Below the pieces are notes generated by a model that was not told where the DNA came from, searched no databases, and saw nothing but the letters and a program-made list of their open reading frames with translations. Below are positions 1 to 64,000 of a DNA stretch of 64,000 nt, in pieces (position 1 is the first letter of the stretch; every line of letters begins with the position of its first letter). The position numbers and the translations under genes were made by a program. The stretch lies in the NCBI GenBank assembly GCA_000474255.1, contig BATO01000018.1, positions 1-64,000 on the forward strand, in the 5' to 3' direction. Source of the DNA: Aquipseudomonas alcaligenes MRY13-0052. Lineage in GTDB: Bacteria > Pseudomonadota > Gammaproteobacteria > Pseudomonadales > Pseudomonadaceae.

Positions 1-447
1 CATGCCGGGGGCTTTTTTCGTTTAGGCTGCTGGACTCTCACCAGGGACTCCGTCCCCGGTTATTCGGGACCCTCGCCCCTCACCCCCTCGAGGCCGCGCT
101 GGAGCGCGTTCGGCTTTGCCGTCGAGTCCAGGTCGCGGAGTCAAATTCAAAAGCCCTCGGCACATGCCGGGGCTTTTTTCGTTTTAGGCCTCTAGACTCT
201 CACCAGGGACTCCGTCCCCGGTTATTCGGGACCTTCGGCCCTCACCTCTCCGGAGCCGCGCTGAAGAGCGTTCGGCTTCGCCGTCAAGTCCGGGTCGCGG
301 AACCAAATTCAAAAGCCCTCGGCACATGCCGGGGGGCTTTTTCGTTTAGACCACTGGACTCTCACCAGGGACTTCGTCCCCGGCTATTCGGGACCTTCGG
401 CCCTCACCCCTTCGGGGCCGCGCTGAAGCGCGTTCGGCTTTGCCCTA
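1..447 (+). repeat. 162-bp tandem repeat with tRNA 3'-tail and terminator
   Basis: Copies of the segment beginning catgccgggg lie at 1, 163 and 325, an exact period of 162 bp. The third copy decays after about 435. Each complete unit ends with a 23-nt stretch (121-143 and 283-305) that reads like the T-loop, 3' T-stem strand, 3' acceptor strand and CCA of a tRNA (gtcgagtcc...cgcggagtca), followed by a U-rich terminator hairpin. The spacer holds several short palindromes. The arrangement resembles the rtT repeats after E. coli tyrT. From remembered tRNA sequences the tail best fits tRNA-Asn. An intact tRNA would be expected just left of the window on the plus strand. Confidence 0.85.
149..179 (+). 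terminator. Rho-independent terminator inside repeat unit
   Basis: AAAAGCCC-T-CGG pairs with CCG-GGGCTTTT around a CACATG loop, followed by a T6 run. The same hairpin recurs at about 311-345, and its right half is at position 1. It sits six bases after the tRNA-like 3' tail, as expected for a terminator duplicated together with a tRNA end. Confidence 0.75.
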
Positions 448-484
448 CGGTTGCGGTAACGAACAAGCAATCAGCAAGGCACAA

Positions 485-510
485 AAAAGCCGGCTATCAA
501 GCCGGCTTTC
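485..510 (-). terminator. Terminator of comEA
   Basis: A perfect 10-bp stem (aaagccggct / agccggcttt, loop atca) lies 20 bp after the comEA stop. Read on the minus strand it is followed by a T6 run, a classic intrinsic terminator. Confidence 0.85.
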
Positions 511-529
511 TTCGTTTCACTCTCAATGC

Positions 530-850
530 TTATTCGACACTGAGCCTGTCACGGTTAGCCTCAAGAGTCTTGGCACCAATCCCCTTGACCTGCAATAAAT
601 CGTCTACTGATGAGAAAGCGCCATTGGCTTCACGATATTCCACTATCGCCTTGGCCTTCTGCTCACCGACTCCGATCATCACCTCCTGCAGTGCCACAGC
701 GTCAGCCTTGTTGATATCGATCTTCTTGCTAACCTGTTCGGCGGCAACCTTTGCCGGCTCGCTCTTGGGTGGTACCTCTGCAGCAATGGCAGAACCGGCG
801 AAGCCGAGAAAAACGAACAACAGGGACAGAATCCGTACGAGGATCATCAC
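530..850 (-). CDS. comEA: ComEA-family helix-hairpin-helix DNA-binding protein
   Basis: A small exported DNA-binding protein of 105-106 aa, related to the ComEA receptor that binds incoming DNA in the periplasm during uptake. A signal peptide (about residues 1-23, ending AIA-A) leads into a Lys/Ala/Glu-rich linker and one double helix-hairpin-helix domain (INKADAVAL; VGEQKAKAIVEYR; VKGIGAKTLE). The start is GTG at 850 or ATG at 847; GGAG lies 6 or 9 bases upstream. It closes the O-antigen locus, as PA3140 does in P. aeruginosa. Its terminator follows directly. Confidence 0.9.
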   Translation of the reverse strand: MMILVRILSLLFVFLGFAGSAIAAEVPPKSEPAKVAAEQVSKKIDINKADAVALQEVMIGVGEQKAKAIVEYREANGAFSSVDDLLQVKGIGAKTLEANRDRLSVE

Positions 851-903
851 TTAAATCTCCATGTGACTAGCTTAAAGGGCGGTACTCCTAGATCCGCCGA
901 GCC

Positions 904-932
904 AAACTAGCCATTAGAGAGAGGCGGTTCAA
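904..932 (-). promoter_or_regulatory. Candidate sigma-70 promoter for comEA
   Basis: On the minus strand TTGAAC (927-932), a 17-base spacer and TAGTTT (904-909) form a plausible -35/-10 pair about 55 bp upstream of the comEA start. No experimental support. The rest of 851-1162 shows no gene or repeat. Confidence 0.4.
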
Positions 933-1162
933 TTCCACGCCATTGATGGATTCAGTCAAAAACCTCCTATTCAAGAGGGTAAATATTGACAGTTTCCTGT
1001 AGGACCTCACGAACCAATCCATAGTCATCGGCTCGAAAGCCCACATATGGGCATGAGATCAGCTCGAAAGCTCACTGCTTGTCTTAGTGAAGATTGAGCG
1101 ACCAAGAGCAAACCATCATGACGAGCATGGCCAGCCGTAACCGGCCGCATTATGTTGATGCA

Positions 1163-1810
1163 CTAACTAAACAGACCAGCACCTCTATCAAGCAACCTTG
1201 AATACAAACCGGATGCCATGCTCCGCAAATCATTGAAAATCGCCTTCATGGTATCAAGAGCCCCATACTTACCATCTAGGTAACCCTCCATATAAACGGC
1301 GAACTCAACAGTTCCACGAAGTCTTATTTCTCGCCCTACATCAACGGTAACCTCCCCGTTGACAATAGGGAGATAGACACTGGAGAAGGTTACACGCCGG
1401 CGCTCTTCTTGCCAGTCGACGCCTCCCCCCCAAGCCTCACAATGAATAAAATGGTTATTATCAGGAACTCTCGCAAAAATCTGCGCATAGTTCATTCCGC
1501 CACTGCCCGCATCGATAGGTATATAGGCCTTCATCTTGACCAATACCAATACATGAGTCGCTGTAGATGGAATTTTAGATGGATCGACTTTATAGACATA
1601 CCTGACTTGGCTGGCGGTCTCCGCCGCAGGCGAATCCGAAAGGACTGGTTCAAGCTCATTGTATTCGATAGGGATGACAGCGCTACCAGTCATAATCATA
1701 GAGTCATGCTTTGCCGGTGCTCCCGAAAACAAAAACAATCGGCCGCTTTTAGACTCACTCAAAGAGTAAAAGCCTAGGAAAAAACACAAGAAAAGCCAAA
1801 AATACTTCAA
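1163..1810 (-). CDS. Hypothetical secreted protein next to wbpM
   Basis: A 215-aa protein that I do not recognise. It opens with a hydrophobic signal-like segment (MKYFWLFLCFFLGFYSLSES) with no lipobox Cys. The remainder is polar and predicted beta-rich, with segments such as HVLVLVKMKAYIPI and TVEFAVYMEGYLDGKYG, and a C-terminal helix-like stretch. It is collinear with wbpM (about 150 bp downstream of its stop) and shares the low GC of the O-antigen region rather than that of comEA. It may be an accessory O-antigen-locus gene or an unrelated transferred gene. No function is assigned. Confidence 0.6.
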   Translation of the reverse strand: MKYFWLFLCFFLGFYSLSESKSGRLFLFSGAPAKHDSMIMTGSAVIPIEYNELEPVLSDSPAAETASQVRYVYKVDPSKIPSTATHVLVLVKMKAYIPIDAGSGGMNYAQIFARVPDNNHFIHCEAWGGGVDWQEERRRVTFSSVYLPIVNGEVTVDVGREIRLRGTVEFAVYMEGYLDGKYGALDTMKAIFNDLRSMASGLYSRLLDRGAGLFS

Positions 1811-1963
1811 TCAGCCCCCTTTCAAACGAATACCAGCCCATCACTGGCTCTGAACGACCATACCCAGAGCAGCAAAAGCCAATCAAGGCATACCAGACCG
1901 TAATCACATGAGACCCAGCAATTAATCTGAGAACCTAACCCTATAGGAAAGACTCAGTATAAA

Positions 1964-3967
1964 TTAGCTAACCGTGCGCTTCGAATGCATCCAGTCAACT
2001 ATTTCACCCTCTGGAGCATAACCAGAAACTGCCTCACGCAATAACTGGCGTACGCGATCATAATCATCCTGCTCGACAGATTCGATCAGATTGACAATAA
2101 CCTCCTTGAAAGCCTCCCAAGGTAGATGTTCTTCATTAGCGCGCATGATCATCGGATGGTCAGTAGGACTTACGTTGTCACCGATCAAGAGCTCTTCATA
2201 AAGCTTCTCACCAGGCCGTAAGCCTGTGAATTCGATTGAGATGTCCCCGTGGGGATTAGCCTCGGAGCAGACACTTAGCCCTGTTAGATGAATCATCTTC
2301 TCGGCCAATTCGGCAATCTTCACAGGCTGCCCCATATCCAGAACGAATACATCACCACCCTGGCCCATTGAGCCAGCCTGGATCACCAGTTGTGCGGCCT
2401 CGGGAATAGTCATGAAGTAGCGAGTTATATTCGGATGAGTGACTGTCACGGGTCCGCCCTTACGAATCTGATCGTAAAAGCGTGGAATGACAGAGCCCGA
2501 AGAGCCCAGCACATTGCCAAAGCGCACCATGGTGAATCGTGTCTTGTTTTCTTGGTGCAGTTGCTCTTCATCACCGAACAATACCGGCGCAACTTCTTGA
2601 CTCAATGCCTGCAAAACCATTTCAGCTAAACGCTTTGTGCTACCCATGACATTTGTAGGGCGCACTGCCTTGTCAGTGGAAATCAGAACGAAGTGCTCAA
2701 CACCGGCGCGCAACGCTGCCTGAGCCGTATACAACGACCCCAGCACATTATTCATGACTCCTTCGGCGATATTGTGCTCCACCATCGGCACATGTTTATA
2801 AGCTGCCGCATGGTAAACGGTGTTGACCGCCCACACTCGCATCAACTCATACAGACGCTCCTGATTACGGACTGAACCAAGAACAGGGAACAACCGCACG
2901 CTGAGAGACTCCCTGCGTATACGTTGCTCCAACTCCGTATGAATGCTGTATAGATTAAATTCACTGTGCTCGAACAACAGCAATATCTTTGCATCGGTAG
3001 AAAGAATCTGCCGGCACAACTCCGAGCCGATGGAGCCACCCGCCCCTGTCACCATGACCACTTGGCCTCGAATGCAACGCTCGAACAATTCTTGCTGTGG
3101 CGGCACCGCGTCGCGCCCGAGAAGATCGGCGATGTCCACTTCCTGGACATCCTCTACCTTTACACGACCACTCGCCAAGTCCATGAAGCCCGGTACGGTT
3201 CGAACATGCAGCGGATATTGCTCCAATGTTTCCAGTACTTGCCGTCTGCGTGTACGACTTGCAGATGGCACAGCCAAAAGAATTTCTACCGCACCCGTTT
3301 CGTCGATCATCTGCTGAATGTGACCAGGCGAGTACACGCGCAGGCCTGCTATTACACGATTACAGATATTCTGATCATCATCGATGAACGCAACAGGCCG
3401 CATGGCACGCCCCATGCGGAGGGCTGCAGCCAATTGATTTCCGGCAGCTCCAGCTCCATAGATCGCAACTCGAGAAAGTCGGCTATCGAACCCACCGAAT
3501 CTGGACGGCTGTTCAGGCGAGAACCAGTTGCCCACGAAATAGTGGCGCATGCATAGCCGCAAACCACCGATCAACATGATGCTCAACCACCAATAATTCA
3601 GCACCATGGATCGAGGAATCATTGCGGGAGCATCTCGATACCAGTACACCGCCAATGCCAAGACCAAGGCAGACAAGCTCACAGCCTTAACAATCGCGAC
3701 AAGTGCGTCATTCCCCAGATAGCGTGTGACGACTCGGTACATACCAAAACGAATGAACAACGGTATGGACACCAATGGTGCAGCCAAGAACAACCATAAG
3801 TGCCCACTGAATGGAAAGATATTGTCCATGTCCCCGAGGCGTATTACGAATGCCAACCACAAGGCGACCCACAGCAACACAACGTCCATGAAGATCTGGA
3901 TTGATCGCTTGTAACGACGCGGCAAGCGCAGCATGCGTTCTCTGAGTTTGTCAGCTAGTCTCAACAC
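1964..3967 (-). CDS. wbpM: WbpM-type UDP-GlcNAc 4,6-dehydratase
   Basis: Membrane-bound nucleotide-sugar dehydratase that converts UDP-GlcNAc to the UDP-4-keto-6-deoxy sugar, the entry step for many Pseudomonas O-antigen sugars. The N-terminal third has several membrane helices (RSIQIFMDVVLLW...; LWLFLAAPLV). Two nucleotide-binding folds follow: AIYGAGAAGNQL, then the catalytic extended-SDR domain with VTGAGGSIGSELCRQ and STDKAVRPTNVMGSTKR. The C-terminal GLRPGEKLYEELL is family-typical. The frame stays open to an ATG at 4048, but that ATG lacks a ribosome site. The family's N terminus (LPRRYKR) suggests starting at GTG 3967 or TTG 3964. It is last in the sugar-biosynthesis run, as in other Pseudomonas O-antigen loci. 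Confidence 0.93.
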   Translation of the reverse strand: MLRLADKLRERMLRLPRRYKRSIQIFMDVVLLWVALWLAFVIRLGDMDNIFPFSGHLWLFLAAPLVSIPLFIRFGMYRVVTRYLGNDALVAIVKAVSLSALVLALAVYWYRDAPAMIPRSMVLNYWWLSIMLIGGLRLCMRHYFVGNWFSPEQPSRFGGFDSRLSRVAIYGAGAAGNQLAAALRMGRAMRPVAFIDDDQNICNRVIAGLRVYSPGHIQQMIDETGAVEILLAVPSASRTRRRQVLETLEQYPLHVRTVPGFMDLASGRVKVEDVQEVDIADLLGRDAVPPQQELFERCIRGQVVMVTGAGGSIGSELCRQILSTDAKILLLFEHSEFNLYSIHTELEQRIRRESLSVRLFPVLGSVRNQERLYELMRVWAVNTVYHAAAYKHVPMVEHNIAEGVMNNVLGSLYTAQAALRAGVEHFVLISTDKAVRPTNVMGSTKRLAEMVLQALSQEVAPVLFGDEEQLHQENKTRFTMVRFGNVLGSSGSVIPRFYDQIRKGGPVTVTHPNITRYFMTIPEAAQLVIQAGSMGQGGDVFVLDMGQPVKIAELAEKMIHLTGLSVCSEANPHGDISIEFTGLRPGEKLYEELLIGDNVSPTDHPMIMRANEEHLPWEAFKEVIVNLIESVEQDDYDRVRQLLREAVSGYAPEGEIVDWMHSKRTVS

Positions 3968-4048
3968 AACAACGGCACCATATCCTTCAAAAAGCCTGGT
4001 TCTGCGTTGGCAGCCCCAAGCAAAGTCCTGCAACTGAAGCGATCTCAT

Positions 4049-4359
4049 CGACCACTACGCACACGTTTCCATACCATCGTGCCGTCCGCAACCGACAACG
4101 AATGAACTGTCCACTCTCGTAAAGTGCCAGGTCGCGCCAGACACTCGCACTTTCGTGCATGACGCAACCTGTGGCTTGATGGCTAAGGATACTCCGCTCC
4201 CAAACGCATCATTTGATCTCGAGGTCTTGCCGCATAACGGCCTGAGGCGGGTGGACGCGGGCAGCTAAACATGACACGCCACCAAGCAGCCACCCTCCAC
4301 TTCCCACAGGCAGAAGCAATATCTCTCAGAGAGGAACACAGTCCTCTCCCCTCATCCCA
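4049..4359. other. Intergenic gap upstream of wbpM
   Basis: About 310 bp between the aminotransferase stop and the annotated region of wbpM. I see no ORF with a family signature, no strong terminator and no repeat. wbpM may have its own promoter here, but no convincing -35/-10 pair stood out. Confidence 0.5.
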
Positions 4360-5838
4360 TCAAAACTCCGCAAAAATCTTCTTAGCGGTATCTATCACAC
4401 GATCCTGCTCCCGCTCTGTCATATTGGACCCGGAGGGCAGGCAGATGCCATGAGCGAAAATATGATCGCTGACGGAATAATCCTCATCATGAGGAAAATA
4501 AGCACACCCTTCGAAAAGCGGCTGCAGGTGTAGCGGCTTCCATATCCTTCGTGCCTCAATACGATGCTCCGCCAGTCGCTCGATAAAGCGCTGAACATCA
4601 ACACGGCCTTCAGAGTCAAAAACGCCGCAACTAAGCCATCTTGTCGAGCGGCCAAAGGAGGCCTCAGGCATCCACTGAAAGCTCTCTCCACCGATGCCAC
4701 TGTCGCGATATCGTTCGAACACCGCACGTCGCTGGCCAACTCGCTCCTCCAGAACGCGCAACTGCCCACGACCGATACCAGCCAGGACATTACTCATACG
4801 GTAATTGAAACCGGCACTCGTGTGCTGATACCACGGTGCTGGATCTCTAGCTTGCGTCGCAAAGAAGCGGGCTCTCTCAATCAAGGCTCGATCATCCGAC
4901 ACTAACATCCCCCCTCCGGAGGTAGTGATGATCTTGTTGCCATTGAACGAATAGATACCGAGCTTACCGAAAGTACCACTGGCTCTGCCTTTGTAACTAG
5001 CACCTAGAGACTCAGCAGCATCCTCGATCAGCGGGACATTGAACTTGTCACAAATCGCGACGATAGGATCGAAATCCGAGCTCTGCCCATACAGATTGAC
5101 GACAATCACAGCCTTTGGAAGACGTCCATCCCGAGCAGCCTGCTCAAGGCCACGCTGCAATGCTGCAGGTGACATATTCCAGGTTTCAGGCTCGGAGTCG
5201 ATGAATACCGGGACAGCCTTCTGATAGAGAATAGGATTGGCACTGGCGACAAACGTCAGACTGGAACAGAACACACTATCCCCTTCATTAACCCCCAGAA
5301 GGATGAGTGCGAGGTGAATAGCGGCGGTGCCCGAACTCAACGCCGCCGCATGGCCAACGCCAACTTTCTCCGCCAGCTCTCGTTCGAAAGCATCGACGTT
5401 GGGGCCAAGAGGAGCAATCCAGTTAGTATCGAAAGCCTGGTTGATGAAGGAGAGTTCCTGATCCCCCATATGCGGCGTCGACAAAAGAATAGGCGACTCA
5501 AGGTCTCGAGCACGCAGCAGCTCTATTGGACGCCCGAAGTCATCAAGCACGGGGATATGATTGACATCATTTTGCTTCATCAGATCGAGAGCCAGCTCTC
5601 GGTCCGTTCCATCTTGCACCGTAATCGGCGTCTTCTCTGGAAGCTCGAACTGCACCTCCTCCAATGCGGTACCAGCCAGTAACAAGCGGCGAAGATCACC
5701 ATCGGTAATGGTCCGAACCAAGCGGCCACTTCCATCTACCAATAGCAGAATTTCTGCACCGCCCTGATCCATGCGAGCAAGCAGCTCCCTCAAAGAAAGC
5801 CCTTGGTGAATAATGACGCGCTGTAACTCAATCATCAC
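4360..5838 (-). CDS. CBS-domain / DegT-family sugar aminotransferase fusion
   Basis: A 492-aa two-part protein. Residues ~1-120 look like a CBS pair (TITDGDLRRLLLAG, then NDVNHIPVLDDFGRPIELL). Residues ~120-492 are a PLP-dependent DegT/DnrJ/EryC1 aminotransferase with SSGTAAIHLAL, DAAESLGA and the PLP lysine in SFNGNKIITTSGGG, closest in kind to PglE/LegC enzymes. Those aminate UDP-4-keto-6-deoxy-GlcNAc to UDP-4-amino-4,6-dideoxy-GlcNAc, the product expected after WbpM. In Campylobacter a similar CBS pair is carried by the nucleotidyltransferase PtmE. No nucleotidyltransferase domain is seen here, so the CBS part may sense a nucleotide. It lies 3' of the acetyltransferase gene with a few bases of overlap. 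Confidence 0.88.
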   Translation of the reverse strand: MMIELQRVIIHQGLSLRELLARMDQGGAEILLLVDGSGRLVRTITDGDLRRLLLAGTALEEVQFELPEKTPITVQDGTDRELALDLMKQNDVNHIPVLDDFGRPIELLRARDLESPILLSTPHMGDQELSFINQAFDTNWIAPLGPNVDAFERELAEKVGVGHAAALSSGTAAIHLALILLGVNEGDSVFCSSLTFVASANPILYQKAVPVFIDSEPETWNMSPAALQRGLEQAARDGRLPKAVIVVNLYGQSSDFDPIVAICDKFNVPLIEDAAESLGASYKGRASGTFGKLGIYSFNGNKIITTSGGGMLVSDDRALIERARFFATQARDPAPWYQHTSAGFNYRMSNVLAGIGRGQLRVLEERVGQRRAVFERYRDSGIGGESFQWMPEASFGRSTRWLSCGVFDSEGRVDVQRFIERLAEHRIEARRIWKPLHLQPLFEGCAYFPHDEDYSVSDHIFAHGICLPSGSNMTEREQDRVIDTAKKIFAEF

Positions 5839-6446
5839 AAAGAAATCCTAGCAGGAACACCAACCAAAACAGCGCCTGCAGGTGCGTTGCGTGTAACCAC
5901 CGCCCCGGCACCAACACGCACGCCATCTCCAATGCAGATACCAGGCAAGATTACTGCCCCACTGCCTATGAGAACTTCATTGCCAAGCGTAACGCCCCCA
6001 CCCAATGTGGAATTCGGAGCGATATGGCAACATTCACCAACTCTGCAATCATGATCAACTATTGCACCATGGTTGATAATTGTAGATCGACCAACAATTG
6101 CATCTGGCCCAATAACAGCATACGCAGCAACGAAACAGCCATCGGCCACTTGGGCGCTTACTGCAACGCTTGAGTGGGGATGTATAACAGTAAACCAACC
6201 TAAGACTTGATTATCAAACGTCGCCAGCAGTCGTCGCCGAGTTAAATTTTCCCCAATGGCTAAATGACCATAGAACGAAGAGCCAGTCAGAACAGGCTGC
6301 AACTCAATTGCATGACCGAGCAGTATCTCACCCACTCGAGAAGAATTATTATCGAACAAACGGACAGTACGCCCGTTCCGGGCATAGGCATCCAGCACGA
6401 CTTTGCCATGCCCGCCGGCGCCAAGAATAAAGTGCTCAGTATGCAT
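5835..6446 (-). CDS. neuD: NeuD/PglD-type sugar O/N-acetyltransferase
   Basis: A 203-aa left-handed beta-helix acetyltransferase. The N-terminal nucleotide-sugar-binding part (FILGAGGHGKVVLDAY) is followed by hexapeptide repeats with the likely catalytic His in NHGAIVDHDC and the C-terminal VVTRNAPAGAVLVGVPA. In the legionaminic/bacillosamine routes this enzyme acetylates the 4-amino group of UDP-4-amino-4,6-dideoxy-GlcNAc, giving UDP-diacetamido-trideoxyglucose. It overlaps neuC by 11 bp and the aminotransferase by a few bases, so the three are translated together. Confidence 0.9.
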   Translation of the reverse strand: MHTEHFILGAGGHGKVVLDAYARNGRTVRLFDNNSSRVGEILLGHAIELQPVLTGSSFYGHLAIGENLTRRRLLATFDNQVLGWFTVIHPHSSVAVSAQVADGCFVAAYAVIGPDAIVGRSTIINHGAIVDHDCRVGECCHIAPNSTLGGGVTLGNEVLIGSGAVILPGICIGDGVRVGAGAVVTRNAPAGAVLVGVPARISL

Positions 6447-7563
6447 TGCACTTGAGCAACAAGTCGCGGTTCAAGGGAAGTCTTTCGAGCAGTTCAGTAA
6501 TACGCAGACCGGCAGCGCCATCCCCATAGACATTTCTTACGGCGACCCTCCCTTTGGCCAAGACTTGGACCAGCGCGCATTGTATTGCGGTTACATCGAC
6601 CTCGACATCCACCACGTTATCACTTCGCTCCCGCCCTAATTGACGATTACCGACATTTACCACTGGAGTATGAAAACTGGCTGCCTCGATGATACCGCTA
6701 CTGGAGTTCCCCACCATTACGTCAACAACCGACATCCAACGACAGAAGTCGTCTCGCTGCAAATGATTGACCACTCGCACACTGAGATATGGATCTGCCA
6801 AGACCGCACGAATCGCTTCCCCACCAGCATCCGCGTTGGGCATCAGCACCAGTGCCTGAAGGCCGTCCACCCGCCGAATGCCTTCGAGCAACGTTCGCAT
6901 CTGCCGATCAGCAAGCTCTGCGTGCTGCACAACCGGGTGAAAGATAACCAACGCAATAGGGCGCAAGGGATCAAATCCATACCCCAGCGCTATCTCATCA
7001 CGCACAGGTGGCTGAATATCAACAAGACCGTCGAGCCCGGGCGCCCCTGTAACGAAAATATTCTCTTCTCGCTCCCCCATCCGAACCAGTCGCTCACGCG
7101 CATCAACTGTCGCAGTGAAGTGGTAATGTGCGAGCTTAGATATAGCGTGGCGTATAGGCTCATCGACAGTACCCGAGCGCTCTCCTCCGTGAATATGAAC
7201 AATTGGGATATTCAGATGAAGTGCGGCAATTGCTCCCGCCAGCATCTCACCTCGGTCGCCCAGCAGCATCACCACATCGGGTCTCCACTGCTCGAACGCC
7301 TCGACCATCCCAAGGATTTCCACGCCAATGGCCTTTGCCATGGCGGAACCGCTATCGGAACGAAGCTCTACAGGCACACGGGCAACTATCGAAATACCGC
7401 AGGACTCGACTTCACGGATAGTATCCCCGTACTGCGAGTCCAGATGCATACCCGTCGCCAGGATTCCAAGCTCCAAACCTGGACGGCCATGAATCATGAG
7501 CAAGGAAGAACGCATGAGACCAAAGTCAGCACGGGTTCCAGTGACATATAGGATACGGCGCAT
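6436..7563 (-). CDS. neuC: Hydrolysing UDP-sugar 2-epimerase (NeuC/LegG type)
   Basis: A UDP-GlcNAc 2-epimerase of the hydrolysing, GT-B-fold class: it releases UDP and inverts C2. In this context the likely substrate is UDP-2,4-diacetamido-2,4,6-trideoxyglucose and the product the free mannose-configured sugar (LegG activity). Family motifs are ILYVTGTRADFGLMRS at the N terminus, LLGDRGEMLAGA, HIHGGERSGTVDE and VGNSSSGIIEAA. The start is ATG 7563, which overlaps the neuB stop as TAATG. The frame is open a little further upstream but lacks the family's N terminus there. Confidence 0.93.
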   Translation of the reverse strand: MRRILYVTGTRADFGLMRSSLLMIHGRPGLELGILATGMHLDSQYGDTIREVESCGISIVARVPVELRSDSGSAMAKAIGVEILGMVEAFEQWRPDVVMLLGDRGEMLAGAIAALHLNIPIVHIHGGERSGTVDEPIRHAISKLAHYHFTATVDARERLVRMGEREENIFVTGAPGLDGLVDIQPPVRDEIALGYGFDPLRPIALVIFHPVVQHAELADRQMRTLLEGIRRVDGLQALVLMPNADAGGEAIRAVLADPYLSVRVVNHLQRDDFCRWMSVVDVMVGNSSSGIIEAASFHTPVVNVGNRQLGRERSDNVVDVEVDVTAIQCALVQVLAKGRVAVRNVYGDGAAGLRITELLERLPLNRDLLLKCNAY

Positions 7564-8597
7564 TAGCTTAGCATTTCCCATTGGAGAGTCGTTCCGCTAA
7601 CCATGGACTCACCAAGGGTTTGGCCTATTACCTGATCCAGGGCAGCAGGCGGGATTCCGTTACCTGGGCGCAACAGGCATAAATCCTGAGCGCTCAAAGT
7701 CTCCCCAGCCTTAACATCGCGCGCCAATGAAACGCTGCGTCGTACCAATGCTCGAACAGGTAGTTCAGATGCTGCTGGGGCTTTGATGCTAGAACCCAAA
7801 GCCTGCTCGGCCACACGAACCTGCGCCACCAGCTGTGCAAGCTCATCAGGATCAAGCGAAGCTTGATGGTCTGGACCAGGCAGCGATTTATCCAATGTAA
7901 AATGCTTCTCGATTACTGTAGCGCCAAGCGCTACCGCTGCGGTTGAAACCGCCAACCCCAGCGTATGGTCCGAGTAACCGACCGGCAGACCAGTTGCCTC
8001 GGCGATCGTATTCATTGCCCGAAGGTTCACATCCCGCGCAAGCGCTGGATAATTGGAGGTGCAATGCAGAACGCACAAGACACTGGACAGCGCCTCCGTC
8101 AGGCCAGCACTCGTCCGAGCCTCTGCAATCACCGCTACAGCTTCCACAACCTCATCAAGAGATGCCATTCCAGTTGAAAGAATCAGGGGAACATTCTTTT
8201 TTGCCAAAAAGCGCAGAAAGGGCCAATTGGTTATTTCACCAGAAGGTATCTTGATTCGCCGCATGCCGGAAGCAAGCAAGAAATCAGCAGCCTCTTCATC
8301 AAAAGGGGTCGACATGAATTCGATCCCGAGTTCCGAGCAACGCAAGATCAGAGCATCGTGTAACTCTGGAGACATCTCCAACTGTTTGAGCATGTCAAAC
8401 TGGTCACCTTCGCCCGTAGCGCTCTTTTGATAAGCCGCTTTCTCCGCGCCACGTCGAACAAGCTTTTCAGCAGTAAAAGTTTGAAATTTTACCGCATCAG
8501 CACCGCAGCGGGCAGCGGTCTCAACAAGCTTAATAGCCAATTCTGGCGAACCATTATGATTGACACCAGCCTCAGCGATAACGAACGTACTATTCAT
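7563..8597 (-). CDS. neuB: Nonulosonic (legionaminic-type) acid synthase
   Basis: Condenses phosphoenolpyruvate with the 6-deoxy mannosamine derivative made by the 2-epimerase to form a nine-carbon nonulosonic acid. The TIM-barrel NeuB domain spans residues ~1-275 (IAEAGVNHNGS, AVKFQTF, EFMSTPFD, ILSTGMA, GYSDHT, EKHFTLD, GPDHQASL), followed by a C-terminal antifreeze-like SAF domain (RSVSLARDVKAGETL). Start ATG 8597 or GTG 8603; the SDR stop lies between them. The presence of WbpM, the aminotransferase and the acetyltransferase argues for LegI rather than sialic acid synthase. Confidence 0.94.
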   Translation of the reverse strand: MNSTFVIAEAGVNHNGSPELAIKLVETAARCGADAVKFQTFTAEKLVRRGAEKAAYQKSATGEGDQFDMLKQLEMSPELHDALILRCSELGIEFMSTPFDEEAADFLLASGMRRIKIPSGEITNWPFLRFLAKKNVPLILSTGMASLDEVVEAVAVIAEARTSAGLTEALSSVLCVLHCTSNYPALARDVNLRAMNTIAEATGLPVGYSDHTLGLAVSTAAVALGATVIEKHFTLDKSLPGPDHQASLDPDELAQLVAQVRVAEQALGSSIKAPAASELPVRALVRRSVSLARDVKAGETLSAQDLCLLRPGNGIPPAALDQVIGQTLGESMVSGTTLQWEMLS

Positions 8598-8599
8598 GC

Positions 8600-9388
8600 T
8601 CACCAGACCGTTAAACCGCCGTCAACCACTATATTTTGCCCTGTCACATACCCAGCCGCATCTGAGAGCAGATAAATAAGAGCGCCAACCAAATCATCTG
8701 CTTGCCCCATACAGCCGAATGGAACCCGCTGGGAATAACGATCAACGAAGACTTGATTCTGCCCGCTTTGAATACCGCCTGGTGTAAGCGCATTGACGCG
8801 AACGTGGCGACTCCCCCAGTAGGAGGATAAATAACTGGTCAGCCCCCATAAACCCGCCTTGCTCGCACTATAGACCGCAGGAGTATTGATCGCTCGCCCT
8901 AGATATTCAGAACCTTCGTATATTCGCTGATCAGGCGCAACAATACCGTATATAGAAAGAACATTGACGATACTGCCATAGCCCTGGAGCGCCATGCGGC
9001 CTCCAAACTCCTGACAGCAAACGAACGCGCCCTTTAGATTAACGGACATGACATGATCCCAATCCTCCAGTGGGAACGTCTCAAACGGCTCGAAGAAATT
9101 CTCACTTTTAGTCGCAGCATTATTGAGCAGTCCATCTATACGACCAAACTGCTCAAACACTGCATCATGGACCAAGCGCAGCGCTTCTCTGTCTCTAATA
9201 TCAACGCAGTAAGTAGTCAGGCGTGTCGACAGTTGCCGCTTCGTAAGTTCTGTCAATGCTTGACTATTGGAGTCAAGCCCAATCACCTGGGCGCCATACT
9301 CAAGCAACGCATCGCAAAACCTGCTACCAAGTATGCCTGCCGCACCGGTTACGACAATAACTTTCCCGTCAAGGGAGAATCTATCCAT
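8600..9388 (-). CDS. PtmA-like short-chain dehydrogenase
   Basis: A 262-aa classical SDR with the Rossmann motif TGAAGILGSRF, LLNNAATKSE, the catalytic YSASKAGLWG and a typical C-terminal GYVTGQNIVVDGG. In gene order it resembles PtmA of Campylobacter legionaminic-acid clusters. There it works with a Gfo/Idh enzyme in making the aminosugar precursor. The same role is inferred, not shown. It overlaps neuA by 8 bp and neuB by a few bases. Confidence 0.85.
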   Translation of the reverse strand: MDRFSLDGKVIVVTGAAGILGSRFCDALLEYGAQVIGLDSNSQALTELTKRQLSTRLTTYCVDIRDREALRLVHDAVFEQFGRIDGLLNNAATKSENFFEPFETFPLEDWDHVMSVNLKGAFVCCQEFGGRMALQGYGSIVNVLSIYGIVAPDQRIYEGSEYLGRAINTPAVYSASKAGLWGLTSYLSSYWGSRHVRVNALTPGGIQSGQNQVFVDRYSQRVPFGCMGQADDLVGALIYLLSDAAGYVTGQNIVVDGGLTVW

Positions 9389-10082
9389 TATTCACCTCCG
9401 CATCACGTGCAGACAGAAGCATCTCGACTATCTTGAAATCCAGCGGACTATCAATATCGATTGATCGCTCCCTCGGCATCACATGAAGCTTAAGCGCTCC
9501 ATTCCAAAGCCCCTTGGCGAGCGTCTCACGATGCCAAACGTAAATAGAGGCATTCATCGAATAAACTGAAGGTGCTAACTGACGAGCAACGACTCCACCC
9601 GCGGTATCGCAAACCAGCCCTAAAAGTCCTGATTCTTTGTACTCAACCATATTGAAATATGGATTCTTCTCCGACTCGAATGCCGTTATGACCGCGTCGG
9701 TTTTATTATCCAACAGGCTTATGCAAGCCTCGATATCAGAAATAAGCCTTAAAGGAGAAGTAGGATCGAGGTCAACAATGCGATCAAACGGCCCGACATT
9801 TTCGAGAACCCAATCGCATAGATGTTGAATTACAGGAATTTTAGCGGCGGTACTTGTCGCCAGCTCGGCTGGGCGGAGAAATGGGACAATTGCCCCATAA
9901 GCACGGGCTACTTCGGCAATTTCAGGGCAGTCTGTTGACACATAAACAGATTCGATTTGGTGTACCGATAGCGCCTGTTCAATGGTGTAAGCGATAAGCG
10001 GCTTGCCTTTGAGAAGTGAAATATTCTTTCTCGGCACCCCCACAGAGCCGCCTCGAGCACAAATGGTAGCGATAGTTTTCAT
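9381..10082 (-). CDS. neuA: CMP-nonulosonate cytidylyltransferase (NeuA/LegF type)
   Basis: Activates the nonulosonic acid with CTP to give the CMP-sugar donor for the glycosyltransferase. The 233-aa length and the motifs ICARGGSVGVPRKN (nucleotide-binding loop), KPLIAYTIEQA, VYVSTDCPEIA, DLDPTSPLR and the C-terminal SIDIDSPLDF fit the family. It starts at ATG 10082, which shares ATGA with the stop of the upstream oxidoreductase. Confidence 0.93.
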   Translation of the reverse strand: MKTIATICARGGSVGVPRKNISLLKGKPLIAYTIEQALSVHQIESVYVSTDCPEIAEVARAYGAIVPFLRPAELATSTAAKIPVIQHLCDWVLENVGPFDRIVDLDPTSPLRLISDIEACISLLDNKTDAVITAFESEKNPYFNMVEYKESGLLGLVCDTAGGVVARQLAPSVYSMNASIYVWHRETLAKGLWNGALKLHVMPRERSIDIDSPLDFKIVEMLLSARDAEVNNG

Positions 10083-11068
10083 ACGCCATACCGTGATAAA
10101 CGAGTTGAATTAGAGCAAAAAATCAGCTCCAAAGCCGAAATACCATCTTCAATACCTTGCGATGTCAAAGCTTGCTCATCAATTGCCTGCAGAAGCTCGG
10201 ACATCGCTGCTACATAGGTCTGAGAAATATCGAATGCATCTGGCCCCAGCGGTACTGCAGTGGATCCCTTGTGCGTTGTTACACTAAGCGTTCGACTGGG
10301 CAAGTCCCACTCAGCGGTGCCTTGGTCACCAACGATTCGATAACGCCTAAATGGTGAGCGACTTACATAATTGACATGTACAGAGACGAGCGCACCCAAG
10401 CGAGACTTCATCAAAAAAGAAGCTGAGTCTTCAACATCGATCTCAAGCGCTGAAGCTTTCGCGAAAATGGCTTGTATGTCGTACAACTCACCCAGCATCC
10501 AGCGCGCAGAATCAAGCTCATGAATAAGATCTAGAGCAACTCCGCCACCTAAGCTTCTTCTCGCACTGTAAGAGGTCCTGTAGTCAATGTCGGGCCGCCA
10601 GTCTGGCAGCCATTGTCCAGCCTCGAAGCTAGCGTGAACAATGTTCCCTAAGTCACCACTCTCAACCAGTTTCCTTAGCGCTTGTAGAGAAGGCAGAAAT
10701 CGAAGATTACAACCGACGATGTTCGGCGGCAGTATTTCATGCTCACCAATGCAACTCTTGAGTGCGTCCAAGTCTTCAGCCGAAGACACAACAGGCTTTT
10801 CAGCGTAAAAAGGGATGCCTTCTCCGATAGCGACCTCCAATAACGGCAAGTGCAAAGCACTGGGATTGGCGATTACCATCAACTGAGGTCGCTTACTAAT
10901 GGCCTCAGTCAGGCTAGAAGACACTGTAAAAAAAACGCCCTCTTCAACTAGGTTCGATCTCGGAGGTCGCTCTCGCAAAACATCGAAGCGCACGTCTGGA
11001 CGAAGCGCTTGGATGGTTCGCATATGCCTTCTGCCAATTGATCCGGTACCGATTACTAAAACTCGCAT
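10079..11068 (-). CDS. PtmF-like Gfo/Idh/MocA oxidoreductase
   Basis: NAD(P)-dependent sugar oxidoreductase of 329 aa, with an N-terminal Rossmann fold (VIGTGSIGRRHMRT), the EKP motif (PFYAEKPVVSS) and a C-terminal Gfo/Idh domain (GGGVALDLIHELD). PtmF of Campylobacter legionaminic-acid loci is of this family. Pairing with the SDR two genes downstream suggests a shared role in precursor synthesis. The gene contains an eight-T tract (10928-10935) that is in frame, useful when judging the two frameshifted genes nearby. Confidence 0.87.
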   Translation of the reverse strand: MRVLVIGTGSIGRRHMRTIQALRPDVRFDVLRERPPRSNLVEEGVFFTVSSSLTEAISKRPQLMVIANPSALHLPLLEVAIGEGIPFYAEKPVVSSAEDLDALKSCIGEHEILPPNIVGCNLRFLPSLQALRKLVESGDLGNIVHASFEAGQWLPDWRPDIDYRTSYSARRSLGGGVALDLIHELDSARWMLGELYDIQAIFAKASALEIDVEDSASFLMKSRLGALVSVHVNYVSRSPFRRYRIVGDQGTAEWDLPSRTLSVTTHKGSTAVPLGPDAFDISQTYVAAMSELLQAIDEQALTSQGIEDGISALELIFCSNSTRLSRYGV

Positions 11069-11138
11069 TCGCAGGATCCTGAAAAGCCATCATCTTCACG
11101 GCGTCGTTTATGCAGACAACAAAGGGACCAGATTTCCC

Positions 11139-11786
11139 CTAGCCTAAGAATTTCTTAATCAATTCAAGTCCGGCAGTACCACTGCGCTCCGGATGAAATT
11201 GAGTTGCAAAAATGTTATTGCGACGAACCGCTGCGCATATCCGATGCCCACCGTACATGCACTCGGCCAGCTTATCTTCATCACGGTCGGGGTGGGCGGA
11301 GTATGAATGCACGAAATAAAATGCAGGCTGTTCATTCTCCCACCCATCCAGAGGCGTTCCTGCCCATGAAGGCTGGGAATGCGGAAGCACAAGATGATTC
11401 CAGCCAATATGAGGTACACGCTGCGCATCGCCCTCAACTGTCTTGGCCGGCACCGCTTTTACTTGGCCTGGAAGTATCCCCAGGCCATTGTGGTCACCAA
11501 ATTCCTCACTCCCATCGAAAAGCATCTGCATTCCAACGCAGATGCCGAACAGTGGTCTCTCGGTTTCCGAGAATCGGCGAATGGCTTCATCGAGCCCGCG
11601 TTCCGCGAGCTCTCTAATTACATCTGCAAAAGCCCCAACACCTGGCACTACGAGACGATCCGCAGAAACAACGTCTTTAGGATCCTCAATAGTGCGAACA
11701 GTAGCGCCGCAATATTCAAATGCCCTGGCGACATTCAGTAAATTCGCCATACCGTAGTCAAGTAACGTGATATTTCTATTTACCAA
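11139..11786 (-). CDS. hisH2: HisH-type glutamine amidotransferase subunit (paralogue)
   Basis: A class-I glutaminase that releases ammonia from glutamine and passes it through its HisF-type partner. It has Cys83 in GICVGMQ, the VPGVGAF oxyanion strand motif and the His/Glu pair in QFHPERSG. The likely start is TTG 11786, preceded by AGGAAGGTGA; no in-frame ATG fits the family's N terminus. It overlaps hisF2 by 11 bp. Its place inside an O-antigen cluster and next to a WbpG-like gene points to sugar amidination, not histidine synthesis. Confidence 0.9.
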   Translation of the reverse strand: MVNRNITLLDYGMANLLNVARAFEYCGATVRTIEDPKDVVSADRLVVPGVGAFADVIRELAERGLDEAIRRFSETERPLFGICVGMQMLFDGSEEFGDHNGLGILPGQVKAVPAKTVEGDAQRVPHIGWNHLVLPHSQPSWAGTPLDGWENEQPAFYFVHSYSAHPDRDEDKLAECMYGGHRICAAVRRNNIFATQFHPERSGTAGLELIKKFLG

Positions 11787-12549
11787 AGGTCACCTTCCTA
11801 ACAGGCAAATCAGCCGCTAGTGCCGCACTACGAATGTCATCAATAGTCAGTCGGTTATAGTGCAATACATCAGCCATTGCGATGGCATCTGCCTTACCTA
11901 ACTTGGCCGCATCCACCATATGCTCGACTTTACCCATACCACCGCTAGCGATAACAGGTACCGAAACCGCTTCACTTATCTGGCGAATCAAGTCAATGTC
12001 AAAGCCTTTCCGAGTGCCCTCTCGGTCCACTGAGGTGACGAGCACCTCACCAGCACCTAACTCGACACCTCTTACAGCCCACTCGACAACATCCAGCCCT
12101 GTGCGCTCCCTACCATTATCTGTGTAGGCTTCCCACTTACCTGGCGCTTGCTCTTTTGCCTCGATAGACAAAACCATCGCCTGAGAGCCAAAACGCCTTG
12201 AAACCTCACGAATCAGCTCCGGCCTCAATACTGCGGCCGTATTTATGGCAACTTTATCCGCCCCAGAACGCAAGATGTGTCTCGCATCATCAATACTGCG
12301 TATCCCACCCGCCACGGTAATAGGGACAAATACCCTATCAGCAGCACGGCGAATGATATCGCTTAGATTATTTCGACCATAGAGGCTCGCAACGATGTCA
12401 ACATAAAGCAACTCATCAGCGCCCGCCTCGGCATAGCGGACTGCATATTCCTGAGGGTCACCAACAACACGCAACCCCTCAAGGTGAATGCCCTTGATGA
12501 GATTGGGCCCCTTGATATCTAAGCGCGGTATTAATCGCAAATTGCTCAT
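11776..12549 (-). CDS. hisF2: HisF-type ammonia-channelling subunit (paralogue)
   Basis: A 257-aa (beta/alpha)8 barrel of the HisF family. Asp11 is kept (RLDIKG), but position 130, an Asp needed for the cyclase reaction in true HisF, is Glu (SIEAKE). The usual CLD motif reads RLD. This fits the HisF2 paralogues of LPS loci, thought to conduct ammonia from HisH2 to a WbpG/PseA-type enzyme that turns an acetamido into an acetamidino group. It sits between hisH2 and the wbpG-like gene. Confidence 0.9.
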   Translation of the reverse strand: MSNLRLIPRLDIKGPNLIKGIHLEGLRVVGDPQEYAVRYAEAGADELLYVDIVASLYGRNNLSDIIRRAADRVFVPITVAGGIRSIDDARHILRSGADKVAINTAAVLRPELIREVSRRFGSQAMVLSIEAKEQAPGKWEAYTDNGRERTGLDVVEWAVRGVELGAGEVLVTSVDREGTRKGFDIDLIRQISEAVSVPVIASGGMGKVEHMVDAAKLGKADAIAMADVLHYNRLTIDDIRSAALAADLPVRKVTFGK

Positions 12550-12565
12550 TTAAAAGTCCAGCCCA

Positions 12566-13893
12566 TTACTTCTTGTGCTGTTCGTGCCATACCGCATGAC
12601 GCAGCTTCCACTCACCATTGTCCCACGCCCAAAGATGTGGACTGCGGAAAGTGTCAGCCAAGGTAGTGAAGTATTCGCGCGACATAATAGGCTCTTCAAA
12701 CATCTGGCTAGCACGAGGGAACTCTTCAGGCGTAATACTCAGGTAGCGGAAAATCTCCTCAGCAAACCGCTCCGGAAACTCATGATCAAATCGTTTTACA
12801 AGCGCTGCCCCTTCCTCGCGAGTGATGTCGCCCGATCGAATTTCCTGCGCAGCATCGTAACTGGCTCGACCCAGGCCAAACTTCACGCCTGTCGTGTAGT
12901 AGTGGAAGTCATCAATCCTGTCATCAATGCTATTGTACTTACTGTAAGTGCCTGGCGTTCTTTCTGGTGAAGCCTCAAAACCGCCATGCTCAACGGCATA
13001 GTAATAGCAACTCTGCGGATGCCATTTCAAGTAATAGCCCAGATAATGGACTTCGACCTTCTGCTCTTCAATCTGGTGCGGATCAGCGGGCAGATAAGGC
13101 AGCAGGTCTTGCTGCTCTACATCGAAGAATTTCTTTAAATCAGGTACAGACACGCCACCTAGACTGACCTTCGACTGATCGTCGGAAGTAAAATATGACC
13201 AATCTCGTTTGGCCGATTCAGTATCCCCAATTGGATTACCATATTCAGCTTCGTTTTCACCAAAAAAACCAATGGTATTTTATGCAGAAGCGCCATTTTG
13301 GGCGCAAGTGCCTTTTGCCCAAACATAAAAGCTTGGAAAGGATGAAAGAGATTATCTACCGCGAGGCGAGTTAATAGGCGATGCACTCGACCATTGGGTG
13401 TCATCAGGAGGTTGTCATGGCCTGCATGAATCCAACTTTGGAAATTACGCCACCCCCACTCTGTGTATACGTGTGGTGCCCAGGTCACAGTTAGCGGGTG
13501 CATACCATACTTGGTTCTCAATATATGGGATGCGTAAAAGCTATCTTTACCACCAGAGCCGGGAACAATACAGTCGTAGCTACCGTCCTTACTACGGTGC
13601 TGGTCGCACAACTCACGCAACTGACGCTCGCGATCATCCCAGTTGATACTGGCATGCTTTCTCTCCGCGAACCGGCAGGCATCACACACGCCGTGCTCAT
13701 CGAAGTGAATGGTCTTCTTTTTGGTTGCCTTAGTGTGGGAGTATTCAACTGCCGAGTTTGGTCGCTGATTGGAAATGACACAGCGCACGCAATACTGCAC
13801 TTCGCTAGGCAAGCCATATTTAGCTTCGGAAGTATCTGCCGAAACTGAAAATGCAGCCTTATCAATTTTCGAAGGGTACGGAATTTTGTTCAT
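12566..13893 (-). pseudogene. wbpG: WbpG/PseA-like N-acetyl sugar amidotransferase, frameshifted
   Basis: Two adjacent frames encode the two halves of one ~442-aa protein. The N half (from ATG 13893) carries the zinc-like YCVRCVIS and CDACRF cysteines and the ATP-pyrophosphatase loop VPGSGGKDSFYAS. The C half (frame open 12566 to beyond 13153) carries PDLKKFFD, HYLGYYLKWHPQ and GFEASPERTPGTYSKY. The break is at a run of seven T on the coding strand (plus-strand A7, 13262-13268). An eighth T would give KIPLVFFGENEAEYGNP and join the halves. The enzyme would use ammonia from HisH2/HisF2 to make an acetamidino group. Sequencing error, phase variation or a -1 ribosomal frameshift at T TTT TTG are all possible. 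Confidence 0.9.
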
Positions 13894-14123
13894 AAGAAAC
13901 CACTATCCATCAATAAATATTTTAACGCTCTATCAGCTAGTCAACACACTACAACTAACCAATACCCGTATCATCAGCACTCTACCTTCAATTGCCATGA
14001 GGCAATAAAATAAGGCGCCCTTTAAACTGAAGCCTTCCAGTATCAGCGCGACACTTGACCTTCAGCATATTACAAGATTTATTCAGGAAACGCATCGCGC
14101 GGCACCCATGCAGGCCCTGAAGC
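13894..14123 (-). other. AT-rich intergenic gap upstream of wbpG
   Basis: A 230-bp AT-rich spacer that interrupts an otherwise tightly packed operon. On the minus strand it holds TTGACT at 13939-13944 and A/T-rich sequence downstream, but no -10 at ideal spacing. An internal promoter for the nonulosonate genes is possible, not established. Confidence 0.4.
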
Positions 14124-15365
14124 TCACACTCCGCCTTCCAGCAGTTCCAGAATCACCGCCTCCACTCTCGCAGCAGCACCTCCGTCAAAAAGGTGAGGCC
14201 GCTGAAGCTCAAGAGGACGGTCGAGAACGTCGCGAATTGCCCCCCCCAGATCTCTATGAGTCTCTACCGCTCTGGCTACGCCAAGCTCTGCAAGCGGTAA
14301 ATCGTGAGAAAAAATAGAATCCATGCACTGGATGACTGGCAGGCCTAGGTAAGCTGCCTCCAGCCCGACAGTCGAGCTTGCGGTGACAATACAGTCCGCG
14401 GCGCAGAGCAAATGGTCCAGCGCCTCAGATGAATCACTGTAATGAACACGATCTGCCACAATTGACGGGGGGCGAGACTCACTGGGATGCAAGCGCATGA
14501 TCAGGTGCACATCAGGATCATCGCCAAATGCCTCAAAGAGGTATTTTTCGACATTAACAGGATAGTTTTCGTCACCAAGGGCGCCAGAAAAAGGATGCCG
14601 ACTTGGTTCTGGCTGCGAGATCCATACAACTAGCGATTGAGATTCCTCAATGCCTAATCGATGACGGAACATACGCCTACACTGAGAGCGGTCAATGTGA
14701 GCCAATCGATCAAATGCCGGATTACCCGTGACGCTGATTCGAGACAAATGCAAACCCGCTCTCTCGAAGCGCTCGCAAACCTGCTGGTTCAAGACGCAGA
14801 CCTTACTTGCGTAGAGATCTGACGCACACCATTCAATTTCATAGTATGCATACAGATCGACCAAGCAAACGGAGGGAATACCCAGTTCGCGTGCAGCCTC
14901 GAGTGCCGCACGCTCTGACCTTGGAGAGTTGGTGGAAACAACCAGCCTTGGTCGCTCCTTTTTAAAAAGCTCAATAAAGAAATCAGTGGGGAGGAATATC
15001 TGCCTGCCGGAGAGGGCGTACATTTCTTTGGCTTTTACCAAGCCGTACTCTCTCACCAGCGCATGAAATCCGACACCTAGGTAGGCAGCCGTATCCCGGG
15101 GGCTAACCAGGGGATGAGAAGCGTGAGCCTTGGCCAGTATTGAACCGACATAGGGAGCACGCCTATAGGGTCGTACCCTTCCAATAAGAGCACTAAAATC
15201 TAATGTACTGATTCCCGCGCGCTCTATAGCCTGCTTTGCTGTTGTCAATCCAAGGACGGCAACATCCACCTCCCGATCTCTAAGGCGCTTTATTACAGGC
15301 AGCAACGCAGCGGAATGCCCACCACCGTAGCAGACAAATAGAATCTTATCCTGAATGCTACTCAT
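14124..15365 (-). CDS. GT-B-fold glycosyltransferase, candidate nonulosonate transferase
   Basis: A 413-aa protein with an N-terminal ILFVCYGGGHSAALLPVIKRL nucleotide-fold motif and a C-terminal donor-binding half (VTGNPAFDRL, LIMRLHPSES, CIVTASSTVGLEAAYLGLPVIQC). The shape is that of GT-B enzymes and of UDP-GlcNAc 2-epimerase / CDP-glycerol transferase relatives. As the only glycosyltransferase-like gene in the cluster besides the initiating enzyme, it is the best candidate to transfer the CMP-nonulosonic acid. That is inference. Start ATG 15365 is chosen because AAGGAAAGGG lies just upstream and it overlaps the wzy stop as ATGA; the frame stays open to 15404. Confidence 0.7.
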   Translation of the reverse strand: MSSIQDKILFVCYGGGHSAALLPVIKRLRDREVDVAVLGLTTAKQAIERAGISTLDFSALIGRVRPYRRAPYVGSILAKAHASHPLVSPRDTAAYLGVGFHALVREYGLVKAKEMYALSGRQIFLPTDFFIELFKKERPRLVVSTNSPRSERAALEAARELGIPSVCLVDLYAYYEIEWCASDLYASKVCVLNQQVCERFERAGLHLSRISVTGNPAFDRLAHIDRSQCRRMFRHRLGIEESQSLVVWISQPEPSRHPFSGALGDENYPVNVEKYLFEAFGDDPDVHLIMRLHPSESRPPSIVADRVHYSDSSEALDHLLCAADCIVTASSTVGLEAAYLGLPVIQCMDSIFSHDLPLAELGVARAVETHRDLGGAIRDVLDRPLELQRPHLFDGGAAARVEAVILELLEGGV

Positions 15366-16279
15366 ACCCTTTCCTTGTACCATGCCCGAGTTGGCGGATA
15401 ACATTCTGCCCTTACCGCAAGTGGAACCTGACAGATAAACATGAATAGAGGAACAATCAAAGCAACAACACCTAGCCCCTCAAGAAAGAAAGCCGGAAGG
15501 CCCGCAAAAAACAACAAGCCATACCCTCTAAACTCTCGAACACATAGAGACAAGAGTATAATCAAGAGCGCCGCAAATAAAAACGCAAGATATACCCCAC
15601 CTCTGATGTAGTCGCCCTCATAGAACGAGGTAAAAATAGTATTCCTAGTCAGCACTCCCAAAAGCCCACCCCCACCTATAGACACGGTGGGCTGATAGCC
15701 AATACTGGCCGACATGAAGCCAACTATTTTGTCCTGCAATGAGACCACAAAGGAGAGGATCAGACTTATAAGAAATGCACCTAAGCGCCAGTTCCATGCC
15801 GAAAACCTAAAAGCATAGATACACACCACCAGGATACCGATCAACACAGACGCGGAGCTTAGATTCAAGAACACAAAAGAGCATATTAGATAAATCGCCC
15901 GCCTAGAACAGAGAAAGTACAAAAAAATATAACCAACAGACAAAGCAACAAACACAGCACGGTAGCTAACCAATGCAATCAAGACAGGCAGCAAGATAGA
16001 AAGATATGAAAATCTCGCATGGACAAAGAGCCGCATGATGGGAATGAAGAACAGCGCAACGCCGAATGCCACCAGCCACGCTCCACCTATATAACTCAAG
16101 AAATCAAAATAATAAAACAAACCGGACCGTATCAAGTGGATCCAGATAAGTGGAGGCTGATCAAGAATATTACCTCCGAGATCGAGAATTTCGCGCACAT
16201 AGAGAACTTGTGACGTATACCCATCAATCGCCTCCCCCTCCCCTGCCACCGGCAAAAACCCCTTACCACTCAGGGACAC
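15362..16279 (-). CDS. wzy: Wzy-like O-antigen polymerase, 5' end out of frame
   Basis: A very hydrophobic protein with about 8-9 membrane segments (LVAFGVALFFIPIM, LVALSVGY-type helices, LGAFLISLILSFVV) and a central periplasmic loop, as in Wzy polymerases, which show little sequence conservation. The open frame starts at GTG 16279 without a ribosome site and lacks the first membrane helix. Upstream, ATG 16350 (after AGAGAG) begins a frame that would encode MQESINKVFF and run into KILFCFSLFVCWVQV if a seven-T tract (plus-strand A7, 16322-16328) had one more T. Full length would be 329 aa. A second T7 tract inside the gene (15921-15927) is in frame. Confidence 0.7.
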   Translation of the reverse strand: MSLSGKGFLPVAGEGEAIDGYTSQVLYVREILDLGGNILDQPPLIWIHLIRSGLFYYFDFLSYIGGAWLVAFGVALFFIPIMRLFVHARFSYLSILLPVLIALVSYRAVFVALSVGYIFLYFLCSRRAIYLICSFVFLNLSSASVLIGILVVCIYAFRFSAWNWRLGAFLISLILSFVVSLQDKIVGFMSASIGYQPTVSIGGGGLLGVLTRNTIFTSFYEGDYIRGGVYLAFLFAALLIILLSLCVREFRGYGLLFFAGLPAFFLEGLGVVALIVPLFMFICQVPLAVRAECYPPTRAWYKERV

Positions 16280-16394
16280 TTGAACCCAACATACGAAGAG
16301 AGAAAAACAAAACAGGATTTTAAAAAAACCTTATTGATTGATTCCTGCATAGATCTCTCTTTTATCTAACCAGCACCGTCAAGCCCTCTAAAAA

Positions 16395-18149
16395 TCAGAC
16401 CATGTCTGCCCAGTGCTTTAGCGCGATGAGAGCGCGCAACTCTCTAGTCCGGTTTCGCTTACTCGAAAAATGCTCTTCACAAATAGTATTTAATTCATCA
16501 TTGGAGAAAGAATCTTTGGGGAGATTGGACAGGCAGTATTCTTTCTTGGTCGTTTTGAACCACTCACCTACAGGGACTGTAAACATCTGCTTTTTTCGAT
16601 AAGCGAGATGCTCACCAATAAGTGGCGCCACGGCCTTCTTGTAGATGTATTTGGTCACACCATCCTTGAGCTTTAATTCACCCGGCATACGAAAGGCAAA
16701 TTCCATCATCCGGTAGTCGAGAAACGGAGTACGCGCTTCAAGAGAAACAGCCATCCCCATTCGATCAGGTTTTACTAGATTATTGCCACTGAGCAGCAAT
16801 TGCATATCCAGGAATAGAGCCTGATTAATCCTGTCCTGATGAGAAACTGCTTGAAAATAGGGAGCAGCAATATCGAAGGACTCAATACCACGTAGACGGG
16901 CAGCCATGTCTGGCTTGTAAAGTGCAGACTTGCCATGATCGGTAAACAAGGAAATACTATCAAAATAACGACGCTGAAACTCGCTATCTGTAAGTGCCCC
17001 AATATCAGGATTGGAGAAGAAATCCTTGTGCTTGTCATAACCGGCAAACAACTCGTCGCCGCCATCACCTGTTAGCACGACCTTTACATGTTTAGCTGCT
17101 AGCGCAGAAACGCGATAGGTAGGAAGAAACGACACATCGCCATGGGGTTGATCACAGTGATAAGTCGCCATGGGCCAGAGCTCGAGCATGTCAGGCGCGA
17201 CACGCTCCATAATGTGCTGAGTGCCAAATCGACTGGCCGCCTCTTGGGCGAATATCGACTCATCGTAGCGGGGATCATCAAAGCCAATACAGAATGTCTT
17301 GACCGGCTCACTCATATGCCGGGCCATTAAACCTACGACAGTGCTGGAATCCACCCCACCCGACAAAAAAGCGCCAAACGGAACATCGCTTCTCAAGCGA
17401 AGCCGTACTGCATCATCGAGGATGTAGTTGAACTCTTCTATCCAATCAGCTTCGGATCGGCCATGTACCGGCTCGACGGAAGCCAAGTCCCACCAGCGTG
17501 ATACCGAGCTGCCCGCCCGGGTAATCTTCATCACATGTCCCGGCATGAGATGATGAACACCCTGATATAGAGTGAGCGGGGCAGGTACATAGTTAAAGGT
17601 CAAGTAATGATGCAAGGCCTCCTCATTCATTGCAGGATGAGGCATCCCAGCACGGAGCAGTGACTTTATTTCGGAACCAAAAGTCAGCTGAAGTCCATCG
17701 TCGTGCACATAAAGAGGTTTAACGCCAATCCGATCCCTGACTAAATAGACGGACTGCTCACGGGCATCATAAATGGCAATGGCAAACATTCCATTTAGCT
17801 TGCTGACAAAAGAAATGCCTTCACGCTCATACAAGCGCAATAGCACTTCCGTATCCGAGTGAGTGCGGCACGGGTATCCCGTCCGGGCCAAATCGACGGC
17901 GAGTTCAACGTGGTTAAATATCTCTCCGTTTTGCACGACGACAATTTGCCCGTCATCTGAAACAAATGGCTGATGACCGCCTGCAAGATCAATTATCGAA
18001 AGTCTCTGATTGCCCAGCGCGAGGCCGGGGGCACTGAAAATCCCCTGATCGTCAGGCCCGCGATGCTGAATCGCCATTCCCATGGCGCTCAATTTCTCGG
18101 GGGAAAGGGAGCGCACTCCCCGGTGGAAATAGCCAAAAATGCCGCACAT
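16395..18149 (-). CDS. asnB: AsnB-type glutamine-dependent amidotransferase (WbpS-like)
   Basis: A 584-aa class-II amidotransferase. Cys2 is the glutaminase nucleophile (MCGIFGYFHRG), with HRGPDDQG, NGEIFN and DRIGVKPLY in the N-terminal domain. The synthetase domain has the ATP loop FLSGGVDSS and LTGDGGDELFAGYD. In O-antigen loci such enzymes (WbpS) amidate sugar carboxylates, for example uronic acids to uronamides. Whether it acts on the O unit here or simply makes asparagine cannot be told from sequence. It starts two bases after the stop of the sugar transferase gene. Confidence 0.9.
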   Translation of the reverse strand: MCGIFGYFHRGVRSLSPEKLSAMGMAIQHRGPDDQGIFSAPGLALGNQRLSIIDLAGGHQPFVSDDGQIVVVQNGEIFNHVELAVDLARTGYPCRTHSDTEVLLRLYEREGISFVSKLNGMFAIAIYDAREQSVYLVRDRIGVKPLYVHDDGLQLTFGSEIKSLLRAGMPHPAMNEEALHHYLTFNYVPAPLTLYQGVHHLMPGHVMKITRAGSSVSRWWDLASVEPVHGRSEADWIEEFNYILDDAVRLRLRSDVPFGAFLSGGVDSSTVVGLMARHMSEPVKTFCIGFDDPRYDESIFAQEAASRFGTQHIMERVAPDMLELWPMATYHCDQPHGDVSFLPTYRVSALAAKHVKVVLTGDGGDELFAGYDKHKDFFSNPDIGALTDSEFQRRYFDSISLFTDHGKSALYKPDMAARLRGIESFDIAAPYFQAVSHQDRINQALFLDMQLLLSGNNLVKPDRMGMAVSLEARTPFLDYRMMEFAFRMPGELKLKDGVTKYIYKKAVAPLIGEHLAYRKKQMFTVPVGEWFKTTKKEYCLSNLPKDSFSNDELNTICEEHFSSKRNRTRELRALIALKHWADMV

Positions 18150-18150
18150 T

Positions 18151-18705
18151 TCAGTTGCCGCCCTTTCCGAAAACTTGTTTGAACGTCAGCAGGATAATCT
18201 GAATATCCTTGAGCAGGGAGACCTGTCGAGCATATTGCAAATCCAACTCCTTGCGCTGACTCTCTGTAGCCGCCGAACGTAACGTTGCCTGAGCAAGACC
18301 CGTGATACCCGGACGCACACTGAGGCGTAGGCTCAATTCCGCATCAGTGTAAAGCGACCGCTGTGCAGGTACATCTGGGCGAGGCCCCACAACACTCATT
18401 GATCCCAAAAGCACATTCAGTAATTGAGGCAGCTCATCAAGGCTAGTTCGCCTGATAAACCTTCCCACTCTGGTGATACGGGGGTCCCCATCTGCGGTGG
18501 AATAGCCCCCAAGCTTATCAGCATCTATTACCATGCTACGAAATTTATAGATGAAGAACTCATGCCCACCCCGACCAATACGCTTCTGCTTGAACAGCAC
18601 GGGGCCGAAGTCAGAAAAATAGATAGCAGCTGCAACTCCGATCATGAGGGGTGAAAGAAGAACAATCGCCACAAGTGAGCTAGAAAAATCAAATATTCGC
18701 TTCAT
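18151..18705 (-). CDS. Initiating sugar-phosphate transferase (PglC/WcaJ type)
   Basis: Starts the O unit by moving a sugar-1-phosphate from its UDP donor to undecaprenyl phosphate. The 184-aa protein is a small monotopic enzyme: an N-terminal re-entrant hydrophobic segment (SSLVAIVLLSPLMIGVAAAIYF), then KQKRIGRGGHEFFIYKFRSM, the catalytic Asp-Glu in TSLDELPQL, SVVGPRPD and RPGITGLAQ. It lies between wzx and asnB and overlaps wzx by 17 bp. The WbpM-dependent amino sugar is a possible substrate. Confidence 0.9.
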   Translation of the reverse strand: MKRIFDFSSSLVAIVLLSPLMIGVAAAIYFSDFGPVLFKQKRIGRGGHEFFIYKFRSMVIDADKLGGYSTADGDPRITRVGRFIRRTSLDELPQLLNVLLGSMSVVGPRPDVPAQRSLYTDAELSLRLSVRPGITGLAQATLRSAATESQRKELDLQYARQVSLLKDIQIILLTFKQVFGKGGN

Positions 18706-20224
18706 TAAATGCCACTCTTTCCCGTGATCGCATCATATGGAGTACCGCGATAGCACTGATACCGAATGCTATTCCCGCCAATCCTAAGCGCCATATTGCC
18801 AACGGCCCCACTAGCCATGACCCGGCAGGCTTCAAACAGAAGAAATCTATCAATACTGCCACTGAGACCACGACAGCAATTAGCGCGCCGAGCGGAAGAA
18901 TGTACGCCCCTCCTAGCCCAGCGTTAAGCACAGCCCCTCCAGTAGCCCGAGCAAGATTAATAGCCAGCATCATATGAAAAATCGGTAGAGCCAACATCAG
19001 AGCAATAGGTTCTTTCAGCCAAAGGCCAGGAATGCAAAGTAAAGGAAGGAACAACATGACCGCAGCGGTACGGCGCAGAACCTGCCCGGGCCGTCTTTGC
19101 GCATTTACAGCAGCCGCAGCGAGGCTTGAAATACCAACGAAGGGTACGCTTAGCAACGCGACCTGTGTGAGAGTCGTAATGTGCTGTAGACCCGCAGTGC
19201 TTATCTGCCCGCCACCAAATAGTATGAATATCGCAGCATCGATGAATGGAAGCCCACACAGTACGATTACGATGGACAGCAGCACCGACCGCTGTAACGA
19301 CACACGCAGAATCTCGTTGAAAGCAACGATATCCTGTCGATCATGAGCCTCACTCAATCGAGGAAAGGCCACAGTAGCGAGGGTGGTAATAAGAATACCA
19401 AGCGGCAATTCGATCAACTTAACGGCGTAATTGAACGCCGCTAACTCGCCCTCTCCGAGCCATGATGCCCCCGCCCGAATGACCAGGGGCACTATCACCA
19501 GTAGAGAGGCCGAAGCAAGCCCTGCAACAAAACCAAGCAATAACTGGCGGTCCAGAACCCACCCACAAGACACGTCATGCTTTTTAGGCAGACGTCCGAC
19601 TCGAAGCGCTGAAAGCTGACTAACCCAGCGAACTAATGCACCTAGGAAAATCCCGGCACATAGCCAAGAGAGATACCGCCCACCAACAGCCAACGCGTAG
19701 AACAACCCACCAATAATGCAGAGGTTGAATATCAACGTACCGCAGCCTGCCACAAAAAAACGGTCTTTTGAATTCAACGCCGCCGAACTAACGCCAGATA
19801 GCGCAGTTAGCGGGATAGCGGCGGCAATGGCATAGATCATCCAACTGTCCAGCCAGCGCAACGGACTGAGCAGACCTGGAGCAAGCAAGTAGAGCCAAAC
19901 AGTCGGCGCCACTGCAAATATCGCCGCTAGCACGGCGAATCCCCCTCCCACTACAATAGAGGCCTGGATAAAAAGCGCCGCCGCTTTGTCTGAGTCTGCC
20001 GATCTCAATGCAGGAACTAGCACGACACTTAATCCCCCGGACAAGAGGAGATTGACAAGAAGATCAGGGATCGAGAGAAGAATGATTGCGATATCTGCTT
20101 CAGCGGACAAACCGAATGAAGACGCGATTAAAACTTCCCGACCGAAACCTGCCAGCCGCCCGCCCATCAAAGCCAAGCCCAAAAAGAGCCCAGCCCCAAG
20201 CAAGTTTCGCTGCGCCTGCGTCAT
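18689..20224 (-). CDS. wzx: MurJ-like O-antigen flippase (Wzx)
   Basis: A 511-aa polytopic membrane protein with about 14 hydrophobic segments and the MOP-superfamily/MurJ N-terminal signature GGRLAGFGREVLIASSFG followed by ADIAIILLSIPDLL. In a Wzx/Wzy O-antigen locus it would carry the lipid-linked repeat across the inner membrane. It resembles MurJ/MviN more than classical Wzx. Start ATG 20224 overlaps the upstream stop as TGATG. A seven-T tract (19754-19760) is in frame (CGT TTT TTT GTG). Confidence 0.85.
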   Translation of the reverse strand: MTQAQRNLLGAGLFLGLALMGGRLAGFGREVLIASSFGLSAEADIAIILLSIPDLLVNLLLSGGLSVVLVPALRSADSDKAAALFIQASIVVGGGFAVLAAIFAVAPTVWLYLLAPGLLSPLRWLDSWMIYAIAAAIPLTALSGVSSAALNSKDRFFVAGCGTLIFNLCIIGGLFYALAVGGRYLSWLCAGIFLGALVRWVSQLSALRVGRLPKKHDVSCGWVLDRQLLLGFVAGLASASLLVIVPLVIRAGASWLGEGELAAFNYAVKLIELPLGILITTLATVAFPRLSEAHDRQDIVAFNEILRVSLQRSVLLSIVIVLCGLPFIDAAIFILFGGGQISTAGLQHITTLTQVALLSVPFVGISSLAAAAVNAQRRPGQVLRRTAAVMLFLPLLCIPGLWLKEPIALMLALPIFHMMLAINLARATGGAVLNAGLGGAYILPLGALIAVVVSVAVLIDFFCLKPAGSWLVGPLAIWRLGLAGIAFGISAIAVLHMMRSRERVAFNEANI

Positions 20225-21054
20225 CACTTCAACCTGCGTGCCTTTATCGACTCAACTATCATCTCTACTTTTTCTTGAACGTCTCGATGCTTAGCTTGCA
20301 AAACCTCCGAATCATACCCCTTACTTTCCTGATATGCGCTCTTTAGTTTGCTAACTTCGGCGGAGAAGTCCATTTGCTTTTTGATTTCGGCAACAGACGA
20401 AGCCTGACGATGAAACGTTCTAGACAGAATGGCGGCACTGGATCCTAGACGAGCATGCTCGGCCAGTAGCAGCTCCGCTGGCAACAACCCCTCGCCGACA
20501 CGAGCGATGCCGCCTATGCCAAAAGGCTTACCACTATCGCGTAATATCGTAGCCATGCTATCGACCATTCCGCTGGCCAGAGGCTCAAACATGAAGTCGA
20601 GGCCAAGCTCCAGATGAAGGTCGTTTAGACCGATATGCACCTCATCAACACCTGGCACTTCGATGCACGCTTTCAAATTGGCAGCAGCAGATACCGTCTC
20701 AACGAGAAGGTTGCAGCGCGCACGCCCCCCCACAGCCGCTATGAATAACTCAACCTCCTCTACACGATGAAACATCGGAAGCATGAGCACATCAGCACCT
20801 GCCTCAATTGCGAGATCGATCTCAGCCTTGGTTCCCTCATGGATTGGATTCACACGAACCAGCAAACGCCCCTCTGGCACTACAGGCCTAATCCTACGAA
20901 CATCATCCAATGTGTGCCGACTGATCACGGTGTTAAGGTGCCCCTGACGCGCATCCTTACCAAGAATCTCAGTATCTACAAAGATACGATCCACGCCACT
21001 AGTGATGGCAAACTCTGCCAGATCGAGGCAATTGGTTATCATGAAGAGCTTCAT
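20224..21054 (-). CDS. HpcH/HpaI-like TIM-barrel protein with coiled-coil tail
   Basis: A 276-aa protein at the 5' end of the O-antigen operon. Residues ~1-215 look like the HpcH/HpaI aldolase / citrate-lyase-beta barrel: INPIHEGTKAEID-like strand, the acidic motif ADVLMLPMFHRVEEVE, LLVETVSAAANL, and VHIGLNDLHLELG. The tail (~215-277) is rich in Lys/Glu/Gln and probably helical or coiled coil. Such genes occur in surface-polysaccharide loci, but I know no proven role; making or splitting an alpha-keto acid such as a sugar-acid precursor is possible. The start ATG 21054 has GAGG 7 bases upstream. Confidence 0.75.
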   Translation of the reverse strand: MKLFMITNCLDLAEFAITSGVDRIFVDTEILGKDARQGHLNTVISRHTLDDVRRIRPVVPEGRLLVRVNPIHEGTKAEIDLAIEAGADVLMLPMFHRVEEVELFIAAVGGRARCNLLVETVSAAANLKACIEVPGVDEVHIGLNDLHLELGLDFMFEPLASGMVDSMATILRDSGKPFGIGGIARVGEGLLPAELLLAEHARLGSSAAILSRTFHRQASSVAEIKKQMDFSAEVSKLKSAYQESKGYDSEVLQAKHRDVQEKVEMIVESIKARRLK

Positions 21055-21744
21055 CAATAAACCTCTGCACCCAGAACAACATGATCAGCAAAAAAAGCCA
21101 TATAGTCATCCATACAAATTTAGCCACGGAGCCTTACAAGAGCCCCAGCCATCAGAAGTAGCATTGAGTTCATTTATTCCAAAAGGAAACAACAGACATA
21201 TCAATAGCGAGCCTTTACAGTGAACCTGAAGCAGCCATGCAAAATATTTTATGTCCTTACAATAATCAGAAACAGATCACTTGGCGCCTAAGTACTACCA
21301 GTAATCACTTCATCCTTCACTGTGCCAATAGCGCGTAGCGGGAACACGGCCTAGGGACGCTGGAGCCAATCGATAGGAAATCCAATCGAAGCACTCAACC
21401 ACTCGCGGGTCGGATTGAAAGCGCTTAGTCCATCGAAAGAAAATTTGCGGGCCATAGCAGTATCGTACAGCGCCGAAGAGAATACCCAGAGGAAGGATCA
21501 AGGAGTACCGCACAAGCAAATCCCTTAACGATAACGAAACCAGAGGGACTCAGCCCTAGGTGCGAGTTACTGGCTTAGCTACCTGCAAATACGCCAGAGA
21601 GTGGAGAAACGACCTTGCTCCAAGACAACTGGAGTCGCATTCTGCCTGCTTCCTAGTATTTCGCAAGCAGGGAGGTGTCAGCACCAGCCTTGAAGACGGG
21701 GGATTCACAGCGCACCCCTCCGCTCAATTACCTCAAGCTAAAGC
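21055..21744. other. Long intergenic region between ihfB and the O-antigen operon
   Basis: About 690 bp of intermediate GC with no convincing gene. One minus-strand ORF (21310-21519, 69 aa, hydrophobic start MLVRYSLILPLGILFGAV) is unrecognised and may be a remnant. The O-antigen operon promoter should lie here, since the first gene begins at 21054. I found no clear JUMPStart/ops element. wzz, which sits here in P. aeruginosa, is missing. Confidence 0.55.
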
Positions 21745-22029
21745 CTACTCCTCTTCGTTAACCCGATCCCGCAACTCCTTGCCCGGCTTGAAATGCGGCA
21801 CAAACTTCCCATCCAGACGGACAGACTCGCCGGTCTTCGGGTTGCGCCCCGTGCGAGGCGCACGAAAATGCAGGGAGAAGCTGCCAAAGCCGCGTATCTC
21901 GATACGATCGCCCGTGGCCAATGCCTGGGACATCTGCTCGAGCATGGTCTTGATGGCAAGCTCCACATCCTTCGAGGAAAGCTGGCCCTGATGGGTAACG
22001 ATTCGTTCGATCAACTCCGACTTGGTCAT
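21745..22029 (-). CDS. ihfB: Integration host factor subunit beta
   Basis: A DNA-bending nucleoid protein of 94 aa that pairs with IhfA. It has [11 protein letters not shown] at the N terminus and the DNA-binding arm [27 protein letters not shown]. It follows rpsA on the same strand, with the rpsA terminator between them, the standard gamma-proteobacterial order (PA3161). It marks the conserved right border of the O-antigen locus. Confidence 0.98.
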
Positions 22030-22133
22030 GGTTTTTCCCTTCTATATCAAGCGGCTAGATCAGCTCTACGCGGTTTTAGCATGACCACGGAGCTTTGAAC
22101 AGCCCTAATAACCGAGGGTAAAACTCAGGCAAC

Positions 22134-22161
22134 AAAAAGGGCGGCCTAGGCCGCCCTTTTT
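22134..22161 (-). terminator. Terminator of rpsA
   Basis: A perfect inverted repeat aaaaagggcggcc-TA-ggccgcccttttt lies just after the rpsA stop. On the minus strand it ends in T5; it can act in both directions. Confidence 0.85.
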
Positions 22162-22178
22162 GATGAAGGAATCAGGAC

Positions 22179-23858
22179 TTAGCCCTGGTTCTCCATCTGA
22201 GCGCGGATCAGATCACCAATGGTGGTCGGACCAGTGCTCTCGGATTCCTGCTTGCGCAGTTCCTTCATTGCGTCTTTCTCGTCGTCCACGTCTTTCGACT
22301 TGACGGACAGGCTGATGACGCGGCTCTTACGGTCGATGCTGATGATCTTGGCTTCGACTTCTTCGCCTTCTTTCAGCACGTTGCGCGCGTCTTCAACGCG
22401 ATCACGGCTGATTTCGGAGGCTTTCAGGATGCCTTCGATGTCATCGCCCAGGGTGATTACAGCGCCCTTGGCATCAACTTCCTTGACGATACCACGCACG
22501 ATGGTGCCCTTCTCGTTCAGGGAGGCGTAGTTGGAGAACGGATCGTCTTCCAGCTGCTTGATACCCAGGGAGATGCGCTCGCGCTCCGGATCTACGGACA
22601 GAATGACGGTATCCAGCTCGTCGCCCTTCTTGAAACGACGTACGGCTTCTTCACCAACTTCGTTCCAGGAAATGTCGGACAGGTGAACCAGGCCGTCGAT
22701 GCCGCCTTCCAGACCAATGAAGATACCGAAATCGGTGATCGACTTGATGGTGCCGGAGATCTTGTCGCCTTTATTGAAGCGACCGGAGAAGTCTTCCCAC
22801 GGGTTGGATTTGCACTGCTTGATACCCAGGGAGATACGACGACGCTCTTCGTCGATGTCGAGAACCTGAACTTCCACTTCGTCGCCAACCTGAACGACTT
22901 TGGACGGGTGGATGTTCTTGTTGGTCCAATCCATCTCGGAAACGTGCACCAGACCTTCCACGCCTTCTTCCAGCTCTGCGAAGCAGCCGTAGTCGGTCAG
23001 GTTGGTAACGCGCGCGGTTACGCGGGTGCCTTCCGGGTAGCGAGCCTTGATGGCAACCCATGGGTCTTCGCCCAGTTGCTTCAGGCCCAGAGAAACGCGG
23101 TTGCGCTCGCGGTCGAACTTCAGAACCTTGACGTCGATCTCGTCGCCAACGTTGACGATCTCGGACGGGTGCTTGATGCGCTTCCAAGCCATGTCGGTGA
23201 TGTGCAGCAGGCCGTCTACGCCGCCCAGGTCAACGAATGCGCCGTAGTCAGTGAGGTTCTTGACGATACCTTTGACTTGCTGGCCTTCCTGCAGGGATTC
23301 CAGCAGAGCTTCACGCTCGGCGCTGTTCTCGGCTTCCAGGACACTGCGGCGGGAAACGACAACGTTGTTGCGCTTCTGGTCGAGCTTGATGACTTTGAAC
23401 TCGAGCTCTTTGCCTTCCAGGTGAGTGGTGTCGCGCACGGGGCGGACGTCCACCAAGGAGCCCGGCAGGAACGCGCGGATGCCGCTGACGTCGACGGTGA
23501 AACCGCCTTTGACCTTGCCGTTGATAACGCCCTTGACCACTTCTTCAGCAGCGAAAGCAGCTTCCAGAACAATCCAGCACTCGGCGCGCTTGGCTTTCTC
23601 GCGGGACAGCTTGGTTTCACCAAAGCCATCTTCTACCGCGTCCAGCGCAACGTGAACTTCGTCACCCACGCTGATGGTCAGCTCGCCCTGTTCGTTGTAG
23701 AACTGCTCGACCGGGATGACGCCCTCGGACTTGAGGCCAGCATGCACGGTGACCCAGTCACCGTCGATGTCGACCACGATGCCGGTGATGATGGCACCCG
23801 GCTGCATGTCGAGGGATTTCAGGCTTTCTTCAAAAAGTTCTGCAAAGCTTTCGCTCAT
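22179..23858 (-). CDS. rpsA: 30S ribosomal protein S1
   Basis: An mRNA-binding protein of the small ribosomal subunit with six S1 repeats across 559 aa (for example [20 protein letters not shown] and [20 protein letters not shown]). The start is ATG 23858 ([13 protein letters not shown]); the frame is open to a TTG at 23876, but the family begins at MSES and AGG lies 6 bases upstream of that ATG. A long leader of about 210 nt separates it from its own promoter. It is downstream of cmk. Confidence 0.98.
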
Positions 23859-24076
23859 GATCATACCTGTAGTCAAAGGCCACTAAAGGCCCTATTCCGC
23901 ACTACCAGCAAATGCGGTCAAGTCAGTGATTAAAGGTGAAAGGGACGTTAACTGGTATCCCGTTCCCCCCCTGCGGCACCACGTTCAGTCGGATGACTGG
24001 CAATGAGGCACATCCTTTCGGAATCAGAACCGGCTCGACCTCTAACAAGAGAAATCAAGCCGACATAAGGGCTGGA

Positions 24077-24105
24077 ATGTTAGCAATGAGGCTGACTGCC
24101 GTCAA
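24077..24105 (-). promoter_or_regulatory. Candidate sigma-70 promoter of rpsA
   Basis: On the minus strand TTGACG (24100-24105), exactly 17 bases, then TAACAT (24077-24082). It lies in the 320-bp gap between cmk and rpsA and leaves a ~210-nt 5' leader, which in E. coli rpsA is the site of autoregulation. The leader (23859-24070) holds no ORF. Confidence 0.6.
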
Positions 24106-24172
24106 TTGCCACGACTTGGCGAAGCCCGGCATTCAGCCCGACGGATCGCCAATGCCCTGGTCGCTGTGAAAA

Positions 24173-24207
24173 CGACAACGCCGCGACCGGGGGCCGCGGC
24201 GTTGTCG
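24173..24207 (-). terminator. Hairpin after cmk, probable terminator or attenuator
   Basis: A perfect 13-bp stem, cgacaacgccgcg / cgcggcgttgtcg, lies 15 bp after the cmk stop. On the minus strand it is followed by only TTTTC, so termination may be partial and allow read-through into rpsA. Confidence 0.6.
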
Positions 24208-24221
24208 GCGTAGATATCCGA

Positions 24222-24908
24222 TCAGTCATCCAGCCCCAGATCAGCAAAAGCCGCGAGAATCCGCTCCAGCACCTCGTCGATGCTCAGATGGGTGGAGTCG
24301 AGGATCAGTGCATCCTTGGCGGGCTTGAGCGGCGCAACCGAGCGCTGTGTATCACGCTCATCCCGCTCGATGATCTCGTTCAGCAGGGAAGCCATCTCGA
24401 CTTCCATGCCCTTGCCTTTCAACTGCAGATAGCGGCGGCGCGCGCGCTCTTCTGCAGTGGCAGTGAGGAATATCTTCAGCGGCGCATCGGGGAACACCAC
24501 GGTCCCCATGTCGCGACCATCGGCGACCAGACCGGGCGCCTCCTGGAAGGCACGCTGACGCTGCAACAGCGCATCGCGCACCGCCGGCAATGCGGCAACC
24601 TGCGAAGCCCCCGCCCCCACCGTCTCGGTGCGGATGACGTCGGAGACGTCCTCACCTTCGAGGATGATCCGCTGCACGCCACCGGCATTGGAGAGGAACT
24701 GCACATCGAGGTGCGCCGCCAGAACCTTCAGCGACTCCTCGTTGGTCAGGTCGACACCATGGTTACGCGCCGCGAAGGCCAGCAGGCGATAAAGCGCACC
24801 GGAGTCCAGCAGGTTCCAGCCGAGGCGCTTGGCCAGCAAGCCCGCGACCGTGCCCTTGCCCGAGCCACCCGGGCCGTCGATGGCGATGACCGGCGCTGCA
24901 GTATTCAT
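24222..24908 (-). CDS. cmk: Cytidylate kinase
   Basis: Phosphorylates CMP and dCMP with ATP. The 228-aa protein has the P-loop [14 protein letters not shown], the LDSGALYR nucleotide-binding motif and [15 protein letters not shown]. Start ATG 24908 shares TGATG with the stop of tyrA-aroA. The frame is open further upstream but the family begins here. It belongs to the conserved serC-pheA-hisC-tyrA/aroA-cmk-rpsA supraoperon. Confidence 0.97.
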
Positions 24909-27136
24909 CACTTGCCCTCTTCGGCGACTTGGATGCCCACTTGCGCCGCCAGCCCGAGGAAGTTCGGGAAGGAGGTCGCGACGTTGGCGCAATCATGGAT
25001 ACGGATTGCCCCACCCGCCCGCAGCGAAGCGACGCTGAAGGACATGGCGATACGGTGGTCGCCATGGCTCCAGACCTCACCACCACCGAAGGCACCGCCG
25101 TCGATGATGATGCCGTCCGGGGTCGGCTCAGCCTTCACGCCCAGCGCTACCAGGCCATCTGCCATCACCTGGATGCGGTCGGACTCCTTGACCCGCAGCT
25201 CTTCTGCGCCACGCAGTACGGTACGCCCTTCGGCACAGGCGGCAGCGACGAACAACACCGGGAACTCGTCGATGGCCAGCGGCACCAGGTCCTCGGGAAT
25301 ATCGATGCCCTTGAGCTTCGCGGCGCGCACGCGAATATCAGCAACCGGCTCGCCACCCACTTCGCGCCGGTTCTCCAAGGTGATATCGGCGCCCATCAGC
25401 TTGAGGATGTCGATCACGCCGGTACGGGTCGGGTTGATGCCCACGTGTTCCAGCAGCAGTTCGGAGCCCTCGGCGATGCTCGCGGCGACCAGGAAGAAGG
25501 CTGCCGAGGAAATGTCCGCAGGCACTTCGATATGGGTCGAAGACAGCTTGTGACCGCTTTCCACGGTTGCAGTGCTGCCATCCACGGCAACGGGGTAGCC
25601 GAAGCCCTGCAGCATGCGCTCGGTGTGATCACGGGTCGGCGCGGGCTCGGTGACGGAGGTCTCACCGGCGGCATAGAGACCGGCGAGCAGCAGGCAGGAT
25701 TTGACCTGAGCACTGGCCATCGGCATCTCGTAGCTCATGCCGGTAAGGCGCTGGCCACCACGGATGACCATTGGCGGACGGCCTTCGGCGGCAGTTTCGA
25801 TCACCGCGCCCATTTCGCGCAGCGGCTTGGCCACGCGATTCATCGGGCGCTTGGACAGCGAAGCGTCGCCGGTCAGGGTGGTGTCGAACGGCTGGGCGGC
25901 GAGCAGGCCACTGAGCAGGCGCATGGAGGTACCGGAGTTACCCAGGTACAACGGGCCGGGCGGCGGCTTCAGGCCATGCAGACCAACGCCATGGATGGTC
26001 ACGCGACCATGGTGCGGGCCTTCGATGACCACCCCCATGTCGCGGAACGCCTGCAGGGTCGCCAGGGCGTCTTCACCCTCGAGGAAACCCTCGACCTCAG
26101 TCGTGCCTTCAGCCAGGGAGCCGAGCATGATCGAGCGGTGGGAAATGGACTTGTCGCCCGGAACGCGGATACGCCCGGAAAGGCGGCCACCCGGCTGGGC
26201 CAGGTAAATCAGGTCGTTATTGTGCATGGCGTCCACATAGGCCCTGCGGGCCAAGATTTTACTGAAATGTTCGCGGGCGACGCGGGCGCGAGTGAAAACG
26301 CCCAGCAGTTGATGCCCATCCCCAGCGTCGACCGCGTCGCGCAAGGCGTCGAGGTCGCCACGAAATGCGTCCAGTACCCGCAGCACGGCCTCGCGGTTGG
26401 CGAGAAAGATGTCGTGCCACATGACTGGATCACTGCCAGCGATCCGCGTGAAGTCGCGGAAGCCACCGGCGGCATAGCGGAAAATCTCCAGGTTCTCGCT
26501 GCGCTTGGCGAGCGAATCCACCAGGCCGAATGCCAACAGATGCGGCAAGTGGCTGGTGGCGGCAAGCACTTCGTCGTGATGCTCGACCTGCATGTGCTCG
26601 ACGTCGGCACCCAGCTCGCGCCAGAGCGCATCGACCAGAGCCAGTGCGTCGGCATCGGTGGAATCCTGAGGCGTCAGGATCACTTTGTGGCGACTGAAGA
26701 GTGCGCCATTGGCCGCCTCCACCCCGCTCTGCTCGGAGCCGGCGATGGGGTGCCCGGGCACGAAACGCGCCGGCATACCATCGAAAGCCAGGCGCGCGGC
26801 ACGCACGACATTGCCTTTGGCGCTGCCGACATCGGTCAGCACCACATTGCCGAGATCGAGCTGCGCCAGCTCTTTCAGCAGGCGCTCCATGGCCAGGATA
26901 GGCACGGCGAGCTGGATCACCGCAGCCCCCTGACAGGCGGCAGCGAGATCGACCTCGCAACGGTCCACCACCCCCAGCTCCACGGCCAGGCGGCGCGACT
27001 CGGCGTCCAGATCGACACCCACGACTTCATCGAACGCCCCCTTCTCACGCAGCCCCTTGGCAAAGGAGCCGCCGATCAGGCCAAGCCCGATCACCACGAG
27101 GCGCCCGAGCTTAGGAGAACGCTGTTGCAGCGGCAT
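24908..27136 (-). CDS. tyrA-aroA: Prephenate dehydrogenase / EPSP synthase fusion
   Basis: A natural two-enzyme fusion of 742 aa. Residues ~1-295 are a TyrA-type cyclohexadienyl dehydrogenase ([33 protein letters not shown]) for tyrosine synthesis. Residues ~305-742 are 5-enolpyruvylshikimate-3-phosphate synthase ([38 protein letters not shown]-like and KESDRI motifs) of the shikimate pathway. Such a fusion is known in Pseudomonas (PA3164). Start ATG 27136 lies 5 bases after the hisC stop. Confidence 0.96.
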
Positions 27137-27140
27137 GACA

Positions 27141-28253
27141 TCAGCCACGGGCAAGCACCTGCCCCAGAACGTCGAGGAAGCGCTGGTTCTCCTGGGGGAG
27201 ACCGATGGAAACACGCAGGAAGTTCGGCATGCCATAACCGGCTACCGGGCGCACGATAACGCCAGCAGCCAGCAAGGCCTTGTTGATCCCGGCAGTATCA
27301 CGACCGAAATCGATGGCAATGAAGTTGCCACGGGACGGAATCCACCCCAAGCCCAGAGCGCGGCAACCGTCTTCCAGTTGCGCCATGCCGGCATCATTGA
27401 GACGACGGCTTTCGGACAGGTAATCCACATCCGCCAGGGCCGCGCACGCGGCTGCCAGGGCGAGACTGTTGACGTTGAACGGCTGGCGCACACGGTTCAG
27501 CACATCGGCGACACGGGCCGAGGAAATCCCGTAGCCGACGCGCAGCGCAGCGAGGCCGAAAGCCTTGGAGAAGGTGCGGGAGACCAGCAGGTTCGGATAG
27601 CGCGCCAGGTAGTCGAGACCATCAGGCAGCTCATCGCCCGATGCATACTCGATATAGGCCTCATCCAGCACCACCAGCACGTTCTCCGGCACTTTGGCGA
27701 GGAAACCATCCAGCGCTTCAGGGCCGAACCAGGTACCGGTCGGGTTGTTCGGGTTGGCGACGAAGACGACGCGGGTCTGCTCATCGATGGCCGCCAGCAT
27801 CGCCGGCAGGTCATGGCCCCAATCCTTGGCCGGCACCACCTTGGCAGTCGCACCGACAGCCTGGGTGACGATGGGATAGACGGCAAAAGCATGCTCGCTG
27901 AAGACCGCGTTCAGCCCCGGAGCCAGGTAGGCACGCCCCACCAGCTCGAGGATGTCGTTGGAGCCGTTGCCCAGGGTTACCTGGTCGGGTTGGACGTCGT
28001 AACGCTCGGCCAGACGGCGCTTGAGTTCGAAGCCATTGCCGTCCGGGTAACGGGTCAGCTCGGCCAGCTCGGCACGAATGGCCTCGAGCACCTTCGGGCT
28101 CGGGCCCAAGGGGTTCTCGTTACTGGCCAGCTTGACGATGCCGGCCGGGTCGAGGTTCAGCTCGCGGGCCAGCTCATCAACCGGCTTGCCCGGCACGTAA
28201 GGCGAAAGTTTCTGCACGCCCGGCTGTGCCAGGGCGAGGAAGTCGCAGCTCAT
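27141..28253 (-). CDS. hisC2: Histidinol-phosphate / aromatic aminotransferase
   Basis: PLP-dependent class-II aminotransferase of 370 aa. It has LASNENPLGPSP, NPNNPTGTW and the PLP-lysine region SRTFSKAFGLAALRVGY. In this supraoperon it is the broad-specificity HisHb form, thought to act on both imidazole-acetol phosphate and aromatic keto acids, matching the prephenate enzymes on either side. Confidence 0.95.
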   Translation of the reverse strand: MSCDFLALAQPGVQKLSPYVPGKPVDELARELNLDPAGIVKLASNENPLGPSPKVLEAIRAELAELTRYPDGNGFELKRRLAERYDVQPDQVTLGNGSNDILELVGRAYLAPGLNAVFSEHAFAVYPIVTQAVGATAKVVPAKDWGHDLPAMLAAIDEQTRVVFVANPNNPTGTWFGPEALDGFLAKVPENVLVVLDEAYIEYASGDELPDGLDYLARYPNLLVSRTFSKAFGLAALRVGYGISSARVADVLNRVRQPFNVNSLALAAACAALADVDYLSESRRLNDAGMAQLEDGCRALGLGWIPSRGNFIAIDFGRDTAGINKALLAAGVIVRPVAGYGMPNFLRVSIGLPQENQRFLDVLGQVLARG

Positions 28254-28280
28254 GGGCGCTCCTTGGGAAATCTCTTGGGT

Positions 28281-29375
28281 TCAGAGAACCGCTTTCGGGT
28301 AGGACCCCAGCACCTTCAGCGCCACGGCTTCCTGGTTGATCTTCTCCAGCACATCCTTGATCAGCGGATCACGGTAATGGCCGATGAAGTCGATGAAGAA
28401 CACATAGGTCCACTTGCCGCTGCGGGACGGGCGGGTCTCGATACGGGTCAAGTCGATGCCATTGGTGTGGAAGGGCACCAACAACTCATGCAGCGCGCCG
28501 GGCTTGTTGCGCATGGAGACGATGACCGAAGTCTTGTCGTCGCCGGTGGGCGGCACTTCCTGGCTACCGATGATGAGGAAGCGCGTGGAGTTGTCCGGGC
28601 GGTCCTCGATCTTCTCGCAGAGCTTGGTCAGCCCATAGAGGCTGGCGGCCATGTCGCCGGCGATGGCGGCGGAGTTCCACTCACTCTTCACCCGCTTGGC
28701 GGCGTCGGCGTTGCTGGAAACAGCCACACGCTCGACGTTCGGGTAGTGCGCGTCCAGCCACTTGCGGCACTGGGCCAGGGACTGGGCGTGGGAATAGATG
28801 CGGGTGATGTTGTCGGTCTTGGTGGTATCCCCCACCAGCAGGTGATGGTGGATACGCAGCTCCACCTCACCGCAGATAACCATGTCGTGCTCGAGGAAGC
28901 TGTCCAGCGTGTGGTTGACCGCACCCTCGGTGGAGTTCTCCACCGGCACCACGCCGAAGTTGACCGCACCGGCCGCCACTTCGCGGAACACTTCGTCGAT
29001 GGCGGCCATCGGCGTGCTGATCACCGCGTGACCGAAATGCTTCATCGCCGCAGCCTGGGTGAAGGTACCCTCCGGCCCCAGGAAGGCGACCTTGAGCGGC
29101 TGCTCCAGCGCCAGGCAGGACGACATGATTTCGCGGAACAGCCGCGCCATCTCTTCGTTGTCCAGCGGCCCCTGGTTGCGCTCCATGATGTGCTTGAGCA
29201 CCCAGGCTTCACGCTCGGGGCGATAGAAGATCGGCTTTTCGCCTTCCGGCAGAGCGGCCATCTTCACCCGCGCCACATCCTGGGCGCAGCGGGCGCGATC
29301 ACTGATGAGCTCGAGGATCTTCTCGTCGAGGCTATCGATACGCAGGCGCAGGGCCTTCAGTTCGTGCTCGGACAT
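28281..29375 (-). CDS. pheA: Bifunctional chorismate mutase / prephenate dehydratase
   Basis: The P-protein of phenylalanine synthesis, 364 aa: AroQ chorismate mutase (residues ~1-90, LKALRLRIDSLDEKILELI), prephenate dehydratase (~95-275, FLGPEGTFTQAAA; VPVENSTEGAVNHTLD; TRFLIIG) and a C-terminal ACT regulatory domain (NKPGALHELL; ETRPSRSGKWTYVFF) that normally binds phenylalanine. Its ATG shares TGATG with the serC stop. Confidence 0.97.
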   Translation of the reverse strand: MSEHELKALRLRIDSLDEKILELISDRARCAQDVARVKMAALPEGEKPIFYRPEREAWVLKHIMERNQGPLDNEEMARLFREIMSSCLALEQPLKVAFLGPEGTFTQAAAMKHFGHAVISTPMAAIDEVFREVAAGAVNFGVVPVENSTEGAVNHTLDSFLEHDMVICGEVELRIHHHLLVGDTTKTDNITRIYSHAQSLAQCRKWLDAHYPNVERVAVSSNADAAKRVKSEWNSAAIAGDMAASLYGLTKLCEKIEDRPDNSTRFLIIGSQEVPPTGDDKTSVIVSMRNKPGALHELLVPFHTNGIDLTRIETRPSRSGKWTYVFFIDFIGHYRDPLIKDVLEKINQEAVALKVLGSYPKAVL

Positions 29376-30460
29376 CAGCCGCGCTCCTTCTCGAACTCAG
29401 CCATGTAGGCCACCAGGGCTTCGACTGCGTCCAGGCCAACGGCGTTATAGATGGAGGCGCGCATGCCGCCCACCGAGCGATGGCCCTTGAGGTTGAGCAG
29501 GCCACGGGCGTCGGCACCGACGAGGAAGTCCTTGTCCAGGCGCTCATCGGCCAGGCGGAACGGAACGTTCATCCACGAACGCGCATTCACTGCGATCGGG
29601 TTGGTATAGAAGTCGCTCTTGTCGATGTAGCCGTAGAGCAGTTCCTTCTTCGCGCGGTTGCGCTGCTCCATAGCCTCGACGCCGCCCTGCTCCTTCAGCC
29701 ACTCGAACACCAGGCCCGAGAGGTACCAGGAGAAGGTCGCCGGCGTGTTGTACATGGAGCCGTTATCCGCGGCGATCTTGTAATTGAGCATGGTCGGGCA
29801 GGACGAGCGCGCGCGACCCAGAAGGTCCTCGCGGACAATGACCACGACCAGGCCGCTCGGGCCGATGTTCTTCTGCGCGCCGGCGTAGATCAGGCCGAAG
29901 CGGGACACGTCGAGCGGGCGGGAGAGGATGTCGGAAGACATGTCCACAACCAGCGGCACATCGCCGGTCTCGGGAATCCAGTCGAACTGCAGGCCACCGA
30001 TGGTCTCGTTGGAGGCGTAATGCAGGTAGGCGGCATCAGCACTGAGTTTCCAGTCGTTCTGCCCGGGGATGGCGAAGTAGTCCAGGCCCTTGGCGCTGGC
30101 AGCAACGTTGACGCGGCCGTAGCGGGCAGCTTCCTCGATGCTCTTCTTCGACCAGATGCCGGTCTCGACGTAGTCGGCCACGCCGTTTTCCGGAAGCAGG
30201 TTCAGCGGGATCTCGGCGAACTGCTGGCTGGCACCGCCCTGGAGGAACAGCACCTTGTAGTTGGAGGGGATGGAGAGCAGGTCGCGCAGATCCTGCTCGG
30301 CCTTCTCGGCGATGGCGACATACTCGTCACTGCGATGGCTCATCTCCATGACGGAGAGGCCCTTGCCTTGCCAATCGAGGAGTTCCGCCTGGGCGCGTTG
30401 CAGGACAGCTTCCGGAAGCGCGGCCGGGCCGGCGCAGAAGTTAAAGGCTCGCTTGCTCAC
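29375..30460 (-). CDS. serC: Phosphoserine aminotransferase
   Basis: PLP enzyme of serine and pyridoxine synthesis, 361 aa. It starts with SKRAFNFCAGPAALPE at GTG 30460 (GAGAG upstream); the frame is open to 30502 without family match. It includes FLQGGASQQFAEIP and the PLP-lysine segment YAGAQKNIGPSGLVVVIVR. It lies between gyrA and pheA as in other pseudomonads. Confidence 0.97.
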   Translation of the reverse strand: MSKRAFNFCAGPAALPEAVLQRAQAELLDWQGKGLSVMEMSHRSDEYVAIAEKAEQDLRDLLSIPSNYKVLFLQGGASQQFAEIPLNLLPENGVADYVETGIWSKKSIEEAARYGRVNVAASAKGLDYFAIPGQNDWKLSADAAYLHYASNETIGGLQFDWIPETGDVPLVVDMSSDILSRPLDVSRFGLIYAGAQKNIGPSGLVVVIVREDLLGRARSSCPTMLNYKIAADNGSMYNTPATFSWYLSGLVFEWLKEQGGVEAMEQRNRAKKELLYGYIDKSDFYTNPIAVNARSWMNVPFRLADERLDKDFLVGADARGLLNLKGHRSVGGMRASIYNAVGLDAVEALVAYMAEFEKERG

Positions 30461-30558
30461 ATCCACTCTCACTGGGTAGCGCGGGGGCACCTGCACCCCC
30501 ACTGATGGTCTTCTACCGAGTGGACAGGCCGGCTAGGGCCCGCCCGCTCTGCAGCTTC

Positions 30559-33330
<2,772 letters not shown>

Positions 33331-33548
33331 GAGAAGCCTGATTCCTTTTTCTAGTGAAACCCCGACACATCCTTCCTGGATGACGCGAGGCTCGTCGCCT
33401 GGCTGCGCCAGCACGACTCACGACAAATCAACGAGTTAAGCCACGGATCCGCACAGAATGCCGACCTTGCAAAGGGAGGCTCGATAACTGGCGGAGCTTA
33501 CCACAGTCACTGCCCTGCACCCAGCCCCGCCGGGCGCAGGCCCACGCC

Positions 33549-34625
33549 TCAATGCAGGCGTTTGCGGCACATCAGTTGCGCCAGCTTGGCGGTATCGGGC
33601 CGCTCGACTATGCCTTTCTCGGTCACGATGGCGTCGATCAGGTCCGCCGGGGTCACATCGAACACCGGATTGACCGCATGCACGTCGGCCGCGACACGCT
33701 TGCCACCTAATTCGAGCAGCTCGCGCCCTTCACGCTCCTCGATCGGAATGTCATCGCCGCTCTCCAGCGCCATATCGATGGTGGAGCTCGGCGCCACGAC
33801 CATGAAGCGCACACCGTGGTGCATCGCACACACCGCCAACTGGTAGGTACCGATCTTGTTCGCCACATCGCCATTGGCAGTGATGCGGTCCGCCCCGACT
33901 ATCACCCAGGTGATGCCAGCGGTCTTCATCAGGTGCGCCGCTGCCGCATCGACATTGAGACTGACTGGAACGCCTTCGTTGGCCAGCTCCCACGCGGTAA
34001 GGCGCGCGCCCTGCAACCAGGGGCGGGTCTCGTCGGCATAGACGCGCTCCACCAGTCCATCCAGGTGGGCGGCACGAATCACCCCCAATGCGGTACCGAA
34101 GCCGCCCGTGGCCAGGGCACCGGTATTGCAATGGGTCAACAGCGCCTGGGGATTGCCCTGGTGCTTGCGGATCAGCTCCATGCCCAGTTGGGCCATGGTC
34201 AGATTGGCCTCGCGGTCGCTTTCGTGAATGGAGACCGCTTCTGCCTCCAGCACCTGCAGCGGGTCTTCGCCATCCTTGAGGCGCTCCAGACGCTCGCGCA
34301 TACGATTGAGCGCCCAGAACAGATTGACCGCCGTGGGTCGCGAGTCCGCCAGTACGCTGAAATCCTGCTCCAGCGCCTCACGCCAATCGCCGCCAGCCGC
34401 CAGCCGCGCACGGGCGCCCAGCACCAGCCCGTAGGCGGCACTGATGCCGATGGCCGGCGCACCGCGCACCACCATCAGGCGGATCGCTTCAGCGACGTCG
34501 GCCGCCGTGGCGTATTCCAGCCAGGTTTCCTCCTGGGGCAGGAGGCGCTGGTCGAGCAGTCGCAGGACCCCGTCCCGCCAGTCGATGGCGATCACCTTCT
34601 CGGCTGCCAACAGTTGCTCACGCAT
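33549..34625 (-). CDS. mtnA: Methylthioribose-1-phosphate isomerase
   Basis: Methionine-salvage enzyme that isomerises 5-methylthioribose-1-phosphate to the ribulose form, 358 aa. It has [35 protein letters not shown] (active-site Cys) and [19 protein letters not shown]. Start ATG 34625 ([11 protein letters not shown]) chosen by family length; the open frame runs up to 34781. It is divergent from mtaD, another methylthioadenosine enzyme. Confidence 0.95.
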
Positions 34626-34676
34626 GGAACACCTCGCCACCAATAAACTCGCGGAAAAACCGCGGATTATAGCGAT

Positions 34677-34703
34677 CCCGAGCCTGTCTGGCTCGGGTAT
34701 ACT
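34677..34703 (+). promoter_or_regulatory. Hairpin plus TATACT -10 in the mtnA/mtaD divergent gap
   Basis: A perfect cccgagcc-TGTCT-ggctcggg palindrome (34677-34697) is followed immediately by TATACT (34698-34703), 36 bp before mtaD. A regulatory role (promoter with operator) is guessed from position; no good -35 is seen. Confidence 0.35.
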
Positions 34704-34738
34704 GCCGCGATATTTTCCTGCGCCCAGGATGCGCCACC

Positions 34739-36064
34739 ATGCCCGACGCCAAAGCCCCGCTCGACCTGCTCCTGCTGCCAACCTGGATAGTCCCCGTGGA
34801 ACCCGCAGGCGTGGTTCTGCGTGACCATGCGCTGGGCATCCGTGACGGGCGTATCGCGCTGATCGCCACGCGCGAAGAGGCCCTGCGCTGGCCCGCGACG
34901 GAAGTGCGCGAGCTGCCAGGCATGCTGCTGGCCCCCGGGCTGATCAACGCCCACGGCCACGCCGCCATGTCGCTGTTCCGTGGCATGGCGGACGACCTGC
35001 CGCTGATGACCTGGCTGGAGCAGCACATATGGCCGGCCGAGGCCAAATGGGTCGATGAGGCCTTCGTCCGTGACGGCACCGAACTGGCCATCGCCGAGCA
35101 GATCAAGGGCGGCATCACCTGCTTCTCCGAGATGTACTTCTACCCCGCCGTGGCCAGCGAGGCGGTGCACGGCAGCGGGATCAAGGCGCAGATCACCATC
35201 CCGGTCATCGACTTCCCCATTCCCGGCGCCCTCGACGCCGCCGAAGCCATCCGCCATGGCCTCGAACTGTTCAGCGACCTCAAGCACCACCCGCGCATCA
35301 AGGTCGCCTTCGGCCCCCATGCGCCCTACACGGTCAGCGACGACAAGCTAGAAAACATCCGCATGCTCGCCGAAGAGCTGGATGCCGGCATCCACATGCA
35401 CGTGCAGGAAACCGCATTCGAGGTCCAACAGAGCCTGGAGCAGCGCGGTGAACGCCCCCTGGCCCGCCTGGCACGCCTCGGCCTGCTCGGCCCGCGCTTC
35501 CAGGCCGTGCACATGACCCAGATCAGCGATGAAGACCTGGCACTGCTGGTAGAAAGCAACACCAGCGTCATCCATTGTCCGGAATCCAACCTAAAGCTCG
35601 CCAGCGGCTTCTGCCCGGTGGAGCGCCTGTGGCTGGCCGGGGTCAACGTCGCCGTGGGCACCGACGGTGCCGCCAGCAACAACGACCTCGACCTGCTGGG
35701 CGAAACCCGTACCGCCGCCATGCTGGCCAAGGCCGTCGCCGGCTCGGCCACCGCCCTGGACGCCCACCGCGCTCTGCGCATGGCTACGCTCAATGGAGCG
35801 CGGGCCCTGGGAATGGAACAGGACACCGGCTCGCTGGAGATCGGCAAGGCCGCCGACATGGTCGCCTTCGACCTCTCCGGGCTGGCCCAGCAACCGGTCT
35901 ACGACCCGGTTTCGCAGCTTATCTATGCCACCGGCCGCGATTGCGTCCGGCACGTGTGGGTCGACGGCAAGGCCCTGCTCGATGCAGGCCGCCTCACCCG
36001 CCTGGACGAAGACCGCCTGATCGCCACCGCGAAAGCCTGGAGCGAGCGGATCGCCGGCCACTGA
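34739..36064 (+). CDS. mtaD: 5'-methylthioadenosine / SAH deaminase
   Basis: A 441-aa amidohydrolase that deaminates methylthioadenosine to methylthioinosine, the first step of the Pseudomonas route for MTA recycling. Metal and active-site motifs are [40 protein letters not shown]-like [10 protein letters not shown] and [13 protein letters not shown]. It faces mtnA across a 113-bp divergent spacer. Confidence 0.95.
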
Positions 36065-36090
36065 ATTCCGATTGATGAAAAGGTGTCTCC

Positions 36091-36789
36091 ATGAGCAACG
36101 TCGACCACGCTGAAATCGCCAAATTCGAAGCCCTCGCCCATCGCTGGTGGGACCGCGAAAGCGAGTTCAAACCGCTGCACGACATCAACCCCCTGCGGGT
36201 CAACTGGATCGACGAGCGCGCCCGCCTCGCCGGCAAGACGGTGCTCGACGTCGGCTGCGGCGGCGGCATCCTCAGCGAGGCCATGGCCCAGCGTGGCGCC
36301 AAGGTCACCGGCATCGACATGGGTGAAGCGCCCCTGGCCGTCGCCCGCCTGCATCAGCTGGAATCCGGCGTGCCGGTGGAATACTGCCGCATCACCGCCG
36401 AAGAGCTGGCCGCCGAGATGCCCGGCCAGTTCGATGTGGTCACCTGCCTGGAGATGCTCGAACACGTGCCGGACCCGGCCTCGGTGATCCGCGCCTGCCA
36501 GACCCTGGTCAAGCCGGGCGGCCAGGTGTTCTTCTCCACCATCAACCGCAACCCCAAGGCCTACCTGTTCGCCATCGTGGGCGCCGAATACATCATGAAC
36601 CTGCTGCCCCGCGGCACCCATGACTTCAAGAAATTCATCCGCCCCTCCGAGCTGGGCGCCTGGAGCCGCGCCGCCGGCCTTCAGGTGAAGGACATCATCG
36701 GCCTCACCTACAACCCCCTCACCAAGCACTACAAGCTGGCCAGCGACGTGGACGTCAACTACATGATCCACACGCTGCGCGAGGAGTGA
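36091..36789 (+). CDS. ubiG: Ubiquinone O-methyltransferase
   Basis: SAM-dependent methylase of ubiquinone synthesis, 232 aa. It has [19 protein letters not shown], the SAM motif [15 protein letters not shown] and [12 protein letters not shown]. It is followed within 6 bp by mupP, a pairing conserved in Pseudomonas. Confidence 0.97.
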
Positions 36790-36794
36790 CCGGC

Positions 36795-37466
36795 ATGCGC
36801 CTCAGAGCGGTACTCTTCGACATGGACGGCACCCTGCTGGACTCGGCACCGGACTTCATCGCCGTGACCCAGGCCATGCGCGTCGACCGGGGCCTGCCGG
36901 CCCTGGACGACAAACTGGTGCGCGACCAGGTCTCCGGCGGCGCCCGTGCCATGGTCGCCGCCGCCTTCAACATGGACCCGCAAGCCGAGGGCTTCGAAAC
37001 CCTGCGTCAGGAATTCCTGGAGCGCTACCAGGCCCATTGCGCCGTGCTCACCCGCCCCTTCGACGGCATCGATGCACTGCTGCAGGATATCGAGAAGGCA
37101 CGCCTGATCTGGGGCGTGGTCACCAACAAGCCGGTGCGCTACGCCGAGCCGATCATGCAGCAGCTCGGCCTGGCCGAACGCTCGGCGATCCTCATCTGCC
37201 CGGACCACGTGAAGAACAGCAAGCCCGACCCCGAGCCCCTGCTCCTGGCCTGCAGCCGCCTGCAGCTGGACCCGGCCAGCGTGCTCTTCGTCGGTGACGA
37301 CCTGCGTGACATCGAGTCCGGCCGCGCCGCCGGAACCCGCACCGCCGCCGTCACCTATGGCTACATCCACCCCGACGACAACCCCAGCCACTGGGGCGCC
37401 GACGTGGTCGTCGACCACCCCCTCGAACTGCGCGCCGTACTCGATCGCGCGCTGTGTAGCTGCTGA
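36795..37466 (+). CDS. mupP: MurNAc-6-phosphate phosphatase (HAD family)
   Basis: HAD-superfamily phosphatase of 223 aa, with motif I in [14 protein letters not shown], motif II VVTNKP and motif [18 protein letters not shown]. By synteny with PA3172 it dephosphorylates MurNAc-6-P in the peptidoglycan recycling bypass that affects fosfomycin tolerance and ampC levels. Start ATG 36795 is preferred to the GTG at 36786, which overlaps the ubiG stop. Confidence 0.9.
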
Positions 37467-37474
37467 CGCAGCAG

Positions 37475-37556
37475 GGGCGAGCTTCAAGCCACAAGCTGCA
37501 AGACGCCCCCTCACCCTACTTTCAGCTTCAGGCTTGCAGCTTGCAGCTCTCCGAAG
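37475..37556. repeat. Interspersed inverted repeat (agctt-caag family)
   Basis: Between mupP and the SDR, gcttcaagccacaagctgcaag and a diverged inverted counterpart ending cttgcagcttgcagctct flank a short spacer. This AAGCTTGCAGCTT-rich palindrome is a frequent intergenic repeat type in Pseudomonas genomes (from memory). It occurs once in this window. Confidence 0.6.
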
Positions 37557-37565
37557 GAGCCCGAC

Positions 37566-38306
37566 ATGTTCCAATATTCCGCCCGCCCCGACCTGCTCAA
37601 GGGCCGGGTCATCCTGATCACCGGCGCAGGCCGCGGCATCGGCGCCGCTGCCGCCAAGGCCTTCGCGGCCCACGGTGCCACCGTGCTGTTGCTGGGCAAG
37701 ACCGAAGCCAACCTCAACCAGGTCTATGACGAGATCGAAGCGGCGGGCCACCCCCAGCCGGCGGTGATCCCCTTCAACCTGGAAACCGCCCAGCCGTACC
37801 AGTACGACGAACTGTCGGCCATGGTGGAGAACGAATTCGGCCGCCTCGACGGCCTGCTGCACAACGCCTCCATCATCGGCCCGCGCACGCCGATGGAGCA
37901 GCTATCCGGCGACAACTTCATGCGTGTCATGCAGATCAACGTCAACGCCATGTTCATGCTGACCAGCACCCTGCTGCCGCTGCTCAAGCTGTCCAGCGAC
38001 GCCTCGGTGGTCTTCACCTCCAGCAGCGTTGGCCGCAAGGGTCGCGCCTACTGGGGCGCCTACGGGGTTTCCAAGTTCGCCACCGAAGGCCTGATGCAGA
38101 CCCTGGCCGACGAACTGGACGGCATCGCCAACGTCCGCTCCAACAGCGTCAACCCCGGCGCCACCCGCACCAGCATGCGCTCCCAGGCCTACCCGGGCGA
38201 GAACCCGGAAAACAATCCGCTGCCCGACGCCATCATGCCGGTCTACCTCTACCTCATGGGCGCCGACAGCACCGGCGTCAACGGCCAGGCCTTCGACGCC
38301 CAGTAA
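37566..38306 (+). CDS. yciK: YciK-family short-chain dehydrogenase
   Basis: A 246-aa SDR with the cofactor motif LITGAGRGIGAAAAKAF, LLHNASIIGP and the catalytic YGVSKFATEG. It matches PA3173 by position (mtaD-ubiG-mupP-yciK). The substrate is not known. Confidence 0.92.
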   Translation: MFQYSARPDLLKGRVILITGAGRGIGAAAAKAFAAHGATVLLLGKTEANLNQVYDEIEAAGHPQPAVIPFNLETAQPYQYDELSAMVENEFGRLDGLLHNASIIGPRTPMEQLSGDNFMRVMQINVNAMFMLTSTLLPLLKLSSDASVVFTSSSVGRKGRAYWGAYGVSKFATEGLMQTLADELDGIANVRSNSVNPGATRTSMRSQAYPGENPENNPLPDAIMPVYLYLMGADSTGVNGQAFDAQ

Positions 38307-38324
38307 CCCGACACCCCGCCTCAC

Positions 38325-38347
38325 GCGGCGACCGCAACGGTCGCCGC
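38325..38347 (+). terminator. Stem-loop after yciK
   Basis: A perfect 10-bp stem gcggcgaccg / cggtcgccgc with loop caa lies 18 bp after the stop. It is followed by C-rich rather than T-rich sequence, so it may pause or protect the transcript rather than end it. Confidence 0.45.
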
Positions 38348-38557
38348 CCCCCCTCCGCCATTAAACCGGCACCGCCCTCTCGTGAACGGCATCACATTGC
38401 CAGGCTTGCGCCAATCCACCGGCAAAAGCTTGCCACAGGCTTTTTGCCACTACAGTTAACACCTTGAATCCAAACGCTTTTGAAGACGGAAAACGGTTCT
38501 GGCACGGAAATCGCTCTATGCCTGGTGTCGTCGCTTCGAGCGTCAGAGGTTCGCCAA

Positions 38558-39484
38558 ATGGTCCCGTCCATCCCTACCAACACCATAGATTTCGATGCTG
38601 CCAAGCTTCAGCGCCTGGGCTTTACCAGCCCGGCCCAAAGCAAGCTGCGGCAGATGACCCTGCTGGAACTGCGTCGCCAGTTGAGCATGCAACTGCAGAC
38701 CAGCCTGGATGTGGAACGCATCGTCAGCCTGTTCTTCCGTGAAGTGCAGCGCCTCGTCCCCCTCGACGCCCTGGCCTACCAGCACCAGAGCAGCGACCTG
38801 CGCCTGGAATACGGCGAACGCGCCGCCCACTCGGCCGGCTACCGCCTGAGCCACGAGGGCGAGTACCTGGGCGAGCTGATCTTCCGCCGCCGCCAGCGTT
38901 TCGACGATGCCGAACTGAGCCAGCTCGAATCGCTGCTCGCCTGCATGCTCTTCCCGCTGCGCAACGCCCTGCTCTACCGCACTGCGGTGCAATCGGCACT
39001 GCGCGACCCGCTGACCGACACCGGCAACCGCATCGCCATGGACCAGGCGCTGCAACGCGAGGTGGACCTGGCGCGGCGCAGCCAACAGCCGCTGTCGGTG
39101 CTGATGCTGGACATCGACCACTTCAAGCGCGTCAACGACGAATACGGCCACAGCACCGGCGACGAAGTGCTCAAAGCCGTGGCCGCCACCCTCAAGGGCA
39201 AGCTGCGTAACGTCGACATGGTGTTCCGCTACGGCGGCGAGGAATTCCTCGTCCTGCTCTCCAACACCTGCCGCGAAGCCGCCGGCATGGTCGGCGAGCG
39301 CCTGCGCATGGGCGTGATGGAGATCCAGCACCTGGTGGGCGGCCGCCCCATCGAGCTGTCGATGAGCCTGGGCTGCGCCACGCTGCTGCCGGCCGAATCG
39401 GTGGACAGCCTGCTGCGCCGTGCCGACAGCGCCCTCTATGTGGCCAAGCGCACCGGCCGCAATCGCCTGTCCATGGCTGGCTAA
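38558..39484 (+). CDS. GGDEF diguanylate cyclase
   Basis: Makes cyclic di-GMP. The 308-aa protein has an N-terminal GAF-like sensory region (LDVERIVSLFFREVQRLVPLD) and a C-terminal GGDEF domain with the intact active site RYGGEEF and an RxxD inhibitory site (RNVD) five residues before it, so product inhibition is expected. The frame is open from 38480, but ATG 38558 with AGAGG upstream matches the family's start better. No membrane segment is seen, so it is probably cytoplasmic. Confidence 0.9.
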   Translation: MVPSIPTNTIDFDAAKLQRLGFTSPAQSKLRQMTLLELRRQLSMQLQTSLDVERIVSLFFREVQRLVPLDALAYQHQSSDLRLEYGERAAHSAGYRLSHEGEYLGELIFRRRQRFDDAELSQLESLLACMLFPLRNALLYRTAVQSALRDPLTDTGNRIAMDQALQREVDLARRSQQPLSVLMLDIDHFKRVNDEYGHSTGDEVLKAVAATLKGKLRNVDMVFRYGGEEFLVLLSNTCREAAGMVGERLRMGVMEIQHLVGGRPIELSMSLGCATLLPAESVDSLLRRADSALYVAKRTGRNRLSMAG

Positions 39485-39511
39485 GCCCCGCCCAACGCGA
39501 ACGACACCCAC

Positions 39512-39538
39512 GAAAAAGGGGCCCATCGGGCCCCTTTT
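39512..39538. terminator. Bidirectional terminator between GGDEF gene and rluB
   Basis: aaaaaggggccc-ATC-gggcccctttttt-type perfect stem with A and T runs on both sides, between convergent genes; it can terminate both. Confidence 0.85.
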
Positions 39539-39554
39539 TCATTGCATCGGCCAA

Positions 39555-40826
39555 TCAGCGCTTGCGGCCGAAACCGGGGCGCTGGCCCTCGCCTGCCGGC
39601 CCATTGGTGCGCTTGCTTACCGGGCGCGCCGGCTTGCGCTGCGGGCGTTCAGCCACTTCGCTGGCATCGCCCTGGGGCTTGCCACGGGGCTTCTTGGCCA
39701 CATCACGCGGGCGCTCCGCCAGCGGCGTGCCACGGTTCTGCTCGCCACGGGCTGCCGGGCGCGGAGCGCGGGCGGGACGTTCGGCACCTTCGCCACGGGG
39801 GCTGCGTGCCGGGCGGTCAGAACCCTCGCCACGAGGAGCACGGGCCGGACGATCCGAACCTTCGCCACGCGGTGCACGGCTCGGGCGCTCAGCACCTTCG
39901 CCACGACCACGGGCAGGACGCTCGCCACCTTCGCTGCGCGGGCCACGGGCCGGGCGCTCATCGCCCTGGCGGCGGCCACGGCCGCTCACCGGCTTGACCA
40001 GCTTGCGCTGCATGCGCTCGACCTTGTCCTTGTGCTTGCTGGAAACCTCCGGCAGCTGGATAGGCTTGAGGCCCACTTCGCCACTGAGGATGTCCACTTC
40101 GGACTGGCCCATCTCGCGCCAGCGCCCCATGGTCAGCTCGGAGGTGAGGAACACCGGGCCGAAACGCACGCGCTTCAGGCGGCTGACCACCAAGCCCTGG
40201 GATTCCCACAGGCGACGTACTTCGCGGTTGCGGCCTTCCATCACCACGCAGTGGTACCAATGGTTGAAACCTTCGCCGCCGGGCGCTTCCTGGATGTCGG
40301 TGAACTTGGCGGGGCCGTCTTCCAGCATCACGCCGTTCTTCAGGTTCTCCAGGATCTCCTCGGTGACTTCGCCCCGCACGCGCACGGCGTACTCGCGGTC
40401 CATCTCGTAGGAGGGGTGCATCAGGCGGTTGGCCAGCTCACCGTCGGTGGTGAACAGCAGCAGGCCGGTGGTGTTAATGTCCAGACGACCGATGTTGATC
40501 CAGCGGCCAGCGCGCAGACGCGGCAGGCGCTCGAATACGGTGGGGCGGCCTTCCGGGTCGTCGCGGGTGCAGACTTCGCCGTCGGGCTTGTTGTAGATCA
40601 GCACGCGGCGGACGGCTTCGGTCTCTTCCTCGCGCTTGAGCAGGCGGCCGTCGACGCTGATGGCGTCGTGACGGTCGACGCGCTGGCCGAGGGTCGCGGC
40701 CACGCCGTTGACCTTGACGCGGCCTTCGGTGATCCAGGCCTCGATGTCGCGGCGCGAAGCCAGGCCAATGCGAGCCAGGACCTTCTGCAGCTTTTCCCCA
40801 GCGGGGCTGTATTCGTCTTCGTTCAT
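39555..40826 (-). CDS. rluB: 23S rRNA pseudouridine synthase B with Arg-rich tail
   Basis: RluB makes pseudouridine 2605 in 23S rRNA. It has an S4 domain ([20 protein letters not shown]), the catalytic Asp in [16 protein letters not shown], and RxxEREY-type [11 protein letters not shown]. Start ATG 40826 has GGGAGG 7 bases upstream. Of 423 aa, the last ~150 form a basic low-complexity tail with near-repeats of [12 protein letters not shown], which must be disordered and may add RNA binding. The tail varies widely among pseudomonads. Confidence 0.94.
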
Positions 40827-40914
40827 CTGGGCACCTCCCGGTGTAGTCATTCAAAAAGGTCGCGCATCATACGCGGCGGGCGAACCTCAGGCTAGCTCAG
40901 CGCGTGCGGGGTCG

Positions 40915-41094
40915 TCAGTGTTTTCGCCGGCCGGTCGCGGCCAGGGCCAGCAGGCGCATATCGGCTTCGGCCAGCACCTCGCGGCGCGCCTGCTTGCCGA
41001 GCTTCTTCCAGCCCTTGATTTCGCTGCGGGTACGTCCGCACCCCCGGCAAACGTCGTCGGCAAACTGGCAAACCTTGATGCAGGGGTCCTTCAT
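40915..41094 (-). CDS. DUF1289 family protein
   Basis: A 59-aa protein starting at ATG 41094 (MKDPCIKVCQFAD). It has a CxxxC...CxGCGRT cysteine pattern typical of DUF1289 and a basic C terminus; a metal site is likely. It is 22 bp downstream of scpB. The function is unknown. Confidence 0.88.
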   Translation of the reverse strand: MKDPCIKVCQFADDVCRGCGRTRSEIKGWKKLGKQARREVLAEADMRLLALAATGRRKH

Positions 41095-41116
41095 CGCAGC
41101 GCCTCGTCTTGTGGCC

Positions 41117-41938
41117 TCAGTGACGGGTCTCGTCAGGCGCCTCATCGAACAGCGCCTCGTCGCCCGCTTCCACCCCGGCGGGCTCCTCGCCCGCCGGTTG
41201 CTCGGCGTCGGCGTCGGCGACGGGCAGGTCGTCGAAGTCGATCTTCAACCCCTGCTCCATGGTGTCCAGTTCCGCCAGCAGCGAGCGGAAGCTGGTTTCT
41301 TCGCGGGGCTCGGCGGGCTCTTCGCCCGCCAGGTCGGCGCGCGCCTGCAAACCTTCGGGCACCGGCACGTCGACGTCATCGAGGGCCAGCACCGGCTCGG
41401 GCTCCAGCTCTCTCAGGGCGGCGAGCGGCGGCAGGTCATCGAGGTTCTTCAGGTTGAAATGGTCGAGGAAGCCCTTGGTGGTGGCGAACATCGCCGGGCG
41501 GCCGGGCACATCGCGGTAACCGACCACACGGATCCACTCGCGCTCGATCAGCGTCTTGACGATCTGGCTGTTCACCGCCACGCCACGGATGTCCTCGATC
41601 TCGCCCCGGGTGATCGGCTGGCGGTAGGCGATCAGCGCCAGGGTTTCCAGCATCGCGCGGGAATAACGCTGCGGGCGCTCCTCCCACAGGCGGCCGACCC
41701 AGGGCGCGAACCGTTCACGCACCTGCAGGCGGTAACCGGATGCCACTTCCTTGAGTTCGAAGGCGCGCCCCTTGCAGGAGGTGGCCAGGATCGCCAGTGC
41801 GGCACGGATCTGCGCGAGCTCCGGTCGCTCGGCCTCCTCGAACAGCTCGGCGATGCGCTCCAGCGACAGCGGCTTGCCGGAAGCCAGCAGGTACGCCTCG
41901 AGCAGGGAGGCCAGCTCCTTGGGGTCGTTAAGGTTCAT
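41117..41938 (-). CDS. scpB: Segregation and condensation protein B
   Basis: Winged-helix kleisin partner of the SMC-ScpAB complex, 273 aa. The core (ETLALIAYRQPITRGEIEDIRGV) is followed by an acidic tail of about 80 residues. It starts directly after the scpA stop, so the two are co-translated. In Pseudomonas SMC-ScpAB coexists with MukBEF-type condensins. Confidence 0.95.
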   Translation of the reverse strand: MNLNDPKELASLLEAYLLASGKPLSLERIAELFEEAERPELAQIRAALAILATSCKGRAFELKEVASGYRLQVRERFAPWVGRLWEERPQRYSRAMLETLALIAYRQPITRGEIEDIRGVAVNSQIVKTLIEREWIRVVGYRDVPGRPAMFATTKGFLDHFNLKNLDDLPPLAALRELEPEPVLALDDVDVPVPEGLQARADLAGEEPAEPREETSFRSLLAELDTMEQGLKIDFDDLPVADADAEQPAGEEPAGVEAGDEALFDEAPDETRH

Positions 41939-42763
41939 CTACTCGGCTCTTGCGCGGACGTGGATGGGTGCAAAGGCCTCATTCTGCACCAGTTCCACCA
42001 GTTGTTCCTTGATCAGCTCCAGCACTGCCATGAAGGTCACCACCACACCCAATCGCCCTTCTTCGGCGGTGAACAGGCTGACGAACGGCAGGAAGGCGCC
42101 CCCCTTGAGGCGCTCCAGCACTTCACTCATGCGCTCGCGGGTGGACAGCGCCTCGCGGGTCACCTGGTGGCTTTCGAACATGTCGGCGCGGCGCAGCACC
42201 TCGGCCATGGACAGCAGCAATTCTTCCAGGCTCACATCCGGCAGCAGCTTGCGGGCCCGCGCCTCGGGAGCATCCAAGCGCGGCACGGTGTTGTCGCGGC
42301 CAACCCGGGGCAACATGTCGATGCCTTCGGCGGCGGCCTTGTAGCGCTCATACTCCTGCAGGCGGCGAATCAGCTCGGCGCGCGGGTCTTCTTCCTCGAC
42401 CTCCGCCTCGTTGGAGCGCGGCAACAACATGCGCGACTTGATCTCGGCGAGCATGGCGGCCATCACCAGGTACTCGGCGGCCAGCTCCAGACGCACCGAT
42501 TTCATCAGCTCGACATAGCCCATGTATTGGCGAGTGATCTCCGCCACGGGGATGTCGAGGATGTTGATGTTCTGCTTGCGGATCAGATAAAGCAGCAGGT
42601 CGAGCGGCCCTTCGAAGGCTTCGAGGAACACCTCCAGGGCATCCGGCGGGATATAGAGGTCGATGGGCAGCTCGGTGACCGCCTGCCCGTAGACCAGGGC
42701 GAACGGCAGTTCCTGCTGGGCACCGGCCTGGCTATCGACCCGGGGCGTAGCCTCTGCACTCAC
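41939..42763 (-). CDS. scpA: Segregation and condensation protein A (kleisin)
   Basis: The kleisin subunit linking SMC heads, 274 aa. The motif FEGPLDLLLYLIRKQNINILDIPVAEIT marks the N-terminal domain, and the C-terminal winged helix ends at residue 274. It begins at GTG 42763, which overlaps the upstream stop as GTGA. Confidence 0.95.
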   Translation of the reverse strand: MSAEATPRVDSQAGAQQELPFALVYGQAVTELPIDLYIPPDALEVFLEAFEGPLDLLLYLIRKQNINILDIPVAEITRQYMGYVELMKSVRLELAAEYLVMAAMLAEIKSRMLLPRSNEAEVEEEDPRAELIRRLQEYERYKAAAEGIDMLPRVGRDNTVPRLDAPEARARKLLPDVSLEELLLSMAEVLRRADMFESHQVTREALSTRERMSEVLERLKGGAFLPFVSLFTAEEGRLGVVVTFMAVLELIKEQLVELVQNEAFAPIHVRARAE

Positions 42764-43395
42764 GCCTCGGCGTCCGTCAGGAAGGGCGCCGGGTCACCAC
42801 ACCCCGCGCGCACCAGGCGCGGCTCGCCTTCGGACAGGTCGACCACGGTGGAGGCTTCCATGCCGCCATAACCGCCGTCGATGATCAGGTCCACCTGGTG
42901 CTCGAGGATCTGGCGCATCTCGTAGGGATCGCTCATCGGCAGGGCTTCACCGGGCAGGGTCAGGGTGGCGCTCATCAAGGGCGCGCCCAGCTCCTCCAGC
43001 AACGCCAGGGCGATAGGGTGGTCCGGCACCCGCAGGCCGATGGTGCGGCGCTTGGGGTGCAGCAGCATGCGCGGCACTTCGCGGGTGGCGCTGAGGATGA
43101 AGGTGTAAGGCCCGGGCGTATGCGCCTTGAGCAGGCGGAACGCAGCGGTGTCGACCTTGGCGAACAGCCCCAGCTCGGAAAGGTCGCGGCAGACCAGGGT
43201 GAAGTTGTGCTTGTCATCCAGGCGGCGCAGGCGGCGGATGCGTTCCACGCCGTTCTTCTCGCCGATGGCGCAGCCGACCGCATAAGAGGAGTCGGTGGGA
43301 TAGACGATCACGCCCCCCGCCCTGACGATCTCCACCGCCTGTTTGATCAGCCGCGGCTGGGGATTCTCCGGGTGGACCTGGAAAAACTGACTCAC
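42760..43395 (-). CDS. YciO/Sua5-family threonylcarbamoyl-AMP synthase-like protein
   Basis: A 211-aa YrdC-domain protein with [47 protein letters not shown] and [16 protein letters not shown]. The family makes threonylcarbamoyl-AMP for tRNA t6A37, but YciO-type members are often of uncertain activity. Start GTG 43395 is preceded by GGGAG; the frame is open to 43533. Confidence 0.9.
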
Positions 43396-43408
43396 GTTAT
43401 CTCCCTGC

Positions 43409-44272
43409 TCAGCGTTCAGTTGGTCGTTGTGCATGTTGGAAACGCGCCGCCAGGGGCGGCAGGTCCTCCGGTATGGGTCGGTACACGCCCAGCTCCGACC
43501 AGTCCCCAGGTGCGTGGAAATCGCTGCCGGCACTCACCAGCAAGCCGAATTCGCGGGCGAGAATGGTCAACACGCCCACCTGCTCCGCAGGCTGCATACC
43601 GTTGACCACCTCTATGGCGTGGCCGCCGGCGGCGATGAAATCCGCCACCAGCTTGCGACGCTTGGTCTTAGTGAAGTCGTAATGGTAGGGATGCGCCAGG
43701 CTGATCCAGGCCCCGGCGGCACGCAGCGTACCCACCGCCTCGGCCAGGGGCGGCCAGTGCTGCTTGACGTCGCCGAGCTTGCCCGAGCCCAGCCATTTGC
43801 GGAAGGCCTCGGCACGGTCGCGCACATGCTTCTCGCGCACCAGGAACTCGGCGAAATGCGGGCGTGCCGGCGCGTTGCCGCTGTCGCCCAGTTCGCGCTG
43901 GATCGCCCGCGCGCCTTCCAGCGCCCCGGGCATGCCCTTGGCGGTCAGGCGCCGGTCGATCTCCTCGGCACGCGACCAGCGGCCCTGGTGCAGGTCGGCG
44001 ATGGCCTGGCGCAGCTCTGGCGCCTCCTGACGGAAGGCATAGCCGAGCACGTGAATCGTGGCGCCGCCCCAGGTGCAGGACAGCTCCACGCCGTTTATCA
44101 GTTCGATGTCCAGGTCGGCGGCGGCGCTACGCGCTTCCTCCAGCCCTTCGAGGGTGTCATGGTCGGTCAGCGCCAGCACCCGCACGCCCTTTTCATGGGC
44201 GCGCGCCACCAGTACGGCGGGCGCCAGGGCGCCGTCGGAGGCCGTGCTGTGACAGTGCAGATCAATGTGCAT
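43409..44272 (-). CDS. rnm: PHP-domain 5'-3' exoribonuclease RNase AM
   Basis: A 287-aa PHP phosphoesterase (YciV/TrpH family) that trims the 5' ends of rRNA and degrades 3',5'-bisphosphates. The metal-binding motifs are [38 protein letters not shown] and [10 protein letters not shown]. It starts the minus-strand run that leads into the yciO-scpAB operon and is divergent from yciB. Confidence 0.93.
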
Positions 44273-44338
44273 GGCGTGCGCTTTCGCTACGAGAATGGTT
44301 TGTTATTATGCCGCCACATCCCGCTTCTGGCTGCCGCC

Positions 44339-44929
44339 GTGAAACAATTCATCGACTTCATCCCGCTCATCCTCTTCTTCATCGTTTACAAGCTCAAGCC
44401 ACGCGCCATCGAATTCGCCGGGCACAGCGTCATGCTGGGCGGCATCTTCAGCGCCACCGCCGTGCTGATCGCCGCCTCGGTGGTGGTCTACGGGGCGATC
44501 TTCGTCACCCAGCGCCGCCTGGAAAAAGGCCAGTGGCTGACCCTGGCCGCCTGCCTGGTGTTCGGCGGCCTGACCCTGACCTTCCACAGCGAAACCTTCC
44601 TCAAATGGAAGGCGCCGGTGGTCAACTGGCTGTTCGCCCTGGGCTTCGCCGCCAGCCACTTCATCGGCGACAAGCCGCTGATCCAGCGCGTCATGGGCCA
44701 CGCTGTCGCGCTGCCCCAGGCCATCTGGGTGCGCCTCAACCTGGCCTGGATCGTCTTCTTCCTGTTCTGTGGCTTCGCCAACCTTTATGTCGCCTTCACC
44801 TATCAAGAGTTCTGGGTCGACTTCAAAGTCTTCGGCAGCCTGGGCCTGACCCTGCTATTCCTCATCGGCCAGGGCATCTTCCTGGCGCGCCACATGCACG
44901 ATCCCGAATCCGAAAAACCTCAAGAATAA
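44339..44929 (+). CDS. yciB: Inner-membrane septation protein A
   Basis: A 196-aa inner-membrane protein (YciB/IspZ) with five or six hydrophobic segments, starting [18 protein letters not shown] at GTG 44339. It contains [11 protein letters not shown] and ends in an acidic tail. It acts in cell division and envelope integrity in enterobacteria. Confidence 0.95.
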
Positions 44930-44937
44930 GGACTGTC

Positions 44938-45234
44938 ATGCTCTACGCGATCATCTCCACCGATGTTGCCGACTCCCTGGAAAAACGCGTGGCCAACCGC
45001 CCCGCGCACCTCGTCCGCCTGGAGCAGTTGAAAGCCGAAGGCCGCCTGGTACTGGCCGGCCCGCACCCGGCCGTGGACAGCAACGACCCGGGCAGCGCCG
45101 GCTTCACCGGCAGCCTGGTCGTCGCCGAGTTCGAGTCCCTGGTCGCCGCCCAGTCCTGGGCCGATGCCGACCCATTCCGCACCTCGGGTGTCTACGCCAA
45201 CGTGACCGTAAAACCCTTCAAGCAGGTCTTCTGA
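44938..45234 (+). CDS. yciI: YciI family protein
   Basis: A 98-aa alpha+beta-barrel protein beginning [17 protein letters not shown] with [17 protein letters not shown] and [15 protein letters not shown]. The conserved His-Asp pair of the family is present. The enzyme function is not known. It starts 9 bases after yciB and is probably translated with it. Confidence 0.93.
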
Positions 45235-45275
45235 CAGCAGCACGCCGAATCCATTCGTAGGAAACAGGAGTTCCG

Positions 45276-45707
45276 ATGCGCCACGCCTCGCTGTCCCTGC
45301 TGTTCGCCCTGTCCTTGACCGTCGCGCTGGCCCAGGCCGAAGAGGCCCTGCCAACGGTGGCCCCCAACGTGGCGGTGGAGCCGCGCCCGGTGGAAAACGT
45401 CGCTGCCCAGGAGTTCACCGCCCTGCAGCAGCGCCTGGCGGAAAGCGAGCGCCAGCGCAACGAGCTGGCCGCCCAACTGGCCAACGGCACCACGGCCGAA
45501 CGCGACACCGCCTTGCTGGCGCGCCTGCGCCAGGAAAACCAGCGCCTCAAGCTGCAACTCAAGGAGGCCCAGGCGGATCGCTCGCCGCGCCTGGTCAGCG
45601 ACGACCAGATGTGGTTCGCCATCGGCGGCGGCGTCGCCCTGCTGTCGCTGCTGATCGGCCTGTTCGCCCGCGGCGGACGACGCCAGCCCCGCCCGTGGAT
45701 CAACTGA
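45276..45707 (+). CDS. Exported coiled-coil membrane-anchored protein
   Basis: A 143-aa protein with a signal peptide (to about ALAQA), a coiled coil of ~60 residues (LQQRLAESERQRNELAAQL...RLKLQLKE) and a C-terminal membrane helix MWFAIGGGVALLSLLIGLF followed by a basic end. The layout matches the C-terminal part of YgiM-type proteins. The function is unknown. It lies 15 bases upstream of cpxR and may share its transcript. Confidence 0.8.
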   Translation: MRHASLSLLFALSLTVALAQAEEALPTVAPNVAVEPRPVENVAAQEFTALQQRLAESERQRNELAAQLANGTTAERDTALLARLRQENQRLKLQLKEAQADRSPRLVSDDQMWFAIGGGVALLSLLIGLFARGGRRQPRPWIN

Positions 45708-45722
45708 TGCGAAACGACGGCC

Positions 45723-46400
45723 ATGAGTGAACTGCTGCTGATCGACGACGACCAGGAACTCTGCGAGCTGCTCAACAGCTGGCTGAGCCAGGAAGGCTTC
45801 AGCGTGCGCGCCTGCCACGACGGCGTCAGTGCCCGCGCCGCCCTCGCGGCCCATGCACCGGCGGTCGTCGTGCTCGATGTGATGCTGCCCGACGGCAGCG
45901 GCCTGGAACTGCTCAAGCAATTGCGCGGCGACCACCCCGAGCTGCCGGTGCTAATGCTCTCCGCACGGGGCGAGCCGCTGGACCGCATCCTCGGCCTGGA
46001 ACTGGGCGCCGACGACTACCTGGCCAAGCCCTGCGACCCGCGCGAGCTCACCGCCCGCCTGCGCGCCGTGCTGCGCCGCACCCAGCCGCCGACGCAATCC
46101 AGCCAGCTGGAGTTGGGCGACCTCTGCTACAGCCCGGTGCGTGGCGTGGTCAACGTCGGCGATCACGAAATCAGCCTCACCGTTTCCGAAGGCCGCTTGC
46201 TGGAGGCCCTGCTGCGCCAGCCCGGCGAGCCGCTGGACAAGCAAGAGCTCGCGCAGCTGGCCCTGGGCCGCAAGCTCACCCTCTATGACCGCAGCCTCGA
46301 CATGCACGTCAGCAACCTGCGCAAGAAGCTCGGCCCGCACGCCGATGGCCGGCCACGCATCGTCGCCCTGCGCAGCCGCGGCTACTACTACAGCGCCTGA
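45723..46400 (+). CDS. cpxR: CpxR-like OmpR-family response regulator
   Basis: A 225-aa response regulator. The receiver domain has Asp8-10 (LLIDDD) and the phospho-acceptor Asp52 (VVLDVMLPDGSG); the C-terminal winged helix ends RIVALRSRGYYYSA. Synteny with PA3204-PA3206 and the CpxP-like gene between the regulator and the kinase identify the envelope-stress Cpx system. Confidence 0.92.
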   Translation: MSELLLIDDDQELCELLNSWLSQEGFSVRACHDGVSARAALAAHAPAVVVLDVMLPDGSGLELLKQLRGDHPELPVLMLSARGEPLDRILGLELGADDYLAKPCDPRELTARLRAVLRRTQPPTQSSQLELGDLCYSPVRGVVNVGDHEISLTVSEGRLLEALLRQPGEPLDKQELAQLALGRKLTLYDRSLDMHVSNLRKKLGPHADGRPRIVALRSRGYYYSA

Positions 46401-46466
46401 AACGCCTCACCCGGCGCCGCGTCGCAGAGCGCCCCGGGCCTTTCGTAACAGTTCCCTGAGCCTCTC

Positions 46467-46482
46467 TTTACCCAAGCTTTAC
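46467..46482 (-). promoter_or_regulatory. Candidate CpxR box
   Basis: Read on the minus strand the sequence is GTAAA-N6-GTAAA (TTTAC at 46467-46471 and 46478-46482), close to the CpxR consensus of two GTAAA half-sites. It lies about 85 bp upstream of the CpxP-like gene, and TAGACT at 46515-46520 could be its -10. Autoregulation by CpxR is the likely meaning. Confidence 0.55.
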
Positions 46483-46565
46483 CCTGGCCTGACCGCCCTT
46501 GACCTTGCCCTCCCTAGACTGAGCACATCCGGCAACCAGCCGGTTCAGAGACAAGGAGATAGACC

Positions 46566-46991
46566 ATGCGCAAGACAATCGCCGCCCTGCTTCTCGCAGC
46601 CGCCCTGCCCACCGTCGCCATGGCCATGCCCGAAGGTGGCCCCGGCCCGGAACGCGGCTTCGGCGGCCCCGGTCACGGTGGCCCCGGCCTGTTCAAGGAA
46701 CTGGACCTCAGCCGCGACCAGCGCCACCAGGTCGGCAAGCTGATGGGCGAGTCCATGAAGAACCGCCACGACATCACCCAGAAGTACCTGGACAAGCTGT
46801 CCGCCGCCGACAAGAAGGCCATGCAGGACGAGCTGAAGGCCAGCGAAGAGAAGAACCGCGCCGACATCCGCGCGCTGCTCACCCCCGAGCAGCAGAAGGA
46901 GTTCGACGCGCAGCAGAAGAAGATGGAAGAGCGTCGCGCCGAGCGTGCCGAGTTCGAAGCCTGGAAAGCCCAGCGCGCCAAGGCCCAATGA
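46566..46991 (+). CDS. CpxP/Spy-like periplasmic LTxxQ protein
   Basis: A 141-aa periplasmic protein with a signal peptide (cleavage after AMA), a Gly/Pro-rich stretch, then helices with LDLSRDQRHQVGKL and the family LTPEQQKEFDAQ. Such proteins act as chaperones and dampen CpxA. It corresponds to PA3205 and sits under the candidate CpxR box. Confidence 0.88.
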   Translation: MRKTIAALLLAAALPTVAMAMPEGGPGPERGFGGPGHGGPGLFKELDLSRDQRHQVGKLMGESMKNRHDITQKYLDKLSAADKKAMQDELKASEEKNRADIRALLTPEQQKEFDAQQKKMEERRAERAEFEAWKAQRAKAQ

Positions 46992-47020
46992 CCACGGCGG
47001 CCTGACCGCCCGTCCTACCG

Positions 47021-47046
47021 CCCATCAGGCTCCCACCTGATGGGCT
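47021..47046 (+). terminator. Hairpin between cpxP-like gene and cpxA
   Basis: A 10-bp perfect stem gcccatcagg / cctgatgggc with a short TTT tail directly before the cpxA ribosome site. It may reduce transcription into cpxA relative to the cpxP-like gene. Confidence 0.6.
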
Positions 47047-47070
47047 TTGCCGTTTCCGGAGGAGCATCGC

Positions 47071-48393
47071 GTGCGTTCACTGTTCTGGCGGATCCTCGCC
47101 GCCTTCTGGCTCGCCCTGGCGCTGGTCGCCGGCCTGGCCATGTTGCTGGGCCGCGCGCTCAACCAGGACGCCTGGATCCTCAGCCGCCACCCCGCCCTGC
47201 AAGGCCTGGCGGAAACCCTGGTGCAACGCTACGAAGTCGGCGGCCCGGACGAGGTGCAGCGTATGCTCGAGCAGTTCAAGCGCCGCGCCCGCATCGACGT
47301 GCAAATCCTCAACGACAGCGGCCAGCCCGTGGTGCGCGGCACCTTCCCGCCCCGCGCCGCCGCCTTCGAGGCCCGCCAGCACGATGAACGCCTGCCCTGG
47401 CGCCGCCTCACCGAGGAATACACCAGCACCCGCAGCGGCGATTCCTTCCTGCTCATCTACCGCATCCCCTACCCCGAACTGGAAGCCTGGCACCGTGGCA
47501 GCCTGCTCTGGCCCTTCAGCGCCCTTGGCATCGCCCTGGTGGTACTGACCCTGTTCAGCCTGGCGTTGACGCTCTACATCACCCGGCCACTCAACCGCCT
47601 GCGCCGCGCCGTGCACGACCTCGGCCAGACGGCCTACCAGCAGGACAGCCTGGCGCGCCTGTCACGGCGTCGCGACGAGCTGGGCGTGCTGGCCGGCGAC
47701 TTCAACCGCATGGGCCAGCGCCTGCAGGGCCTGATCGGCAGCCAGCGCCAGCTGCTGCGGGACGTCTCCCACGAGCTGCGCTCGCCCCTGGCTCGCCTGC
47801 GCATCGCCCTCGCCCTGGCCGAGCGCGCCGGCCCGGAGCAGCGCGAGGCCCTGTGGCCACGCCTGAGCCAGGAATGTGACCGACTGGAAGCGCTGATCAG
47901 CGAAATCCTCGCCCTCGCCCGCCTCGACGCCGAGCCGGGCGCCACCCGCCCGATTGCGGTGCGGCCGCTACTGGTAAGCCTGGCCGATGACGCGCGCCTG
48001 CTGCACCCGGATCAGCACATCGAGATCCGCTGCCCCGCCGAGCTGCGCCTGGACGGCTGGCCGGACATGCTCGAACGAGCCCTCGACAACCTGCTGCGCA
48101 ATGCCCTGCGCTTCAACCCGGCCGAACAACCGGTGGAAATAGACGCCAGCCAGGCCGACGGCCTGCTGCACGTGCAGGTGCGTGACCATGGGCCCGGCGT
48201 GCAACCCGAGCACCTGGCCCAGCTGGGTGAGCCCTTCTACCGGGCCCCAGGCCAGGCAGCTCCCGGCCATGGCCTGGGCCTGGCCATCGCCCGTCGCGCC
48301 GTGGAGCGCCACGGCGGCACCCTGGCGCTGGCCAACCACCCTGGTGGCGGTTTCGTCGCCAGCATCGAACTGCCGCTGCGGCCGCTGAACTGA
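47071..48393 (+). CDS. cpxA: CpxA-like sensor histidine kinase
   Basis: A 440-aa kinase: N-terminal membrane helix (FWRILAAFWLALALVAGLAML), periplasmic sensor (~35-150), second helix (FSALGIALVVLTLFSLALTLYI), HAMP linker, phospho-acceptor His in RDVSHELRSPLARL and an HATPase domain with NLLRNALRF and GHGLGLAIARR. Start GTG 47071 follows GGAGGA by 7 bases. Confidence 0.92.
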   Translation: MRSLFWRILAAFWLALALVAGLAMLLGRALNQDAWILSRHPALQGLAETLVQRYEVGGPDEVQRMLEQFKRRARIDVQILNDSGQPVVRGTFPPRAAAFEARQHDERLPWRRLTEEYTSTRSGDSFLLIYRIPYPELEAWHRGSLLWPFSALGIALVVLTLFSLALTLYITRPLNRLRRAVHDLGQTAYQQDSLARLSRRRDELGVLAGDFNRMGQRLQGLIGSQRQLLRDVSHELRSPLARLRIALALAERAGPEQREALWPRLSQECDRLEALISEILALARLDAEPGATRPIAVRPLLVSLADDARLLHPDQHIEIRCPAELRLDGWPDMLERALDNLLRNALRFNPAEQPVEIDASQADGLLHVQVRDHGPGVQPEHLAQLGEPFYRAPGQAAPGHGLGLAIARRAVERHGGTLALANHPGGGFVASIELPLRPLN

Positions 48394-48414
48394 ACCACCC
48401 TCCAGGCAATAAAA

Positions 48415-48443
48415 AGCCCGGCGCAGGCAACCTGCGCCGGGCT
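48415..48443 (-). terminator. Terminator of the nitroreductase gene
   Basis: A perfect 13-bp stem (agcccggcgcagg / cctgcgccgggct, loop caa); on the minus strand it is followed by TTTTATT. It lies between convergent cpxA and the nitroreductase gene. Confidence 0.8.
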
Positions 48444-48460
48444 CGTTGGGCCGCTGCCGA

Positions 48461-49018
48461 TCAGCCCCAGGCTTTGACGAAATCAGCAGGCGCCAGCTCC
48501 GGCGGGCCACGACGCTCGCCGTCGACACTGCCCAGGTACAGGAAACCCACCACCTGTTCGTTGTCCGCCAGGCCCAGGCCACGGGCGACATGGCGGTCGT
48601 AGCTCAGCTCGCCGGTGCGCCAGATGGCGCCCAGCCCCTGGGCATGGGCGGCCAGGAGGATGCCGTGGGCAGCACAGGCAGCCGACAGCACCTGTTCGCT
48701 TTCCGGCACCTTGTGCCCCGCGGTCAGGCTGGCGATCACTACCACCAGCAGGGGCGCACGCAGCGGCATGCCGAGGGCCTTGTTCACCGCCGCCTCGGGG
48801 GCTTGCGGGTCCTTGGCCTTCACCGCCTCGGCCAACAGCTCGCCCAGCCGGTTACGGGCCTCGTCCTCGACGGTAAGAAAGCGCCAGGGCCGCAGGTAGC
48901 CGTGATCCGGTGCACGCAGGGCGGCGCGGAACAGCACCTCGCGTTGCGCCGCATCGGGCGCCGGCTCCACCAGGCGGGACAGGGATACACGGTTGAGCAG
49001 AGCGTCTAGAGCCTCCAT
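48461..49018 (-). CDS. NAD(P)H nitroreductase (YdjA type)
   Basis: A 185-aa FMN enzyme of the nitroreductase family, with RAALRAPDHGYLRPWRFL, the substrate-side loop AACAAHGILLAAHAQGLGAIW and a C-terminal LGLADNEQVVGFLYLGS. The physiological substrate is not known. It faces trkH across a divergent gap of about 130 bp. Confidence 0.92.
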   Translation of the reverse strand: MEALDALLNRVSLSRLVEPAPDAAQREVLFRAALRAPDHGYLRPWRFLTVEDEARNRLGELLAEAVKAKDPQAPEAAVNKALGMPLRAPLLVVVIASLTAGHKVPESEQVLSAACAAHGILLAAHAQGLGAIWRTGELSYDRHVARGLGLADNEQVVGFLYLGSVDGERRGPPELAPADFVKAWG

Positions 49019-49149
49019 CGGGCCACCTCCAGATTCGAGTGAAGCGGCATTCTAGCCGAAGTTGCGACGCATTCCGGGCTCACACTCTGCTTTACAGCGT
49101 CATGCACCTACGTAGAATCTCGCTCCTTTTCCCTCGGTCCAGACTTGCC

Positions 49150-50604
49150 ATGGCACTGCCGACCCTCCGCATCATCGCCTTCATCATCGGCATCTTTCTC
49201 ATCACCCTGTCCGTCAGCATGGTCGTGCCCATGCTGGCACTGCTGGTGTTCGAACGTACCGACGACCTCAGCGCCTTCACCTGGTCGAGCCTGATCACCT
49301 TCGTCTGCGGCCTGGCCCTGGTCGCTCCGGGCCGTCCCGAACACCTGCACATGCGCCCCCGCGACATGTACCTGCTGACCACCAGCAGCTGGGTGGTGGT
49401 GTGCTGCTTCGCGGCACTGCCGATGGTGCTCATCCAGCACATCAGCTACACCGACGCCTTCTTCGAGACCATGTCCGGCATCACCACCACCGGGTCGACC
49501 GTGCTGACCGGGCTGGACACCGCCTCGCCGGGCTTGCTGCTGTGGCGCTCGATGCTGCACTGGCTGGGGGGCATCGGCTTCATCGGCATGGCGGTGGCCA
49601 TCCTGCCGCTGCTGCGTATCGGCGGCATGCGCCTGTTCCAGACAGAATCCTCCGACTGGGGAGAAAAGGTCATGCCGCGCTCGCACATGGCGGCCAAGTA
49701 CATCCTCGTCGTCTACATCGGCCTCACCGCGCTAGGCACCCTGGCCTTCTGGCTGGCCGGCATGACCCCGTTCGAAGCCATCAACCACTCCGCCTCGTTG
49801 ATCTCGACCGGCGGCTTCTCCACCTCCGACAGCTCCATCGCCCATTGGCCGCAGCCGGCGGTGCACTGGGTGGCGATAGCGGTGATGATCCTCGGCAGCC
49901 TGCCCTTCACCCTTTACGTTGCCAGCCTGCGAGGCAATCGCAAGGCCCTGGTCCGCGATCATCAGGTCCGAGGCTTCATTGGCTTCCTGGTCATCACCTG
50001 GCTGCTCTTCGGCACCTGGTTCTGGGCCAACTCGGAAAACAGCTGGCTCGACGCCGTTCGCATCGTCGCCGTGAATGTCACCTCGGTGGTCACCACCACC
50101 GGCATCGCCCTGGGTGACTACACCCTCTGGGGCAGCTTCTCGGTCATGCTGTTCTTCTACCTGACCTTCGTCGGTGGCTGCTCGGGGTCCACCGCCGGCG
50201 GCCTGAAGATCTTCCGCTTCCAGGTGGCCCTGGTGATGCTCAAGGCCAACCTGCAGCAACTGGTGCACCCGCGCGCGGTGATCCGGCAGAAGTACAACGG
50301 GCATAACATCGACGAAGAGATCGTCCGCTCGCTGATCACCTTCTCCTTCTTCTTCACCGTCACCATCGGTGTCATCGCCCTGGGCCTGTGCCTGGTTGGC
50401 GTCGATTGGGCCACCGCCATCACCGGTGCCGCCACCGCCGTCTGCAACGTAGGCCCAGGCCTGGGCCCGACCATCGGCCCGGCGGGCAACTTCTCCAGCC
50501 TGCCGGATGCGGCGAAGTGGATGCTGACCGTCGGCATGCTGCTGGGGCGCCTGGAGATCCTCACCGTGCTGGTACTCTTCACCCGGGCATTCTGGAAACA
50601 CTGA
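49150..50604 (+). CDS. trkH: TrkH-family potassium transporter, copy 1
   Basis: An inner-membrane potassium uptake subunit of 484 aa with the four P-loops of the family: ITTTGSTV, ISTGGFSTSDSS, VVTTTGIALG and CNVGPGLG. It pairs with the peripheral TrkA (not in this window). Start ATG 49150 (MALPTLRIIAF) is chosen from the paralogue's identical start. It lies 77 bp before its tandem copy. Confidence 0.95.
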   Translation: MALPTLRIIAFIIGIFLITLSVSMVVPMLALLVFERTDDLSAFTWSSLITFVCGLALVAPGRPEHLHMRPRDMYLLTTSSWVVVCCFAALPMVLIQHISYTDAFFETMSGITTTGSTVLTGLDTASPGLLLWRSMLHWLGGIGFIGMAVAILPLLRIGGMRLFQTESSDWGEKVMPRSHMAAKYILVVYIGLTALGTLAFWLAGMTPFEAINHSASLISTGGFSTSDSSIAHWPQPAVHWVAIAVMILGSLPFTLYVASLRGNRKALVRDHQVRGFIGFLVITWLLFGTWFWANSENSWLDAVRIVAVNVTSVVTTTGIALGDYTLWGSFSVMLFFYLTFVGGCSGSTAGGLKIFRFQVALVMLKANLQQLVHPRAVIRQKYNGHNIDEEIVRSLITFSFFFTVTIGVIALGLCLVGVDWATAITGAATAVCNVGPGLGPTIGPAGNFSSLPDAAKWMLTVGMLLGRLEILTVLVLFTRAFWKH

Positions 50605-50681
50605 CCTCACCGGCAGGCCGGCCGTGGACAGGCGCCCCAGCACGGCTAGAATGGCGGCCTTCACCTTTCAGAGCTTGACCC

Positions 50682-52136
50682 ATGGCATTGCCGACCCTGC
50701 GCATCATCGGTTTCATCATCGGCATATTCCTCATCACCCTCGCCGTGAGCATGGCCATCCCCGTGCTAACGCTGTTCATCTTCGAACGCACCCAGGATAT
50801 CCACTCCTTCGTCTGGTCGAGCCTGATCACCTTCCTCGCCGGCCTGGCCCTGGTCATCCCCGGGCGCCCGGAGCATGTGCACCTGCGCCCACGCGACATG
50901 TACCTGCTCACCGTTTCCAGCTGGGTGGTGGTGGCGGTCTTCGCCGCGCTGCCCTTCCTCTTCACCCAGCACATCAGCTACACCGACGCCTTCTTCGAAA
51001 GCATGTCGGGCGTCACCGCCACCGGGGCCACCGTGCTCAGCGGGCTGGACAGCATGTCCCCCGGCATCCTCATCTGGCGCTCGCTGCTGCACTGGCTGGG
51101 AGGCATCGGCTTCATCGGCATGGCGGTGGCCATCCTGCCGCTGCTGCGCATCGGCGGCATGCGCCTGTTCCAGACCGAATCCTCCGACCGCTCCGACAAG
51201 GTCATGCCGCGCTCGCACATGGTGGCCAAGTACATCGTCCTGGTTTACGTCAGCTTCACCCTGCTCGGCACCCTGGGCTTCTGGGTCGCCGGCATGAGCC
51301 CATTCGACGCGGTCAACCACGCCATGTCGGCCATTTCCACCGGCGGCTTCTCCACCTCCGACCAGTCCCTGGCCAAATGGCCGCAGCCGGCGGTGCACTG
51401 GGTGGCGGTGGTGGTAATGATCCTCGGCAGCCTGCCCTTCGCCCTCTACGTCTCCACCCTGCGCGGGCACCGCAAGGCGCTGATCAAGGACCACCAGGTG
51501 CGCGGCTTCCTCGGCCTGCTGCTGGTGATCTGGCTGGTACTCGGCACCTGGTACTGGGCCACCACCAAGCTGCATTGGCTCGACGCCCTGCGCCACGTGG
51601 CGGTCAACACCACTTCGATTCTCACCACCACCGGCTTCGCCCTGGGCGACTACAGCCTGTGGGGCAACTTCTCGCTGATGCTGTTCTTCTACCTGGGCTT
51701 CATCGGCGGCTGCTCCGGCTCCACGGCCGGCGGCATCAAGATCTTCCGCTTCCAGGTCGCCTACATCCTGCTCAAGGCCAACCTCTACCAGCTGATCCAC
51801 CCGCGCGCGGTGATCAAGCAGAAGTACAACGGCCACCGCCTGGACGAAGAGATCGTCCGCTCGATCCTTACCTTCTCCTTCTTCTTCACCATCACCATCT
51901 GCGTCATGGCCCTGGGCCTCTCGCTGATGGGGGTGGACTGGATCACCGCGCTGACCGGCGCCGCCAGCACCGTCTCCGGCGTCGGCCCCGGCCTAGGCGA
52001 AGTGATCGGGCCGGCGGGCAACTTCTCCAGCCTGCCCGATGGCGCCAAGTGGCTGCTCTCCCTCGGTATGCTGCTGGGCCGCCTGGAGATCATCACCGTG
52101 CTGGTGATCTGCACGCCGTACTTCTGGAGGCATTGA
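50682..52136 (+). CDS. trkI: TrkH-family potassium transporter, copy 2
   Basis: Same length (484 aa), same start (MALPTLRIIGF) and a collinear sequence to copy 1. Filter loops are VTATGATV, ISTGGFSTSDQS, ILTTTGFALG and SGVGPGLG, differing from copy 1 in the first and last loops. It arose by tandem duplication and probably differs in affinity. The name trkI is used by analogy to paired Trk systems. Confidence 0.9.
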   Translation: MALPTLRIIGFIIGIFLITLAVSMAIPVLTLFIFERTQDIHSFVWSSLITFLAGLALVIPGRPEHVHLRPRDMYLLTVSSWVVVAVFAALPFLFTQHISYTDAFFESMSGVTATGATVLSGLDSMSPGILIWRSLLHWLGGIGFIGMAVAILPLLRIGGMRLFQTESSDRSDKVMPRSHMVAKYIVLVYVSFTLLGTLGFWVAGMSPFDAVNHAMSAISTGGFSTSDQSLAKWPQPAVHWVAVVVMILGSLPFALYVSTLRGHRKALIKDHQVRGFLGLLLVIWLVLGTWYWATTKLHWLDALRHVAVNTTSILTTTGFALGDYSLWGNFSLMLFFYLGFIGGCSGSTAGGIKIFRFQVAYILLKANLYQLIHPRAVIKQKYNGHRLDEEIVRSILTFSFFFTITICVMALGLSLMGVDWITALTGAASTVSGVGPGLGEVIGPAGNFSSLPDGAKWLLSLGMLLGRLEIITVLVICTPYFWRH

Positions 52137-52211
52137 GGCTCCCGCATGCGCTGAGAACTGGCTCCTGCTCTTCAGGTGGAGATCGGAGGCCGGCGGATGC
52201 GAGGCGGCGCG

Positions 52212-52250
52212 GGCGCCGCTGGGCGACTGAAGTCGCCCCTACAGGCCGGA
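52212..52250. repeat. Small palindromic REP-like element
   Basis: The stretch gggcgactgaagtcgccc and its flanking GC-rich bases form a palindrome of the gggcgacttcagtcgccc type often found between Pseudomonas genes. It lies just downstream of copy 2 of trkH and before the AraC gene. Confidence 0.5.
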
Positions 52251-52256
52251 AGGTGA

Positions 52257-53258
52257 TTACAGGCGCGCGCGGTACTCGCCAGGCGTGGCGTCGAACCAGC
52301 GGCGGAAGGCGCGGAAGAAGTTGCTCGGGTCGGCAAAGCCCAGCAGGTAGGCGATCTCCAGCAAGGTCAGGTTGGGCTGGGCCAGGTACTGCCCGGCCAG
52401 TTCGCGGCGGGTGTCGTCCAGCAGTTGCTGGAAGCTGGTGCCCTCTTCCTGCAGGCGACGCTGCAGGGTGCGCTGGGACAGGTGCAAGGCGCTGGCCACC
52501 ACTTCCCGCTTGGGTTCGCCCTGGGGCAGCAGGCGGCACAGCACCTGGCGCGCCTGGTGGGTCACCCGGCTGCCGGAGAAACGTGCCAGGTACTCGCCCG
52601 CAAAACGGTCATGCAATTGCGCCAGGGACTCGTTGGCCGTGGGCAGCGGCGTCTCCATGTCGGCGCGATCGAACAGCAGCGCATAGTGCTCGGCGTTGAA
52701 CCGCAGCGGCGCCTGGAACACCTGGCGATAGGGCTCCATGTCCACAGGCGGCGGGCCCTGGAAACGAATCTCCAACGGGTTGATCGGCCGCCCGGTCATC
52801 CAGCGGCAGAAGGCCAGGGAATAGGCCATGGACGCCTCGGCGCTCTGCCGTGCCGGTGGCAACCGGTCGCCATGGATCGCCAGGATCAGCGCATAGCCTT
52901 CCGGCGTAGCGCGAAAGCTCAGGTCCGCGCCTTCGGCGATGATCCGCTGGTAGCGCACCAGGCGGGCGAAGCCCTCCTTCAAGGTGCGGCTGGACATCAG
53001 CGCATAACCCACCACATGGAAAGACGCCGGCCTCACCACCTTGGCCATGTTCAAGCCGATGGCCGGGTTGCCCGAGAGCTCCACTGCACGCAACCACAGG
53101 CGGGTCATGCCGTCCTGGGGGAAACGGGCATCGGGATCGCTCAGTGCGGCATAGTCGAGGCCCAGCTCGGGAAACAGGTTGCGGCAGTCGACGCCGCCCA
53201 TTTCCAGCGCCTGGACAATCCCCAGGGCCCAGCTCGATGACGTGGTACGTTCGCTCAT
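52257..53258 (-). CDS. AraC-family regulator with arabinose-binding-like domain
   Basis: A 333-aa transcription factor with an N-terminal arabinose-binding-like domain (~20-200) and a C-terminal AraC HTH pair (LHLSQRTLQRRLQEEGTSF and LGFADPSNFFRAFRRWFDATPGEYR). It ends two bases past the palindrome. The target is not known; no adjacent pathway genes are evident. Confidence 0.9.
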   Translation of the reverse strand: MSERTTSSSWALGIVQALEMGGVDCRNLFPELGLDYAALSDPDARFPQDGMTRLWLRAVELSGNPAIGLNMAKVVRPASFHVVGYALMSSRTLKEGFARLVRYQRIIAEGADLSFRATPEGYALILAIHGDRLPPARQSAEASMAYSLAFCRWMTGRPINPLEIRFQGPPPVDMEPYRQVFQAPLRFNAEHYALLFDRADMETPLPTANESLAQLHDRFAGEYLARFSGSRVTHQARQVLCRLLPQGEPKREVVASALHLSQRTLQRRLQEEGTSFQQLLDDTRRELAGQYLAQPNLTLLEIAYLLGFADPSNFFRAFRRWFDATPGEYRARL

Positions 53259-53610
53259 GGCGCCTTCTTGTTCTGTCAGACACGGAGACCGCAGGACACG
53301 GCCTGGCGACGAAGGATACTAACCCAAGAGGGTGAATGTAAGGCTCAGTATCTATGCGGCTTTCAGCGATCTCACCGCACTGAAAACCGGATATAAACGG
53401 GCTGAATCGGCTGGGTTATGCCGGCTTGATGGCAGCCTGCTCAGCCTCTTGCTCCATAGCGACAGCCCCATCACGGTGAAGGCATGACGCCATACACCTG
53501 ACACGGAGGTCGCACTGCGCGAGGCCTCCCCATACAGTTACAAGATCTCCGGTCACTACGGCGCGCCCCGGGCAACTGACTCCTCTCCCCTCCTCCTCAT
53601 ATCCGCCTGC
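53259..53610. other. Intergenic gap
   Basis: About 350 bp between the divergent AraC gene start and the YkgJ-type gene stop. No ORF, repeat or clear terminator stood out. Confidence 0.45.
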
Positions 53611-53964
53611 CTAAACCAAAACCTGCCGCGTGCTGGCAATCAGCTGGTTGATCTGGAGCACCACTGATTCATCAGTCGGCGTCTCTGGCCCTCTCCCTTC
53701 CGGGCAAGGCATTTGGGGTGTAGTTCCGAATAGCCTGCAGATGAGCGGCCTCTGCTCATAGGCCTCACATCCATTGGGGCCAAGGTGGACGCAGTTCCAC
53801 TCCTCCAGGGCTGCTTCGTGTTCGGCCTCACTCTTGACGGGGAGCCTGGCCAACTCCACCGAGCTCGCAGTAACCGGCCCGCAGCAGTCGTGACAGCCTG
53901 GCTTGCACTCGAAGCCGGGGATTCTCCGACGTAACTGATCAATCCTGCGGCTCAAGCTATCCAT
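53611..53964 (-). CDS. YkgJ-type cysteine-cluster protein
   Basis: A 117-aa zinc/iron-chelating domain protein. From ATG 53964 (MDSLSRRIDQLRR, AGGA upstream) it has CKPGCHDCC, then CVHLGPNGCEAYEQRPLICRLF, the eight-cysteine pattern of the family. The open frame upstream to 54057 lacks family match. Function is not known. Confidence 0.85.
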   Translation of the reverse strand: MDSLSRRIDQLRRRIPGFECKPGCHDCCGPVTASSVELARLPVKSEAEHEAALEEWNCVHLGPNGCEAYEQRPLICRLFGTTPQMPCPEGRGPETPTDESVVLQINQLIASTRQVLV

Positions 53965-54253
53965 TGGCACATCCTGATTTTGGGGCGCGGATTGTACATC
54001 CACCCGCACCTCCCACACCGAATCCCGCCTTGACGGCCCAGCTAGCCAGACCCACACACAACAGCTGGACGCTACTCAAATCGGGGGAGACGTCGCTCCT
54101 TTTCGCCGGAAATGCCCGCTTGATGGCAACAATCAACCCGAAAGCCCCGGAATCACTGGCGGCGCGCCGGGATACTAAACTGGCACCTAATGTCACTGGT
54201 CTGGAAAGGCCCCGGTCCTACACTCTCTCCCAACAAGAAAGAGGAGATATCCC

Positions 54254-54571
54254 ATGAGCACCGTGCCCGCCGAGCGTTTCAACAGCTTCGCCGAGTTCTA
54301 CCCCTATTACCTCCAGGAACACAGCAACGACGTGTGCCGCCGCCTGCACTACGTCGGCAGCCTGCTGGTCCTGAGCATCCTCGCCTACGCCGTCGTCACC
54401 CAGCAGTGGCTGTGGCTGCTGGCCCTGCCGGTGGCTGGCTACGGTTTCGCCTGGGTCGGCCATTTCGTATTCGAGAAGAACCGCCCCGCCACCTTCAAGT
54501 ACCCGCTCTACAGCCTGATGGGCGACTGGGTGATGCTGAAGGACGCCTTCACCGGCCGCATCCGCTTCTGA
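54254..54571 (+). CDS. Mpo1/DUF962-like membrane protein
   Basis: A 105-aa membrane protein with FAEFYPYYLQEHSNDVCRRLHYVGSLL and GHFVFEKNRPATFKYP, the His-rich motifs of the family of yeast Mpo1, a 2-hydroxy-fatty-acid dioxygenase. Two hydrophobic segments are seen. Whether it has that activity here is not known. GAGG lies upstream of the ATG. Confidence 0.88.
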   Translation: MSTVPAERFNSFAEFYPYYLQEHSNDVCRRLHYVGSLLVLSILAYAVVTQQWLWLLALPVAGYGFAWVGHFVFEKNRPATFKYPLYSLMGDWVMLKDAFTGRIRF

Positions 54572-54614
54572 GGAAGCGGCAGGCCCCCGAAAACAACAAC
54601 AAGAGAGGCCCCTG

Positions 54615-55202
54615 ATGAATGCCCACGCCCGCTTCACCCATATGGAAGACGGCACCGCCGAGGACTGGGGCATCATCGCCCAGGACTTCGCCCGCTACGC
54701 CGCCCAGTTGCCCGATCGCATCCTCACCCACCTCAAGCTGCTGGACGGCGACTTCGGCGGCTTCCCGGTGGACCGCCTGACCCACTCGCTGCAGACCGCA
54801 ACCCTTGCCCACCGCGACGGCAAGGACGAGGAGTACGTGATCTGCGCGCTGCTCCACGACATCGGCGACACCCTCGGTTCCTTCAACCACGCCGATATCG
54901 CAGCCGCCATGCTCAAGCCCTTCGTCAGCCCCGAGAACCACTGGATGGTTGAGAAGCACGCGATCTTCCAGGGCTATTACTTCTTCCACCACCTGGGCCT
55001 GGATCGCCACCTGCGCGAGCAGTTCAAGGACCACCCGCAGTACCGCCAGACCATCGAGTTCTGCGCGCGCTACGACGCCGCCGCCTTCGACCCGGAAGCC
55101 GAGTACCTGCCCCTGGACTACTTCGAGCCGATGCTGCGCCGGGTCTTCGCCCAGCCCAAGCAATCCATCTACAAGGCCGCGATGGAACGCAACGCGAGCT
55201 GA
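54615..55202 (+). CDS. HD-domain oxygenase/hydrolase of the PhnZ type
   Basis: A 195-aa HD-superfamily protein. The metal-binding motif HDIGDTLG is preceded by the THSLQTATLAHRDGKDEEYVICALL region, and FNHADIAAAMLKPF, MVEKHAIFQGYYFFHH follow, as in the PhnZ/myo-inositol-oxygenase-like branch with a di-iron site. The substrate is unknown. It lies 43 bp after the Mpo1-like gene. Confidence 0.85.
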   Translation: MNAHARFTHMEDGTAEDWGIIAQDFARYAAQLPDRILTHLKLLDGDFGGFPVDRLTHSLQTATLAHRDGKDEEYVICALLHDIGDTLGSFNHADIAAAMLKPFVSPENHWMVEKHAIFQGYYFFHHLGLDRHLREQFKDHPQYRQTIEFCARYDAAAFDPEAEYLPLDYFEPMLRRVFAQPKQSIYKAAMERNAS

Positions 55203-55355
55203 CCGTCCATTCCGCCCCACCGTTCGGCGGCCACGCTTGGCCGCCGTAGTGGCACTTGGTTATGATCCCGCACCCGCCAGGCATTGGCTCAGGTCTTGCA
55301 GACCATCGGACGCCCGTACAACGCGTCAGAAAAACATCAGGGATCGTTCGTTTAC

Positions 55356-56744
55356 ATGAAGTCAGCCAATCTAGACCGGCTCAGCAGTCTTCCGACCCCG
55401 CCGCTCCGCGAGTATTACTCCCGCGTACTGGCCTATATCGCCACCGCCGCCAGTATCGCCGCCGGCACCTACACCCAGTACTTCGGCTTCGATGTGCTGT
55501 GGATCGTCCCCTACGCCCTGCTCTATCCGCACCTGGCCCATCACCTGAGCCTGCGCTTCAAGCGCGACCACCCCGAGCGCACCCACCTGGTCCTGCTGTT
55601 CATCGACGCCCTGCACGCCGGCGCCGGCGCGGCCCTACTCGGCTTCTCGGTGGTGCCGAGCCTGATGTTCCTGCTCACCCTGTCGTTCAGCGCACTGATC
55701 ATCGGCGGCCTGCGCCAACTGGGCCTGGCCATCCTCGTCGCCGCCAGCGCCACGGTACTGACCACGGTAATCGCCCACCCCGACCTCAAGCTCGGCACGC
55801 CGGCCCTGGTGTCCTTCGTCAGCATCTGCTTCACCACGCTCTACGTGTGCATCACCGCCTTCTTCGTGCACCAGCAGGGCCTGCGCCTGGCGCTGGCGCG
55901 CAGCGAGATCAAGCTGGAGCAGGAAAAGGCCGCGCGCCTGGCCCGCAACCTCGCCAAGTACCTGTCGCCGCAGGTCTGGGAAATGATCTTCAGCGGCAAG
56001 CGCCACGTGCGCCTGGAAACCCAGCGCAAGAAGCTCACGGTGTTCTTCTCCGACATCAAGGGCTTCACCGAGCTCTCCGAAGAACTGGAAGCCGAAGCGC
56101 TCACCGACCTGCTCAACAACTACCTCAACGAAATGTCGAAGATCGCCCTCAAGTACGGCGGCACCATCGACAAGTTCGTCGGCGACTGCGTGATGGTGTT
56201 CTTCGGCGACCCCTCCACCCAGGGCGCCAAGAAGGACGCCGTGGCCGCCGTGTCCATGGCCATCGCCATGCGCAAGCACATGAAGGTGCTGCGCCAGCAG
56301 TGGCGCGCCCAAGGCATCACCAAGCCCCTGGAAATCCGCATGGGCCTGAACACCGGCTACTGCACCGTGGGCAACTTCGGCGCCGACACGCGCATGGACT
56401 ACACCATCATCGGCCGCGACGTGAACCTCGCCAGCCGCCTGGAAAGCGCCTCCGAAGCCGGCGAGATCCTCATCTCCCACGAGACCTATTCGCTGATCAA
56501 GGACGTGATCATGTGCCGCGACAAGGGCCAGATCACCGTCAAGGGCTTCGCCCGCCCGGTGCAGATCTACCAGGTGGTGGACTTCCGCCGCGACCTGGGC
56601 GCCACCTCCAGCTACGTCGAGCACGAACTGCCGGGCTTCTCCATGTACCTGGATACCAACGGCATCCAGAACTACGACAAGGAAAAGGTCATCCAGGCCC
56701 TGCACCTGGCTGCCGAGAAACTGCGCGATAAAGTCATTCTCTGA
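55356..56744 (+). CDS. cyaB: CyaB-type class III adenylate cyclase
   Basis: A 462-aa membrane-bound adenylate cyclase. Residues ~20-190 form a MASE2 membrane module (YIATAASIAAGTYTQYFGFD and LTLSFSALIIGGLRQLGLAIL); residues ~240-430 are the class-III catalytic domain with the two metal Asp (VFFSDIKGFTELSEELE; FVGDCVMVFFGD), DYTIIGRDVNLASRLE and TVKGFARPVQIYQVVD. It matches PA3217, which makes the cAMP for Vfr-dependent virulence in P. aeruginosa. Start ATG 55356; the frame is open to 55284. Confidence 0.93.
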   Translation: MKSANLDRLSSLPTPPLREYYSRVLAYIATAASIAAGTYTQYFGFDVLWIVPYALLYPHLAHHLSLRFKRDHPERTHLVLLFIDALHAGAGAALLGFSVVPSLMFLLTLSFSALIIGGLRQLGLAILVAASATVLTTVIAHPDLKLGTPALVSFVSICFTTLYVCITAFFVHQQGLRLALARSEIKLEQEKAARLARNLAKYLSPQVWEMIFSGKRHVRLETQRKKLTVFFSDIKGFTELSEELEAEALTDLLNNYLNEMSKIALKYGGTIDKFVGDCVMVFFGDPSTQGAKKDAVAAVSMAIAMRKHMKVLRQQWRAQGITKPLEIRMGLNTGYCTVGNFGADTRMDYTIIGRDVNLASRLESASEAGEILISHETYSLIKDVIMCRDKGQITVKGFARPVQIYQVVDFRRDLGATSSYVEHELPGFSMYLDTNGIQNYDKEKVIQALHLAAEKLRDKVIL

Positions 56745-56760
56745 CCTAATGGGTCACAAG

Positions 56761-56787
56761 AAGGCCGCCCTCGGGCGGCCTTTTTCA
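56761..56787 (+). terminator. Terminator of cyaB
   Basis: aaggccgccc / gggcggcctt stem with a TC loop, followed by TTTTTC, 17 bp after the cyaB stop. Confidence 0.85.
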
Positions 56788-56847
56788 TGGGCGCGATGCA
56801 GGCTTCACACGCCGCAACGACGTCTTTTCACGTACGTCCATGGCACC

Positions 56848-56895
56848 CTCCGTAGGAGCGAGCTCTGCTCGCGAAGCTGTACGTCGGCTGGCGCG
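56848..56895. repeat. REP element of Pseudomonas
   Basis: The sequence ccgtaggagcgagctctgctcgcgaagc is a classic Pseudomonas repetitive extragenic palindrome; its stem gagcgagc...gctcgc pairs well. It lies between convergent cyaB and agt, just past the cyaB terminator. Confidence 0.75.
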
Positions 56896-56929
56896 AATCC
56901 ATTCGCAATCGGGATCACGGGAATTAACC

Positions 56930-57967
56930 CTACGACAGCGACCCTTCCCCCACCGCCTCGCCGCACAACTCGCCATCCAGCAGCGGCTGGCGTGCCAGGA
57001 ACTCCTGGGCGGAGGCCCGCCAGGACAGGCGCGCGGCACGCTCGGCGCAGACGCCACGGTCCAGCTCCAGTGCGCGTAGGCAGGCAGCGTGAAGATCCTC
57101 GTCCATCACCCCGGTGAGGTCCGCTTCCAGCACGTCCAGCGGGCCGGGCACCGGGAAGGCGGCCACCGGCGTGCCGCAGGCCAGGGCCTCGAGCATCACC
57201 AGGCCGTAGGTATCGGTGCGCGAAGGGAAGACCAGCACGCTGGCGCCGGCAAAGGCATCGGCCAACGCCTGGCCGTGGCGGTAGCCGAGGAAGCGCGCAT
57301 CGGGGTAGTCGACTTCCAGCTCGGCCCGTTGCGGCCCATCACCCACCAGCCATTTCTCGCCGGGCAGGTCCAGGTCGAGGAAAGCCCGCAGGTTCTTCTC
57401 CGGGGCGATACGGCCGACGTAGAGGAACACCGGCTTCAGCGGTCGCGGCTGCTCCGGGCGCGGGTGGAACAGGCGGGTGTCCACGCCCTTGCGCCACAGC
57501 GACAGGTGGCCCAGCCCACGGCAGGCCAATTCGCCGCGCAGGCGCTCGGTGGTCACCAGCACCGTCCGGCTGGGGCGGTGGAAGGCCCGCAGCACCGCGT
57601 AGCCCCATTCCAGCGGAACGCGCGGCCAGCGGGTGTGCACGTATTCAGGGAAGCGCGTGTGCACGGCACTGGAGAAGGCCAGGCCTCGGCGCTTCAGCCA
57701 GCGCCGCGCGGCCCAGCCCAACGGCCCTTCGGTGGCGAGGTGCACGCAGTCCGGGCGGAAATCGCGGATCGCCGGGCCCACGCGCCAGAGGTCCCACACC
57801 AGGGGGATTTCCGGGTAGGTCGGGCACGGCCGCGAGCGGAAATCCCGGGGCGACAGCACCTTCACCAAATGGCCAAGCCCGCGCAGTTCGGCCACCAGGG
57901 CCTGCAGGCTGGTGACCACGCCATTCACCTGGGGTGCCCAGGCATCGCTGACGATGAGAATCCTCAT
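56930..57967 (-). CDS. agt1: GT4 glycolipid glycosyltransferase (Agt-like)
   Basis: A 345-aa GT-B transferase with GVVTSLQALVAELRGLGH, VHLATEGPLGWAAR, VYVGRIAPEKNLRAFLDL-like FLYVGRIAPEKN and PSRTDTYGLVMLEALACGTPVAAF. By position after the LpxH-like phosphatase it matches PA3218 of P. aeruginosa, recalled as Agt1, which puts a sugar on diacylglycerol under phosphate starvation. It overlaps plcP by 4 bases (ATGA). Confidence 0.85.
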   Translation of the reverse strand: MRILIVSDAWAPQVNGVVTSLQALVAELRGLGHLVKVLSPRDFRSRPCPTYPEIPLVWDLWRVGPAIRDFRPDCVHLATEGPLGWAARRWLKRRGLAFSSAVHTRFPEYVHTRWPRVPLEWGYAVLRAFHRPSRTVLVTTERLRGELACRGLGHLSLWRKGVDTRLFHPRPEQPRPLKPVFLYVGRIAPEKNLRAFLDLDLPGEKWLVGDGPQRAELEVDYPDARFLGYRHGQALADAFAGASVLVFPSRTDTYGLVMLEALACGTPVAAFPVPGPLDVLEADLTGVMDEDLHAACLRALELDRGVCAERAARLSWRASAQEFLARQPLLDGELCGEAVGEGSLS

Positions 57968-58797
57968 GCAGCGGGCTCGAGGGCGGGCTGCTTGGTCTCG
58001 GTTGCCAGGCGCGCCTGGTCATCGGCCAGGCGGTACAGCTCGATGGTGCCGTCCCAGTGCTCGATCAGCGCGGTGCAGGATTCCACCCAATCGCCACAGT
58101 TCATGTACTCGACGCCGCCCACCTGGCGGATCTCGGCGTGGTGGATGTGGCCGCAGACGGCACCATCCAGCCCGCGCTTGACGCACTCGTGGGCGATGGA
58201 CTCCTCGAAGTCGCTGATGAAGTTCACCGCCGTCTTGACCTTGTGCTTGAGGAAGGCCGACAGCGACCAGTAGCCATAGCCCCAGCGCTCGCGCCAGTGG
58301 TTGAGCCATCGGTTGAGGGTCAGGGTGAACTCGTAGGCCGAGTCGCCGAGGAAGGCCAGCCACTTGTGGTAGCGGGTGATGACGTCGAACTGGTCGCCGT
58401 GGATCACCAGCAGGCGGCGGCCGTCGGCGGTCTCGTGGATCGCTTCGTCCACCAGCTGGATGTTGCCCAGCATCAGGCTGGAGTAACGGCGCAGGAATTC
58501 GTCGTGGTTGCCGGTGACATAGATCACCTCGGTGCCACGCTTGCTCATGGTCAGCAGGCGGCGGATCACGTTGGTGTGTGCCTGGGGCCAGTAGATGCCG
58601 CCACGCAGCTTCCAGCCGTCGATGATGTCGCCCACCAGGTAGATGCGGTCGGCATGGTGGCGCTTGAGGAAGCGCGCCAGGTGCTCCGCCTGGCAATCGC
58701 GGGTGCCAAGGTGAACGTCGGATATCCACAGGGTGCGGACGCGTTGCTTGCGGGGACGAGCCGGGTCGGCCGGCTCCAGGCGTTGAACGCTGCTCAT
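57964..58797 (-). CDS. plcP: PlcP phospholipase C-like metallophosphatase
   Basis: A 277-aa UDP-diacylglucosamine-diphosphatase-like metallophosphatase with ISDVHLGTRD, VGDIIDGW, VTGNHDEFL, VIHGDQFD and CGHIHHAEIR. PlcP removes the headgroup of phosphatidylglycerol/ethanolamine to give diacylglycerol for glycolipid synthesis by Agt, saving phosphate. A candidate Pho box lies upstream. GGAGG precedes ATG 58797. Confidence 0.85.
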   Translation of the reverse strand: MSSVQRLEPADPARPRKQRVRTLWISDVHLGTRDCQAEHLARFLKRHHADRIYLVGDIIDGWKLRGGIYWPQAHTNVIRRLLTMSKRGTEVIYVTGNHDEFLRRYSSLMLGNIQLVDEAIHETADGRRLLVIHGDQFDVITRYHKWLAFLGDSAYEFTLTLNRWLNHWRERWGYGYWSLSAFLKHKVKTAVNFISDFEESIAHECVKRGLDGAVCGHIHHAEIRQVGGVEYMNCGDWVESCTALIEHWDGTIELYRLADDQARLATETKQPALEPAA

Positions 58798-58850
58798 GGG
58801 CGGCCTCCAGCTGGGTTTTTCCGATCTTGCGCAGGCCCGGTGAAGTGCAG

Positions 58851-58879
58851 GTGACGGTTAGGCTGCAGAACGATGACAC
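58851..58879 (-). promoter_or_regulatory. Candidate Pho box of plcP-agt
   Basis: Minus-strand heptamers GTGTCAT, CTGCAGC and CCGTCAC are spaced 11 bp apart (CGTT and CTAA spacers), with a weaker fourth ACTTCAC further on. The 11-bp period and 6/7, 4/7 and 5/7 matches to CTGTCAT resemble PhoB sites. It lies 54-82 bp upstream of plcP, and CAAGAT downstream could be the -10. Confidence 0.5.
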
Positions 58880-58930
58880 TGGCGGCGCCCGCGCCGGGGA
58901 GTAGACTGGCCACCTGCCGAGGAACACCCC

Positions 58931-59686
58931 ATGAGCCCGATGCTGACCCTGCGCCGCTACAACCACGACCTGCTCGCCCACAGCCACGACCACGCCCAGT
59001 TGGTGTTCGGCCTGAGCGGCAGCCTGGAATTCGAGGTGGGTGGCATCGGCGCGCGGGTCGAGCGGCAGAACCTCGCCGTGGTCCCGCCGGGCGAACACCA
59101 TGCCTGCGGCAGCCCGCGCGGCAGCCTGTGCCTGGTGCTCGACGTGCCCGACGACGCCTGGCTGCAACGCACCCTCGGCGGTCACTTCGACGCCAGCCGG
59201 CGCCTGCTGGAGAAACCCGGCGCCCTGCAGCTCGACCCTGCCCAGAGCCAACTGGTGGGCTGGCTCGCCGCCAGCCCCATAGATGACCCGGTGATCGCCA
59301 CCCAGGGCGTCGGCCTGCTGCTGGCCAGCCTGGTGGCACCGAGCGCCACACCAGCGTCGGAGCGGAACACATTGCCGCTGACAGCCCTCGACGCCTACAT
59401 CGACCAGCACGCCCCACGCCCCCTGCAGGTGGCCGACTTAGCCCGGCTCTGTGGGCTGTCGGTGGCGCGCTTCCACAGCCGCTTCCTCGCTGCCACCGGG
59501 CAAACGCCCATGGACTACCTGCGCACCCGGCGCCTGCTCCAGGGCCGCCGGCTGCTGCTGGAGTGCAGCCTGAGCGTGGCCGAGATCGCGGCCCAGGTGG
59601 GCTACAGCTCGCAAAGCGCATTCACCGCCGCGCTGTCCCGCGAGTTCGGCACCACCCCGCGCGCCCTGCGCCGCCAGCGCGGCTGA
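58931..59686 (+). CDS. AraC-family regulator (cupin N-domain)
   Basis: A 251-aa regulator with a cupin-like sensor domain (HSHDHAQLVFGLSGSLEF; VVPPGEHHACG) and a C-terminal AraC HTH pair (LCGLSVARFHSRFLAATGQ; VGYSSQSAFTAALSREFGTTPRALR). It is divergent from plcP, matching PA3220. The inducer and targets are not known. Confidence 0.9.
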   Translation: MSPMLTLRRYNHDLLAHSHDHAQLVFGLSGSLEFEVGGIGARVERQNLAVVPPGEHHACGSPRGSLCLVLDVPDDAWLQRTLGGHFDASRRLLEKPGALQLDPAQSQLVGWLAASPIDDPVIATQGVGLLLASLVAPSATPASERNTLPLTALDAYIDQHAPRPLQVADLARLCGLSVARFHSRFLAATGQTPMDYLRTRRLLQGRRLLLECSLSVAEIAAQVGYSSQSAFTAALSREFGTTPRALRRQRG

Positions 59687-59778
59687 CGCGAGGGCCGCGA
59701 CGAAAGCCGCGAGTCCCGCGACAGACAAGCCACCCCGCCGCCCTCTAGACTGCGGCCATCGTCAAACAAGGGGGCTGT

Positions 59779-60117
59779 ATGTCGTCGACCATCGAATGGG
59801 CGGATTTCGAACGCGTTGAGCTGCGCGTCGGCACCGTCGTATCCGCCGCACCCAACGTCAAGGCCAACAAGCCGGCCTACGTGCTGGAAGTGGACCTGGG
59901 CGAGCTGGGGGTGAAGACCTCCAGCGCGCAGATCACCGCCCACTACGCCGCCGAGGAACTGGTCGGCCGCCAGGTGCTGTGCGTCTGCAACTTCGAGCCC
60001 AAGCGCATCGCCGGGGTGCGCTCGGAAGTGCTGGTCACCGGCGTCCACGATGCCGAAGGCAAGGTGGTGCTGGCCGGCTTCGACAAGCCGCTGCCCAACG
60101 GCGCGCGCCTGGCATGA
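59779..60117 (+). CDS. csaA: CsaA tRNA-binding-domain chaperone
   Basis: A 112-aa protein made of one EMAP-II-like tRNA-binding domain (WADFERVELRVGTVVSA; KTSSAQITAHY; LVGRQVLCVCNFEPKRIAGVRSEVLV). CsaA is an export-related chaperone in Bacillus; its role in Pseudomonas is not fixed. The stop overlaps the next start as ATGA. Confidence 0.93.
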   Translation: MSSTIEWADFERVELRVGTVVSAAPNVKANKPAYVLEVDLGELGVKTSSAQITAHYAAEELVGRQVLCVCNFEPKRIAGVRSEVLVTGVHDAEGKVVLAGFDKPLPNGARLA

Positions 60118-60992
60118 ACGAACGCAACGCGCTGCTCGCCATCCACCTGGGCGCCCTGCTCTTTGGCCTCTCCGGCATCTTCGGCAAGCTGGCGGAAACC
60201 ACGCCGGTGGTGATCACCTTCGGCCGCGCGCTGTTCGCCGTCATCGCCCTGGCGCTGTTCGCCCAGTTGGCCGGCCGTGCCCGTGGCGGCGCGCCCTCGC
60301 GGCGGCAGATTCCTCTGCTGCTGCTCGGAGGCCTGCTGCTGGGCGGGCACTGGGTGCTGTTCTTCCAGGCGGTGAAGATCGGCGGCGTGGCCATCGCCAC
60401 CCTGGGCTTCGCCAGCTTCCCGGCCTTCACCCTGCTGCTGGAGGGGCTGCTGTTCCGCGAGCGCATCCACCTGCGCGAATTCGTGGTGGTGGCCCTGGTG
60501 AGCCTGGGCCTGGTGCTGGTGACGCCGGACTTCGATTTCGCCAGCGACGCCACCCAAGGGCTGATCGCCGCCATCCTCTCCGGCCTGCTGTTCTCCCTGC
60601 TGTCGCTGCTCAACCGTGCCAGCACCAAGGGGCTGGACCCGGTGAAGGTGGCGCTGTGGCAGAACCTCTGCATCGTCGTCTGCGTGCTGCCCCTGGGCTG
60701 GGCGGTACTGCCCACGGTGCGGGCCATCGACTGGCTGTGGATCGCCATGCTCGGCGTGCTCTGCACCGGCCTCGCCCACAGCCTGTTCGTGGCCAGCCTC
60801 AAGGTGCTCAAGGCGCGCACCACGGCGGTGATCTTCGCCCTGGAGCCGGTCTACGGCATCGCTTTCGCCTGGTGGCTGTTCAGCGAGGAGCCCTCGCTGC
60901 GCATGCTTGCCGGCGGCACGCTGATCATCGCCGCCATCGCCTTCCCGGCGCGCAAAACCAACGCGGTGAAGCCCGCCGAAGCGGCGAGCTGA
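60114..60992 (+). CDS. EamA-family drug/metabolite transporter
   Basis: A 292-aa inner-membrane permease of the DMT superfamily with ten hydrophobic segments in two EamA halves (AIHLGALLFGLSGIFGKLAE; ALEPVYGIAFAWWLFSEEPS). The start ATG 60114 overlaps csaA. Its substrate is not known. Confidence 0.92.
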   Translation: MNERNALLAIHLGALLFGLSGIFGKLAETTPVVITFGRALFAVIALALFAQLAGRARGGAPSRRQIPLLLLGGLLLGGHWVLFFQAVKIGGVAIATLGFASFPAFTLLLEGLLFRERIHLREFVVVALVSLGLVLVTPDFDFASDATQGLIAAILSGLLFSLLSLLNRASTKGLDPVKVALWQNLCIVVCVLPLGWAVLPTVRAIDWLWIAMLGVLCTGLAHSLFVASLKVLKARTTAVIFALEPVYGIAFAWWLFSEEPSLRMLAGGTLIIAAIAFPARKTNAVKPAEAAS

Positions 60993-61005
60993 CGGTAACC
61001 ACCGG

Positions 61006-61027
61006 AAGCCCGGACTGAAGTCCGGGC
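61006..61027. terminator. Palindrome between convergent genes
   Basis: agcccggact-GA-agtccgggct is a perfect stem of the gggc-cggacttcagtccg type, common at Pseudomonas gene ends. There is no T-run, so termination is unsure. Confidence 0.45.
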
Positions 61028-61058
61028 TACGCACCGCCCCCTGCGCAGCCCGCCGTTT

Positions 61059-61565
61059 TCAGTTCACGCTGTACCCACGCCCCATCAGGCAGGCGCCCAG
61101 CGCGCGGCGGTAGCGGTCGGTGCTGTCGCTGCCCACCGGGCGGGTGACGGTGGCCGGGTCGAAACCGCTCTGGGTCACCGCCCAAGTGTGGCACTCATAG
61201 CGGTCGCGGCCCTGCTGGTCGACGCTCTGGCCGTTGGCCGGGTAGGCGATCACTTCATAACTGACGGCAGCGTTGCCCTGGACCACCGCAGGCGGCGTCA
61301 CCACTTCGTAGCGCTGCACATTGGCGTTCCACAGGTAGTAGGTGCCGGCGGCGACGAAGTACAGCGCACTGCCGATCCACAGTTCGCGGGCGCCGGACGG
61401 CAGGCCACGGTCGTGCCCACCGCCACCCGGGCCCCAGCCGCCCTGCCCGCCCGGGCCGGGACCACTGCCATGGCCGCCAGGGCCACCCTGGCCGGGGCCG
61501 GCGAATAGCGGGGTGGACAGGCCGAGCAGCAGTGCCAGCGCCAGGGTTGTTTTCAAGGACATCAT
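61059..61565 (-). CDS. Exported Gly-rich DUF6515-like protein
   Basis: A 168-aa exported protein: signal peptide (MSLKTTLALALLLGLSTPLFA), a Gly/Pro-rich stretch of about 35 residues, a short hydrophobic span (GSALYFVAAGTYYLW), a small beta domain (VQRYEVVTPPAVVQG; SYEVIAYPANGQSVDQQGRDRYECHTWA) and DRYRRALGACLMGRGYSVN at the end. The pattern is that of DUF6515-type proteins with a C-terminal helix repeat. Function is not known. Start at ATG 61565 or 61562. Confidence 0.8.
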   Translation of the reverse strand: MMSLKTTLALALLLGLSTPLFAGPGQGGPGGHGSGPGPGGQGGWGPGGGGHDRGLPSGARELWIGSALYFVAAGTYYLWNANVQRYEVVTPPAVVQGNAAVSYEVIAYPANGQSVDQQGRDRYECHTWAVTQSGFDPATVTRPVGSDSTDRYRRALGACLMGRGYSVN

Positions 61566-61685
61566 TCACCTCGTGCAATACGGCCGTAGGGTTCGCGGCC
61601 TCTGGAGGGAATTATTCGCCCGGCGCCCCCGGGCGAGCGTCAGCCCTGTGTAAATCCGGGGTAAACGTCCTGATACACGCCCGCC

Positions 61686-62684
61686 TCAGGCCCGCTCCTG
61701 CTCCAGCAGCCAGCGGCAATAGCGCGCCACGCCGGTCTCCAGATTGAGGAAGCCCTCGCCGGCACCGGCCTCGCGCAGCAACTTGATGTCTGCCTGGGTA
61801 TGGCTCTGGTAACGGCCCTGGAGCACGGCGGGGAAGTCCTCGTAGTGCAACACGCCCTGCTCGATCAGCGCGGCCAGACCCAGGGGCGGCCGATCCTCCT
61901 CGGCGCGCAGGGCATTGACCACCGCCATGGCCACCGCATTGAAAGGCCGGGCGACGCCAGTGCCGAGGTTGAAGATGCCCGAACGCTGGGAATGGTCGAG
62001 AAAGTGCAGGTTGACCCGCGCCACGTCCTCCACCGACACGAAATCGCGCTGCTGCTCGCCAGCGGCGTAACCGTCGCAGCCGCCGAACAAGCGTACCCGC
62101 CCCTCCGCCCGGTACTGGTGGAAGCAGTGCAGCGCCACCGAGGCCATGCGCCCCTTGTGCCCTTCGCGCGGGCCATAGACGTTGAAGTAGCGCAGCCCCA
62201 CCACCTGGGCGCGGGCATGGGGCAGCAGGCGCCGCACGCGCTGGTCGAACAGCAGCTTGGAGTAGCCGTAGACGTTCAGCGGCAGCTCGTGCTCGCGGCC
62301 TTCACGAAACACCTGGCCCGCGCCATAGACGGCCGCCGACGAGGCATAGATGAAGGGCAGGCCGCGGCGCTGGGCGGCATCCAGCAGCTCGCAGCTGTAG
62401 CGGTAGTTGTTGTCCATCATGTAGCGCCCGTCCGCTTCCAGGGTGCTGGAGCAGGCGCCCTGGTGGAACAGCGCGCGGACCATGCCGAACTCGCCGGCGG
62501 CGAAGCGCGGCACGAAGTCGCGCTTGTCCAGGTAGTCACGGATCTCGCAATCGGCGAGGTTGCGGAATTTGTCGCCTTCGGTCAGGTCGTCGACGGCGAT
62601 GATGTCCGTCTCGCCGCGCTGGTTGAGGGCCTTGACCAGGTTGCTGCCGATGAAGCCGGCGGCACCGGTGACGATGATGCTCAT
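61686..62684 (-). CDS. hldD: ADP-L-glycero-D-manno-heptose-6-epimerase
   Basis: A 332-aa extended SDR that makes the L-glycero form of ADP-heptose for LPS inner core. Motifs: [60 protein letters not shown] (catalytic) and [18 protein letters not shown] 62684 with GGAG 7 bases upstream is preferred over the open frame to 62717. Confidence 0.96.
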
Positions 62685-62764
62685 GACGGCACTCCAGGGA
62701 CGTGGAAGTACCGTCAAGGCTATGCCTGCGTGATCAGCCCGCCGTTGACCTGGGGCAAGGCCGC

Positions 62765-63049
62765 TCAGGGGCGGTCGTTGTGGCCCAGGTCACGCGTCGG
62801 ATCGATGCAGTCACGCACCCGCTGCTTGAGCACCTTGGCCTCGGGGAAGCCGCCGTCGGCCTTGCGCTCCCAGATCTGCTCGCCGTCGCAGGTGATGCGG
62901 AACACACCGCCAGTGCCCGGCTCCAGGGCCACCCGGCCGAGGTCGTCGGCGAAGGTGCTGAGCAGCTCCTGGGCCAGCCAGGCCGCGCGCAGCAGCCATT
63001 GGCACTGGGTGCAGTAGGTGATGACGATCTCGGGCCTGGAGCTGGACAT
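62765..63049 (-). CDS. SelT/SelW/SelH-type thioredoxin-fold protein
   Basis: A 94-aa Rdx-family protein with the redox CxxC motif [19 protein letters not shown] near residue 13, and [32 protein letters not shown]. It is a cysteine homologue of eukaryotic selenoprotein W. It lies between hldD and plpD. Function is not known. Confidence 0.9.
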
Positions 63050-63124
63050 GACGGGACTCGGTGGCGGCGTGCGGGGCGCCTATAATAGCGGCCTTTTTCC
63101 TCCCCGCCTGACCAGGGATGCGTT

Positions 63125-64000
63125 ATGCGCCGCGTGCTCGTTTTCCTCGCCCTTATCCTCCTGCCACTGGCCACCCTGGCCGACCAGGCCCACCCACGCA
63201 TCGGCCTGGTGCTGTCCGGTGGCGCCGCACGCGGCCTGGCCCATATCGGCGTGCTGCGAGCCCTGGAAGAACAGGGCGTGCACATCGACGCCATCGCCGG
63301 CACCAGCATGGGCGCGGTGATCGGCGGCCTCTACGCCTCGGGCTACAGCGTCGACGAACTGGAAAAGCTGGCCCTGGCCATCGACTGGCGCCAGGCGCTC
63401 TCCGACGCGCCCCTGCGCGATGACGTCCCCTTCCGCCGCAAGCAGGACGATCGCGATTTCCTGGTCAAGCAGAAGCTCAGCTTCCGCGACGACGGCAGCC
63501 TGGGCCTGCCGCTCGGCGTGATCCAGGGCCAGAACCTCGCCCTGCTGCTTGAAAGCCTGCTGGTGCACACCAGCGACACCCGTGACTTCGACCGCCTGGC
63601 CATCCCCTTCCGCGCCGTGGCCACCGACATTTCCACCGGCGAGAAGGTGGTGTTCCGCAAGGGCCACCTGCCCCAGGCGATCCGCGCCAGCATGTCGATC
63701 CCGGCGGTGTTCGCGCCCGTGGAGGTGGACGGCCAGCTGCTGGTGGACGGCGGCATGGTGGACAACATCCCGGTGGACGTGGCCCGGGAGATGGGCGTCG
63801 ACCTGGTGATCACGGTGGATATCGGCACCCCGCTGCGCGGGCGCAAGGAGCTGCTCACCGTGGTCGACGTGCTCAACCAGTCGGTGACCCTGATGACCCG
63901 ACGCAACTCCGAGGCGCAACTGGCCACCCTCGGCCCGGACGACATCCTGGTGCAGCCGCCGCTGGCGGGTTTCAGCGCCACCGACTTCGGCCGCGCGCGG
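63125..64000 (+). CDS. plpD: PlpD-like patatin phospholipase, 5' part
   Basis: The first 292 codons of a secreted patatin-like phospholipase. A signal peptide (to about ATLA) leads into the patatin domain with the oxyanion loop GLVLSGGAARGLAHIG, the Ser nucleophile in GTSMGAVIGG and the catalytic Asp in LLVDGGMVDNIPVDVAREMG. In PlpD the patatin is followed by POTRA and a 16-strand beta-barrel of a type-Vd autotransporter; those parts lie beyond the window. It continues past the right edge. Confidence 0.9.
   Translation, partial: MRRVLVFLALILLPLATLADQAHPRIGLVLSGGAARGLAHIGVLRALEEQGVHIDAIAGTSMGAVIGGLYASGYSVDELEKLALAIDWRQALSDAPLRDDVPFRRKQDDRDFLVKQKLSFRDDGSLGLPLGVIQGQNLALLLESLLVHTSDTRDFDRLAIPFRAVATDISTGEKVVFRKGHLPQAIRASMSIPAVFAPVEVDGQLLVDGGMVDNIPVDVAREMGVDLVITVDIGTPLRGRKELLTVVDVLNQSVTLMTRRNSEAQLATLGPDDILVQPPLAGFSATDFGRAR

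Follow-up and report, generated by a model that had tools for sequence, protein, structure and literature searches.

A tRNA-Asn-anchored tandem array in Aquipseudomonas alcaligenes, together with rtT and scattered bacterial repeats, suggests a single family of small hairpin elements that are probably mobile

The DNA analysed here (the window) is the 64,000-nucleotide stretch at the start of one contig (C220) in the 237-contig assembly of Aquipseudomonas alcaligenes MRY13-0052; its first base is the first base of that contig, and the part to the left is missing. It opens with a tandem array, which TRF places at 1-444 with a period of 162, 2.7 copies and a score of 711, and for which a repeat finder sets the beginnings of the copies at 1, 163 and 325, with identities to the first copy of 100, 86 and 77%. 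The array holds three units, two of which contain a tRNA 3' tail; the third has no tail, and its similarity to the other units stops at 444. Beyond it, on the minus strand at 530-5838, lie a helix-hairpin-helix (ComEA-type) gene, a polysaccharide biosynthesis gene (Polysacc_synt_2), which we take to be WbpM-like, and a gene for a DegT-type aminotransferase, making the adjoining locus O-antigen-like. Farther along the window, the Rfam gyrA RNA (RF01740) matches the minus strand at 33342-33423 with 54.7 bits, above its cut-off, and a degenerate 36/72-bp tandem repeat at 39760-39981 overlaps a minus-strand ORF of 431 aa, the C-terminal part of which is rich in RPAR/GEG-type repeats.

The original prediction read the array as tRNA 3' tails with terminators, most likely derived from tRNA-Asn, and proposed a search upstream for a tRNA with a matching 3' end. 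A tRNA search across the window found none. Outside the window, at the extreme end of another contig of the same assembly (C217:80267-80342), there is an intact tRNA-Asn(GUU) which terminates in TCGAGTCCAGGTCGCGGAGCCA, matching the window tails, and which is followed directly 3' by the same terminator; the second tRNA-Asn gene of the assembly (C211) belongs to an Asn-Pro-Lys group and has no array behind it. Further, in a genome of the same species assembled as one contig (G691), tRNA-Asn, its terminator and units 1, 2 and 3 follow one another in that order, with three modules (see below) and two tails as in the window. The sequence downstream of that array matches the window flank, including the ComEA-type gene, and alignment places 18 nt between the CCA of the tRNA and window base 1. 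The predicted tRNA-Asn source is thereby supported. The predicted exact 162-bp period holds for the window copies only, the spacing in G691 being 160. The two strains share 94.1% identity in the array as against 99.9% and 98.7% in the flanks, a difference of which draft-assembly error at the contig end could explain a part. Hairpins like terminators stand 3' of both tails (155-172 and 316-335), as predicted; a terminator scan of window 1-900 gave three terminator-like hairpins against 1.2 expected in shuffles (sd 1.1), a count that by itself proves little.

On the plus strand, each unit runs from a terminator through an antisense T-arm, CTGGACTCTCACCAGGGAC, a 3-nt loop and a sense copy, GTCCCnGGTT, into about 60 bp of hairpins, and continues with CGAGTCCAGGTCGCGGAGCCA, i.e., the tRNA from the T-loop to the CCA, and a copy of the tRNA terminator (Table 1). 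As the hairpins stand between the sense copy of the T-arm and the tail that begins in the T-loop, they occupy the T-loop of what is a palindromised copy of the tRNA. A full unit is thus the 3' part of the neighbouring tRNA in palindromised form, with a four-hairpin module of about 60-90 bp in its T-loop, together with the tRNA's own terminator. Hairpin 2 of the unit 2 module carries a paired change, from CCC/GGG to CTC/GAG.

Table 1. Features of the array at the left end of the window (R1 and R2 are covariance models of the module, described in the text)
Feature	Position	Strand	Remarks
Terminator of tRNA-Asn, right part	1-22	+	window begins within it
Unit 1, palindromised T-arm	30-61	+	reading against tRNA-Asn
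Unit 1, antisense arm CTGGACTCTCACCAGGGAC	30-48	+	followed by 3-nt loop
Unit 1, sense arm GTCCCCGGTT	52-61	+	reading against tRNA-Asn
Unit 1, four-hairpin module, at T-loop	62-122	+	R1 60-123, 43.3 bits, E 1.8e-9; R2 31.9 bits, E 1e-6
Unit 1, tRNA-Asn 3' tail, T-loop to CCA position	122-143	+	1 mismatch in 22; TCA in place of CCA
Unit 1, terminator-like hairpin, copied from the tRNA's own	155-180	+	
Unit 2, palindromised T-arm	192-223	+	
Unit 2, four-hairpin module	224-284	+	R1 222-285, 34.7 bits, E 2.9e-7
Unit 2, tRNA-Asn 3' tail	284-305	+	3 mismatches in 22
Unit 2, terminator-like hairpin	316-342	+	
Unit 3, palindromised T-arm	354-385	+	
Unit 3, module with no tail after it	386-444	+	R1 384-452, 43.7 bits, E 1.4e-9

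This structural blueprint recalls the rtT repeats behind tyrT, which have been a curiosity for decades. The Escherichia coli rtT locus likewise consists of three repeats, each built of an antisense tail, a CCA loop, AGGTTCGA, hairpins and ATCCTTCCCCCACCACCA. To compare the spacers, two covariance models of the module were used: R1, from nine modules (alignment A4) with no Asn and no rtT member, and R2, from eleven modules of Ser/Arg type only (alignment A3); a mixed MAFFT alignment of 38 rows (A1) and one of 15 rows (A2) misplaced hairpins 3 and 4, and the cleaner A4 and A3 were used instead. On the window, both models rank the three units at the top (R1 34.7-43.7 bits, next 13.3; R2 29.8-37.7 bits, next 8.3), and on the rtT locus both rank the three rtT repeats at the top (R1 29.4-32.6 bits, next 7.3; R2 28.5-30.2 bits, next 6.7). 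Most of the underlying loci had been retrieved by a search pattern derived from the window spacer, and the 5' third that they share (ATTCGG..CTCACCCCTTCGGGG) is partly so by construction; the matches on the window are hence not fully independent, whereas those on rtT, which does not contain the pattern, are free of this flaw. Over the window's own 6.9-Mb assembly, R1 finds the three window units only (next 14 bits, E 7.6), i.e., one locus and none of the dispersed copies that MITE-like elements show.

These results bear on the alternative that a tRNA 3' end was simply duplicated in tandem together with a GC-rich hairpin spacer of unrelated origin, so that the array and rtT resemble each other by convergence. 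While the spacer hairpins are indeed short and GC-rich, and the rapid divergence of the array between the two strains is what such a spacer might show, models built without Asn or rtT sequences give their highest scores to precisely these window units and rtT repeats, and the Rfam RtT model (RF00391), made by others and independent of our search pattern, matches the same Ser, Arg and Gln arrays, once above its cut-off. We therefore regard convergence as highly improbable.

The RF00391 matches further reveal how the Asn arrays differ from the rest. The model (cut-off 45 bits) matches tRNA-Ser arrays with 43.7 (L065) and 52.6 bits (L157), tRNA-Arg arrays with 35.3 (L067) and 38.4 bits (L068), and two arrays with tRNA-Gln-type tails with 34.3-37.8 (L211, four units) and 38.5-44.0 bits (L212, three units). 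Across 114 genomes of the class it is found at E<=0.001 in 18 and above the cut-off in 5, G000 having none. The window is unmatched at the gathering threshold, as are the first 2 kb of the window contig (L001) and L010 at E<=0.1, and the Asn arrays L013, L015 and L240 at E<=0.05. The likely reason is the reversed orientation of the module with respect to the tRNA there: R1 matches on the tRNA strand at tRNA-Asn but on the opposite strand at tyrV. The window and the rtT/RttR RNA behind tyrV (RF00391) have in common three units in tandem that carry a tRNA 3' tail, a palindromised T-arm and a four-hairpin module in the T-loop; they differ in the tRNA (Asn, with a unit of 160-162 bp, as opposed to Tyr, with 178 bp), in the terminator-like hairpin after each window tail, in the orientation of the module and in the RF00391 match. 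The RtT-like arrays L065, L157, L211 and L212 resemble the window in the T-loop insertion and the tail copies, with tandem units 169-186 bp apart in L211 and L212, but carry the module antisense to the tRNA and match RF00391, mostly under its cut-off. The Rfam family AaHKsRNA22 (RF02902, Aggregatibacter sRNA 22; cut-off 39.8) also overlaps modules, with 45.0 bits at L211, 36.1 at L214, 32.8 at L201 and 31.7 at L115, and could represent a fragment of this element.

The window displays two features of the RtT family, tandem repeats that include the 3' end of the tRNA next to them on the upstream side and the same internal hairpin module, and the rtT-like character that had been proposed for it stands, with the amendment that its module is inverted relative to that of E. 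coli and escapes RF00391. An rtT-type array on a non-Tyr tRNA is in itself nothing new: RtT beyond tyrT is already known, since in Actinobacillus RNAs of the RtT family have been placed upstream of tRNA-Asn and tRNA-Lys genes (PMC4986893), and RF00391 itself matches arrays at tRNA-Ser, -Arg and -Gln. The rtT RNA also serves as a covariation example (PMC8250186), and a likeness of rtT to the BIMEs before gatY, rbfA and cvpA has been described (PMC2965389). A link to BIMEs through the module was tried and rejected, as R1 detects none in the three 12-kb E. coli stretches around gatY, rbfA and cvpA (a single match at E<=1, with 9.1 bits and E 0.73); the BIME likeness probably concerns another part of rtT.

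In the genus sample, R1 (E<=0.01) matches 8 of 18 genomes, seven at the tRNA-Asn locus and one (G006) weakly elsewhere (27.8 bits, E 0.0017). The relatives examined have between zero and three further tails each, several retaining decayed remains only, and in the units of ten array-bearing relatives 12 of 17 tails are identical to the last 22 nt of the tRNA-Asn. The terminator of the tRNA is more similar to those of units in the same genome (likeness 0.88, n 19) than to those of units in other genomes (0.71, n 186), which points to concerted evolution or recent duplication. Inspection by eye also noted transposase-like sequence 3' of the tRNA-Asn terminator in two relatives (L026, L030), in one of which (L030) it sits within the array remnant.

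The module itself has a recognizable grammar of constant linkers and variable stems: ATTC, hairpin 1, TCA, hairpin 2, hairpin 3, TT(C), hairpin 4 and GT(C), with hairpin 2 fixed by the search pattern. Among the matches listed, 94 of 126 distinct modules with clean flanks fit this grammar, most of the 126 being absent from the training alignments of R1 and R2; those that fit yielded 89 distinct parsed modules, and the 32 outside the grammar were left out of the flank counts. The two bases immediately before ATTC, again among the matches listed, are TT in 75 modules and TG in 44, out of 123. Within the order, the spacer pattern was found in 10 of 390 genomes, by tRNA-Ser, tRNA-Arg, tmRNA and tRNA-Asn, and a looser version across genome contigs reached at least 117 loci. 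Of 274 genomes sampled across the class, 110 have an R1 match at E<=0.01, as do 95 of 222 genera; some genomes, such as G541 and G665, have many scattered matches of equal score, at sites mostly unread.

The setting of these modules was tested with 141 distinct ones, namely the 89 parsed, which derive from the pattern matches listed, and 52 R1 matches. A tRNA or tmRNA lies within 900 bp of 67; the other 74 include many dispersed enterobacterial copies and some at contig ends. In 46 of the 67, the flank matches the nearby tRNA with a score of at least 28 (at least 14 matching bases), whereas 0.42 would be expected if the same number of tRNAs of other types were drawn, and the best of all such tRNAs reaches 28 in 4 of 67; 21 near-tRNA modules lack a strong tRNA flank. 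The junction in these 46 falls in the T-loop in 38, in the D-arm of tRNA-Ser copies in 6 and elsewhere in 2. Of the T-loop junctions 34 lie behind the tRNA gene and 4 before it, and the six D-arm copies lie before a tRNA-Ser gene. The hosts found include the T-loops of tRNA-Ser, -Arg, -Gln, -Glu, -Pro and -Val copies and the D-arms of tRNA-Ser copies, and modules also occur beside tmRNA and inside enterobacterial ERIC repeats. The tmRNA-adjacent modules (L070, L085, L203, L214) include two tandem copies with a tmRNA 3' tail, seen by eye in L070 and L085, apparently one organism.

The T-loop is also the place used by tyrosine integrases, and the junction there, along with the repetition of tail and terminator, would suit a reading in which the tails from T-loop to CCA are att sites that a series of integrase-mediated insertions left behind in tRNA-Asn. 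Such sites would not be expected to have a conserved module as the spacer or antisense arms, nor to go with insertions in ERICs, and a phage collection gave no match. Two plasmid records did match; the one viewed has a chromosome-like neighbourhood of the tRNA-Asn type, with aminotransferase, ComEA-type and epimerase genes. Remnants of integrative elements were on these grounds rejected as the origin of the array, and we consider them a very unlikely one.

ERICs can carry internal insertions of about 70 bp, and the insertions in the ERIC (RU-1/IRU) repeats of Enterobacterales contain the same four-hairpin module as the window array, the host being a dispersed MITE-like repeat in place of a tRNA copy. 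R2, trained on tRNA-type modules, matches all 33 loci judged to be of ERIC type by their flanks, plus extra modules in some; since the loci were chosen by a shared search pattern, this is weaker support than the rtT result. In four loci (L103, L118, L119, L194), three R1 modules lie within about 300-500 bases, as if there were several per ERIC. Outside its module, L115 looks to the eye like the Salmonella ERIC printed in PMC2759123, the module standing at GCCGC/CTGCAAC. Comparison by eye of filled with published ERICs and of T-loops with intact tRNAs fits insertion at TT/C. A parallel, drawn by description, is the small palindromic element YPAL/RU-2 of Yersinia, which is about 168 bp long and whose targets span or adjoin dyad symmetry (PMC2229807).

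The remaining question is what keeps the stems paired. Changes on both sides are seen in 10 of 23 pairs in A3 and in 13 of 23 in A4, with covariation scores of 0.338 (0.118 shuffled) and 0.472 (0.140 shuffled) that 0 of 500 shuffles reach, and in 78 distinct versions of hairpin 1 among the matches listed the three outer positions pair in 92% as against 63% when shuffled. Covariation alone also fits a selected RNA. A structured RNA would be expected to tolerate G-U on the transcribed strand but not A-C. In 412 stem pairs of hairpins 1 and 3, there are 6 G-T, 7 A-C and 23 other mispairs, while 708 pairs of 59 tRNAs from the same loci hold 14 G-T, 1 A-C and 5 other mispairs. The difference in G-T against A-C (Fisher p 0.011) makes a weak test, on few events and with positions partly fixed by the pattern or anchor; it arises from the extra A-C and other mispairs in the modules, the G-T rate being similar in the two (1.5% and 2.0%). 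The lack of G-T excess over A-C, together with the flipped module at tRNA-Asn, leans, on these few events, toward a DNA-level process, for which hairpin copying by template switching or a protein reading hairpin DNA are candidates.

Against this stands the proposal of a functional small RNA, whereby read-through of tRNA-Asn would release structured RNAs, as reported for the rtT RNA after tyrT, acting in trans or on tRNA maturation, with the antisense arm pairing with the tRNA tail. The four covarying hairpins and the complementarity of the antisense arm to the tRNA T-arm are in keeping with it, as are the reported liberation of RtT from a tRNA transcript and its implication in amino-acid limitation (PMC4986893) and its upregulation in a low-temperature study of Thioalkalivibrio (PMC8092127). 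However, terminator-like hairpins stand between the tRNA and unit 1 and behind each tail and should stop most transcription, so that little RNA is expected from the array. A scan of window 1-900 found no promoter-like site, a weak observation given that 0.2 is expected by chance, and the single such site in G691 lies in front of the tRNA. Additionally, the opposite sense of the module in the Asn and Tyr arrays, the want of a G-T excess, on few events, and the presence of the module at tRNA-Asn in only seven of the 18 genus genomes all speak against this proposal. A small RNA is thus an unlikely explanation, though one of some weight.

The array is instead probably a tRNA-Asn-anchored relative of rtT, in which a DNA module in the T-loop of a tRNA copy has been multiplied and its stem pairing maintained at the DNA level. 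Under this reading, a four-hairpin DNA element would have entered a partial, palindromised copy of tRNA-Asn behind the intact gene, at the T-loop of that copy, and the unit of tail, terminator, palindrome and module would then have been multiplied in tandem. Recombination or copy correction could keep the units similar to the 3' end of the tRNA gene itself, and the stems, while turning over fast, would stay paired through correction or through selection on the DNA hairpin and not on one RNA strand. The module would be mobile, as its distribution suggests, with TTC in a dyad as the probable target; no transposition was seen, and no transposase was identified for the module. The array would then need no RNA product, and might at most provide spare terminators and tRNA-like sequence for recombination.

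Taken together, the window array, rtT and the scattered bacterial repeats suggest the products of one small, probably mobile family of hairpin elements. In its broadest form this would make a single mobile DNA family, with four hypervariable hairpins and constant linkers and a preference for TTC in dyad-symmetric DNA, the common source of rtT, of the tail arrays of tRNAs and tmRNA in Gammaproteobacteria and of the extra segments in ERICs, its stems kept paired by DNA-level hairpin copying and not by RNA function; this is quite possible, but we put it forward tentatively. A literature search, with key older papers outside its scope, found no paper in which rtT, insertion at tRNA T-loops and the ERIC insertions are brought together. 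The T-loop blueprint common to rtT and the array, the flipped module and the likeness to the modules in other tRNA copies and in ERICs were not found in print. Because the module at tRNA-Asn is flipped, its strand sense is no conserved feature, and whether this is an RNA or a DNA element becomes directly testable. If the rtT spacer is truly the module found in tRNA T-loops and ERICs, rtT would be no special device of tRNA-Tyr but a visible instance of a hairpin element that is widespread.
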